DNA from: a virus
Direction: 5' to 3' (one strand)
Length of the DNA: 40,257 bases
Virus record (IMG/VR): IMGVR_UViG_3300030430_000409
Location: 1,007 to 41,263 of that record
The translations under genes and the position numbers were made by a program. Of the stretch, positions 1-40,257 are shown piece after piece. The notes under the pieces were generated by a model. That model saw nothing but the letters and a program-made list of their open reading frames with translations, was not told the origin of the DNA and made no database searches. How positions within the stretch are numbered: the first letter of the stretch is position 1; the number at the start of each line of letters is the position of its first letter.

Positions 1-1
1 A

Positions 2-211
2 TGGAATGTTTCAGGTTTAGATAAACCAACAGATGAACAACTTGCTGCACAAGAAACAGCAGGTAATACTGAAGAAGCAAACAACGTTGTAAGAGCTACA
101 CGTAGAGCGGCCTATGGTGATATCGGCGACCAGCTTGATGAAATGTACAAAGACATGGACGCATGGAAAGCAAGAATCAAAGCTATCAAAGACGCAAACC
201 CTAAATCATAA
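2..211 (+). CDS. Tail assembly chaperone-like protein, C-terminal part
   Basis: Only the last 69 residues are in the window; the frame is open from base 2 and the start lies upstream. The C-terminal motif AYGDIGDQLDEMYKDMDAW followed by KARIKAIKDANPK is, from memory, typical of small phage tail or fibre-associated proteins with an xGDIxDQLD signature. That family link is established knowledge; the chaperone or fibre-assembly role is inference. It lies 10 bases upstream of the first complete tail gene, which fits a late tail operon. The end is hydrophilic with no membrane segment. Confidence 0.6.
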   Translation, partial: WNVSGLDKPTDEQLAAQETAGNTEEANNVVRATRRAAYGDIGDQLDEMYKDMDAWKARIKAIKDANPKS

Positions 212-221
212 AGAGTAGTAA

Positions 222-812
222 ATGGTATCACAATTAAAAGTAAATGAGATTATCACACAATCAGGTACATCTCTTCAACTTGGTAAATCTGGTGATACAG
301 TTTCTTTAGCAAGTGGTGCTAGTCAATCTGGTTTTAGTATTTTACTGCAACAAAAGTATTTCTCATACTCAACTAGAATAACATCTTCTGCACAAAGTGC
401 AGATTTAGAACTTTTTACATGGACTACATCATTTGTTAAACAAAGTAATGACTCTGATTTACACATATGGTTTAACGTGCCATATGAGGGATCTGTTCAA
501 GGGGCTCAAAACGGCATGTTACAATGGACTCATAGTGACGGCACAGTAACACAATTCTTTGGATCAAGGCAGTATGTATACGTTCCAACTCACTCTAGTT
601 TTCAAGGAGGTGTTGGTATGTTAGATGGCATGAAATCAGGCACTTATACAATAAAACAATTTATTACTTCTAATGGAAATAGTGGTAATAGTGGTGGTAG
701 CTACAATCCAAATGGTTCTGATGATAATAGATATGAATTTTCAACAGATACACAAGGTGCTTCTGGTTCTGCTGGTTCAAATAGCACATTAATTATACAG
801 GAAATTGCATAG
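222..812 (+). CDS. Putative tail fibre/receptor-binding structural protein
   Basis: A 196-residue protein. Its N-terminus, SQLKVNEIITQSGTSLQLG, matches the short beta-rich lead-in seen in many marine phage fibre proteins (LKVxxI...SG pattern). The rest is rich in Ser, Gly, Asn and Thr, as in extended beta structures, and the C-terminal third (SNGNSGNSGGSYNPNGS) is low complexity. No enzyme motif is visible. The next gene begins with a related SKLKVNLI motif, so the two look like paralogous fibre parts. A weak AAGAG precedes the ATG. The function is inferred from composition, motif and tail-gene context. Confidence 0.6.
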   Translation: MVSQLKVNEIITQSGTSLQLGKSGDTVSLASGASQSGFSILLQQKYFSYSTRITSSAQSADLELFTWTTSFVKQSNDSDLHIWFNVPYEGSVQGAQNGMLQWTHSDGTVTQFFGSRQYVYVPTHSSFQGGVGMLDGMKSGTYTIKQFITSNGNSGNSGGSYNPNGSDDNRYEFSTDTQGASGSAGSNSTLIIQEIA

Positions 813-1361
813 ATGACTAGTAAACTTAAAGTAAATTTAATTAATGACGGCGGTGACAATAATATTATTACGTCTGATGGTTCAGGTGTTATAACCTCGT
901 CAAAGTTCAAGATTGGTCAAGTAATTAATTCTAGTAATAGCACTAATCAAGTTATTACAGCTACATCATATACTGATATAAATAGTGGTGGCTCTCTATG
1001 GGAGACATCTATTACACCCTCATCTACATCATCAAAAATATTGATTACTGGATGTATTATTTGTAATTCTTATTACAACGGAAGTAACAACAATAGATCA
1101 GCTATGAAAGTTTTACATAAGGTTGGAAGTGGTAGTTATTCTGATACAAAAATATTTAATGAAGTTATAGGTGTGTATGATTATGGTAATAGTGGTATAT
1201 GGCAGGCATCTAATACACCAATCAGCACATTGTTATCACCTAGCACTACAGATGCTGTAACATTTAAATTTCAAGCTAAAGCTATGGTGAGTGGTGTTAC
1301 GTTTGTGATAAATACTTCATCAAATACAAGTGAACTTACATTAATGGAGGTCTTACCTTAA
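813..1361 (+). CDS. Putative tail fibre structural protein, paralogue of upstream gene
   Basis: A 182-residue Ser/Thr/Asn-rich protein that starts directly after the upstream TAG. Its start, TSKLKVNLINDGGDNNIITS, has the same LKVN lead-in as the preceding gene. The segment around residues 35-80 (IGQVINSSNSTNQVITAT, then a SSTSSKILI stretch) resembles a beta-sandwich module common in marine phage tail proteins. Its TAA overlaps the next ATG as TAATG, suggesting coupled translation. There are no catalytic or membrane motifs. The assignment as a fibre or receptor-binding part is inferred from composition and position. Confidence 0.6.
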   Translation: MTSKLKVNLINDGGDNNIITSDGSGVITSSKFKIGQVINSSNSTNQVITATSYTDINSGGSLWETSITPSSTSSKILITGCIICNSYYNGSNNNRSAMKVLHKVGSGSYSDTKIFNEVIGVYDYGNSGIWQASNTPISTLLSPSTTDAVTFKFQAKAMVSGVTFVINTSSNTSELTLMEVLP

Positions 1362-1984
1362 TGGCACTTAATACATTACCCGCAGGAGCTTTTGCAGATG
1401 ATGCTATAACTTCTGATAAAATTAACTTAGCTAATACTTTTGCTTTTACCGGAACTGTTACTGGTACACCTCAAACATTAGTTAAAACTGGCTCTTTGCA
1501 AAGCACAACAGATGCAGGGGATTATAGTATTGATAGTGTTTTTAGTGCAACTTACATGAATTATTTTGTAACTTTTAAAGTTGCAATAGCAGGTGCAAAT
1601 AATCAATGCCATATTAAATTTAGAACAGGTGGTGCTACAAATTCAACTTCTAAATACATGAGTTATGTAAGATGGGGAGATAATACTGATGGATTAGGAA
1701 GATTATATAATAGCTATAATAGTTATGCTTACTTAGGATCATCTTTAGAAGAAACAGATTCAAAAGCAGTTCAAGGTTTTATGTATGTGTTTTCACCTTT
1801 TAGCACAACATATCTTACAAATATAACAGCACATTTTAATTCAATTACTGACGATGGTTATCGAAGAATGCACTTTGGAGGAATACAATATGATGACACA
1901 ACATCTTTTGATGGCTTTCAATTTACAACAAACACAGGAAATTTAAGTACAGTAGATATACAAGTTTATGGAATAAAAGAATAA
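1361..1984 (+). CDS. Putative tail fibre/tail tip protein
   Basis: A 207-residue protein. Its start, ALNTLPAGAFADDAITSDKINL, is a pattern I know from phage fibre proteins (xxLPAGAF-DDxITxxKI), where a short trimer-forming segment leads into a beta domain. The remainder (FSATYMNYFVTFKVAIAG, then C-terminal FQFTTNTGNLSTVDIQVYG) looks like a jelly-roll or carbohydrate-binding-like sheet. GGAGG at 1346-1350 and the TAATG overlap set the start. It sits in the middle of the tail-fibre cluster. The host-receptor role is inference. Confidence 0.6.
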   Translation: MALNTLPAGAFADDAITSDKINLANTFAFTGTVTGTPQTLVKTGSLQSTTDAGDYSIDSVFSATYMNYFVTFKVAIAGANNQCHIKFRTGGATNSTSKYMSYVRWGDNTDGLGRLYNSYNSYAYLGSSLEETDSKAVQGFMYVFSPFSTTYLTNITAHFNSITDDGYRRMHFGGIQYDDTTSFDGFQFTTNTGNLSTVDIQVYGIKE

Positions 1985-2286
1985 TGAAAAAAGTTACAGT
2001 TATAGGATTAGGTAAACCAATTATAGAAGATATGACTGCTGAAGAATTAGCATTAAGACAAGCAGAAGAAAAAGCATGGAATGATGGTGCTTTAGATAGA
2101 GCATTAAATACTTTAAGAGAAAAAAGAAACAGTTTACTTACTCAAACAGATTGGTGGGGTACTTCTGATAACACCATGACAGACGCACAGAAAAAATATA
2201 GACAAGATTTAAGAGATCTTACTACAGGATTAGATACAGTAGAAAAAGTAAACTCAGTAACTTGGCCGACTAAACCAGGGTCGTAA
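1984..2286 (+). CDS. Phage tail assembly chaperone-like protein
   Basis: A 100-residue mostly helical protein. The second half (RALNTLREKRNSLLTQTDWW followed by a MTDAQKKYRQDLRDL stretch and a WPTKP end) matches the well-known phage tail protein pattern LRxxRdxLLxxtDWtxxxD..l.....aYRq.LRdlp...WP.KP, often annotated as tail assembly chaperone or DUF4376-like. It overlaps the previous stop by TAATG and lies directly before the repeat fibre gene, which suits a fibre chaperone. The family pattern is known; its partner here is inferred. Confidence 0.7.
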   Translation: MKKVTVIGLGKPIIEDMTAEELALRQAEEKAWNDGALDRALNTLREKRNSLLTQTDWWGTSDNTMTDAQKKYRQDLRDLTTGLDTVEKVNSVTWPTKPGS

Positions 2287-2289
2287 TAA

Positions 2290-3552
2290 ATGAATTTTGC
2301 GAGATTATCATTCGCTGAAGCCCCTTTCTCTGCGGAAGGTGGAACTAGTATAGCATTCGCTGTTACTGGTCAAGCTCTTACTACTACATTAAATAGCGTA
2401 TCGGTTGACGTAACTACTGGTGTTGCGATTACTGGTCAAGCTCTTACTACTACATTAAATAGCGTAACTGTATCAGCTCAAGGAGAAATTGTAGCTTCAG
2501 GACAAGCACTTACTGGATCTGTAAACGATGTTGTAGTAGCAGGACAAGCTGTTATAAGTGAAACAGGATTTGGTTTAACTTCAACGTTAGGAGATGAATC
2601 AGTAGCTATTAATATAGCAATTGCTCAATCAGGGCAAGAACTAACTTCAACTTTATCTGATGAAGTTGTCGTAGGATCTGCAGTAGTTATAGAAACAGGA
2701 GTTCAAGGAACTACAAGTTTAGGAAGTGTAGCTGTTCAGATACCAGGTGATGTGGCTGCAAATGGACAAGAAGCTACAGTTTCTCAAGGAAATGAAACTA
2801 CGAGCGGTTCAGCTTTAGTCGTTCCTAAAGGAATAACTCAAACATTTACTGTAACTGTTGTATCTACTGGATCAGGTAATAAATACGTTATTGACGGAGT
2901 ACAACAACCTACTCTTGAATTAGAAGAAGGTAACACTTACATATTCGATTGGTCGGCCGCTACAGGACATCCTGTTAGATTTTCTACTACTAGTGGTGGA
3001 ACTCATAGTGGAGGTAGTGAATACACTACAGGGGTTGTAAAAGATGATAGTGCTTATAAAACAACTATAACTGTTGCCGCTTCTGCTCCTACTCTATATT
3101 ATTACTGTCAATATCACTCTGCTATGGGAGGTCAAGCCAATACTCCTACTAATAATAATTATCAAGGGCAATCTGCTACTACAAGTTTAGGAAGCGTTAC
3201 AGTTCAGCTCATAACTGATTCAGATGTTACAGGACAACAATTAACTGTTTCATTAGGAAGCGTTAGCCAATTATCTAATGTTTCATTTGCTGTTACTGGT
3301 CAAGGATTAACGACTACTTTAAATAGTGTAGTTGTAAAGAATAATCAAGGATTTTCAGTAACAGGATTATCTGCGACTACATCAGTAGGAACAGTATCTA
3401 TAGTAGGGCAACAAATTGTTTCAATTTCTGGAATTTCTGCTAATATAAGTTCTGGTTCACCTAATTTCTGGCAACCTATACCAGGTGCAAGTAATTCGTG
3501 GACTGAAGTAGATACTTCGAGTACAAACACATGGACGGAGATAGCGGCATAA
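2290..3552 (+). CDS. Repeat-rich virion surface protein with embedded cupredoxin-like domain
   Basis: A 420-residue protein. About twelve repeats of the form (V/I/A)xGQxLTxTLxSVxV, roughly 22-26 residues apart, run through residues 22-170 and 290-390. Between them, about residues 182-290, lies a plastocyanin/amicyanin-like domain: GNTYIFDWS, HPVRFSTTS, then YYYCQYHSAMGG. The ligand set His227, Cys273, His276, Met279 has the C-x2-H-x2-M spacing of amicyanin, so a type 1 copper site is plausible. The C-terminus carries two WxxI/WTEI motifs (W..IPGASNSWTEV, NTWTEIAA). The role is probably a tail or capsid decoration or adhesion protein. Copper binding is inferred from residues only. Confidence 0.7.
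   Translation: MNFARLSFAEAPFSAEGGTSIAFAVTGQALTTTLNSVSVDVTTGVAITGQALTTTLNSVTVSAQGEIVASGQALTGSVNDVVVAGQAVISETGFGLTSTLGDESVAINIAIAQSGQELTSTLSDEVVVGSAVVIETGVQGTTSLGSVAVQIPGDVAANGQEATVSQGNETTSGSALVVPKGITQTFTVTVVSTGSGNKYVIDGVQQPTLELEEGNTYIFDWSAATGHPVRFSTTSGGTHSGGSEYTTGVVKDDSAYKTTITVAASAPTLYYYCQYHSAMGGQANTPTNNNYQGQSATTSLGSVTVQLITDSDVTGQQLTVSLGSVSQLSNVSFAVTGQGLTTTLNSVVVKNNQGFSVTGLSATTSVGTVSIVGQQIVSISGISANISSGSPNFWQPIPGASNSWTEVDTSSTNTWTEIAA
2363..2466 (+). repeat. 38-nt perfect tandem-spaced direct repeat
   Basis: The 38 bases at 2363-2400 are repeated exactly at 2429-2466, a period of 66 bases or 22 codons. They encode two copies of the TGQALTTTLNSV repeat in the surface protein. A diverged third copy lies near 3292-3332. 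Identical third-codon positions imply a recent duplication or gene conversion. Confidence 0.9.
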
Positions 3553-3553
3553 A

Positions 3554-4555
3554 ATGGCATCAACTTATTCAACTAGATTAAAATTAGAATTAATGGAAGC
3601 TGGCGCAAACGCTGGTGTATGGGGTAATAATACAAATGAAAATTTACAAGTTATAGACGCTGCCGTAGGAGGCTATCTAGCTAAATCTGTAGCAGGAAGT
3701 GCTAACGTTACTTTAACGTCTTCTAATAGAGATCCAGATGTAGAAACTACTAATGAAGCCGCTAATAAAGTAATTGAATTTACAGGAACACTATCTGGTA
3801 ATATTTACGTTTTTTTACCAGCAGTAGAGAAAGAATATATTTTTCATAATAATACTACAGGTTCTTATACTTTACATGTAGCACCTACTGGCCATGCAGC
3901 TAATGGCATAGCTATTACTCAAGGAACCCATACTGTTGCTTACGTTAAAGACGGAGATGATATGGTAGATCTTTTTGCAGATGGCACTAAATCTTTAGGA
4001 ACTGTTAATGTAGCAGTATTAAACGCAACTACAGTAACTGGTGATGGTTCAGGTTTAACAGGAATAGAAGCTTTTCCTAGTTCAACTAAAATGTTATTTC
4101 AACAATCTGCAGCACCTACTGGCTGGACTAAACAAACTACACATAATAATAAAGCTTTACGTGTTGTAACAGGTTCAGTAAGTTCAGGTGGAAGCAATAC
4201 TTTCGCTGCAGCATTTAATACTAATAACGCTGTTAGTGGAACTACTGGCGGAAGTGCAGTTACTATTTCAGGTTCAACAGGATCTCATACTCTAACTTTA
4301 AGTGAAATACCTTCACATAGACACTTAGAAGGTGGTCACGTTGAATTTGGTACTGGTGATAGCGTTAGTGCAGGTACTAGAAATACTGGTAACTCAAGTG
4401 GTGCTAAAAGATTTTATACTGATTATCAAGGAGGAGGTGGTGGCCATACTCACACTGCTGGTTCATTAGCTGGTGATTCACATACTCATAGTTTTTCTAC
4501 TAACTTAAATTTAGATGTGCAATATGTAGATTTAATTATTGCAGCAAAAGACTAA
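3554..4555 (+). CDS. Tail fibre with phage tail collar-type C-terminal domain
   Basis: A 333-residue protein. The N-terminal STRLKLELMEAGANAGVWG plus NTNENLQVIDAA matches the virion-attachment segment of many marine phage fibres. A GDGSGLTGI motif near residue 160, common as a trimeric linker, leads into a tail-collar/Mdp-like domain that begins at KMLFQQSAAPTGWTK (PxGW is the collar signature). The C-terminal part carries SHRH, GHTHT and SHTHS motifs. Such HxH clusters bind iron between the three chains in T4 gp37, so metal-stabilised trimerisation is possible here. It probably forms the distal receptor-binding fibre. Confidence 0.8.
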   Translation: MASTYSTRLKLELMEAGANAGVWGNNTNENLQVIDAAVGGYLAKSVAGSANVTLTSSNRDPDVETTNEAANKVIEFTGTLSGNIYVFLPAVEKEYIFHNNTTGSYTLHVAPTGHAANGIAITQGTHTVAYVKDGDDMVDLFADGTKSLGTVNVAVLNATTVTGDGSGLTGIEAFPSSTKMLFQQSAAPTGWTKQTTHNNKALRVVTGSVSSGGSNTFAAAFNTNNAVSGTTGGSAVTISGSTGSHTLTLSEIPSHRHLEGGHVEFGTGDSVSAGTRNTGNSSGAKRFYTDYQGGGGGHTHTAGSLAGDSHTHSFSTNLNLDVQYVDLIIAAKD

Positions 4556-4556
4556 A

Positions 4557-4826
4557 TTGAAAATTGAAATTAAAGATAATTGTCCTCTCAATAATTTTAC
4601 TCCTTGTAAAAAATTTGACTGTGCTTGGTTTACTCAAATAAGAGGCACTCACCCTCAAACTGGTGAAGAAGTTGACGAGTATGGCTGTGCTATTGCTATG
4701 CTTCCTATGTTATTAATAGAAAATTCTAGACAAAGTAGTCAAGCTGGTGCTGCAATTGAAAGTTTTAGAAATGAGATGGTTAAAGCTAATAATATTAGTA
4801 ACTTGTTAAAATTAAAAAAAGGCTAA
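4557..4826 (+). CDS. Conserved cysteine-containing small phage protein, unknown function
   Basis: A short protein with Cys at NCPL, PCKKFDCAW and YGCAIA. The spacing suggests a metal site, possibly zinc or Fe-S. I recall similar proteins in other marine phages (CPL...CxGxxCSWFxxIRGxxPxTGExxDExxCA...ESFRNEM) but know of no function. No ATG is available. TTG at 4557, two bases past the previous stop, gives the natural-looking start MKIEIKDNCPL; TTG at 4539 would add six residues and overlap the fibre gene. It ends overlapping the next ATG as TAATG. Confidence 0.6.
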   Translation: MKIEIKDNCPLNNFTPCKKFDCAWFTQIRGTHPQTGEEVDEYGCAIAMLPMLLIENSRQSSQAGAAIESFRNEMVKANNISNLLKLKKG

Positions 4827-6685
4827 TGTATACGAAAGTTCAATTCAGATCAGGAATAGATAAAGAAAATACTGAGTATGGTGCTGAAGGAGCATGGGTA
4901 GATTGTGATAAAGTAAGATTTAGATTTGGTCTTCCTCAAAAAATAGGAGGCTGGTTAAAAAAAGCAAGTACAGCTATGGTAGGAGCTGTAAGAGGAATAA
5001 AAGCATGGTTCGATTTAGACGGAAGTCGATATATAGGTTTAGGAACTAATAAGAAAGTTTACATTTTTAACGGAGGTAACTTATATAATGTTACTCCTAT
5101 TAGACAAAGTAATACTTCTTTAACGAATATATTTACTACTACTAACGGAAGTGCTAACGTTACTGTAACTATTAATAGTCATGGAACTAGTGCTGGTGAT
5201 TTCGTTATATTTGATACTATATCTTCATTAACTTCAGATACTAATTTTACAACTTCTAACTTTACAACAGGAGAGTTTGAGGTACAAGGAGTAGCAAACG
5301 GAAACGCTTTCTTTATACAAATGCCATCTGCTGAATCAGGCTCTGGTATAACTAATAAAGGAAACGGAAACGCTAAATTTGAGTTAACAACTGAACCAGA
5401 TGTTCAAACTTTAGGCTATGGTTGGGGTACATCTACATGGAATACTGAAACTTGGGGTACAGCTCGATCTACTTCTAACGTTACTTTAGATATGGGTATG
5501 TGGAGTTTCGATAATGCTGGTGAAGATTTATATGGTTGGAAAAAGAACGATAGCACTTATCAATGGGATACTTCAGCAGGGTTAGCTAATAATCGTATGA
5601 CAGCAGTTAGTAATGCTCCTACAGCTTCAGTTACTGGTTTAGTATCTACTCCTGATAGACATTTAATTTGTTTTGGAACTGAGGTAACGATAGGAACACC
5701 TAGCACTCAAGATACTATGTTAATTAGATGGTCAGATCAAGAAAATTTTACTCAATGGACAGCTAGTACAACTAATACAGCAGGCTCTCAAAGATTAGGT
5801 GAGGGAAGTAGAATAATATCTGCTAAAAAAACTAGAAATGAAATCTTAGTGTGGACTGATCAAGCACTTCACAGTATGCAGTTTGTAGGTCCTCCTTTTA
5901 CTTTTGGTTTTAGATTATTAGGAACAGATTGTGGTGCTGTAGGATTAAACTCAGCAGTAGTAGTAAATGATACAGCTTACTGGATGTCAGAGGGAAGATT
6001 TATGATTTACAGAGGAAGTATTCAAGAACTTCCCTGTAGTGTAAAAAATTATGTTTTTAGTGATATTAATACAGCTCAAAATACTCAAGTGTATGCTGGT
6101 GAGAATAATGAGTTTAATGAAGTTATATGGTTCTACTGTTCATCTAATTCAAGTCAAGTAGATAGATATGTAATTTATAATTATCAAGAACAAGTATGGT
6201 ATATTGGAAATTTAAGTAGAAGTGCATGGGTAGATCAAGGAGTATTTAGTATTCCTCAAGCTACTGAATACGATGCTAGTTCTACTGCTGCAACTTCAGA
6301 TACTTTAAATGGAGTTAGTGCAGGTCGTAGCTTTATATACGAACACGAAACTGGTGAATCAGATAACGGAAATGTAATGAGCACATTTATTACAAGTGGA
6401 GATGTAGATATAGCTGACGGAGATCAGTTCATGTTCATTAGAGGATACATACCAGATTTTAAAAACTTACAAGGAACTGTAAAAATGAATTTATTATCTA
6501 GAGAGTTTCCTACTGATACACAAACTCAGTCAGGAGAAAAAGATATTACAACTAGCACTAAACAAATTAATACTAGATCGAGAGGAAGACAAGTAGCTGT
6601 AAAGATAAGCAGTAATTCTACTGTAGACGATAAGTGGAGATTCGGAACTTTAAGAGTAGATGCTCGACCAGATGGTAAAAGATAA
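4826..6685 (+). CDS. Tail hub/nozzle-like structural protein (P22 gp10-like)
   Basis: A 619-residue virion protein. The N-terminal part (KVRFRFGLPQKIGGWLKK, GIKAWFDLDGSRYIGLGTNK) resembles tail-tube or packaged-DNA stabilisation proteins that start by describing a beta-propeller. A central motif (NEILVWTDQALHSMQFVGPP, GTDCGAVG, YWMSEGRFMIYRG) parallels the propeller of P22 gp10, where a similar segment reads DFIVCFGSSTIEYF. The C-terminal TRSRGRQVAVKISS and WRFGTLRVDARPDGKR form a final beta domain. It likely builds the tail nozzle below the portal. Homology is judged by eye; a T7 gp12-like tube protein is the alternative. Confidence 0.6.
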   Translation: MYTKVQFRSGIDKENTEYGAEGAWVDCDKVRFRFGLPQKIGGWLKKASTAMVGAVRGIKAWFDLDGSRYIGLGTNKKVYIFNGGNLYNVTPIRQSNTSLTNIFTTTNGSANVTVTINSHGTSAGDFVIFDTISSLTSDTNFTTSNFTTGEFEVQGVANGNAFFIQMPSAESGSGITNKGNGNAKFELTTEPDVQTLGYGWGTSTWNTETWGTARSTSNVTLDMGMWSFDNAGEDLYGWKKNDSTYQWDTSAGLANNRMTAVSNAPTASVTGLVSTPDRHLICFGTEVTIGTPSTQDTMLIRWSDQENFTQWTASTTNTAGSQRLGEGSRIISAKKTRNEILVWTDQALHSMQFVGPPFTFGFRLLGTDCGAVGLNSAVVVNDTAYWMSEGRFMIYRGSIQELPCSVKNYVFSDINTAQNTQVYAGENNEFNEVIWFYCSSNSSQVDRYVIYNYQEQVWYIGNLSRSAWVDQGVFSIPQATEYDASSTAATSDTLNGVSAGRSFIYEHETGESDNGNVMSTFITSGDVDIADGDQFMFIRGYIPDFKNLQGTVKMNLLSREFPTDTQTQSGEKDITTSTKQINTRSRGRQVAVKISSNSTVDDKWRFGTLRVDARPDGKR

Positions 6686-6936
6686 TGGCGTTTAAGAGAC
6701 CTCCTAGCCTTCCTATAGCTAGATCTAATGATGAATTAATGACAGTATATAATCAAGCTATTACTGACTTAGAACAGTATCTATTAGAAATTACTCAGCC
6801 AGCAGAAACAGGTTTTACTACTAGTAATGTAACTCCTAATAAAAGTTTAGATCCTACATCAGCTAACTTGGCTACTGTCGCAAATACTTTAGCTACTTTA
6901 ATAGATGCTCTAAAATCGAAAGGGTTAATTGGTTAA
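6685..6936 (+). CDS. Small conserved phage structural-region protein
   Basis: An 83-residue protein, AFKRPPSLPIARSNDELMTV then a helical segment to residue 35 and a second helix near the end (LATVANTLATLIDALKSKG). It probably forms a helical hairpin or coiled coil; no catalytic residues are evident. It overlaps its upstream neighbour by TAATG and its last codons overlap the next TTG start, so it is translated with the nozzle and GNAT genes. Its position suggests a minor virion or tail-assembly factor. Confidence 0.5.
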   Translation: MAFKRPPSLPIARSNDELMTVYNQAITDLEQYLLEITQPAETGFTTSNVTPNKSLDPTSANLATVANTLATLIDALKSKGLIG

Positions 6937-7372
6937 TTATAGGAAAGCTACTTTAGAAGACGTAAAGCCTATTAGAAATTTACTACTAAACTGGCTTGAT
7001 GAATCGCCACTAAGATTAGGAAAACCTAATACTAGGAAAGGAGATTCTTATATTTACGATATAATCTATAATAATTTTGTAATAGTAGCTGAAAAAGATA
7101 ATAAAATCGTAGGAACTATATCAGTAGTTGATGAAGATACTTGGTATACAGATAAGAAGTTTTTTAGAGTTAATTGGCTCTATGTAGATAGTAAAAAAAG
7201 AAATAGTAGAATAGCAAAAAAATTGCTAGAATATGTTAAAGAATACGTTAAAATAAACAAAATGCCTTTGATACTTGAAATGACGCAAGGACATGATATT
7301 GATAGAAAACATCAATGGTTAATAAGACAAAACTTTGAATACCTTGGTGGCACATATGGAGATAATTTATAA
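6929..7372 (+). CDS. GNAT-family N-acetyltransferase
   Basis: A 147-residue single-domain GNAT protein. Landmarks are NYRKATLEDVKPIRNLL (first strand and helix), VAEKDNKIVGTISVVDE (strands 2-3), FFRVNWLYVDSKKRNSRIAKKLLEYV (strand 4 and the acetyl-CoA pyrophosphate loop, here KKRNSRIAKKLL replacing Q/RxxGxG/A) and LEMTQ..QWLIRQNFEYLGG (motif B). The start is TTG at 6929, overlapping the previous gene. Enzymes like this occur inside the structural module of several phages; the target is unknown. It could acetylate a virion or host protein. Confidence 0.75.
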   Translation: MVNYRKATLEDVKPIRNLLLNWLDESPLRLGKPNTRKGDSYIYDIIYNNFVIVAEKDNKIVGTISVVDEDTWYTDKKFFRVNWLYVDSKKRNSRIAKKLLEYVKEYVKINKMPLILEMTQGHDIDRKHQWLIRQNFEYLGGTYGDNL

Positions 7373-8274
7373 TGGGAAGCTTATTTAGACCTACATCTAC
7401 AGTAGTACAAGCACCTAGCCAAGGTACAGTACAATATGAAATCCCTCAGTATTTTAAAGATTTACAAGAAGATTTATTTGCTAGAGCTAATGTAGCAAGT
7501 CGACAACCTTTTCAAGCTTATGAAGGTGAGCGAATAGCAGATTTAACTGCTCTTCAAAATGCAGCAATTACTCAAGCTCAAACAAATTTAGGACAGTTCG
7601 GTCAATCTGGTGTAATACCAGAAGCTCAAAATAGAGTTAGAACGGCAGCTAATATAGCAGGAACTCAATTTACTACTGATATTGCGAATCAGTATATGAA
7701 TCCTTTCATAGATACAGTTGCTAATAACGCAATAAGAAACTTACAAGAAGAATCTGCAAGAGCACAACAAACAGCTAGAGCACAAGCAGTTTCAAGAGGT
7801 GCGTTTGGTGGAGCAAGACAGGGAATACAAGAAGCTACTCTTCAAGCTGAAACTGCAAAAAGAGCAGGAGATCTAACAGCTCAACTACAAGCACAAGCTT
7901 TTCAAAATGCAGCTAGTAGATTTGCAGCTGATCGTGCAACGGCAGCTCAAGGCCAAATGGCAGCTGCACAAGCAATTCCTGGTTTACAAGCTTCATTAGG
8001 ACAACAAGGATTATCTGAAGCTGCAGCGGCAACTAGATTCGGTGGATTACAACAAGCAGTAAGACAGCAACAGTTACTAGAAGATTATCGTGACTTTGTA
8101 GAACAGCAAGGATTCGATAGAGGACAATTAGGATTCTTATCAAGTATTCTTACAGGTGCTCCTATACGTTCTTACGGCGAAGAACGTTCAGGTACAGTAG
8201 GTCAAGTTATCGGAGGTACTTCTCCTTTTGCTCAAATCGCAGGAGCCGCTGGTACATTTGCTGGTTTTATGTAA
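7372..8274 (+). CDS. Ala/Gln-rich putative internal virion (ejection) protein
   Basis: A 300-residue, strongly helical, Ala- and Gln-rich protein. The segment ANQYMNPFIDTVANNAIRNL plus SRGAFGGARQGIQEA matches a pattern I know from many short-tailed marine phages (YMNPYxxxVvd...R.GAFGGsRqgi.eae), followed by LQAQAFQNAASRFAADR and a C-terminal GAPIRSYGEE. These are usually virion proteins that precede large ejection proteins in the gene order, as here. TAATG overlap with the GNAT gene sets the start. The ejection role is inferred. Confidence 0.6.
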   Translation: MGSLFRPTSTVVQAPSQGTVQYEIPQYFKDLQEDLFARANVASRQPFQAYEGERIADLTALQNAAITQAQTNLGQFGQSGVIPEAQNRVRTAANIAGTQFTTDIANQYMNPFIDTVANNAIRNLQEESARAQQTARAQAVSRGAFGGARQGIQEATLQAETAKRAGDLTAQLQAQAFQNAASRFAADRATAAQGQMAAAQAIPGLQASLGQQGLSEAAAATRFGGLQQAVRQQQLLEDYRDFVEQQGFDRGQLGFLSSILTGAPIRSYGEERSGTVGQVIGGTSPFAQIAGAAGTFAGFM

Positions 8275-8282
8275 GATAAAAT

Positions 8283-10361
8283 ATGGCTGAAACAGTATTA
8301 AATAGAGATGCTCAAGACGATTTAAAATTTCTAGAAACTTTATATAAAGAAACTGGCGGAGATGAATCGTATGAAACTATAGAATCGAGTATTTTTGATG
8401 CTTATGGTGGCGAAGATAAATTTCTAGAGAAAGTAAAAACATATAATACAGATTCTAATTTACCTACAGACCAGAATCAAGAATCATCAGTAGATAATGT
8501 AGTAAATACTACTGCTGGTGAAGTTAATGCTGGTGGTGATGCTTTAGGAAGCGAGGTAAATACTTTAATCAATCAACAAGGTGTAATAGAAAGTTTAGAA
8601 AAACAATTAAATAATAGAGATCAGTTACAGAGTGAAATTGATTTTATAGCAGAAACTGTAGGATTATCTGACGGCCAAAAGACAGCTATGGAAAAATCTT
8701 TTGGCTTAAATGATCAAAGTTTACTTGAAAGAATAACAACTAATATAGGGGCTATATTTAAAGGAAGAGATCAATTCGGAATAGACCCAATATCTGGTGA
8801 GTATGCTTTTGCAAGAACAAGTCCTGCTGATGAATTAAAAGAAAGACTAGCAAATCCTATGGTTGGTATAGGATTGAATCTTATAGAAGAGGGTGGTACT
8901 CCTAGTTTTAAATCTCCTTTCGCTAGAGTTGCGTCTGCTGTAAATGATTACACGAAAGATGCGAGAGAGGCTGATTTAGCTAAATTAAAGATATTATCTA
9001 AACAAACATCTACTACAGATAAAGGAAATTTTTCTTATGTAAAAAATTTAAAATATACAATAGGAGATGTTATGGAAAATGGTAAAGATAAATATTTTCC
9101 TGATAAAACTATAGGAACTACAGGAGTTGTAAGTGGTGTTGTTCATAGCCAAGACGGAATTATTGATTTACAAACTTTTGTTGAAGATGTAACAGATCCA
9201 GTAGTTCCAGAAAAAGACCCTAAAGATTTAGATGTTGAAGACATATATAAAATAACTGAAGCAAAGTCAGATAAAGTAGTAAGTCAATATGAATCTCAAT
9301 TAGAACCAGGGTTCTTAGAAGCTCAAGAATTAGTGCCTCTTATAGATTCACAAATTGCTGCTATTAGACTTGATCCTAATACTTTTCAAACATACGGTCC
9401 TAGAGTAAAAACGTTTGAACCTTTAGCACAGTTTTTAAAAGCTATTCTTCCTAGTGAACAATTATATAAAGATTTTTTTGAGGAATTTATTGGAGTAGAT
9501 TATCAAGGTTTAGCTCAATTACAATTTGAAAAAAAAGTTACTACTAAAAAAGTATTAACTCAATCTAAGAAAATATATCCCGTATCTAACGCTGATATTG
9601 AATTATTAGCAAATTCATTTTCTAACTACGGAGATTCACCAGAAATTTATTTAAGAACTGCTTCATTTCAATATGGATTAGGAGAATATTCTCAACTTTT
9701 AAATAGGGGATATCAAGAATTTTTATCAGCTAATAAAGACCCAAATAGTGAAGATTTTAAACAACTTGGCACAAGTGGTTATGCTGTTGCTGGATCACCA
9801 GACGGTGGTTTAGAAATAAATGGTAAAAAATATAATAACGCTATTAGTTATGCTAGAGCGTATGCGATAAATGAAATAAAAGAAAAATACGCAGATATAG
9901 ATCCAGGTAAATACGGATATAAGAAAAATAGATTATCAGATTATGATAACACAGAAGCGTTTGGTAATCAAGCTGAAGGTTTAGAAGAAGGCGATTATTC
10001 TCCTATCGCATATTTAGCATCTGCTTATTATGAAAGAAACAGTGATATATTAAGTGCAACTAACATAGGTTCTGGAAACGCAGGTTTAATATTCGTAGAT
10101 GAAAAACCTTTAGAATTATTCGGTGAAGTAAATGAGAATAATGAATTTGTAATAAATAGAGAGAAAACTGATTCTAAAATTATAGCTTTACTTACTAATA
10201 TGTATACAGAAGTAAATAAATTAAATGGTTTAGATAACATGTCGCAACCTGAAAAAGATGAAGCGTTTAATGATATGTTCCCTGCTTTTGTATTCCCTAC
10301 TGACGATAATTCTTTAGAAGAACAGTACATAAGTATGTTTGAAAATTATGGCAAAGAGTAA
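8283..10361 (+). CDS. Large putative internal virion protein
   Basis: A 692-residue hydrophilic protein, acidic at the N-terminus (DDLKFLETLYKETGGDESYE) with low-complexity Asn/Asp/Gln stretches near residues 55-95. The central and C-terminal parts look globular, for example IGLNLIEEGGTPSFKSPFARVA and EKYADIDPGKYGYKK. No catalytic motif or membrane span is evident. It lies between the Ala/Gln-rich ejection candidate and the 1040-residue protein, and its 3' end overlaps the latter's start. Such trios of large proteins downstream of tail genes are usual for podovirus ejectosomes. I do not recognise a family. Confidence 0.5.
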   Translation: MAETVLNRDAQDDLKFLETLYKETGGDESYETIESSIFDAYGGEDKFLEKVKTYNTDSNLPTDQNQESSVDNVVNTTAGEVNAGGDALGSEVNTLINQQGVIESLEKQLNNRDQLQSEIDFIAETVGLSDGQKTAMEKSFGLNDQSLLERITTNIGAIFKGRDQFGIDPISGEYAFARTSPADELKERLANPMVGIGLNLIEEGGTPSFKSPFARVASAVNDYTKDAREADLAKLKILSKQTSTTDKGNFSYVKNLKYTIGDVMENGKDKYFPDKTIGTTGVVSGVVHSQDGIIDLQTFVEDVTDPVVPEKDPKDLDVEDIYKITEAKSDKVVSQYESQLEPGFLEAQELVPLIDSQIAAIRLDPNTFQTYGPRVKTFEPLAQFLKAILPSEQLYKDFFEEFIGVDYQGLAQLQFEKKVTTKKVLTQSKKIYPVSNADIELLANSFSNYGDSPEIYLRTASFQYGLGEYSQLLNRGYQEFLSANKDPNSEDFKQLGTSGYAVAGSPDGGLEINGKKYNNAISYARAYAINEIKEKYADIDPGKYGYKKNRLSDYDNTEAFGNQAEGLEEGDYSPIAYLASAYYERNSDILSATNIGSGNAGLIFVDEKPLELFGEVNENNEFVINREKTDSKIIALLTNMYTEVNKLNGLDNMSQPEKDEAFNDMFPAFVFPTDDNSLEEQYISMFENYGKE

Positions 10362-13300
10362 ATTTTTAGAACCTAATTATTTAGAAAGCACGAAAGATAG
10401 CTTAATTCTTGAAGAAAGAGAAAAAGGTATCGGTTCTGGACCTCCTACACAAGAGGAAATAGAAACTTTAGGATACGATCAAGCAGTTCTAAACTCTTAC
10501 GGTTTAGACGGAGAATCTATAAAAAAGGGTTATCAATTAGAAGCAGAAGAGTTTGGTAATTTTGTATATCAATCTGCTAATGAAATATGGTTAGAACAAA
10601 CTGCTGGTAAACAAGGAGAGATGCCACCAGATTTTGTAACTAACGAAATGTTAGCAGACATTATGAAAGAATATGAACCTTCAAAAGACGTAAGGTTACT
10701 GAAATTAGGAATTAGTAATCAAGGTATGGGTTTTGAAACTGCTAGATTTTTTTATGAAGCAGGAGGAATGAACAATGACGTTAAGAAAGATAATTTAGAA
10801 AGATATCTTAAAATCGCTAATCCAGATAAACAAGTTAGTGTTATGTTCGCTAGTGAATTAGGTGGAGATAATAAAGAATTCTTAAACACTATATTAGGAA
10901 CAGATAACTTAGACGCTTTAAACTATGACCCTGTAATTTATAAAGTAGGAGATGAGCCTTTTAGAGTTGTAAATACGCCAGGTCTTGATAAAGGAGATTT
11001 TCAGTTTTTAATGAGAGAATTACCTGTTATCGCTTTTGATGTACTTGGAGCAGGAGTAGGAACTAAAGTAGGAGGTTTTCCTGGACTAATAGCAGGGTCT
11101 GCTGCAGGATCTGCTATCGGAGAATTGTTAGTTCAAGTTGCTACTGATTCTTATTTACATTTTAAAGAAACAGGAGATATCTACACATATGAGGACTTCA
11201 TGGAAAGAGTAGATGAAATATCAGGAACTATGGGTAAGCAAGCTCTTTTTGCAGGAATAGCTACTCCTGTATTTAAATTAATGTTTGACGGAATTATGGC
11301 TGCTATTCAAAAAAGTGCTGGTAAAAGAATGCCTGCATCTATGGATAAATTAGACAAACAAGCATTAGAAGATGCTCCTAAACGAATTAGTAATAAAGCG
11401 ATAGAAGAAATTAATAATGAAATGACTAAACTTTACGGAGATATTAGTCCTCAAATTAGATTAACTTTAGCAAAGTATTTAGGCGAACCATATCTTGTAG
11501 CTATGGAAAATTTCATAAAAAAGAGCCCTAGCCAACGTTCAACTTTTGTAGATGAAATGAATAAAAATCAAAAAGAAGCCATGGAAGTTATAGATTTATA
11601 TTTAGGAACTGCTAAATCAAAACCTGTAGGAACTCCGTCTATAGGCGATTTAGGAGAAACTGTAGTTAGTGGTGCTCAAAAAGTATCAGATGATGCTATT
11701 TTTCCTATTAACGCTCAAATATTAGATGATACAAGTAAATTAAATCTAATATTAGATAGCTTTGAAGCTAGTGCACAGGGAAATAAAATTAGTAGAGAGT
11801 TTGTAGAAAATTTAGATAAAACTAATAGAGAGCTATATCAAGCAGAAAAAACTAAATATGACACTGTTGTAAATAATATTTTAAAAAATTTAGAAGGAGG
11901 TCCTAATGTATCTTTTGTAAAAACAGGAACTCTTAGAAGAGATCTTATTGAGTTAAGAAAATCTTTAAATGCTGCTTTAGTGAACGCTGACGAAGGCACT
12001 ATAAAAATTATAAATCAAATCTTAGATGCTACTGCAGGAACGAAAAAAGCAGGAACACCTGGTATTCCGAAAGCTAAAGATTTAAACTTTAATCAAGTTA
12101 TGTCTACCTTGAATGGACTTAACAGATTAATAGATGATGATTATGCAAGACTAGCAGGTAATGCTCCTGATTCTAAAACATTAGTAGCTATAGCTGCAAA
12201 AACTAGAACTGCTTTACTAGATAGTTTACAGAAAAATTTATCACCAGAAGATTATTTTACATTAAATTCAGCTTTAACTAATTTAAGTGAAATAAGAAAA
12301 ACATATAATAATAAAGCTATTAACATGTTATTTAAAACTAGTCCTAATAAATTAAATTTAGAAGTTTCAGATAAAGCAGTTCTTAATACAATTTTAAATG
12401 ATGAAGTAGCTTCAAGAGAACTTTTAGGTTTATTAGATAATCCTAGTTTAGTATCTCAAAAAGAAGTAGTTAAGAGATATATAAAAAATAACTATAAAAG
12501 TTTTGTAACTAATAATGGAAATATTACAGACGCTGGTACTTTAGCTAAAAATACTAAAACTTGGATGTCTAAAAATGAATATTTATTAGAATATTTTAAT
12601 AAAGAAGAAAAAAAATTATTTGAAAATGCTATAAGATTTATGGATAACATAAAATTTAATCAAAAACAACTTGATGATTTAACCAAAAGTCTTAGAGATA
12701 ACGGAATTGAAGGTCTTAAAAACGTAGATCCTTATACGATAAATTCATACTTACAAAAAAATCCTAGCATGGTTGGTGTTTTAGTAGAAAGTTTACAATC
12801 TAATAATAGTCAATTAGCTAAACAAACTTTAGAAAACGTTAAAGATTTTTACAATGCTGAATTAAGAAATAAAATAATTAAACCTGATATATACACAGGA
12901 ACTGAGTTTTTTAGTGCAAGTGCTATTAGTAATTTTTTAAAAAGTAGTGATAGAGGAATTTATGAAATGTTGTTTGGAAAAAAGTATATTGAAAAATTAG
13001 ATAAAGCCAGACTAGCTTTAGATCCTTATGAAAGCTTAATATCATCTGATGGTCTAAATGTATTATCTACTTCTCAAGTACAGCAAGGTTTAAAAAATAC
13101 GTTTTTTGGACAATTAGATAGAAAGAGAACGATACTTAGAGGACTTACAACTTTATTAAAATTAAGAAGTTTTAATGATACAGCAATACCTTTAGCTAAC
13201 GTAGATGAATTTTTTAGACGTTATAAAAGTAATTTAAATCAACCTGAGTATATAAAAGCAATGATAGCTGCAGCTACTCAAGAACCTATAGTTACTGGTA

Positions 13301-13470
13301 TGGAAGAAAAAGGAGAAATGAACCTAGGAGAAATGAGTTTAAAGAAAGGAGGAGAAGTGGCAGGCACAGGTGTTGCTATTACAACAGAGAAAGTATTGCC
13401 TGTTTTTAATAAAATAATAAAAGATATTTTAAACACTGGTGGAACTACAGTTGTCAATCCTCCTGAGTAA
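10348..13470 (+). CDS. Very large putative internal virion/ejectosome protein with glycine-rich hydrophobic segment
   Basis: About 1040 residues if translation starts at ATG 10348 (MAKSKFLEPNYLES); TTG at 10339 would add three residues. Near residues 224-260 lies a hydrophobic, glycine-zipper-like stretch: IAFDVLGAGVGTKVGGFPGL, then IAGSAAGSAIGELL. A second semi-hydrophobic stretch, ALFAGIATPVFKLMFDGIMA, follows near residue 300. The remaining 700 residues are helical and Lys/Asn-rich. Large proteins with such zippers form the trans-envelope channel during DNA ejection in podoviruses (T7 gp16, P22 gp16/gp20 by analogy). No lytic transglycosylase motif is visible. Confidence 0.55.
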   Translation: MAKSKFLEPNYLESTKDSLILEEREKGIGSGPPTQEEIETLGYDQAVLNSYGLDGESIKKGYQLEAEEFGNFVYQSANEIWLEQTAGKQGEMPPDFVTNEMLADIMKEYEPSKDVRLLKLGISNQGMGFETARFFYEAGGMNNDVKKDNLERYLKIANPDKQVSVMFASELGGDNKEFLNTILGTDNLDALNYDPVIYKVGDEPFRVVNTPGLDKGDFQFLMRELPVIAFDVLGAGVGTKVGGFPGLIAGSAAGSAIGELLVQVATDSYLHFKETGDIYTYEDFMERVDEISGTMGKQALFAGIATPVFKLMFDGIMAAIQKSAGKRMPASMDKLDKQALEDAPKRISNKAIEEINNEMTKLYGDISPQIRLTLAKYLGEPYLVAMENFIKKSPSQRSTFVDEMNKNQKEAMEVIDLYLGTAKSKPVGTPSIGDLGETVVSGAQKVSDDAIFPINAQILDDTSKLNLILDSFEASAQGNKISREFVENLDKTNRELYQAEKTKYDTVVNNILKNLEGGPNVSFVKTGTLRRDLIELRKSLNAALVNADEGTIKIINQILDATAGTKKAGTPGIPKAKDLNFNQVMSTLNGLNRLIDDDYARLAGNAPDSKTLVAIAAKTRTALLDSLQKNLSPEDYFTLNSALTNLSEIRKTYNNKAINMLFKTSPNKLNLEVSDKAVLNTILNDEVASRELLGLLDNPSLVSQKEVVKRYIKNNYKSFVTNNGNITDAGTLAKNTKTWMSKNEYLLEYFNKEEKKLFENAIRFMDNIKFNQKQLDDLTKSLRDNGIEGLKNVDPYTINSYLQKNPSMVGVLVESLQSNNSQLAKQTLENVKDFYNAELRNKIIKPDIYTGTEFFSASAISNFLKSSDRGIYEMLFGKKYIEKLDKARLALDPYESLISSDGLNVLSTSQVQQGLKNTFFGQLDRKRTILRGLTTLLKLRSFNDTAIPLANVDEFFRRYKSNLNQPEYIKAMIAAATQEPIVTGMEEKGEMNLGEMSLKKGGEVAGTGVAITTEKVLPVFNKIIKDILNTGGTTVVNPPE

Positions 13471-13741
13471 AGTAGTAAAAGGTACTAGTGCTGAACATTC
13501 AGCAATTTCTTGGTTACTAAAAAAAGGTTATCATGTTTTTAAAAATGTACATGTTACTGGTTTTATAGACGTAGTTATATTTAATGGTAAGGAACTAATA
13601 GGCTTAGATATTAAAAGTGAAACATTTAGAAAGAAAAATGGTCAAATGATATATAGAAAACCTACTAGTAAACAAGATAAATATGGTGTAAAATTGCTAT
13701 TCGTAAAAAAGAACGGAGAGTGTTATTTTGGAAGCAATTAA
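13439..13741 (+). CDS. PD-(D/E)xK superfamily nuclease
   Basis: About 100 residues. The core reads GTSAEHSAISWLLKKGYHVF, then GFIDVVIFNGKELIGLDIKSE. The acidic residue before the helix, Asp of FIDVV and the DIK triad match the E...D...(D/E)xK catalytic pattern of small resolvase-like nucleases. GTG at 13439 overlaps the previous gene by 32 bases; TTG at 13451, seven bases after GGTGGA, is an alternative giving a slightly shorter protein. The 3' end overlaps the lysozyme gene. The role may be junction resolution during packaging or degradation of unmodified DNA; the fold is inferred from motifs. Confidence 0.65.
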   Translation: MELQLSILLSKVVKGTSAEHSAISWLLKKGYHVFKNVHVTGFIDVVIFNGKELIGLDIKSETFRKKNGQMIYRKPTSKQDKYGVKLLFVKKNGECYFGSN

Positions 13742-14150
13742 ACAAAGAATAATAAAACACGAAGGTAAAATAAATAAGATATACAAAGATTCTTTAGGTC
13801 TTAAAACTTTTGGTGTAGGGCACTTAGTATTACAATCTGATGACTTAGAAGAAGGAGTAGAATACTCAGATGATATCGTTATGCGATATTTTGAAAAAGA
13901 CTTTGAAACAGCTGTAGAAGATGCTAATAAATTTATTAATAAAGATGAACATCCAGAAGACATATACGGAGTTATTATAGAGATGTGTTTTCAATTAGGA
14001 TATCCTCGTCTTTGTGGGTTTAAAAAATTTAAAGCTGCACTAGAAAATAAAGACTATAAAACAGCTTCAGAAGAAATGTTAGATAGTCGTTGGGCTAAAC
14101 AAACTCCTAATAGAGCTAATGATTTAGCTAACATTGTAGGGAACGTATAA
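13728..14150 (+). CDS. T4-type lysozyme (glycoside hydrolase 24), endolysin
   Basis: A 140-residue muramidase that cuts peptidoglycan for lysis. The catalytic triad Glu12 (KHEGKI), Asp21 (YKDSLG) and Thr27 (KTFGVGH) has the spacing of T4 lysozyme Glu11-Asp20-Thr26. The C-terminal part carries the expected MCFQLG and FKKFKAALENKDY helices and an RWAKQTPNRA motif. Slightly shorter than T4 lysozyme (164). There is no signal peptide, so release depends on a holin, and a holin candidate follows at once. TTG start with GGAGAG at 13715-13720. Confidence 0.93.
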   Translation: MEAIKQRIIKHEGKINKIYKDSLGLKTFGVGHLVLQSDDLEEGVEYSDDIVMRYFEKDFETAVEDANKFINKDEHPEDIYGVIIEMCFQLGYPRLCGFKKFKAALENKDYKTASEEMLDSRWAKQTPNRANDLANIVGNV

Positions 14151-14536
14151 TGCTTTTAAATTTAGTTCCTACTATTATAAAGGGAGTTGTTGACGTTGTT
14201 AAAACTAAAACTGAAACTAAAAAACTTATGGCTGAAGCTGAGCAAACGCATGTTAGAAAGATGGCTGAAGGCGAAATTGATTACGCCATCGCAACACAAA
14301 AAAATATGCAAAGCTCTTGGCGTGACGAATGGTTCACAATTATACTCTCGATTCCACTCATTATAGTTTTTGCTGCAATATTTTTAAATAAACCTGAGTG
14401 GATTACAAAGTTAAAAGAAGGATTTATTACTCTAGATGAACTACCAGACTGGTATATATGGGCGTTATTGGCAGCAATAGCAAGTTCATTCGGACTAAAA
14501 ATATCAGATCTTGCAATTAAAAAATTTAAAAAGTAA
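14150..14536 (+). CDS. Putative holin
   Basis: A 128-residue membrane protein. An amphipathic N-terminal helix and a charged linker (TKTETKKLMAEAEQ) lead to SSWRDEWFTIILSIPLIIV, a first membrane span, and a second span WYIWALLAAIASSFGLKI near the C-terminus, ending with a basic tail AIKKFKK. The W(K/R)DE(W/Y)xTxxxSIP pattern is typical of a two- or three-span phage holin family. It overlaps the lysozyme stop (TAATG), so lysozyme and holin form a lysis cassette. Confidence 0.75.
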   Translation: MLLNLVPTIIKGVVDVVKTKTETKKLMAEAEQTHVRKMAEGEIDYAIATQKNMQSSWRDEWFTIILSIPLIIVFAAIFLNKPEWITKLKEGFITLDELPDWYIWALLAAIASSFGLKISDLAIKKFKK

Positions 14537-14820
14537 TGGCAGATCCAAAAAAAGGAACTGGTAAAAAACCTAAAGGGAGCGGTAGAAGATTATACACAGA
14601 TGAAAACCCTAAAGATACTGTCGGTATTAAGTTTGCTACTCCGACTGACGCACGGAAAACGGTCGCAAAAGTGCGAAGAGTTAAAAAACCGTATGCACGA
14701 AAAATTCAAATCCTTACTGTTGGCGAACAAAGAGCGAAAGTAATGGGAAAAAGAGAAGTTGCCAGTATATTTAAGAAAGGAAAAGAAAGTTTAAGGAAAA
14801 AGCATAAGAAGAAAAAATGA
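14536..14820 (+). CDS. Small highly basic conserved phage protein
   Basis: A 94-residue protein very rich in Lys and Arg: MADPKKGTGKKPKGSGRRLY, TDENPKDT, then KVRRVKKPYARKIQ and a C-terminal SLRKKHKKKK. The start resembles small proteins seen in marine phages near lysis genes (KKGTGKKPKGSGRRLYTDENPKDT). It may bind nucleic acid or membrane. Codons such as CGG, CCG and GCG cluster at 14636-14700, unlike the AT-rich neighbours. It overlaps the holin stop by TAATG and the next gene by ATGA. No function is known to me. Confidence 0.6.
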   Translation: MADPKKGTGKKPKGSGRRLYTDENPKDTVGIKFATPTDARKTVAKVRRVKKPYARKIQILTVGEQRAKVMGKREVASIFKKGKESLRKKHKKKK

Positions 14821-15368
14821 AATTAGGTTATTTCTATCTCTTCTGTGCTTTCATGACTGTCGTTGTCATGTTTTTTTCTATTAATTCTAATGCTGAAACT
14901 AACACTGTTAGTTCTACGGTTGTTACGAATAATACACCGCCTACTGCAAATGCCCCCTCTATAATCAATTCTAATTCTGATATTTGTAAAGTAGGTGTAG
15001 GAGCAAGTGTACAAAATAATATTGTAGGACTTGCTAGTGGCATAGTAATAGATGATGAGCTATGCCAAAAACTAAAGCTAAGTCGTAGCCTTTATGCTTA
15101 TGGTATGAAGGTTGCGGCAGTGTCTGTCTTGTGCCAAGACCCTCGTGTTTGGGACGCTATGACAGATGCTGGCACCCCGTGCCCTGCGAAAGGCTCTATC
15201 GGAATAGAAGCTCAAGAGTATTGGTCTAATAACCCTGATGAAATACCAGACGGAAGTAAATATAAACCAGAGTATGTTTCACAAAAAATAGAAGAACAAC
15301 CAACAGGAGATAACGATGGTCTTAAGAATTTTGGCCTTATGGCTCTTTCTTTACTGCTCTTATTCTAG
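14817..15368 (+). CDS. Exported conserved phage protein, unknown function
   Basis: A 183-residue protein with a signal peptide (LGYFYLFCAFMTVVVMFFSI, cleavage probably after NSNA). The mature start, VSSTVVTNNTPPTANAPSI, and later CKVGVGASVQ, LCQKLKLSRSLY and MKVAAVSVLCQDPRVWDAM with AGTPCP match a family I know from marine cyanophages and pelagiphages. Four Cys (CKVG, LCQK, VLCQD, TPCP) could form disulfides in the periplasm. A C-terminal hydrophobic stretch, GLMALSLLLLF, may anchor it. The function is unknown; its location suggests lysis or superinfection control. Confidence 0.7.
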   Translation: MKLGYFYLFCAFMTVVVMFFSINSNAETNTVSSTVVTNNTPPTANAPSIINSNSDICKVGVGASVQNNIVGLASGIVIDDELCQKLKLSRSLYAYGMKVAAVSVLCQDPRVWDAMTDAGTPCPAKGSIGIEAQEYWSNNPDEIPDGSKYKPEYVSQKIEEQPTGDNDGLKNFGLMALSLLLLF

Positions 15369-16752
15369 AGCTGACGTATGTCTTCCTAACACCGAAGGTT
15401 TATGTGAACCTGGCGTTACTGTAGTCGAAGATATACAAGTAGAAATAACTGAAGAAGACTTAGGAACAGAGATAGTTACGACAACTACTACGACAACTAC
15501 AACCACTACTCAAACTGTTACAAACGAAGATTCTGGAAACATCCTAGACGGAGATAATAACTATGTAATTTCTAATAAAGAGGGCGATATGGATATTGAT
15601 TGGGGTGGCCAGGGTCCAGCATCCATGCCCTCGGGTAATACTTGCGGTCAATTAGGAACTGATAAGTGTGCTCAGATTACTGGTAGTGGTAATTCTACAT
15701 CTAGTATGGGCGTAACAGGCATGGGTACAACTTTCATAAACAGCGTAGATATTTCAGATCTTAACATAGAAAGAGGTGGAGAGGTAAGATATACAATTGA
15801 AGTAGATAAACGAGATGCTCAAGATAGAATATACATGCATATTACTGGTCGTAACGGAAAAACTAATGTATTTCAAGGAACAGATATATTATCGGAAACT
15901 GGCGTAGCCTCAGGTTATCAATCTTATAACGGCTCTTTTGATTTTTCTGGCACTATAAGCACTGTTATTATAGAAGTAGGAGGTAGAGATATAAACTTAG
16001 CTATAGGCCCTCTATTTGATGACGTAACTGTAAATGTTTTATATAATGTAGTATCTACATTAATAGAACAAGAGATAACTACTCTTGAACAAATATATTA
16101 TTTAAATATTTTTGACCCTACTGAATTAGATTTTGTAGAAGAAGTCTTTGAGTTTAACGATATTAGTGTTGATGACGGAGAAATAAATTTTACTCCGATT
16201 GAGCCAGAACCTGAAGAAATTACTTTTGCAAGTGTTGAATTAGAGATAGCTGAATTTGAATTAGAGTTACCAGAACCTGAAGTAGAAATTGTAGAAGTAG
16301 AAACAGAAGTTGAATTAGAGATTGAAATAGAGATAGAAGAAATAGAAGTTGTAGAAGCTGAGCCTGAAGAAGAAACTATCGAAGAATCTCAAGAAGAATT
16401 ACAGGAACCAGAACAAGAAACGCCACAAACAGTACAAAAAGAAGAAGATCAAGAAGAAAAGATAGAAGAAGAGAAACCATCTAAACCTAAATTATCAAAT
16501 AAAGAAAAAGCTGCTACTAAAATAGTAAAGAAGATTGACGATAAAGCTAGATATGATGAATCAAATCAAATGAAAACGTTAATAGTTATGCAAATACTAG
16601 GAGATACAAAAGCTTTTTTCGATGCTCAATCTGTAATTCAAGACACTAATGTAGAAGAATATTTGTTAAAGACATTGGAAGACAAATATGGTATATTGTT
16701 CAACAATTCACAAAACAACACTATGGAACGAATGATTAATGGCCAGTATTGA
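15316..16752 (+). CDS. Exported Thr- and Glu-rich protein, unknown function
   Basis: A 478-residue protein. A signal peptide (VLRILALWLFLYCSYSRA) precedes DVCLPNTEGLC, and residues 57-69 are a poly-Thr run. A globular, probably beta-rich domain spans about 100-250 (GGEVRYTIEVDKRDAQDRIY, VIIEVGGRDINLAIGP). Residues 275-395 are extremely Glu/Pro/Val-rich (for example VEIVEVETEVELEIEIEIEE), then a Lys-rich helical end. It starts inside the upstream gene, overlapping by 53 bases, with AGGAG at 15304-15308. A secreted or surface-displayed lysis-module protein is likely; no family is recognised. Confidence 0.6.
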   Translation: MVLRILALWLFLYCSYSRADVCLPNTEGLCEPGVTVVEDIQVEITEEDLGTEIVTTTTTTTTTTTQTVTNEDSGNILDGDNNYVISNKEGDMDIDWGGQGPASMPSGNTCGQLGTDKCAQITGSGNSTSSMGVTGMGTTFINSVDISDLNIERGGEVRYTIEVDKRDAQDRIYMHITGRNGKTNVFQGTDILSETGVASGYQSYNGSFDFSGTISTVIIEVGGRDINLAIGPLFDDVTVNVLYNVVSTLIEQEITTLEQIYYLNIFDPTELDFVEEVFEFNDISVDDGEINFTPIEPEPEEITFASVELEIAEFELELPEPEVEIVEVETEVELEIEIEIEEIEVVEAEPEEETIEESQEELQEPEQETPQTVQKEEDQEEKIEEEKPSKPKLSNKEKAATKIVKKIDDKARYDESNQMKTLIVMQILGDTKAFFDAQSVIQDTNVEEYLLKTLEDKYGILFNNSQNNTMERMINGQY

Positions 16753-17221
16753 GTATCAAGGTATAAAGTTTAGTGGCGGTAAATTCTTTATTATACTGTC
16801 TTTATTAGGGGCTATTATAGGTGGAGGCTGGTCTGCTTATAAATTTTATGACGATTATTTAGATATGAAAGCACAAATACAAAATTTTGTATCTCCTGAT
16901 CTTAGTGGTTTTGATAAAAAAATTGCTCTAGTAGAGCAAGAGTTAGAGATGATAAAAACTGAAATATCTATGATATTAGAAGAAGTAAGCTTAGTTGCTT
17001 CTACTGCAAAAGAATTAAAAGATGATTTAAAAACAGATTTACGCCAAATGGAAGGCGATATTAGACATATAACTGAAATCGTAAATGATGTAGAAGATCG
17101 ACAGAAAGAAGATGCTAGAGAATTATTAGATGAGATAAAAATATTAGAAGATAATTTAGATTTAAAGATAAATAAGGCACTGAATAATCCGTTGAATAAT
17201 ATGTCGGCTAATGTAAAGTAA
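16739..17221 (+). CDS. Membrane-anchored coiled-coil protein
   Basis: A 160-residue protein with one N-terminal membrane span (FFIILSLLGAIIGGGWSAYK) and a long heptad-rich coiled coil from about residue 55 to 150 (VEQELEMIKTEISMILEEV, LREDIRH-like stretches). The topology resembles i-spanin or Rz-like proteins or phage superinfection proteins, but no lipobox partner is evident. It overlaps the preceding gene by 14 bases and is followed by a smaller protein of the same design, so the pair may act together at the host membrane. Inference from topology. Confidence 0.5.
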   Translation: MASIEYQGIKFSGGKFFIILSLLGAIIGGGWSAYKFYDDYLDMKAQIQNFVSPDLSGFDKKIALVEQELEMIKTEISMILEEVSLVASTAKELKDDLKTDLRQMEGDIRHITEIVNDVEDRQKEDARELLDEIKILEDNLDLKINKALNNPLNNMSANVK

Positions 17222-17225
17222 AACT

Positions 17226-17450
17226 ATGAAGATTGACCTAAAAACAGCTACTCCGTACATCGTAATGATAGTAGGATTTGCTATGACATGGGGTATGTGG
17301 AAATCTAGGCTAGAAGCAGTTGAAAATAAAGTGGATAGTGTTACTCAAATGCAACTAGATATAGCTGTAATAAAAGAAAAAATCGTTCAAATGGACGATA
17401 GAATGGCTTGGATAGAAGAATTTCTAATTAAAAATTATAAAGAATATTAA
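17226..17450 (+). CDS. Small membrane protein with coiled coil
   Basis: A 74-residue protein: ATPYIVMIVGFAMTWGMWKS is one membrane span, followed by a coiled coil (LEAVENKVDSVTQMQLDIAV, IKEKIVQMDDRMAWIEEF). It could be a holin-like or spanin-like lysis accessory; it is the last plus-strand gene of the structural/lysis block. Its stop overlaps the stop of the convergent helicase gene: the two TAA codons share the TTAA at 17447-17450. Confidence 0.55.
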   Translation: MKIDLKTATPYIVMIVGFAMTWGMWKSRLEAVENKVDSVTQMQLDIAVIKEKIVQMDDRMAWIEEFLIKNYKEY

Positions 17451-17461
17451 ATCCATTCTTT
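17439..17461. terminator. Weak AT-rich hairpin at convergent gene junction
   Basis: AAAGAAT at 17439-17445 and ATTCTTT at 17455-17461 form a perfect 7-bp stem around the shared stop codons of two convergent genes. A and T runs on each side could act as a bidirectional terminator, but the stem is short and contains one G-C pair only. Confidence 0.3.
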
Positions 17462-18922
17462 CCAATTATCTCCTGTAATACTATCTGCTAAAGACTTTTT
17501 GTTTCTAAGAGATTCAAATATTTTTTCATCAATAGTTTTAGGCGTTACAAAATCTATATAAGTAACTTTATTAGTTTGACCAATTCTATGAGGTCTATCT
17601 TCAGATTGTAGTCTTACTTCTAAATCATAACTATTAGCATAGTAGATAACAGTTTTAGCATTAGTTAAAGTAAGACCATAGCCACCCGTTCTAGGTTGCC
17701 CTATAAAATAATCTATTTCACCAGCTTGAAACTGTGAAACTATTTCTTGTCTATCTTCCGATTTAGTATCTCCATAATATGTAGCACAAGTTTTATCTTT
17801 CATATTCTTTTTTATAGCGTTTTCTATGTCTTGAATAGATCTAGTATAGTTAGACCAGATTATAACTTGACCTTCTGTTTCTTCTAATACTTGTATTAAC
17901 TCAGTTATTCTAGGGTTTACCTTATCTATTTCCTCTAACTTACCATCATCATACTTTACGAAGCCACACATAATCTGCTGTAGTCTTAGTAATCTTGTAA
18001 TAACTAGAGGAGCAGATACAGATTTTTCTTCCGATAACTCTATGTAAGCTTTACGTCTTAGTATGTCATATACTTTCTTTTGCTTTGAAGTCATCTCTAT
18101 TTCTCTTTTTATATAAATTTTATCTGGTAAATCTAAACACTCAGCTTTAGTTACTCGATAAGAGTAAGGTTTAATTACGTCTTGCAACTCATCTAAGTTT
18201 TGATAATCTACTATTTCATCAAATGTTCTCATATTTATTGTTCTTCTACGAAGCACGCAGTATCGATTACGAAAACCATAAAACGAAGACTGTAAAATAT
18301 TATCTGAAAGAAAAGACATTTGAGTGTATATATCTACAGGTCCTGCTGTTACTGGTGTTCCTGTAAGTATTCTACGATACTTTGCCATATTAGAAATTTT
18401 TAATAAGTTCTTAGTTCTTCGAGCAGTCTTATGTTTAATAGTAGAAGATTCATCTATAACTACCATAGACTTATGAACATTTAAAAATCTTTGAGTATAA
18501 TGTAATCCTTTTAACGTGCTAAAAGCTTCTATGTTAATAATAAATACTTTTAAACCATCGTGGTTTTCTTTCATAAATTTAGTTAATCTTTCTATGTTTT
18601 TCTTAGTTTCAGTAGGATTCCATATCTCCATGTAAATAGAATCAAGGACATCATCTGGCATATGTATAGGTATTTCTAATTTTAGCCAGTTTCTATAAAC
18701 ACCTTTAGGTGCTACTATTATAGCACTATCTATGCTACCTTTTCTTGCTAAATGAGTAATAGTATCTACTATTACTTTAGATTTACCAGTTCCTTGTTCC
18801 ATAAACAAGGCATAATATTCTTCATCACGAGACATTTTAAACACGTCCCATTGATGTTTAAATGGTTTAGTTTTATATTTATAATCTATAAATTCATCAT
18901 CACTAAAAGATACTTGCGTCAT
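17447..18922 (-). CDS. SNF2-type superfamily 2 helicase/ATPase
   Basis: A 491-residue SF2 ATPase. Residues 20-48 hold the Q-motif-like FKHQWDVF and Walker A MEQGTGKSK. A DESS box (VVIDESSTIKHKTARR, near 155-170), LTGTPV (motif III) and the C-terminal lobe VIIWSNYTRSI, GGYGLTLTNAKTVIYY and SEDRPHRIGQTNKV (motifs V and VI) are typical of SNF2 enzymes. It probably translocates on double-stranded DNA and may help replication or recombination. It is the only minus-strand gene in the window, convergent with the lysis block and divergent from the replication block, so it must have its own promoter near 18923-18960. Confidence 0.9.
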   Translation of the reverse strand: MTQVSFSDDEFIDYKYKTKPFKHQWDVFKMSRDEEYYALFMEQGTGKSKVIVDTITHLARKGSIDSAIIVAPKGVYRNWLKLEIPIHMPDDVLDSIYMEIWNPTETKKNIERLTKFMKENHDGLKVFIINIEAFSTLKGLHYTQRFLNVHKSMVVIDESSTIKHKTARRTKNLLKISNMAKYRRILTGTPVTAGPVDIYTQMSFLSDNILQSSFYGFRNRYCVLRRRTINMRTFDEIVDYQNLDELQDVIKPYSYRVTKAECLDLPDKIYIKREIEMTSKQKKVYDILRRKAYIELSEEKSVSAPLVITRLLRLQQIMCGFVKYDDGKLEEIDKVNPRITELIQVLEETEGQVIIWSNYTRSIQDIENAIKKNMKDKTCATYYGDTKSEDRQEIVSQFQAGEIDYFIGQPRTGGYGLTLTNAKTVIYYANSYDLEVRLQSEDRPHRIGQTNKVTYIDFVTPKTIDEKIFESLRNKKSLADSITGDNWKEWI

Positions 18923-18957
18923 TATTTTTTCTTTCTGTTTATTTTTAAAAATTAATT

Positions 18958-18963
18958 TATACT
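18958..18963 (+). promoter_or_regulatory. Putative -10 box of replication block
   Basis: TATACT lies in the 69-base divergent spacer between the helicase and the first plus-strand replication gene, 29 bases before its ATG and upstream of AAGAAAGGAG. No convincing -35 box is visible; TTTATT at 18938 is too close. The same spacer must hold the helicase promoter on the other strand. Confidence 0.4.
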
Positions 18964-18991
18964 ATATCGAATAATTAAGAAAGGAGAAACA

Positions 18992-19330
18992 ATGAGTTCT
19001 AGAGTATATATAGTACAAGAGAATCCATCTGTAAACGTTATGCCAGCCGCAAGATATGGTGAGTTAGACGTAATCTTTCCTTTCGGTAGTCAAATAGTAT
19101 TTTCATCTAATCGAGCAGTAATAACTGTTAGAAAAAAGTTAAAAGACTTTACAGATGAAGACTATATATTAGCCATGGGAGATCCCGCTGCGATTGCTAT
19201 AACGGCTATGGTAGCTGGTGATATTAATAATGGCTTCATTAAGTTATTGAAATGGGATAAGCAAACTAAAGCTTATTATTCAGTATCTATTGACTTATTC
19301 GGAAGAAAGGAGAAAGATAATGTCAAGTAA
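18992..19330 (+). CDS. Conserved phage protein of the replication module
   Basis: A 112-residue protein. The pattern VYIVQE at the start, KLKDFTDEDYILAMGDPAAI in the middle and NNGFIKLLKWDKQTKAYY later recalls a conserved hypothetical family that opens the replication cluster of many marine and enteric phages. I know of no function. AAGAAAGGAG precedes the ATG by about six bases. It is the first gene of the plus-strand block and so probably early. It overlaps the start of the next gene by 11 bases. Confidence 0.6.
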   Translation: MSSRVYIVQENPSVNVMPAARYGELDVIFPFGSQIVFSSNRAVITVRKKLKDFTDEDYILAMGDPAAIAITAMVAGDINNGFIKLLKWDKQTKAYYSVSIDLFGRKEKDNVK

Positions 19331-19904
19331 CGAAATATTTAGTAGTCTAGAAGAAGACGCTAAAAAACAGAGGGAAATACCTACTGACGAAAAACTTTCT
19401 AAATTAACATCTATATGTCGTAGATTAGTTAACAAAGAAAGAGAATACTCTGATTATAAATCTTTAGCTAGTAAATCGTATGAAGAGTTAAAGGATATCA
19501 GAGAAAAAGAAATACCAGACGCCATGATGTCTTTAAATATAAGTAAGTTCGTTATGGACGATGGTACGGAAATAGCTGTTAAAGATGAACTTTATGCTAG
19601 TATAAACGAATCTAAGAGAAAAGAAGCTTTAGAGTGGTTAGATAATAACGGTCTAGGTGATATTATTAAACATGATATAACTATATCGTTTGCACGTGGA
19701 GAGCACGAAGAAGCTGAAAGAATTAAAGGAGTTTTACAAGATAATGGTCAAGATAGTTATTTAGAAAAAGCTACTGTACACCCTCAAACTTTGAAAGCTA
19801 CTTTTAAAGACTTGAGAAATAAGGGTGAAGAAATACCAGATGGTTTATTTAATTGGTATGAAACACCTTTGGCTAAAGTAAAATTATCGAAAGGAGAAAA
19901 ATAA
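19320..19904 (+). CDS. Conserved phage replication-module protein
   Basis: A 194-residue, mostly helical, charged protein starting at ATG 19320 behind AAAGGAG. The N-terminal half (about 20-65) is likely coiled coil. The C-terminal half, with ALEWLDNNGLGDIIKHDITI and a VHPQTLKATFKDLRNKG motif, matches a family I recall beside single-strand-binding proteins in many podophages. It ends one base before the SSB-like gene. A TTG at 19290 would extend it by ten residues but has no ribosome binding site. It probably assists single-strand DNA transactions; unproved. Confidence 0.6.
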   Translation: MSSNEIFSSLEEDAKKQREIPTDEKLSKLTSICRRLVNKEREYSDYKSLASKSYEELKDIREKEIPDAMMSLNISKFVMDDGTEIAVKDELYASINESKRKEALEWLDNNGLGDIIKHDITISFARGEHEEAERIKGVLQDNGQDSYLEKATVHPQTLKATFKDLRNKGEEIPDGLFNWYETPLAKVKLSKGEK

Positions 19905-20663
19905 ATGCCTGAGCAAAAGACAGTTGTAAAAAAAGAAGAACAGAATATAGTTTTAGCTGAGTTACAGCAAGAAATTATAGCTGATTCTGGTAAAGGTCTT
20001 CAGAATGTAAAGACTGAAGATATGAGTATTCCTAGATTAGCGATTGTGCAATCTGGTAGTCCTCAAAGAAAAAAGAAAGACGATAAGTATATTGACGGTG
20101 CTGAAGAGGGAGATATCTTTAATACTGTAACTAATACTCTCTATAAGGGAAAAATTAGAGTAGTGCCATGTGAGTTTATAAAATCATATGTAGAATGGAT
20201 ACCTAGAGAACAAGGAGGCGGTTTCGTACAAGCCCATGAAACTAGACCTACTGATCTTACTAAGAACGATAAAGGTAAATTCATACTTCCTAGTGGTAAT
20301 GAACTTGCTGATACAGCTGATCACTATGTATTAGTAGTGAATGAAGATGGCTCTTACGAACCAGCAGTTATGTCTATGACTAGTTCTTTATTAACTGTTT
20401 CTAGAAATTGGTTAACTAGAATGAAACTTCAAAAAGAAGTCATAGGTGGTAAGATGATAGAACCTCCTACATTCTATTACGAATGGGAAATAGAAACTAC
20501 TGAGAAAGACAACGATCAAGGAACTTGGTTTATTTATAGAGTAGGAGATGCTAAGCCTATATCTGACCCTAATATCTATAAAGAAGCAAAAGCTTTATCT
20601 GAATCTATTAAAAGTGGTGAGAAAAGAGCTGCAGCAGTTGACGGTGATGATATTCCCTTTTAA
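19905..20663 (+). CDS. Single-stranded DNA-binding-like protein with SSB-type acidic tip
   Basis: A 252-residue protein. A central domain (MSIPRLAIVQSGSPQRKK; KGKIRVVPCEFIKSYVEW; PTFYYEWEIETT) is the conserved core of a marine phage family next to primase genes. The last six residues, GDDIPF, copy the C-terminal tip of bacterial SSB (DDDIPF), which docks host PriA, RecQ, DNA polymerase III chi and others. The protein probably coats phage single-stranded DNA and recruits host or phage replication enzymes. Its stop overlaps the primase start as TAATG. Confidence 0.65.
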   Translation: MPEQKTVVKKEEQNIVLAELQQEIIADSGKGLQNVKTEDMSIPRLAIVQSGSPQRKKKDDKYIDGAEEGDIFNTVTNTLYKGKIRVVPCEFIKSYVEWIPREQGGGFVQAHETRPTDLTKNDKGKFILPSGNELADTADHYVLVVNEDGSYEPAVMSMTSSLLTVSRNWLTRMKLQKEVIGGKMIEPPTFYYEWEIETTEKDNDQGTWFIYRVGDAKPISDPNIYKEAKALSESIKSGEKRAAAVDGDDIPF

Positions 20664-22177
20664 TGCTTGCAGAAAACTTTCATAGACTATTTAGTGGATT
20701 AGATCGTGCTTATGGTAGATATGATGTTGACTCAGATCAATCAGGAGTAAAACAATCTGGTACTGCTAGAACAATACCTGAAAAACTAACAACGAAGCAA
20801 TGGGAACTACATTTATTAGGCATGCAAGGCCTAGGTGTAGTTCCTATTCGTGATGATGCTAAAGTTTTATGGGCAGCTATTGATATTGACGAATACGACT
20901 TAGACGTAGATACTTTATCAAAGAGCCTAGGAACATCCCCTTTCATACCTTGTTTAACTAAATCTGGTGGAATTCATCTGTATTTATTTTTTAATAAAGC
21001 AGTATCTGCAAAATTAGTAGTGGATAAACTAAGACAGATAACTTCAGCACTTGGAAAGCCTAGTGCTGAGATATTTCCTAAACAAGTAAAGCTAGTTACA
21101 GATCGAGGAGATGTAGGAAACTGGATAAATATGCCTTACTTTGGTGGAAAGCGTTCTACTAGATACGCTATTTATAACGGAGAACATATAACAGATCCTG
21201 AAGCTTTTATTAAACTTGCTAACATTAGAAAAATAGATAGTGTTGACGAAATTAAAATTCCACAACTTAAGGAAGAAAATAAAAAATTATTACCTGACGG
21301 ACCTCCTTGTTTAAAATATTTACTACAACACGGATTTCCACAAGGCACAAGAAACAATTCATTATATAACATAGGAGTATATTTAAAGAAAGCACACCCT
21401 GACGAATGGGAAGAGAAGATAGAAGAATACAATCACAATTACATGGAACCTCCTTTAAAATCTAAAGAAGTGCAAACAATTATTAAATCATTAGAGAAAA
21501 AAGATTACAATTATATGTGTTCAGAACAACCAATTAATGCGTTCTGTAATAAACCAGTTTGTTTAACTTGTAAGTTTGGTATTAGCGATAATGGAAACTT
21601 ACCAGCAATTAGTGGTATAACTAAAATTAATACAGATCCTCCTACTTATTTCGTTACTGTTAATGATCAGAGAATAGGACCTATCGATAGTTTAGAGATT
21701 ATTAATCAAAAAAACTTTCAAAGAGTGGTATTCGAGAACATGAATACTCTCATGCCTATCGTAGCTCAACCACTTTGGCTTGAAACAATTAACGAATTAA
21801 TGGTTAGAATGGAGGTTGTAGAGGTAAATTCAGATAGTTCTAATAGAGGAAGATTACTAGAATTATGCGAAAGATTTTGTACAGGAAGCACTTCTTCTGA
21901 TATAATAGAAGACTTGTTACGAGGTCATGCGGTAACGCAGGATAACGTAACAATGTTTAGAATTAATGACTTTATGGAATTCTTAGAGAAACATAGATTC
22001 AAAGAATTTAAGTTACATGAAGTAACTGCTCATTTAAAGGAATTTGGTGCTGAACATTTAACCAAGAAGATTAAGGGTAAACACGTTAATCTATGGTCTA
22101 TGGCTAAGTTTAAGAGACAAGAAGAGGAATTTACAAAGCCTAAGATACAAGATGAAGAACAGGAGATAGAATTTTAA
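20663..22177 (+). CDS. Archaeo-eukaryotic-type primase (AEP/PrimPol)
   Basis: A 504-residue protein. The AEP catalytic DxD is Asp74-Ile-Asp76 (WAAIDIDEYD), followed by SGGIHLYLFF with His105 of the sGxH motif. A PriCT-like helical domain spans about 225-285 (GTRNNSLYNIGVYLKKA, SKEVQTIIKSLEKKDYNY). A Cys cluster (NYMCSEQPINAFCNKPVCLTCKFG, about 280-305) could bind zinc. The remaining 200 residues are unassigned. It probably primes or initiates DNA synthesis for the family A polymerase. No DnaB-type helicase domain is fused or visible nearby. Confidence 0.82.
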   Translation: MLAENFHRLFSGLDRAYGRYDVDSDQSGVKQSGTARTIPEKLTTKQWELHLLGMQGLGVVPIRDDAKVLWAAIDIDEYDLDVDTLSKSLGTSPFIPCLTKSGGIHLYLFFNKAVSAKLVVDKLRQITSALGKPSAEIFPKQVKLVTDRGDVGNWINMPYFGGKRSTRYAIYNGEHITDPEAFIKLANIRKIDSVDEIKIPQLKEENKKLLPDGPPCLKYLLQHGFPQGTRNNSLYNIGVYLKKAHPDEWEEKIEEYNHNYMEPPLKSKEVQTIIKSLEKKDYNYMCSEQPINAFCNKPVCLTCKFGISDNGNLPAISGITKINTDPPTYFVTVNDQRIGPIDSLEIINQKNFQRVVFENMNTLMPIVAQPLWLETINELMVRMEVVEVNSDSSNRGRLLELCERFCTGSTSSDIIEDLLRGHAVTQDNVTMFRINDFMEFLEKHRFKEFKLHEVTAHLKEFGAEHLTKKIKGKHVNLWSMAKFKRQEEEFTKPKIQDEEQEIEF

Positions 22178-22332
22178 TGGAACAGGAAAGGTGCGAAAAA
22201 TGTGGGTGTGTATGTCATAGTGAAATGACTTGTATTTGCGATAATAACTGTGCTATTTGTAACTGTAAAGTATGCACTAAAAAAGATATTATTGTAAAAG
22301 TTGAAGGAGTAGGAATAGAGGTAAACGAATGA
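22177..22332 (+). CDS. Cysteine-rich 51-residue protein, putative zinc-binding
   Basis: A short gene beginning at the TAATG overlap with the primase. Its 51 residues contain ten Cys and one His, nearly all in residues 6-33, in CxxCxCxC, CxC and CxxCxCxxC patterns, enough for two or three metal sites. The C-terminal third (DIIVKVEGVGIEVNE) is a plausible beta hairpin. It ends in an ATGA overlap with the next small gene. It may be a zinc-finger regulator or metallothionein-like protein. I do not recognise it. Confidence 0.6.
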   Translation: MEQERCEKCGCVCHSEMTCICDNNCAICNCKVCTKKDIIVKVEGVGIEVNE

Positions 22333-22457
22333 AACGAGGTTTATGGGCTAACATTCATGCTAAAAGAAAGCGAGGTGCTAAAATGCGAAAAAAAGGAGCA
22401 AAGGGTGCACCTACTAAAGAAGCTTTCAGAAGGGCAAGAGCCACTTCAAAAAAATAA
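22329..22457 (+). CDS. Small basic conserved phage protein (KRGLWANIHAKRKR family)
   Basis: A 42-residue protein in ATGA overlap with the Cys-rich gene. MKRGLWANIHAKRKRGAKMR and KKGAKGAPTKEAF match a tiny family I know from marine phages and phage-like metagenomes (xxGLWxNIHAKRxRi..GSGExMRKpGSKGAPT). About a third of residues are Lys or Arg, so nucleic acid binding is likely. The family usually carries a GSGE insert before MRK that is absent here. The function is unknown. Confidence 0.7.
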   Translation: MKRGLWANIHAKRKRGAKMRKKGAKGAPTKEAFRRARATSKK

Positions 22458-22473
22458 TTAAGAAAGGATTTTT

Positions 22474-23256
22474 TTGTATTTATTTTTTGATACAGAGACA
22501 AATGGTCTTTGGCGTAGAGATTTAGAAGCTACTAATGTAGAGCAACCTCATCTAGTGCAATTAGCTGCACAGTTAGTTGATGAAGATGAGAAAGTTGTAA
22601 ATCAATGTTCAATGATTATACAACCTGAAGGCTGGTCTATTCCTAAAGAAGCTGAAGATATACATGGTATATCTAATGAAAAAGCTAGTAAGTATGGCGT
22701 TCCTTTAATAAGTGCATTATCAGTTTTTAATAGTATGGCGTCTTGCGCACATACATTAGTTGCTCATAATTTATCTTTCGATCTACAAATTATTGCTAGA
22801 GATTTTAGTTATTTAAAAAAATCTTTTAGACAACCTAAAAATTTACATTGTACTATGATGAGTACAAAAGACATTATAAAGTTAGAAAGTGATTTTGATG
22901 ATTATAAATTTCCTAAGTTAGAAGAAACTTACAAACATTTTTTTAATATATCTTATTTCGATTGGCATGATGCTTTAGCAGACGTTCAGGTTTGTAGAAT
23001 TATTTACTTTCATTTAGTTAATAAAGATATTGAGCTTAAACCGCCTAGAGACATACCTAAAAAATTAATTAAAATTATGAATTCTAATGAGTATGATGAA
23101 TTAATAGGTTTAATTGAAAAAATAAATAGAGATAATATCAGCGATTGGGAATCAAACTTTCTTTCAGATCAAGAAGAAAGAATTGAAAAGTATAAAGAAA
23201 AAGTAATGATATCTGAAAAACAGATGAATATAATAAGGAGAATGGCAGAAAAATGA
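22474..23256 (+). CDS. DnaQ-like DEDDh 3'-5' exonuclease
   Basis: A 260-residue exonuclease. Exo I is FFDTETNGL with Asp6 and Glu8; Exo II is HNLSFDLQII near residue 100; Exo III is FDWHDALADVQVC near 170, giving the DEDDh set with His-Asp. It likely removes nucleotides from 3' ends in proofreading, repair or host DNA turnover. The start is TTG at 22474, six bases after AAGAAAGGA. The final helical region (from about 195) is unassigned. The polymerase downstream has its own exonuclease domain, so this is a second, separate activity. Confidence 0.88.
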   Translation: MYLFFDTETNGLWRRDLEATNVEQPHLVQLAAQLVDEDEKVVNQCSMIIQPEGWSIPKEAEDIHGISNEKASKYGVPLISALSVFNSMASCAHTLVAHNLSFDLQIIARDFSYLKKSFRQPKNLHCTMMSTKDIIKLESDFDDYKFPKLEETYKHFFNISYFDWHDALADVQVCRIIYFHLVNKDIELKPPRDIPKKLIKIMNSNEYDELIGLIEKINRDNISDWESNFLSDQEERIEKYKEKVMISEKQMNIIRRMAEK

Positions 23257-24209
23257 AAACAGTTGTAGTAACAGGGGCAGCAGGATTTTTAGGTAGGAAC
23301 TTATGTGAAAATCTTTTGAATAAAGGTTATGTAGTAATAGGAATAGATAACTTTCTTACAGGAAGTCAATATAATGTATTTGAACATGAAAATTATTATT
23401 TTTATGAAGAAGATATTGTAAAGACAGATCTTTCCATGTTTTTAAAAGATCATAATAAGAAGGGTATAAATTACATTTATAATCTAGCATGTCCTGCTTC
23501 ACCAGATCATTATAAAACTCATGCTTTTCAAACTTTAGAAGCTTGTTATACAGGAGTAAGAAACATTGTACAATATGCTTTAGAGCAAGGTAATGTTCGT
23601 GTACTTCATACTTCAACAAGTGAAGTTTATGGAGATCCTCAATTACCAGAACAAGTAGAAACTTATTGGGGAAACGTAAATTCTTTCGGACCTCGTGCTT
23701 GTTATGATGAAGGTAAAAGAGTTGCTGAAGCTTTAATTTATGAATCAATTAATAAATTAAAATCTAATATTGGAATAGCTAGAATCTTTAATACATATGG
23801 CCCTTATATGGCTATAAACGATGGTAGAGTTATATCTAATTTTATTACTAGAGGATTAAAAGGCGAAAATCTTATCATGTATGGAAATGGTTTTCAATCT
23901 AGATCATTCTGCTATGTTGATGATACAATAGAAGGTTTAATTAAAATTTGTGAAAGCGACTATAAAGAAATATTTAATGTAGGAAATCCAGATCAATATA
24001 CAATAGTTGAAATGGCAGAGATAATAGCAGATAAAACTAACGCACCTGGTTGGGAAAGTGATAACCCCACACCTGACGATCCTATGCATAGAAGACCTAA
24101 TATTAATAAAATAAAAAAATTATTAGATTGGTCTCCGAAAGTTTCATTAGAGAGTGGATTAGATAGTACAATAGATTTTTTTAGAAATGCTCTCGAAAGA
24201 CAAGACTAA
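23253..24209 (+). CDS. NAD-dependent epimerase/dehydratase, UDP-glucuronate decarboxylase (UXS)-like
   Basis: A 318-residue extended SDR enzyme. It has the Rossmann motif TGAAGFLG (residues 7-14), the IYNLACPASPDHYKTHAFQT segment, TSTSEVYGDP, YWGNVNSFGPRACYDEGKR with catalytic Tyr151 and Lys155, and RIFNTYGPYM, then RSFCYVDDTIEG. These are diagnostic of the UDP-xylose synthase branch, which converts UDP-glucuronate to UDP-xylose; a related 4-epimerase is possible. ATGA overlap with the exonuclease. It lies 3 kb upstream of a glycosyltransferase and dCMP hydroxymethylase candidate, so it may make the sugar donor for DNA glycosylation. Confidence 0.85.
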   Translation: MKTVVVTGAAGFLGRNLCENLLNKGYVVIGIDNFLTGSQYNVFEHENYYFYEEDIVKTDLSMFLKDHNKKGINYIYNLACPASPDHYKTHAFQTLEACYTGVRNIVQYALEQGNVRVLHTSTSEVYGDPQLPEQVETYWGNVNSFGPRACYDEGKRVAEALIYESINKLKSNIGIARIFNTYGPYMAINDGRVISNFITRGLKGENLIMYGNGFQSRSFCYVDDTIEGLIKICESDYKEIFNVGNPDQYTIVEMAEIIADKTNAPGWESDNPTPDDPMHRRPNINKIKKLLDWSPKVSLESGLDSTIDFFRNALERQD

Positions 24210-25701
24210 GATTATACTAGGACCTCCTGGCACTGGTAAAACCACTACACTTTTAAATATATTAGAGGAAGAAATAGAAGGCGGCATACTACCTGAAAGA
24301 ATAGGATTTGTGTCTTTTACTCGCAGAGCGATAAAAGAAGCTAGAGATAGAACACTATCTAAATTTAAAGAAATAGATAAAGATCAACTAGATAACTTTA
24401 GAACACTTCATAGTTTATGTTTTAGATCTCTAGGATTAAATAGTGAAAGAATATTTAAAGGTTTACATATTACAGAATTTAAAAAGATATTAAGAATAGA
24501 TATGACAGGAGATGTTGACGAAGAACAAATAGTTAGTAGTGGTGCTAGTTTAGGAGATCGTATGTTATTTTGCGATCAGTTAGCACGGGCCAAAATGTGC
24601 CCTCTTAAAGATACATGGAGAGAATTAAAATGTGATTATTTATGGGAAGAACAGAAACTATTCTCAGATACACTTGTTGACTTTAAGATGAAAAGAAATC
24701 TTCTTGACTTCACTGATATGTTAAGTTATTTTTTAGATTCTGAATTTACTCCTGATATAGATGTTTTATTTGTTGATGAAGCACAAGACTTAACTAGATT
24801 ACAATGGAAAGTTATTGATAAATTATCTAAATCTGTAAAAACCATTTACATAGCAGGAGATGACGATCAAGCTATTTATAAGTGGGCAGGAGCAGATGTT
24901 TCTACTTTTCTTAATCTTGACGGAGAAATTAGAATACTGCCTTTTAGTTATAGATTAAAGAAACGTGTCTTTGATTTAGCGAATCAAGTTACTAAAAGAA
25001 TTATGCAAAGATACGATAAAGACTGGTCTAGTACCGAGGAACAGGGATCAGTAAATTATATTGAATCTTATGAGTATGCTGATATGTCAGAGGGAAACTG
25101 GTTAATATTAGCTAGAAATAATTATCAACTATATCCGATAGAAAAATATTTAAAGCAAAAGGGTTATGTATTTGAAAGAAAGTTTGGTGGTTTTAAAGCT
25201 AATAAACATGTTATTGCGATTAGAGCGTGGCTAGATTTATGCGAGGGAAAAGAAATACCTTATGATTCTATTATGAAATTATATAGTTGTATGAGAACAG
25301 GAGAAAGTATTAGAAGAGGATTTAAAAATGGTAATACTTTAGATCAACAAAAAACTTATAGCTATGTTGATTTAAAAGCAAATCATGGCTTATTAGCTGA
25401 AGGTAAATGGGAAGATGTATTAGGATTAATACCTGAAGATGATAAGTATTATTATCAAGCTTTAGAAAGAACTGGTGATTTATATTACAATGAGCCTAGA
25501 ATTAGACTAAGCACTATACACGGAAGTAAAGGTGCTGAAGCTGAGAATGTAATGTTATTAACAGATGTATCTTATGCTACATGGAAAAACATAATTAATG
25601 AATCTGATGATGAACATCGTGTTTTTTATGTAGGAATTACTCGAACAAAGAATAATCTATATATAGTAAATCCACAAGGTTTATATAATTATCCAATATG
25701 A
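24187..25701 (+). CDS. UvrD/Rep-type superfamily 1A helicase
   Basis: A 504-residue helicase. Motif I GPPGTGKTTT (about 12-21), motif Ia GFVSFTRRAIKEA, motif II LFVDEAQDL, motif III AGDDDQAIYKWAGAD, motif IV LPFSYRLKKRV, motif V LSTIHGSKGAEAENV and motif VI HRVFYVGITRTKNNLYIV are all intact. It is smaller than host UvrD (about 720), with reduced 1B/2B domains like T4 Dda. It likely unwinds 3' to 5' on phage DNA and may serve as the main fork helicase, since no DnaB-like protein is seen. It overlaps the sugar enzyme gene by 23 bases. Confidence 0.9.
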   Translation: MLSKDKTKIILGPPGTGKTTTLLNILEEEIEGGILPERIGFVSFTRRAIKEARDRTLSKFKEIDKDQLDNFRTLHSLCFRSLGLNSERIFKGLHITEFKKILRIDMTGDVDEEQIVSSGASLGDRMLFCDQLARAKMCPLKDTWRELKCDYLWEEQKLFSDTLVDFKMKRNLLDFTDMLSYFLDSEFTPDIDVLFVDEAQDLTRLQWKVIDKLSKSVKTIYIAGDDDQAIYKWAGADVSTFLNLDGEIRILPFSYRLKKRVFDLANQVTKRIMQRYDKDWSSTEEQGSVNYIESYEYADMSEGNWLILARNNYQLYPIEKYLKQKGYVFERKFGGFKANKHVIAIRAWLDLCEGKEIPYDSIMKLYSCMRTGESIRRGFKNGNTLDQQKTYSYVDLKANHGLLAEGKWEDVLGLIPEDDKYYYQALERTGDLYYNEPRIRLSTIHGSKGAEAENVMLLTDVSYATWKNIINESDDEHRVFYVGITRTKNNLYIVNPQGLYNYPI

Positions 25702-26345
25702 AAACAAGAAAAGAAATATTAGATCTATTTTTAAATCATATTGACTCTGAGATTTATGAAGAACCTTATTCTAACATGCATGATAGCATTGTAAGAAAAC
25801 AAGCTGAAGTATTTTTAGAAAGATTTTCTATATCAAAAGAAGATAAAATACTTGATGTAGGTTGTGGTTTTGGTTTATTTCAACAATATCTTGCGCAAAA
25901 AGGTTATCACAATACGTTAGGAATTACTAAAGCTAAAAAAGACATAGATAATTTAATTGAAACAAAAACACCTTTTAGGGAAACAGATATAACTTTTACA
26001 GGATTAGATAAACATTATGTTGATCATATATGGTGTAGACACTGTATAGAACATAGCCCGTTTCCTTACTTAACTTTATTAGAGTTTAACAGAATTATGA
26101 AAAAAGATGGTTATTTATATTTAGAAATGCCAGCACCAGAACAACCTGCAATACAAGAACATAAACAAAATCACTACTCTATATTACCTAAAGAAATGTG
26201 GGCTAGTTTATTAATAAGATCTGGATTTAAAATTCAAAACTTTGAAACTATTGATTTAATGTTACAAAAGAAAAACGGAGAACAATACTCTGAAACATGG
26301 TATTTTTACATGGCGCAAAAAACTTTAGAAAAATCTTTGTTTTAA
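25698..26345 (+). CDS. Class I SAM-dependent methyltransferase
   Basis: A 215-residue protein. Motif I is ILDVGCGFGLFQQYL (residues 51-65). The post-motif VDHIWCRHCIEHSPFPYLT and the LLEFNRIMKKDGYLYLEMP strand/helix are typical of the Methyltransf_11/25 type that acts on small molecules or sugars. There is no DNA methylase NPPY or PC motif. It begins by ATGA overlap with the helicase and is the last gene before the modification cassette. It may tailor a sugar or base; the substrate is unknown. Confidence 0.75.
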   Translation: MKTRKEILDLFLNHIDSEIYEEPYSNMHDSIVRKQAEVFLERFSISKEDKILDVGCGFGLFQQYLAQKGYHNTLGITKAKKDIDNLIETKTPFRETDITFTGLDKHYVDHIWCRHCIEHSPFPYLTLLEFNRIMKKDGYLYLEMPAPEQPAIQEHKQNHYSILPKEMWASLLIRSGFKIQNFETIDLMLQKKNGEQYSETWYFYMAQKTLEKSLF

Positions 26346-26370
26346 CTTTTGAATATTTTATTATTATAGA
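26342..26370 (+). promoter_or_regulatory. Putative sigma-70-type promoter of modification operon
   Basis: TTAACT (26342-26347) and TATAGA (26365-26370) are 17 bases apart in the only gap of this region. The overlapping TATTAT at 26362 is an alternative -10. Transcription would start shortly before AGAAAGGAG, the ribosome binding site of the methyltransferase gene at 26391. It would drive the dense block to about 32.9 kb. Confidence 0.45.
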
Positions 26371-26390
26371 TTTTAGAAAGGAGCATTACT

Positions 26391-27440
26391 ATGAACGCAG
26401 TAGGAAGCTATATTTTTGCTGGCGGATTTACTTTAGGGGTTGAACAACACTTCAATGTTCTTGCTCATTTTGAAGGCGAAGGTGCTTATGGCGCTGATAC
26501 GTTCAGTTTAAATCGACCTAAAATACCAGTGTTTTCTGGACCTCCTAATTGGCCGATAAAAGACTTCGAAGGTAAAGTTGATTTCGTTTATGGTAATCCT
26601 CCGTGTGCTCCTTGGTCTACTCTAGGGACAGGAGGTCGTAAAGATTTAGATTGGAGAGATGACCCTCGCATTGAAGCTTGGTCAGATGTATTCTCACTCC
26701 TAGAAAAACTTCAGCCTAAAGCTTTAGCGATTGAATCTGTTCCTAGAGTATATGCTAAAACAGGAGGTCGTCCTATGATTGACGACTTTACTAATAAAGC
26801 TATAAACTTAGGATATAATGTTACTCATTTCTTACTTGACGGTCAGTACACTAATTTAAATCATAGTCGTAGAAGATTCTTTTTTATGGCGCATAAAGGA
26901 GGTCTTGCTTTTCCTAGATTGAATTGGAATCCAGCACCTACTATACAAGAAGTTTTAGGAGAAGTACCAGAACCTGGATACTGTAATTCATTCACTAAAA
27001 CTGAAGCTGAGTTAGTGCCTCAATGCGGTCAAGGAGAACAGTTAAGAACTGTATGGGAAAAATTAAATCCACCTGAAACTTGGGTAAGATCTGAAAAAGG
27101 GAGAAGAGGTGTAAAAGGTAGACCTCAATTTATGAAATGGAGATTACGAGCAAATAAACCTGCAGGAGTAATAGCTGGTGGGTTCTATATTCACCCTACT
27201 GAACATCGATTATTAGGGCATAAAGAGTTAGCACATTTCGCAGGTTATCCTCAAGATTACCAATGGGCAGGCTCTCCGACTGGTATAGGATCATTAATTG
27301 CTAGAGGGGTTATGCCACCTGTAGGTGAGTTTATAGGAAGGGTAGTAAAAAATTCTATATCTTCTAATGAAGAAGCTAAAGAGCAACTACAAGTTATTGA
27401 TTATACTAAACCTCCTAAAATGGAAGATTTATTTGTATGA
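26391..27440 (+). CDS. Divergent DNA cytosine-C5 methyltransferase
   Basis: A 349-residue protein with C5-methylase motifs in order: YIFAGGFTLGVE (motif I, FxGxGG-like), GNPPCAPWSTLG (motif IV, catalytic Cys72), IESVPRVY (motif VI, ENV changed to ESV), QYTNLNHSRRRFFFMAHK (motif VIII), then HPTEHRLLGHKELAHFAGYP (motif IX) and IGSLIARGVMPPVGEFIG (motif X). All catalytic elements seem present although weak. It may methylate specific sites, or act on a modified base. It heads the cassette with a strong AGAAAGGAG and is followed by a MazG gene in ATGA overlap. Confidence 0.8.
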   Translation: MNAVGSYIFAGGFTLGVEQHFNVLAHFEGEGAYGADTFSLNRPKIPVFSGPPNWPIKDFEGKVDFVYGNPPCAPWSTLGTGGRKDLDWRDDPRIEAWSDVFSLLEKLQPKALAIESVPRVYAKTGGRPMIDDFTNKAINLGYNVTHFLLDGQYTNLNHSRRRFFFMAHKGGLAFPRLNWNPAPTIQEVLGEVPEPGYCNSFTKTEAELVPQCGQGEQLRTVWEKLNPPETWVRSEKGRRGVKGRPQFMKWRLRANKPAGVIAGGFYIHPTEHRLLGHKELAHFAGYPQDYQWAGSPTGIGSLIARGVMPPVGEFIGRVVKNSISSNEEAKEQLQVIDYTKPPKMEDLFV

Positions 27441-27814
27441 GCCAATATAAAGACATAAAAGATTTTCATAAAAAATTTAAATTTAAACAAGGCAAAGGAA
27501 TAGATTCAATGGACTATAACTTCAGTAATTGGCGTGTTGACTTTCTTATGGAAGAGATCGCTGAACTAACTGATGCGTTAGATAATAAAGATGATGTAGA
27601 AATACTTGACGCCTTAATAGATATATGTTACGTTGCTATGGGAACAGCATGGTTGATGGGTTTACCTTTTGAGGAAGCGTGGAAAGAAGTTCAAAGATCT
27701 AACATGGAAAAGATTAGAGAGCCTAGCGAGAGATCTGAGAACGATGTTGTTAAACCTGAAGGTTGGAAGAAACCAGATATAAAGGGAATTATTAAAAGAT
27801 GGCAAAAGTCTTAA
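27437..27814 (+). CDS. MazG-like NTP pyrophosphohydrolase
   Basis: A 125-residue all-alpha NTP pyrophosphatase. The EExxE motif is Glu39-Glu40-Ile-Ala-Glu43 and ExxD is Glu55-Ile-Leu-Asp58, with the family end motif DVVKPEGWKKPDI. Such enzymes hydrolyse (d)NTPs to monophosphates with magnesium. In T4 the dCTPase gp56 belongs to a related fold and clears dCTP so that hydroxymethyl-dCTP is used. A similar dCTPase role here is inferred from the neighbours; general house-cleaning is the alternative. ATGA overlap with the methylase and 16-base overlap with the glycosyltransferase. Confidence 0.82.
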   Translation: MSQYKDIKDFHKKFKFKQGKGIDSMDYNFSNWRVDFLMEEIAELTDALDNKDDVEILDALIDICYVAMGTAWLMGLPFEEAWKEVQRSNMEKIREPSERSENDVVKPEGWKKPDIKGIIKRWQKS

Positions 27815-28839
27815 TTACAGGTTTTACTGCTAAAGGAATAGGAAGTGGCGATAATAAATTAAATATAGCTACGAGTGCAAATCTTCTTCCTAAAGCATTA
27901 AAAATGGTAGGACACGAAGTAGTTCAAAGACCAGTTATACCAGGTGATAATGTATCTGAATACGATCATGTATTCGTATTTATGTTTCCACCAAATAGTT
28001 TACCAAGTGCTTATACTTACGGTGCTATGTATACATTAGCTAAAAGACCAGATGCTATTTGTTGTCTTGACGATTGGCAGACTAAAGACGTGCCCTCTGG
28101 GTTTGCTACGTTTGCTAGAGAAAAACATTGGCGTTTATGGAAAACACATACTCAATCTGGTGCGCCTATGAAAAAGAGATATTATAATCAAGCACTTGAT
28201 TATAAACAAGAATTAAACGATTTATGTACTGTATTAGGATTTGAAGAATGGCCGTATAGATGTCTTGCGCCAGTGTATAGATCTGGTAACATAGAAGCTT
28301 TAGGAATAAAAGCCAAAGAATTAATATCATGGGATCCTACTCCTATATGTGATTCCTATAAGGAAACCCCTACAGATTTATTTAGTATTGATGAACAAGT
28401 AGAAGTTAAGAACAAAGAAAAGAAATGGATATATGCTTCTCTTATTCAAAAGCCAGGTTGGTTAGAAAGAACTCATGGTGATTGGAAAGTAGAAGCTTAT
28501 GGTAATAAAAATTTAGGTCAAACTAGAATTAGTGAACCTGAGTTATACAAAATATATTTAGAATCATGGGGAGTATTAGTGCCTCCTCATTACCATACCT
28601 TAAAGAAAAGTGGTTGGTGGAGAGTTCGTTATGGAATGATTAGAGATGCTAATTGTATTACAGTAGGAGATCCTACTGAGCTTTCTATATTTTTTGAAGA
28701 CAGAGTTAAATCTAGAAAAGCAATAGAGTTGATGAGTGATAGTGAACTAAAAGACTATAGAGATAAACAATTACTTGATTACGAAGACGTATTCTGGTCT
28801 AAAGATGAAATAAAAAACTTTATAATAGATTTATTATGA
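27799..28839 (+). CDS. Putative GT-B glycosyltransferase resembling phage DNA beta-glucosyltransferase
   Basis: A 346-residue protein. The start, AKVLITGFTAKGIGSGDNKL, is a Rossmann strand with a Gly-rich loop. The C-terminal half aligns by eye with T4 beta-GT: KKWIYASLIQKPGWLERT with WKVEAYGNKN parallels the IYGGSF...IEFFGN core, and SGWWRVRYGMIRDANCITVG with LKDYRDKQLLDYEDVF parallels LRVWETMASDAVMLID and the terminal helices. It probably transfers a sugar from a UDP-sugar, perhaps to hydroxymethylcytosine in DNA. Neighbours are a dNMP kinase and dCMP hydroxymethylase candidate. Confidence 0.6.
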   Translation: MAKVLITGFTAKGIGSGDNKLNIATSANLLPKALKMVGHEVVQRPVIPGDNVSEYDHVFVFMFPPNSLPSAYTYGAMYTLAKRPDAICCLDDWQTKDVPSGFATFAREKHWRLWKTHTQSGAPMKKRYYNQALDYKQELNDLCTVLGFEEWPYRCLAPVYRSGNIEALGIKAKELISWDPTPICDSYKETPTDLFSIDEQVEVKNKEKKWIYASLIQKPGWLERTHGDWKVEAYGNKNLGQTRISEPELYKIYLESWGVLVPPHYHTLKKSGWWRVRYGMIRDANCITVGDPTELSIFFEDRVKSRKAIELMSDSELKDYRDKQLLDYEDVFWSKDEIKNFIIDLL

Positions 28840-29387
28840 ATGGTATATTAGTGGTAGAAGGACCAGACGGTGCTGGTAAAACTACATTAATAAATAAACT
28901 TAGAGATCATTGGTTATTTAAAACTCGTTACATGCACCTTAGAGTTCACAAGAAAATGCAAACTTGGCATTGTGCTACTGCTAGGAGAGCAATTAGATTA
29001 TCTAAAGATTACACAGTTATATTAGATAGACACTGGCCTAGTGAACAAATCTATTCATATGAAAGAGCATCTGGTCCTAGTTATGACCCTACACTTATAG
29101 TTGACTGGTTAAAAAGCAATAATACTTTATACATATGGGCTATACCAGAAGATTATCAAAGGTTGATTGAAGAACATAAAATTAGAAGAGAAGAAAGACA
29201 CGAAGAGTATCACGATATAACTAATGTTGTTAAAAGATATTACGATCATTGGTACGGCACTTATGAAGGGCCAGATAATTATTTAAAAAAAATACAACCA
29301 TTAAATAAAAGAGATGACTTCATAAGATACGATCGGTTTACTGATAAAGATATTTTAGATAAAATAATAGATAGATTAAGACCATAG
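28836..29387 (+). CDS. P-loop deoxynucleoside monophosphate kinase (thymidylate-kinase-like)
   Basis: A 183-residue kinase. The Walker A is GPDGAGKTT with Lys15. The VILDRHWPSEQIYSYERAS segment matches the DR(Y/H)xxS acceptor site of thymidylate kinases, and HKIRREERHEEYHD is a basic lid. It is in ATGA overlap with the glycosyltransferase. In T4 gene 1 a kinase phosphorylates hydroxymethyl-dCMP, dTMP and dGMP; an analogous role on modified dCMP is inferred. Ordinary dTMP kinase is the alternative. Confidence 0.8.
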   Translation: MNGILVVEGPDGAGKTTLINKLRDHWLFKTRYMHLRVHKKMQTWHCATARRAIRLSKDYTVILDRHWPSEQIYSYERASGPSYDPTLIVDWLKSNNTLYIWAIPEDYQRLIEEHKIRREERHEEYHDITNVVKRYYDHWYGTYEGPDNYLKKIQPLNKRDDFIRYDRFTDKDILDKIIDRLRP

Positions 29388-29401
29388 AAAGGAAGAAAGC
29401 A

Positions 29402-30184
29402 ATGCCTATGAATCATGCTAATGAAGTGTATAGAAATTTACTAGAACACATAATGAAAGAAGGGGTTGGTGTAGACCCTCGTGGTATGCATACTAAAGAA
29501 GTTTTAGGTCATACTACTACTTGCGATATGAAATCACCTATCGTTACTATACCAGAAAGAGATCTAGGTTATAAGTTTATGTTCGCTGAAGCACATTGGA
29601 TATTAACAGGAGATAATCGTGTATCTACTATTGAACCTTATTCAAAAGTAATTAAAAGATTTAGTGACGATAATTATTTTTATTTCGGTGCTTATGGCCC
29701 TAAGATCGTTGATCAGTTACCTTACGTTTGTAAATCTCTACGAGAAGATAAGAATACACGACAAGCTGTAATAAATATATGGAGAGAAAAACCTCCTGTA
29801 TCTAAAGACATACCTTGTACTTTATCTTTACAATTCATAGTTAGAAGTAATGTACTTCATGTACTTGCTTCTATGAGAAGTAACGATGCATGGCTAGGGT
29901 GGCCTTACGATAACTTTAACTTCAGCATGATAGGCTTATCTGTATGTTTATTAATGAAAGAAATATATGGTATAACATACGATTTAGGATTCTTAACTAT
30001 CTTTGCTGGTAGTAGACATCTTTATAAGGAAAACTTTGAACAAGCATTAGATGTTATTGACTCTACTAAATACGGCAGGACTTATGAAGTTATTAGACCT
30101 CAAAGATATTTTAGTTTTATTGATCTAAAGAATTGTTTAAACGATTATAAAGATAACACAGATGAGTTCCTTACTAAGACCTAA
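29402..30184 (+). CDS. Thymidylate synthase family protein, predicted dCMP hydroxymethylase
   Basis: A 260-residue TS-fold enzyme. Catalytic Cys139 (DIPCTLSLQF) and RSNDAWLGWPYD (159-170) align without gaps to E. coli TS Cys146 and Arg166-Asn177. The residue that selects dUMP, Asn177, is Asp170 here, as in T4 gp42 dCMP hydroxymethylase (RSNDVVFGFRND). The TS Trp80 position is also not Trp, as in T4. These points favour dCMP as substrate with methylenetetrahydrofolate giving 5-hydroxymethyl-dCMP; methylation to 5-methyl-dCMP is possible. AAAGGAAG precedes the ATG at 29402. Length matches the family. Confidence 0.8.
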   Translation: MPMNHANEVYRNLLEHIMKEGVGVDPRGMHTKEVLGHTTTCDMKSPIVTIPERDLGYKFMFAEAHWILTGDNRVSTIEPYSKVIKRFSDDNYFYFGAYGPKIVDQLPYVCKSLREDKNTRQAVINIWREKPPVSKDIPCTLSLQFIVRSNVLHVLASMRSNDAWLGWPYDNFNFSMIGLSVCLLMKEIYGITYDLGFLTIFAGSRHLYKENFEQALDVIDSTKYGRTYEVIRPQRYFSFIDLKNCLNDYKDNTDEFLTKT

Positions 30185-30623
30185 TAAAGACGAATACTTT
30201 ATGGACATGTGCCGACTTGTATCTCAAAGAAGCACGTGCATGAGAAGGCAAGTAGGAGCAGTCTTAATAAATGAAAGAAAACATGTTCTTGCTACTGGCT
30301 ATAACGGAGTGGCCTCAGGACAACCTCACTGTTTAGATATACCCTGCGTAGGAGCAAAAGCACCTACTGGTCATGATTTAGATTTATGCGAAGCTATTCA
30401 TGCTGAGCAAAACGCATTGCTTCAATGCACAAATGTGTATGAAATAGATACTTGTTACGTTACAGTATCTCCTTGTATGACGTGCACTAAATTATTATTA
30501 AACACTAGTTGTAAGACAATAGTCTATGATGAAGATTATATAGATCAGAACTCAAGAATATTGTGGGAACGACACGATAGAAAGTGGGTAAGATTCGATG
30601 ACGGATCTATTCAGTCCCACTAG
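30162..30623 (+). CDS. dCMP deaminase-like cytidine deaminase
   Basis: A 153-residue zinc deaminase. His80-Ala-Glu82 (AIHAEQNAL) and Pro104-Cys105-x2-Cys108 (SPCMTC) form the active site; RRQVGAVLINERKH and ATGYNGVASGQPHC are family motifs. It probably converts dCMP to dUMP for dTMP synthesis, as in T4 gene cd. It overlaps the previous gene by 23 bases and the polymerase by 26. It competes for dCMP with the neighbouring hydroxymethylase, a balance also known from T4. Confidence 0.88.
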   Translation: MSSLLRPNKDEYFMDMCRLVSQRSTCMRRQVGAVLINERKHVLATGYNGVASGQPHCLDIPCVGAKAPTGHDLDLCEAIHAEQNALLQCTNVYEIDTCYVTVSPCMTCTKLLLNTSCKTIVYDEDYIDQNSRILWERHDRKWVRFDDGSIQSH

Positions 30624-32460
30624 CGATTGGCGACCTCCTACTATACTTCCTGATCTTTCTTCTACGAAGATTCTTGGTGTTGACTTAGAGACATTCGATC
30701 CTGGTTTAAAAAAGCATGGACCTGGAAGCATCAGGAAAGACGGACACGTTGCTGGTATTAGTATTGCAGGAGATAATGGTAAAGGTTATTATCTTCCTAT
30801 CGCACATCAAGACGGTGGTAATCTTCCTAAACCTTTAGTTATTAATTATTTAACAGAGTTACTTAGTTCAGATACTCCTAAGGTATTTGCTAACGCACTC
30901 TACGATTTAGAGTGGTTACATAGTTTAGGAATAAAAGTAAATGGTAAGTGTTATGACGTTCAACTATTAGAACATCTTATTGATGAAAATCAAAAAGACT
31001 ATTCTCTAAAAGCATTAGGTCTTAAATATGTTGGTGAGGGTAAAGATGAAGCTTTATTAGTTGACGCTGTTAGATCTATCTTAGGAAAGAAAGATGTTAA
31101 AGGAAACTTATGGCGTCTTCATAGTAGTTATGTAGGACCTTATGCTGAGCAAGATGCTATTCTTCCTGTGAAGATATTAACTAAACAATGGAAAGAAATA
31201 GAAAAGCAAGACTTAAAAAAGATTGTTAACTTAGAAACAGACCTAACTCCTTCATTATTAAACATGAGAGTAAAAGGAGTTAATGTTGACTTAGATAATG
31301 CTGAACAAGTATCTAAGAGATTAGAAAGACAAGAACATGAGGCGCAAGATCTTTTAAATAAAAAATCTGGTATAGACTGTAACGTATGGGCTAATGAAAG
31401 TTTAGGTAGAGCCTACGATAACTGTAGCATTCCTTATGGTAGAACTCCTACTGGTAAACCTAGCTTTACTCAAAACTTTCTTGACTTTGCTGAAGATGAA
31501 TTATCTAGTTTAGTGTTAAAGGTTAGGAAGTTAAATAAGTTGCGCAATAGTTTTATTCATGGTATGATTTTAGAAAAACATGTTGACGGAAGAGTTCACT
31601 GCCAGTTCAATGCGAGAGGAGCAGTTACAGGAAGATTTAGTTCTAGTAACCCTAATCTTCAACAAGTTCCTGCTCGTGATGAAGAACTGTCTAAATTAAT
31701 TAGAGGTTTATTTTTACCTGAGAAAGATGAAAGGTGGTACTGTATTGACTACGCACAGCAAGAGCCTAGACTTCTAGTTCACTTTGCTTCACGATTAAAA
31801 TTACCAGAGAGCATTACTGCTTTATCAGCATATAAGAATGATGAAACAACTGACTTTCATACGATGGTAGCTTCTATGGCAGGAATAAAAAGAAAACAAG
31901 CTAAGACGATTAACTTAGGGTTATTCTATGGTATGGGTAAAAAGAAATTAGCAAATCAATTAGGATTAGAAACTGATGAAGCAGAGAAACTGTTTCGTAA
32001 GTATCATACTCGTGTTCCTTTCGTAAGGGGTCTTTACGATAGAATGTTAAACTACGCATCTAAAAACGGTTATGTAAAAACTTTACTAGGCCGTAAAAGG
32101 CACTTCGACTTATGGGAAAATGCTAATGACTTCGGAAGCATGGGTCATCCACTTAAGAAAGCAAAAGAAGTTTATAAAGGAAAGCCTATTAGACGTGCTT
32201 ATACTCATAAAGCATTGAACTCATTAATACAAGGAAGTGCGGCTGACGTTACTAAAGCTGCTATGTTAAAGATATATAAAGCTGGCTTGTTGACGCCTTT
32301 AGTTACTGTTCATGATGAGTTAGATTTTTCTGTTCCACAAACCAGTGAAGGCGATAAGATGTTAAAAGAGATCGTGCATGAAATGAGAAACTGTGTTGAC
32401 TTAGATTTACCACTTCAGGTTGACGTTGAGTCAGGGAACAATTGGGGTAATATTGAGTGA
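30598..32460 (+). CDS. Family A DNA polymerase with 3'-5' exonuclease domain
   Basis: A 620-residue replicative PolA without a 5' nuclease. Exo motifs are Asp29-Leu-Glu31 (VDLETFD), NALYDLEWL and YAEQDAI. Polymerase motif A is CIDYAQQEPR with Asp384, motif B is RKQAKTINLGLFYG (Arg432, Lys436) and motif C is HDELD (572-576, Asp573). The position of E. coli Phe762 is Leu440 (KTINLG), the variant common among marine phage PolA. It copies phage DNA, with hydroxymethyl-dCTP as a possible substrate. It overlaps the deaminase. Confidence 0.95.
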   Translation: MTDLFSPTSDWRPPTILPDLSSTKILGVDLETFDPGLKKHGPGSIRKDGHVAGISIAGDNGKGYYLPIAHQDGGNLPKPLVINYLTELLSSDTPKVFANALYDLEWLHSLGIKVNGKCYDVQLLEHLIDENQKDYSLKALGLKYVGEGKDEALLVDAVRSILGKKDVKGNLWRLHSSYVGPYAEQDAILPVKILTKQWKEIEKQDLKKIVNLETDLTPSLLNMRVKGVNVDLDNAEQVSKRLERQEHEAQDLLNKKSGIDCNVWANESLGRAYDNCSIPYGRTPTGKPSFTQNFLDFAEDELSSLVLKVRKLNKLRNSFIHGMILEKHVDGRVHCQFNARGAVTGRFSSSNPNLQQVPARDEELSKLIRGLFLPEKDERWYCIDYAQQEPRLLVHFASRLKLPESITALSAYKNDETTDFHTMVASMAGIKRKQAKTINLGLFYGMGKKKLANQLGLETDEAEKLFRKYHTRVPFVRGLYDRMLNYASKNGYVKTLLGRKRHFDLWENANDFGSMGHPLKKAKEVYKGKPIRRAYTHKALNSLIQGSAADVTKAAMLKIYKAGLLTPLVTVHDELDFSVPQTSEGDKMLKEIVHEMRNCVDLDLPLQVDVESGNNWGNIE

Positions 32461-32872
32461 AGCTAACCTATGGAATCTTGCTCGTAAGCATCTTGACGAT
32501 TTCTTTTTACAGCGTATTGAAACTGCCATTGAGCGAGGAATACCAGATTTATTTTACTGTTCCCCCACTGGCGTTTCCGGTTGGATAGAAGGTAAATATG
32601 CTGACAAACCAGTTAAAGAAACATCTAAAGTAAGGTTAAAGATATCGATAGAACAAGTAGCTTGGCATCGATCATTTTCTCGATTTAAAGGGCGTGTATT
32701 TATTTTAGCTAAAGTTAGCAGGGAAATCTATTTATACCGGCCAGAAATGGCTGAAAAGCTAATTTCAGGCGTAATTTATACAGATTTAAAGGAGTTATCT
32801 ATCGCATCTGATTGGAAATCAATAAAGAAGGCCCTCTCGGAAGAGGGCCATGAGTGTTCTACTCTCATATAA
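32453..32872 (+). CDS. PD-(D/E)xK (VRR-NUC-like) endonuclease
   Basis: A 139-residue nuclease from TTG 32453, which follows GGGG by about six bases and overlaps the polymerase stop (TTGAGTGA); TTG at 32420 is a longer, less likely start. QRIETAIERGIPDLFYCSP then GWIEGKYADKPV holds the PD...ExK active site (IPD and IEGK). It resembles phage junction or VRR-NUC nucleases that act with PolA. With the nuclease at 13439 there are two such enzymes. Host DNA degradation is an alternative. The end of the gene contains a strong hairpin. Confidence 0.75.
   Translation: MSEANLWNLARKHLDDFFLQRIETAIERGIPDLFYCSPTGVSGWIEGKYADKPVKETSKVRLKISIEQVAWHRSFSRFKGRVFILAKVSREIYLYRPEMAEKLISGVIYTDLKELSIASDWKSIKKALSEEGHECSTLI
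32830..32849 (+). terminator. Perfect 8-bp GC-rich hairpin at end of polymerase/nuclease block
   Basis: GGCCCTCT and AGAGGGCC flank a CGGA tetraloop and lie inside the last codons of the nuclease gene. A second weaker hairpin follows (GAGT at 32852 with ACTC at 32861). No T-run follows, so it may stall or protect the transcript end rather than be a classical terminator. Confidence 0.5.
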
Positions 32873-32884
32873 TCAGGAGGACAT

Positions 32885-32914
32885 ATGAAAAAAAGAAGAC
32901 TTTATTGTACATAA
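32885..32914 (+). CDS. Nine-residue micro-ORF behind a perfect Shine-Dalgarno
   Basis: AGGAGG at 32875-32880 is followed four bases later by ATG and the codons for MKKRRLYCT, then TAA. The ribosome binding site is stronger than most in the window. It ends just before the promoter of the DUF2786 gene. It may be a leader peptide or ribosome-loading element after the hairpins. Peptide function is doubtful. Confidence 0.3.
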   Translation: MKKRRLYCT

Positions 32915-32925
32915 TTTAGAGATAA

Positions 32926-32956
32926 TTGCGACAAAAAACTTTAATTCGTATATAAT
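32926..32956 (+). promoter_or_regulatory. Putative sigma-70-type promoter
   Basis: A perfect TATAAT at 32951-32956 with TTGCGACA at 32926-32933 upstream (TTGCGA at 19 bases or GCGACA at 17 bases spacing). It is followed by AAAGAAAGGAG and the ATG at 32985. It would start the early small-gene block. Confidence 0.5.
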
Positions 32957-32984
32957 AAATTTAAGATAAAGAAAGGAGAACCAA

Positions 32985-33746
32985 ATGGCAGATTTAGAAT
33001 CTATCAAAAAGAAGATCGCAAAGTTACTTGCGATGGCACAAGATGCCGGTGCTTCTGAGAGTGAGGCTCAAATGGCTTTTGAGAAAGCGCAGGAATATCT
33101 TGCTGAGTATAATCTTAGTGCTGAAGACGTTAAGGGTACTATTCAACAAGAAGATATTACTGACGAAGCTTTTACAGAAGTCGTAAGAGAAAACTGGCAG
33201 ATCGGAATACGAACTGCTACTGCTCGTTTGTACTTCTGTAAGTATTACTACTCAACAGGAGTTCTAGATAAAAACTACAAGAAAGCTACTGAACACAACT
33301 ACGTTGGTCGACCTCATAATATTGAAGTCGCAAAGTCGATGTCTTCTTATCTTATTAAGACAATTAAGAAATTAGGAGAAGATCACATCTTACCGATACC
33401 AGGTAATAAGAGAGAACTAAATGGTATCCGTAGAAACTTTGAGTTAGGTTGCGCTTCTAAAGTACAAGCTAGGGTTAACGAAAAATACAGAGAAATAGAG
33501 AGACAAGATCCAGGTGATTATCAGATCGAAGGTACGAAACATAATCTTCCTGCTCTTTATAAATCAGAGTTAGCTTTATGCCAAGACCATTTAAAAAGTA
33601 AAGGAATACATCTTTCAACTGCAAGATCAAGGCGTTCTATTACTAACGGAACAGCTTATGGTAGAGGAAGAGAAGCAGGTGGTAGAGTATCTTTAAATAC
33701 ACAAGTAGGAAGTAGAGGTAGTGGTTACATGATAGGGAATGGCTAA
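32985..33746 (+). CDS. DUF2786 domain protein
   Basis: A 253-residue protein. KIAKLLAMAQDAGASESEAQ plus FEKAQEYLAEYNLS is the DUF2786 N-terminal signature. A C-terminal region (HNYVGRPHNIEVAKSMSSYL, then TARSRRSITNGTAYGRGREAG) matches the DUF7168-like part seen fused to it in many phages. The second half is Arg- and Gly-rich and may bind nucleic acid. Its own promoter and AAAGGAG suggest early expression. The function is unknown. Its stop overlaps the next gene by eight bases. Confidence 0.8.
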   Translation: MADLESIKKKIAKLLAMAQDAGASESEAQMAFEKAQEYLAEYNLSAEDVKGTIQQEDITDEAFTEVVRENWQIGIRTATARLYFCKYYYSTGVLDKNYKKATEHNYVGRPHNIEVAKSMSSYLIKTIKKLGEDHILPIPGNKRELNGIRRNFELGCASKVQARVNEKYREIERQDPGDYQIEGTKHNLPALYKSELALCQDHLKSKGIHLSTARSRRSITNGTAYGRGREAGGRVSLNTQVGSRGSGYMIGNG

Positions 33747-34017
33747 CAACTATAAAAACTTCGATTTAAAACAATGTGATCTCGTTCATGTTACCTGGCT
33801 AGATGCTTTCGATGCATTAGGAACCGGGTGGCATGAATGGGACGACATTGAGAAGAAAGCAGTGTTAGCAAAGTGTACAAGCGTAGGTTATCTGTTTAAG
33901 GAAGATGACGAAAAAATTGTGCTTGTTGGCGATGAAACGGGTGAGTTCGGTAGTCGCATCACAGTTATTCCTAAATCGTGGCAACTCGATATTAGATACC
34001 TGAAAAAACCAAAATGA
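33739..34017 (+). CDS. Conserved small phage protein
   Basis: A 92-residue beta-rich protein. Motifs VHVTWLDA, CTSVGYLFKEDDEKIVLVGD and ITVIPKSWQLDIRYL resemble a widespread small phage family (V.W.D...VGYl......ii.la.....g....IPk..I..i..L) of unknown function. It overlaps both neighbours by a few bases (the next as ATGA), so it is co-translated with them. Confidence 0.65.
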   Translation: MANNYKNFDLKQCDLVHVTWLDAFDALGTGWHEWDDIEKKAVLAKCTSVGYLFKEDDEKIVLVGDETGEFGSRITVIPKSWQLDIRYLKKPK

Positions 34018-34241
34018 GATTAGTTTATCCCTACCTAGTAAAGCTTTACTATGTCAAAGACGCAGAGTTAAAAAGCATTGAGTTTCAAGAATATGACGAC
34101 CTTGAATACAGTAATATAGGTCGTATCGTTCAACGCATGGAAGAAAAACTAGGGCCCGATAACGTTAAAAACATATTAGTAAAACCCGATGTTTCTAATC
34201 TTACAACGACAGGTTATCAAACTCCATTGACGCTTCACTAA
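34014..34241 (+). CDS. Small phage protein, unknown function
   Basis: A 75-residue protein in ATGA overlap with the upstream gene. YPYLVKLYYVKDAELKSIEF looks like beta strands, then a helix GRIVQRMEEKLG. No known domain is recognised. It ends 26 bases before a promoter-like site. Confidence 0.5.
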   Translation: MRLVYPYLVKLYYVKDAELKSIEFQEYDDLEYSNIGRIVQRMEEKLGPDNVKNILVKPDVSNLTTTGYQTPLTLH

Positions 34242-34244
34242 CTG

Positions 34245-34273
34245 TTTATACTGTTTCAATTAGAATTTATAAT
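34245..34273 (+). promoter_or_regulatory. Putative sigma-70-type promoter
   Basis: TTTATA at 34245-34250 and TATAAT at 34268-34273 with a 17-base spacer. It is followed by CGAAAGGA and ATG 34296, in the only gap between neighbouring small genes. Confidence 0.5.
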
Positions 34274-34295
34274 ATAGATTACGAAAGGAACACTT

Positions 34296-34580
34296 ATGAA
34301 AATGAAAATTAAATATGCACATCGATCTTTATTAGAGGTACTTAACTCTTGGTCCTTGCAGCATCATAATCACGGCTACGATAAATCTTGTTTCAAAAGT
34401 CTTGACTCAGATATGAACTTCCCTGTAAAAGAAGTACAAGATGTAGTTAACAGAGAAGACGTAAAGTATGTTACGTTTCTCCTTGACGATGAAGGAACTC
34501 ATGCTGAGTTGTATATGAGGAATGTTGATCTCAATGCTCTTCCTATATTCGATACAGGAGATAGTATTACACTTCACTAA
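34296..34580 (+). CDS. Small phage protein, unknown function
   Basis: A 94-residue protein with its own promoter-like site and GAAAGGA ribosome binding site. SWSLQHHNHGYDKSC is a His-rich segment that might bind metal; VKYVTFLLDDEGTHAELYM suggests a beta hairpin. No domain is recognised. TAATG overlap with the next gene. Confidence 0.5.
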   Translation: MKMKIKYAHRSLLEVLNSWSLQHHNHGYDKSCFKSLDSDMNFPVKEVQDVVNREDVKYVTFLLDDEGTHAELYMRNVDLNALPIFDTGDSITLH

Positions 34581-34789
34581 TGTTAAAATGGTTTCTAGTT
34601 GGTTGGGTATGTTTAGGACAAGGTGTTGATCAGAGCTGTGTTCGCATGGCTTCATCAATTATTCACCCTACAGTAGAAGACTGTCAACAGTTCTATGCTA
34701 CAGTGCAAGGCGAACTAAGTGATTTAGGGGATTATGTAGAGTTAAATTTTCACTGTGTACAAACAACTATCATTGAAGATTACTTGTAA
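34580..34789 (+). CDS. Small putative exported protein with cysteines
   Basis: A 69-residue protein. LKWFLVGWVCLGQG is a short hydrophobic N-terminus that may be a signal or membrane anchor. Cys at SCVRM, DCQQF and HCVQT could form disulfides outside the cytoplasm. The pattern hydrophobic start-Cys-VEDC-FHC recalls small phage proteins of unknown role. TAATG overlap with its upstream gene. Confidence 0.5.
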   Translation: MLKWFLVGWVCLGQGVDQSCVRMASSIIHPTVEDCQQFYATVQGELSDLGDYVELNFHCVQTTIIEDYL

Positions 34790-34800
34790 AAGATTATTGT

Positions 34801-34828
34801 TTTACTTGTTTTAAAAATTTTTTATTAT
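34801..34828 (+). promoter_or_regulatory. Putative sigma-70-type promoter
   Basis: TTTACT at 34801-34806 and TATTAT at 34823-34828, 16 bases apart; TATAAA at 34826 is an alternative -10. It is followed by AAAAGGAG and ATG 34849. Confidence 0.45.
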
Positions 34829-34848
34829 AAAGAAAAAGGAGAAAGTAC

Positions 34849-35163
34849 ATGACTAAAAAAGCAGTCTATGTTGTTCAGTCTACAGACGAGCAACTTCCTA
34901 AGTCTATCGGCGAAAAGAAGCCTGATCTTAAGGAACTACAAAGCCATGTCGGTGGTTATATTCAAGTATTACCTGGCCGACTAAACGATAGATCTTGTTC
35001 TATTGTTATTAACGAAGAGGGTAAGCTTTACAACTTCCCTAAGAATCCACTTGCCACTAAGTTATGGCACGACTTTTATAAATGGAAATATAAAGCCAAA
35101 GATCACGAGTTAGAAGACATTATCGTAGGTCCTGCTGTTATATTAGAGGGCTATCGTTTATGA
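34849..35163 (+). CDS. Small phage protein, unknown function
   Basis: A 104-residue protein behind AAAAGGAG. KKAVYVVQSTDEQLPKSI, GGYIQVLPGRL and SIVINEEGKLYNFPKNPLAT form a compact alpha/beta fold. The INEEGKLYNFPxNPxAT motif followed by IIVGPAVIL closely recalls DUF3846, a phage and plasmid family of unknown function. ATGA overlap with the next gene. Confidence 0.6.
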   Translation: MTKKAVYVVQSTDEQLPKSIGEKKPDLKELQSHVGGYIQVLPGRLNDRSCSIVINEEGKLYNFPKNPLATKLWHDFYKWKYKAKDHELEDIIVGPAVILEGYRL

Positions 35164-35477
35164 ACGGCCAATACAAAGCTTTAGATACGGTTCGAGATTA
35201 CTTGAGCCGTGTCATTCATAGTGATAGGCCAGATAATTTAGACCTATTAATGTTCGATGACGAAGTTGTTGTCGGTTATTCTCAGGCTGAAGATTACTAT
35301 TATTTTCGTTGTTACGAAGATACGAAATGGGGTGATAAAGAAGCTGTTCGAGAGTGGCTTGATGATATCAAAGATGAAGTTATCATTAAGAGGTTTAACG
35401 ATCTCATGGCTCATTACGACTATCAAGGATTTGAGATCCTTGAGGAATTATACGGAGTGTTAAATGGCAACAAATGA
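35160..35477 (+). CDS. Small acidic phage protein, unknown function
   Basis: A 105-residue protein rich in Asp, Glu and Tyr (DEVVVGYSQAEDYYYF, REWLDDIKDEVIIKRF). It could be an inhibitor that mimics DNA or binds host proteins, but nothing specific is visible. ATGA overlap upstream; it overlaps the next gene by 14 bases. Confidence 0.5.
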   Translation: MNGQYKALDTVRDYLSRVIHSDRPDNLDLLMFDDEVVVGYSQAEDYYYFRCYEDTKWGDKEAVREWLDDIKDEVIIKRFNDLMAHYDYQGFEILEELYGVLNGNK

Positions 35478-35739
35478 TAAAGACTATATGGCCAGTTATA
35501 TGCGTGGCTATATGAGAAACAAGAAGGTATATTACCTCAATGACATCACGAGTGCTTGCATGGAGAAAATTCAATATCACTGGCAGCGCCGTGCGGAAAA
35601 AGAAGGGATAGTAGGAAAGATTACAAAGAACTTAATCTTAAACCATATTGTCCAAGACTATATGAAGAAATCGGTTCCTAATGGTAAAGAATTTCTTTAT
35701 AATAAATTAAAGGAGAAAGATAATGCAGCAGAAAGTTAA
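35464..35739 (+). CDS. Small basic phage protein, unknown function
   Basis: A 91-residue protein. DYMASYMRGYMRNKKV is an amphipathic Met/Tyr/Arg stretch, followed by a predicted helix-turn-helix-like segment (GIVGKITKNLILNHIVQDYM). It may bind DNA. It overlaps both neighbours. AAAGGAG near its end serves the next gene. Confidence 0.45.
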   Translation: MATNDKDYMASYMRGYMRNKKVYYLNDITSACMEKIQYHWQRRAEKEGIVGKITKNLILNHIVQDYMKKSVPNGKEFLYNKLKEKDNAAES

Positions 35740-35923
35740 AACTATACATCGTGTAGAAAGTATTAGCACAGATTCGATAGAGAGCCAATTAGAGGGTATC
35801 TTTCGTGCTCATGTTAATATGTGTACTGAGATAGCAACTTTAAGAAAATGTCTTAATTCAATTATGAGCAAGATTTTAATTGAGAAGGAGGTTGAAGTCA
35901 AAGATGACAGAGGGATCAATTGA
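35723..35923 (+). CDS. Small helical phage protein, unknown function
   Basis: A 66-residue protein after AAAGGAG (35711-35717). HRVESISTDSIESQLEGIF and MCTEIATLRKCLNSIMSKI look helical or coiled coil. It overlaps the upstream gene by 17 bases and the next by 20. No family is recognised. Confidence 0.45.
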   Translation: MQQKVKTIHRVESISTDSIESQLEGIFRAHVNMCTEIATLRKCLNSIMSKILIEKEVEVKDDRGIN

Positions 35924-36269
35924 AGGTGTAAACGATCTACATAAATACGATAGCGTTGCTCAATGGGTTCGGGTTAATTTACCGAAAGAGCAAATCGCAG
36001 AAGTAATTAAGCATGGTATGGAAGGTGGTATTGTAAGTGAGTTAATATACTACAGAGATACTGTTAAGTTCTACGACCATTTTAGTAAAGATATATGGTG
36101 TATGTTAGAAGAAAGCACGTTAAGTTGTGGCGCTGATAGTATTATTAGCATGATTAGCCATTTTAATAAAGTAGATAATGTCTGGTCGGAAACTCAATTT
36201 AAAAACATGTTAGCTTGGTGGGCTGTAGAGACAGCGTGTCATGACATGGAGATAGAATCGCAGACATGA
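35904..36269 (+). CDS. Small phage protein, unknown function
   Basis: A 121-residue protein from ATG 35904, twelve bases after AAGGAGG; a TTG at 35880 would extend it by eight residues upstream of that site. Sequence such as KYDSVAQWVRVNLPKEQIAE and DTVKFYDHFSKDIWCMLEES is helical. No domain is recognised. ATGA overlap with the next gene. Confidence 0.5.
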   Translation: MTEGSIEGVNDLHKYDSVAQWVRVNLPKEQIAEVIKHGMEGGIVSELIYYRDTVKFYDHFSKDIWCMLEESTLSCGADSIISMISHFNKVDNVWSETQFKNMLAWWAVETACHDMEIESQT

Positions 36270-36706
36270 CTAAAGGTCATATGAGTATATATAGCCTACC
36301 TCCTAGACTATTTAGGCTAGAGTTAAGGCTCAGGCATCAACTAACTAGGCAAATATTAAACTATGTAGATGTAGATGGCATAGAAAGACGAGGGGTAATA
36401 AACCATAAAAGATTTGCTACACTCAATCGTAGATATTCTACGGTATCTAAATATGTAACTGAACATCTAGATAAGTTTGAAGAGGTTGATAGACCTAAAC
36501 GTAAATACAAGTTTAAAAATAAACAGAAAGGAGAATTGTTAACTAGATTTAGCACGAAAGAACTACAGGAATTAAGTTCTTCATTGTGGTTCAGTAGTGT
36601 TAGTTTAGTTACAGATAGACGGTATAAACAAAGACTATACAAGAAACTACATAAATTAATCTTAGAAAGACAAGAAAAGGAGGGATTATATGATAAATCC
36701 AAGTGA
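36266..36706 (+). CDS. Basic helical phage protein, putative DNA-binding
   Basis: A 146-residue protein rich in Arg and Lys. LPPRLFRLELRLRHQLTRQI and KRFATLNRRYSTVSKYVTEH (residues 48-67) look like a helix-turn-helix; the C-terminal third (RYKQRLYKKLHKLILERQ) is a basic helix. A transcriptional regulator is possible but unproved. Its end carries the AAGGAGGG for the next gene, which it overlaps by 17 bases. Confidence 0.45.
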   Translation: MTKGHMSIYSLPPRLFRLELRLRHQLTRQILNYVDVDGIERRGVINHKRFATLNRRYSTVSKYVTEHLDKFEEVDRPKRKYKFKNKQKGELLTRFSTKELQELSSSLWFSSVSLVTDRRYKQRLYKKLHKLILERQEKEGLYDKSK

Positions 36707-36896
36707 ACTACAAGATAAAATAACTAACATATTTGATAAATTAAATGTGGTAGATGATTATCGACTTACCCATGAAGAGATGTCATTGGTAAAAGAAGCG
36801 GCAATGCTAGACTTTTTAACAGCTAGTCAATTACGAGGCTTAGTGTTAGTATTAGCAGATGAGTATGTCGTAAGACCCGCATATACTAGGGATTAA
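36690..36896 (+). CDS. Small acidic helical phage protein
   Basis: A 68-residue protein with a strong AAGGAGGG. INPSELQDKITNIFDKLNVV and AAMLDFLTASQLRGLVLVLA form helices. No family is recognised. It closes the small-gene operon that starts at 34849; a hairpin lies downstream at 36909-36931. Confidence 0.5.
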   Translation: MINPSELQDKITNIFDKLNVVDDYRLTHEEMSLVKEAAMLDFLTASQLRGLVLVLADEYVVRPAYTRD

Positions 36897-36908
36897 AAAA
36901 GCAATTGA

Positions 36909-36931
36909 GTAAATCATTAAAAATAATTTAC
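36909..36931 (+). other. AT-rich inverted repeat downstream of small-gene operon
   Basis: GTAAATCATT (36909-36918) and AATAATTTAC (36922-36931) pair with a single C-A mismatch around a three-base loop. It lies 12 bases after a stop codon. It has no T-run, so a weak terminator, RNA-processing site or regulator site are all possible. Confidence 0.35.
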
Positions 36932-36958
36932 GAAATGGCAATCCCTAATCCAAATACT

Positions 36959-36984
36959 CTATTATTATTGTATACTAATAATAG
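36959..36984. promoter_or_regulatory. Perfect 9-bp dyad overlapping a -10-like box
   Basis: CTATTATTA (36959-36967) and TAATAATAG (36976-36984) are exact inverted repeats around TTGTATAC; TATACT at 36971-36976 looks like a -10 box. The arrangement resembles an operator that covers a promoter, which would serve the micro-ORF at 36998. No clear -35 box is visible. Confidence 0.4.
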
Positions 36985-36997
36985 TAACGGGATTAGT

Positions 36998-37054
36998 ATG
37001 AAATCTAGAGGCAATCCAGGCAATCCACACGGAGGCCATTCTGAGGCCAAATGA
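36998..37054 (+). CDS. 18-residue Gly/His micro-ORF
   Basis: ATG 36998 opens MKSRGNPGNPHGGHSEAK and stops at TGA 37052-37054. It repeats GNP twice and holds two His. A weak ACGGGA precedes the start. It lies between the dyad and the GAGGCC/GGCCTC hairpin that could attenuate it. Codon content (AGG-GGC-CCA) is unlike neighbouring AT-rich ORFs, so it may be real, but it is too short to be sure. Confidence 0.3.
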   Translation: MKSRGNPGNPHGGHSEAK

Positions 37055-37081
37055 TATATTGTATTAATATAAAAAGGCCTC
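37043..37081 (+). terminator. GAGGCC/GGCCTC hairpin, possible attenuator
   Basis: GAGGCC at 37043-37048 pairs with GGCCTC at 37076-37081; a second GAGGCC at 37032-37037 could compete. AT-rich complementarity (ATATT/AATAT) in the loop lengthens it. It lies between the two micro-ORFs. Only weak T content follows. Confidence 0.35.
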
Positions 37082-37105
37082 TATATAGTATAGAAAGGGG
37101 TTTAT

Positions 37106-37168
37106 ATGGACTTAACGACATTGTTAATAATAATAGCAAGTGCTATTGTATTCCTACATTTAAATTAA
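37106..37168 (+). CDS. 20-residue hydrophobic membrane micropeptide
   Basis: AAAGGGG at 37095-37100 followed five bases later by ATG, encoding MDLTTLLIIIASAIVFLHLN. Almost the whole peptide is one membrane span with a charged N-terminus, the design of small toxin or holin-modulating peptides. Strong ribosome binding site and clean stop support reality. It might act on host membrane or on the holin; no homologue is recognised. Confidence 0.5.
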   Translation: MDLTTLLIIIASAIVFLHLN

Positions 37169-37176
37169 TATATCGG

Positions 37177-37203
37177 TTTACTACGGCTGTTTTTTATTAT
37201 AAT
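37177..37203 (+). promoter_or_regulatory. Putative promoter
   Basis: TATAAT at 37198-37203 with TTTACT at 37177-37182; the 15-base spacing is short, so the -35 assignment is weak. It precedes AGAAAGGAG and ATG 37232. Confidence 0.4.
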
Positions 37204-37231
37204 ATTATAACAATTAGAAAGGAGAAAGCAA

Positions 37232-37594
37232 ATGGCTTTATCTACAAGTACCCACAAGGGTAAATCTAAAACTCCTAAGGCAGTAAAAGCTAAAGGTGTT
37301 AAAGCTAAGAGTAAGGTTGTACCTACTCCTAGAGAAAAACAAGGAACATATAAATACGACAGAGATGCTCGTATTCAATTATGTGTTGAAAAGAACCCAA
37401 AGAGAGAAGGCTCTAAGGGTTATAAGATGTTTGAGATCTACAAGAATGGTATTACCATTAGAGATTTCTTAGCATCTGGCGGTAGAACTATCGACATCGA
37501 TTGGGATAGGGAGAGAGGTTTTATTGCTACAGAAGATAGAGATAAAGAGGGTATGGCTAGCAAGACCCCTAAAGCGACATTTACTTTAAAGTAA
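37232..37594 (+). CDS. Lys-rich phage protein, unknown function
   Basis: A 120-residue protein with its own promoter-like site and AAAGGAG. Residues 1-35 are a Lys/Ala/Pro-rich tail (HKGKSKTPKAVKAKGVKAKS) like a nucleic-acid-binding extension. The rest (GYKMFEIYKNGITIRDFLAS, IDIDWDRERGFIAT) is a compact alpha/beta domain, and the order MFxxYKxGxTVxxFL...xDLxWDxxRGFI recalls an early phage family. The structured intergenic region follows. It could be an abundant early DNA-binding protein. Confidence 0.6.
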   Translation: MALSTSTHKGKSKTPKAVKAKGVKAKSKVVPTPREKQGTYKYDRDARIQLCVEKNPKREGSKGYKMFEIYKNGITIRDFLASGGRTIDIDWDRERGFIATEDRDKEGMASKTPKATFTLK

Positions 37595-37651
37595 AGGTTT
37601 CTTTTGTTATTATTAATAATAATATAATTTATTACTTATTTTCTTTTTCTG

Positions 37652-37676
37652 ACAAGGGTCGTATTCCGGCCCTTGT
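37652..37676 (+). terminator. Likely rho-independent terminator
   Basis: ACAAGGGTC (37652-37660) pairs with GGCCCTTGT (37668-37676) through nine positions with one G-U, loop GTATTCC, followed by TTTAAAT. A T-rich tract also lies just upstream (37630-37650). It follows the Lys-rich gene and precedes the structured region. Confidence 0.6.
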
Positions 37677-37682
37677 TTAAAT

Positions 37683-37980
37683 GCTATCGAATACAGTTAT
37701 TCTGGGTAGCTACCGGACACTAACTGTATTCAATAGCGGCGCTATGACTTGGTGTAAGCCTTTCAATAGGACTTTGGTTCGTACCAAGTATAAAACGACT
37801 AAAACGCAACGTAAAGGACCTTAGGGTCGGCTAGGCTCTTTAGTTGACTAAACGGCACGTAACTGTTGTACACAGTGAAATGTTTATAAGTCAACAACTA
37901 GCTGTACCGGAGACAGGTAAGGGCGGTACCTATAAGGGAAATGATAACGAGTCCGATCAGGATTGACATTTCCCACCGCC
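37683..37980 (+). ncRNA. Highly structured intergenic RNA candidate, unknown class
   Basis: About 300 bases without a convincing ORF, visibly richer in G and C than neighbours, with many helices. 37683-37699 pairs with 37721-37737 (17 positions, one mismatch), enclosing TCTGG/CCGGA. ACTTGGT 37747-37753 pairs with ACCAAGT 37783-37789. Smaller hairpins are GACC/GGTC (37817-37828), TTTAG/CTAAA (37839-37852) and ACTGT/ACAGT (37862-37876). GTACCG 37904-37909 can pair with CGGTAC 37924-37929, or GGCGG 37922-37926 with CCGCC 37976-37980, closing GGGAAATG/CATTTCCC (37936-37943, 37967-37974). It may be a stand-alone RNA or a long 5' leader of the gene at 38000. I could not match a known class. Confidence 0.6.
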
Positions 37981-37999
37981 TAGGCGAAAGGAGAATATT

Positions 38000-38191
38000 A
38001 TGGCCAACACAGTAGAAGATCTCATCAACGATATGGTATGTGAAAAGGTTGAGGAAGAAATCAACAACGCAGATATTGAAACTATTGTTGAAGACAAGAT
38101 TAGTGAATACCTAGACGACAATATCACAGACATAATTAAAAACAATATTAGTGACATTATGAAAATAATAGATGCTCACAAAAGTAAATAA
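38000..38191 (+). CDS. Small very acidic phage protein
   Basis: A 63-residue protein with a good AAAGGAG (37987-37993) directly after the structured region. DLINDMVCEKVEEEINNADI and ISEYLDDNITDIIKNNISDI are acidic amphipathic helices, rich in Asp, Glu, Ile and Asn. Such DNA-mimic-like peptides often inhibit host nucleases or RNA polymerase, but this is only analogy. Its expression may be controlled by the upstream RNA fold. Confidence 0.6.
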   Translation: MANTVEDLINDMVCEKVEEEINNADIETIVEDKISEYLDDNITDIIKNNISDIMKIIDAHKSK

Positions 38192-38194
38192 GGG

Positions 38195-38222
38195 TTCTTT
38201 CTGTTAATTCTTACTTTATAAT
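38195..38222 (+). promoter_or_regulatory. Putative promoter with possible leaderless start
   Basis: TATAAT at 38217-38222 ends seven bases before the ATG at 38230, and no Shine-Dalgarno precedes that ATG. Transcription would start at or beside the A of ATG. TTCTTT at 38195-38200 is a poor -35 match. Confidence 0.45.
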
Positions 38223-38229
38223 AAATATT

Positions 38230-38493
38230 ATGAAAAAGAAGAATGTTAAACCCGATAGCAAATGGGAAAAATTTGCTAACTCACCAGTAACTTCCTTATC
38301 TATAGGCAAAGGTCTAATGTCTAAGGAAGTTGCCGACTTATGGAATATGCTACATATTAGTGGAGTTCTACACCCTAGTAGAACTAGCACATGGTTTTTC
38401 TTAAACTACTTCTTACCGACTTATTGGAAACATAAGCATAAAGTAGAACAAGAAGAAAGAGAAACATTAAGGAGAACTCAACATGATACTTAA
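38230..38493 (+). CDS. Small basic phage protein, unknown function
   Basis: An 87-residue protein. KKKNVKPDSKWEKFANSPV and STWFFLNYFLPTYWKHKHKV are the notable parts; the second is an aromatic, hydrophobic helix followed by a basic stretch, perhaps membrane-associated. The start has no ribosome binding site but sits next to a TATAAT box, so a leaderless message is possible. It overlaps the next gene by 11 bases. Confidence 0.5.
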   Translation: MKKKNVKPDSKWEKFANSPVTSLSIGKGLMSKEVADLWNMLHISGVLHPSRTSTWFFLNYFLPTYWKHKHKVEQEERETLRRTQHDT

Positions 38494-38707
38494 ATGTAGA
38501 GCACAGATACCGTATGAACCTACTACTGTTAACGATCAAACTAGGTTTTATAATATTTCTGTAGAAATACCTTGCAAGACTTTCGAAGATGGTAAAAGAG
38601 AATTTTATGATATGCTAGAAACTATATGTCCAGCACTCGATGGTAGCAGATTATGGAAAGACAGATACTACATGAAAGAATTTAAAGATGTTTCATTAGG
38701 TAGTTAA
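38483..38707 (+). CDS. Small phage protein, unknown function
   Basis: A 74-residue protein behind AAGGAG (38470-38475). KCRAQIPYEPTTVND and YNISVEIPCKTFEDGKREFY suggest a beta-alpha fold. No domain is recognised. It ends before another promoter-like site. Confidence 0.5.
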   Translation: MILKCRAQIPYEPTTVNDQTRFYNISVEIPCKTFEDGKREFYDMLETICPALDGSRLWKDRYYMKEFKDVSLGS

Positions 38708-38719
38708 ATACTTTATAAT
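38691..38719 (+). promoter_or_regulatory. Putative sigma-70-type promoter
   Basis: TTTCAT at 38691-38696 and a perfect TATAAT at 38714-38719, 17 bases apart, followed by AAAAGGAG and ATG 38742. Confidence 0.45.
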
Positions 38720-38741
38720 AAACAAAAGGAGAAAGAAAGAA

Positions 38742-39224
38742 ATGCATGACGAATATCAAAACTTAGAGAATGACCTTATTGATACTATTCGACATTTTAA
38801 ATCTGGTAGCAAACTACAAGATAGGGCTTTTAAAAAGGCTTATACTTTATTGATATATAAACAGATGGACGAAGTTAATCTTGCTATTTCGAGATTACAG
38901 AGTTTAGTTGAATCATGGGAATGTTGCGATGGCCTAGACGACATAAACGAACTTCCTGGCTTTTGCCATAATTACCCTTTCAAACATTCACTAAATGAAA
39001 TGGATACTATGTGGGGTGATATGACTGAAGAGCAGAAGGGAAAATATAACAGCTTGCAGTTTGAAGCATTAAAAGCAAGACGCAGAAAACTAGGAGACAA
39101 GAAGTATATAAAAGATGGTGAGGTCTATGAAGAGCCTGAATCTGAAGATTACAGAAGAGGTTTTTCAGATGGTGAGGAAAGAGCAAGAGAACACTACACT
39201 GGCGAAAATAGAACTGGTGATTAA
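38742..39224 (+). CDS. Helical phage protein, unknown function
   Basis: A 160-residue charged protein. LENDLIDTIRHFKSGSKLQD and MDEVNLAISRLQSLVESW are helices; LPGFCHNYPFKHSLNEM is a central motif with Cys and His; the C-terminus (EDYRRGFSDGEERAREHY) is highly charged. It has its own promoter-like site and AAAAGGAG. No domain is recognised. Confidence 0.5.
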   Translation: MHDEYQNLENDLIDTIRHFKSGSKLQDRAFKKAYTLLIYKQMDEVNLAISRLQSLVESWECCDGLDDINELPGFCHNYPFKHSLNEMDTMWGDMTEEQKGKYNSLQFEALKARRRKLGDKKYIKDGEVYEEPESEDYRRGFSDGEERAREHYTGENRTGD

Positions 39225-39232
39225 AGTAAATG

Positions 39233-39261
39233 TTTAAAAATGCTTTTTAAAATTTTATAAT
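39233..39261 (+). promoter_or_regulatory. Putative sigma-70-type promoter
   Basis: TTTAAA at 39233-39238 and a perfect TATAAT at 39256-39261, 17 bases apart, before AGAAAGG and ATG 39290. Confidence 0.55.
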
Positions 39262-39289
39262 AAAGAAACTTAAAGAAGAAAGGTTAACA

Positions 39290-39634
39290 ATGAAAGCATA
39301 CGCAGTATTTGAAAACGCAACAGATAATACTTTTAAACATATTACAAAAGATGAATTTGAAGATAAATGGCATCTACATCATTCTATTCCTACAGTAGCT
39401 TGGTATGAACCCTTCATGCATTTAAAAGGATATGACTCAAATGGATTTGTTAGATGGCGTAAAGAAACTCACAAGATATCTCACTATATTTTGTTCGCCA
39501 CTAAAAAAGAAGCAGAAGAACACGTATTCGAAAAGAGGGACGAAACCACGCATGATTATCTTATCAAGGAAGTAGAAATAACATTAACAGAAACGAAAGG
39601 TGAATTTCATTCACCCTTACCAAAAGAAGATTAA
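39290..39634 (+). CDS. Small phage protein, unknown function
   Basis: A 114-residue protein. KAYAVFENATDNTFKHITKD, WYEPFMHLKGYDSNGFVRWR and LFATKKEAEEHVFEKRDE suggest an alpha/beta domain. No family is recognised. It has its own promoter-like site and precedes the terminase gene. Confidence 0.5.
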   Translation: MKAYAVFENATDNTFKHITKDEFEDKWHLHHSIPTVAWYEPFMHLKGYDSNGFVRWRKETHKISHYILFATKKEAEEHVFEKRDETTHDYLIKEVEITLTETKGEFHSPLPKED

Positions 39635-39643
39635 AACCTAGTA

Positions 39644-39672
39644 TTTACTTATCTGGCCTTTTAGTTTATAGA
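39644..39672 (+). promoter_or_regulatory. Putative promoter of terminase gene, possible leaderless start
   Basis: TTTACT at 39644-39649 and TATAGA at 39667-39672, 17 bases apart. The ATG at 39680 falls at the expected transcription start, and there is no Shine-Dalgarno before it. This would be the start of the late packaging/head operon. Confidence 0.5.
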
Positions 39673-39679
39673 TAATTCT

Positions 39680-40141
39680 ATGGATAAAGGACCAGATAAT
39701 ATTATTGATTTTACTAGTGCCGAAAGTAAGATTTTATCCGACAAGGAAAAGAAGTTTGTCGAATATATCTTTCAAGGTTTAGGTAAGAAACAAGCGGCTT
39801 TAGAAGCCGGCTATGCTCAATCTGCAGCGCACGTTCAAGCTACCCGCCTACTAAAGAAGGATAAAATTAGAAAGGCCCTTGATCGATTACGCTCACTTCA
39901 ACATCAACAAACCATTCACACTATGGACAAGGAGATCGAATCTATTGACTCCATGATCCAAGAAGCTAGAGACAGAGGGCAAATAGGTGCAGCGGTTCAA
40001 GCTGCCAGGCTCAAGGCACAAATGTTAGGGTACCTTGTTGATAAGAAAGAGATCAAGACAACAAACCTTGACACCATGAGTGATGACGACATAGCCCAAT
40101 ACCTTGATTCATTGAAGGCATCCTACAACAACACACACTAG
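39680..40141 (+). CDS. terS: Terminase small subunit
   Basis: A 153-residue protein. LSDKEKKFVEYIFQGLGKKQ then AALEAGYAQSAAHVQATRLL is the helix-turn-helix of the terminase small subunit family (KFVxxYL...n.tqAAi.AGYs..sA...a.rLLk). Helices and a coiled coil follow (SIDSMIQEARDRGQIGAAVQ), then an acidic end (DTMSDDDIAQYL). It recognises phage DNA and activates the large subunit, whose gene should lie beyond the right edge. The start lacks a ribosome binding site. Confidence 0.85.
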   Translation: MDKGPDNIIDFTSAESKILSDKEKKFVEYIFQGLGKKQAALEAGYAQSAAHVQATRLLKKDKIRKALDRLRSLQHQQTIHTMDKEIESIDSMIQEARDRGQIGAAVQAARLKAQMLGYLVDKKEIKTTNLDTMSDDDIAQYLDSLKASYNNTH

Positions 40142-40257
40142 CTGTGGCTGACGGTTGTTGACTGTTGACCCTTGACTCTTGATCAAGCCGGATCCATGAG
40201 TAAGGAGTAAGGGGACAACAGACTACAGCAAAGCTCGGCGCATCTCGGTACACGTCT
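40142..40257 (+). repeat. 7-nt phased TTGAC repeats after terminase gene
   Basis: TTGACTG, TTGACCC, TTGACTC and TTGATCA start at 40159, 40166, 40173 and 40180, exactly seven bases apart, and end in the palindrome TTGATCAA. The remaining 70 bases to the window edge hold no ORF I can support and look richer in G and C than the rest. The repeats could be a packaging (pac/cos) or terminase-binding site, or stacked promoter -35 elements. Confidence 0.5.

Follow-up and report, generated by a model that had tools for sequence, protein, structure and literature searches.

A modular folded non-coding RNA in a phage intergenic slot that probably exchanges unrelated RNA cassettes

The locus and its conserved flanks

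The window, meaning the whole stretch of DNA analysed here, is 40,257 nt long and part of a 41,263-base virus record (IMG/VR IMGVR_UViG_3300030430_000409); near relatives of this phage reach 59-64 kb. Its DNA polymerase shares 41-45% identity with those of phage 023Pt_psg01, DSL-LC04 and the pelagiphages HTVC023P and HTVC027P, and the structured RNA described below, which we call W, was found in none of these four isolates with its core model R1. The flanks of W are laid out as follows.

37232-37594, + strand: gene of a 120-aa protein with a Lys-rich N-terminus, preceding the slot; conserved family
37623-37628, + strand: TATAAT, a tentative candidate -10 element in an AT-rich region
37652-37676, + strand: H0, a 10-bp hairpin (ACAAGGGTCG-TATTC-CGGCCCTTGT)
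37987-37993, + strand: AAAGGAG, ribosome-binding site of the next gene; conserved
38000-38191, + strand: gene of a 63-aa acidic protein (MANTVED), kept in sister phages without W

No Pfam or PHROG entry matches the 120-aa family, a search of 50,697 deposited phage records gave no match to it, and the AlphaFold model of the protein is uninformative (pLDDT 41). A profile of the family (A4) retrieved 80 related loci with 61 distinct downstream sequences. A TATAAT-like hexamer lies at most 22 nt from the stop codon in 50 of these 61, in a region that is AT-rich, and a hairpin of at least 16 kcal/mol stability occupies the place of H0 in all of them. Compensatory changes are seen in the H0 of sister phages (ACAAGGG/CCCUUGU to AUAGGGG/CCCCUGU). 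The initial annotation had called this hairpin a terminator, and we reject that reading: the conserved stem is real, but it is followed by UUUAAA or CUAAAU with no U tract, and a terminator scan did not list it. Since canonical terminators are used elsewhere in the same phages (GGGGCCUUCGGGCCCCUUUUUUUU, L025:5308), we name the hairpin H0 and not a terminator.

On the downstream side, the ribosome-binding site that had been placed at 37987 is present. It is predicted to be mostly unpaired with W in place (0.69-0.79), and open with or without W in all variants. Its sequestration by a CCUUUC segment, as drawn in the minimum free energy structure, was rejected because L001 lacks this segment and because the ensemble prediction leaves the site open. 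The annotation was right that W lies upstream of a small acidic protein, yet comparison of the loci indicates that W does not belong to that gene, because the gene keeps its own ribosome-binding site in sister phages without W, while the slot, which can be empty or occupied by other RNAs, accompanies the 120-aa gene and hairpin that lie upstream.

Other features of the neighbourhood deserve mention. A 20-aa hydrophobic frame, possibly a peptide (MDLTTLLIIIASAIVFLHLN), lies at 37106-37168 with a ribosome-binding site, and comparable tiny hydrophobic frames that begin with MD.. are found in L014 (9384-9833) and L025 (5301-5676). These two regions, which are not W, contain many TTGATC words, fold very strongly (z -7 and -4.5, respectively) and lie 3' of a canonical terminator, downstream of a gene related to the 120-aa family. 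Further along the window, a patch at 38720-38960 is 30-48% diverged from L025, L003 and L028 while its flanks are mostly more than 90% identical, a pattern that likely reflects recombinational replacement inside a 160-aa gene.

Stability, parts and pairing of W

The segment 37677-37996 (320 nt) has a minimum free energy of -104.1 kcal/mol and a z-score of -5.6 on the + strand, with none of 100 shuffles equally stable; on the - strand z is -3.7, so that the + strand folds better across the whole element. Among 125 contiguous 320-nt segments of the window it ranks first, both in free energy and in how far it exceeds its shuffles (-26.6; mean -4.3, sd 7.2). Its GC content is 43-45%, compared to 33.6% across the window. 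The fold signal is concentrated in P1 and in P5/P6, and 37746-37820 alone has no excess stability (z -0.3). At the 160-nt scale W does not stand out, many coding stretches reaching a similar z, so the signal comes from the whole element; for the same reason we dropped the z-score as sole evidence and required comparative evidence for the structure. The parts of W are these:

37683-37737, + strand: P1, a long hairpin of 16 pairs; apex replaced between subclades
37748-37820, + strand: module A, 73 nt; cleanly deleted in L001/L025; own fold weak
from 37744, + strand: 26-codon ATG frame without a ribosome-binding site, in module A
37824-37908, + strand: core arm P2-P3-P4; invariant apart from one compensatory and two wobble changes
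37905-37920, + strand: linker ACCGGAGACAGGUAAG; invariant or almost invariant among W carriers
37921-37981, + strand: P5/P6 hairpin (P5 5' strand 37921-37927, 3' strand 37975-37981)
37915-37931, + strand: possible H-type pseudoknot between AGGU (37915-37918) and ACCU (37928-37931); no variation in its pairs

Relatives of W were sought in viral contigs carrying the upstream 120-aa protein, which gave 14 loci. W is present in six other contigs (L001/L025, L002, L003, L004/L027, L005/L028 and L013), while in L006-L012 and L014, from sister phages, its approximately 300 nt are missing and both flanking genes and the upstream hairpin are in place. Across the carriers, pair cells are kept in 408 of 408 cases (100%), versus 29-41% when the partners are slid. 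Six base pairs vary and none is broken: two change on both sides (U-A to C-G at 168/218, A-U to U-A at 263/296) and four by G-U wobble, with one compensatory and one wobble change falling in the P5/P6 hairpin. All four wobble changes keep pairing on the + strand only and produce mismatches on the - strand, which identifies the + strand as the RNA strand. Covariation across related contigs, the check suggested with the initial annotation, gives a real and shallow signal: the score is reached by 2 of 500 shuffles and rests on two double changes in an alignment of seven sequences, six of them distinct, from one clade. Taken from these alignments, it is very likely that W is an RNA whose structure is under selection.

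Insertions and deletions among the relatives affect three parts, which are removed or replaced: the P1 apex, the P6 apex (found in three lengths, each a hairpin) and the 73-nt module at 37748-37820. By this comparison W is modular, since it can do without two hairpin tips and a part of 73 nt, and for that reason it is not evidently a single fold of about 300 nt. Indels of 5, 73, 22/23 and 2 nt break the frame, no reading frame is kept in all relatives, and a conserved protein is thereby ruled out. Short imperfect direct repeats are also present in W, TACCGGA[CG]AC at 37711-37720 and 37905-37914 and GACTAAA[AC] at 37797-37808 and 37846-37857; they are due to chance or possibly to internal copying between modules.

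Searches of Rfam release 15 found no family for W at gathering scores, and the best hit at E up to 10 scored 24.2 bits where 50 are required; its relatives gave no credible match at gathering or relaxed thresholds either. ARAGORN detected no tRNA or tmRNA-like domain, no covariance model of GOLLD, ROOL or HEARO matched, and a group I intron finds no Rfam match at a site that is intergenic and not inside a gene. A phi29-type packaging RNA was rejected too, with no Rfam match and a Terminase_2 small subunit encoded in the window at 39680-40141. Nothing resembling W was found in plasmids and deposited phages, and model R1, run on 38 whole phage records, matched only the six members of the W clade. 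Exact and loop-only DNA patterns, searched in viral contigs and one of them in genome contigs, returned the same six carriers plus chance-like matches; we rejected the one in L058 because it lies in coding sequence, and L062 and the other stray ones because none has a model match at E <0.04. W is a previously undescribed folded non-coding RNA. The functional-RNA reading of the initial annotation holds for a GC-rich, highly structured element that is non-coding and assigned to no known class, and fails for the terminator and the tie to the acidic gene; that W forms a single fold is not evident.

Unrelated cassettes in the same slot and their exchange

The slot, as defined here, extends from the gene of about 120 aa and the conserved hairpin that follows it to the next gene's ribosome-binding site. 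Across the 80 related loci it is either empty or filled with unrelated structured cassettes, alone or in tandem: H0 is followed by the next ribosome-binding site, or by a structured cassette or several, about 40-300 nt long. Those that we recognised are W (in the window clade), X, Y, T and several others.

Cassette X, about 61 nt: L133:3350-3410, L152:558-618, L156:3347-3407, L181:3414-3474
Cassette X, further loci: L186:3424-3498, L187:413-473, L194:3385-3445
Cassette Y, about 63 nt: L136:740-802, L190:3466-3528, L191:3425-3487, L195:3454-3517
RNA T, about 120 nt, same slot in outgroup phages: L145:3420-3537, L146:921-1042, L147:3426-3562
RNA T, further loci: L162:2173-2309, L166:1536-1672, L173:3399-3518
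Further distinct structured cassettes, one to few loci each: L132, L141, L143/L163, L151, L177
Second cassettes downstream of the 120-aa gene: L181, L187, L190, L194

The further and second cassettes often follow an AAAGGAG-like motif.

X combines an invariant or almost invariant core (ACGCCAGU.UAAAACCC..G.GGAGU.CUGCCAGG) with a covarying closing stem of 12-13 bp, in which 5 of 13 pairs have changed on both sides. Y differs between lineages in nearly its whole outer stem, which has been replaced, and keeps an invariant core (ACAUUAAUAAGU...ACAAACGAAAGGG; in RNA letters, ACAUUAAUAAGU...CUAUGU.ACAAACGAAAGGGU); 11 of its 18 pairs are compensatory, all cells are paired and none of 500 shuffles reaches the score, for three distinct sequences. 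T has compensatory changes at 5 of 26 pairs with all cells paired, a long-range pseudoknot that covaries (GGGC/GCCC to GAGC/GCUC, G-C to A-U) and two optional hairpins. The models of X and Y match at the slot only in 0.8 Mb of loci, and that of X occurs once per record in 8 of 27 whole records searched. As with W, there is no credible match in Rfam for X and Y at E up to 2, for T or for the other cassette loci, and neither X nor Y was found in deposited phages.

W and T vary in the same style, with a constant core and optional or replaced hairpins. A common ancestry of the two through a shared ACCUAUAA was dropped, about one 8-mer match being expected by chance and R1 missing T; the W model finds no homologue among the other slot cassettes, and no homology to X, Y or T is detectable. 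It is thus by position and style, and not by ancestry, that W appears to be one more cassette of the same kind.

Cassettes were labelled by inspection of their sequences and with the models of X and Y, and the labels were placed on a tree of the 120-aa gene (79 tips). This tree needs at least 15 changes of cassette state and at least 9 between presence and absence. Near-identical 120-aa genes are followed by different cassettes: X in L186 versus Y in L191-L193; Y in L190 versus X in L194/L181; none in L176 versus one in L177; and X in L133-L135, none in L140 and Y plus another in L136. L141 looks like L136 minus Y, just as L001 is W minus the 73-nt module. X and Y each precede different genes, the MVEKDK... 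gene family (L133-L144) is found with no cassette, with X, with Y plus another or with others, and the MANTVED gene occurs with and without W. We found no tie of the cassettes to a single downstream gene or function; they vary independently of the gene that follows. Judged from these comparisons, the slot quite probably exchanges RNA cassettes.

Possible roles of the cassettes and wider meaning

The best overall explanation, to which we give a probability of about 55%, is that W is a non-coding, modular RNA in a cassette exchange slot, accessory and self-contained. W would be read on the + strand within a transcript running into the next gene, as suggested by the lack of a terminator in between and by a ribosome-binding site predicted to be open, and its modules would fold separately. 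The slot would be bounded by the 120-aa gene with H0 on one side and, on the other, by the ribosome-binding site of whichever gene follows. Each cassette may work by virtue of its own fold, the likeliest binding partners being a ligand or a host or defence factor, and cassettes would be swapped like accessory genes instead of serving as dedicated regulators of the gene that follows. That the cassettes have an accessory, self-contained function is a tentative proposal. Somewhat more speculative is the broader idea of a new kind of phage locus in which unrelated, undescribed RNA families are swapped and act in trans or catalytically, for example against host defence.

The main rival is a cis-acting 5' leader, in which W would tune the translation or stability of the next gene as a stabilising or sensing structure. 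W stops 5 nt short of AAAGGAG, no terminator separates the two, a possible pseudoknot lies directly upstream of the site, promoter-like hexamers occur upstream, all X and Y copies are in the orientation of the following gene and an AAAGGAG-like motif comes after most cassettes; such strict placement between hairpin and ribosome-binding site, in constant orientation, fits a leader as well. However, the same downstream gene is found with a different cassette or none (the MVEKDK genes of L133-L144, the MANTVED gene with or without W), X and Y precede several different genes, and the ribosome-binding site is predicted to be open with or without the RNA. Since cassettes move regardless of which gene lies downstream, we favour accessory, self-contained RNAs over a gene-specific leader, which we regard as rather unlikely. 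More doubtful is a role in cleaving the transcript at the slot, with H0 and the cassettes as processing sites and the cassettes themselves as new small self-cleaving ribozymes or other selfish RNA modules. X and Y, about 60 nt long and between genes in phages, do have the variable closing stem around an almost invariant core of 30-40 nt that is usual for nucleolytic ribozymes and aptamers, but no Rfam family, ribozymes included, was matched, no cleavage site can be singled out, and W is not of the X/Y build.

Two readings would dispense with a functional RNA altogether. Palindromes acting at the DNA level, in recombination, replication or protein binding, could leave RNA structure as a by-product; the 17-bp inverted repeat of P1 folds well on the - strand too, and the slot recombines often. 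Yet each of the four one-sided changes yields a G-U pair and so keeps its stem intact only in RNA of the + strand; this strand also gives the better fold of W as a whole, and the cores of X and Y are single-stranded and invariant, so that this reading is very improbable. Least probable of all is a short protein gene, which would start at 37682 (47 codons) or at 37744 (26 codons): its frames are open in the window, L002 and L004, but they lack a ribosome-binding site and are frameshifted or deleted in L001, L003 and L005, and the only two substitutions in the 26-codon frame both change the amino acid.

The accessory-cassette reading can be set against known systems. GOLLD, ROOL and OLE are large, ornate structured non-coding RNAs of unknown function (PMC12286853). 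W is likewise structured and non-coding, has no Rfam match and is shorter, at about 300 nt. Phages or prophages are frequent carriers of GOLLD and ROOL; these two RNAs and OLE are about 500-800 nt long, and we know of no exchange slot for any of them. The small nucleolytic ribozymes twister, pistol, hatchet and hammerhead (reviewed in PMC6154101) resemble X and Y in a size of about 60 nt, a covarying closing stem, an invariant core and an occurrence in phage intergenic DNA. X and Y differ from them in having no Rfam match. The T4 gene 32 pseudoknot is an example of a riboswitch-like or protein-binding 5' leader. W shares with such leaders a folded RNA and a possible H-type pseudoknot just upstream of the ribosome-binding site, but it is not tied to one gene and the site is predicted to be open in all variants. 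Accessory-gene hotspots in phages, known for proteins, pair one conserved flank with rapid gain, loss and replacement of cargo that is shared across lineages. The slot is alike in its flank and in its turnover, whereas its cargo consists of structured RNA of 40-300 nt and not of a protein gene.

The slot would point to at least three new RNA families (X, Y and T, plus W), of which X and Y, small (about 60 nt) and with invariant cores, are suited to direct assay. A rotating cargo of covarying, pseudoknotted RNAs without an Rfam family would suggest that RNA plays an overlooked part in gene control or in the conflict between phage and host.
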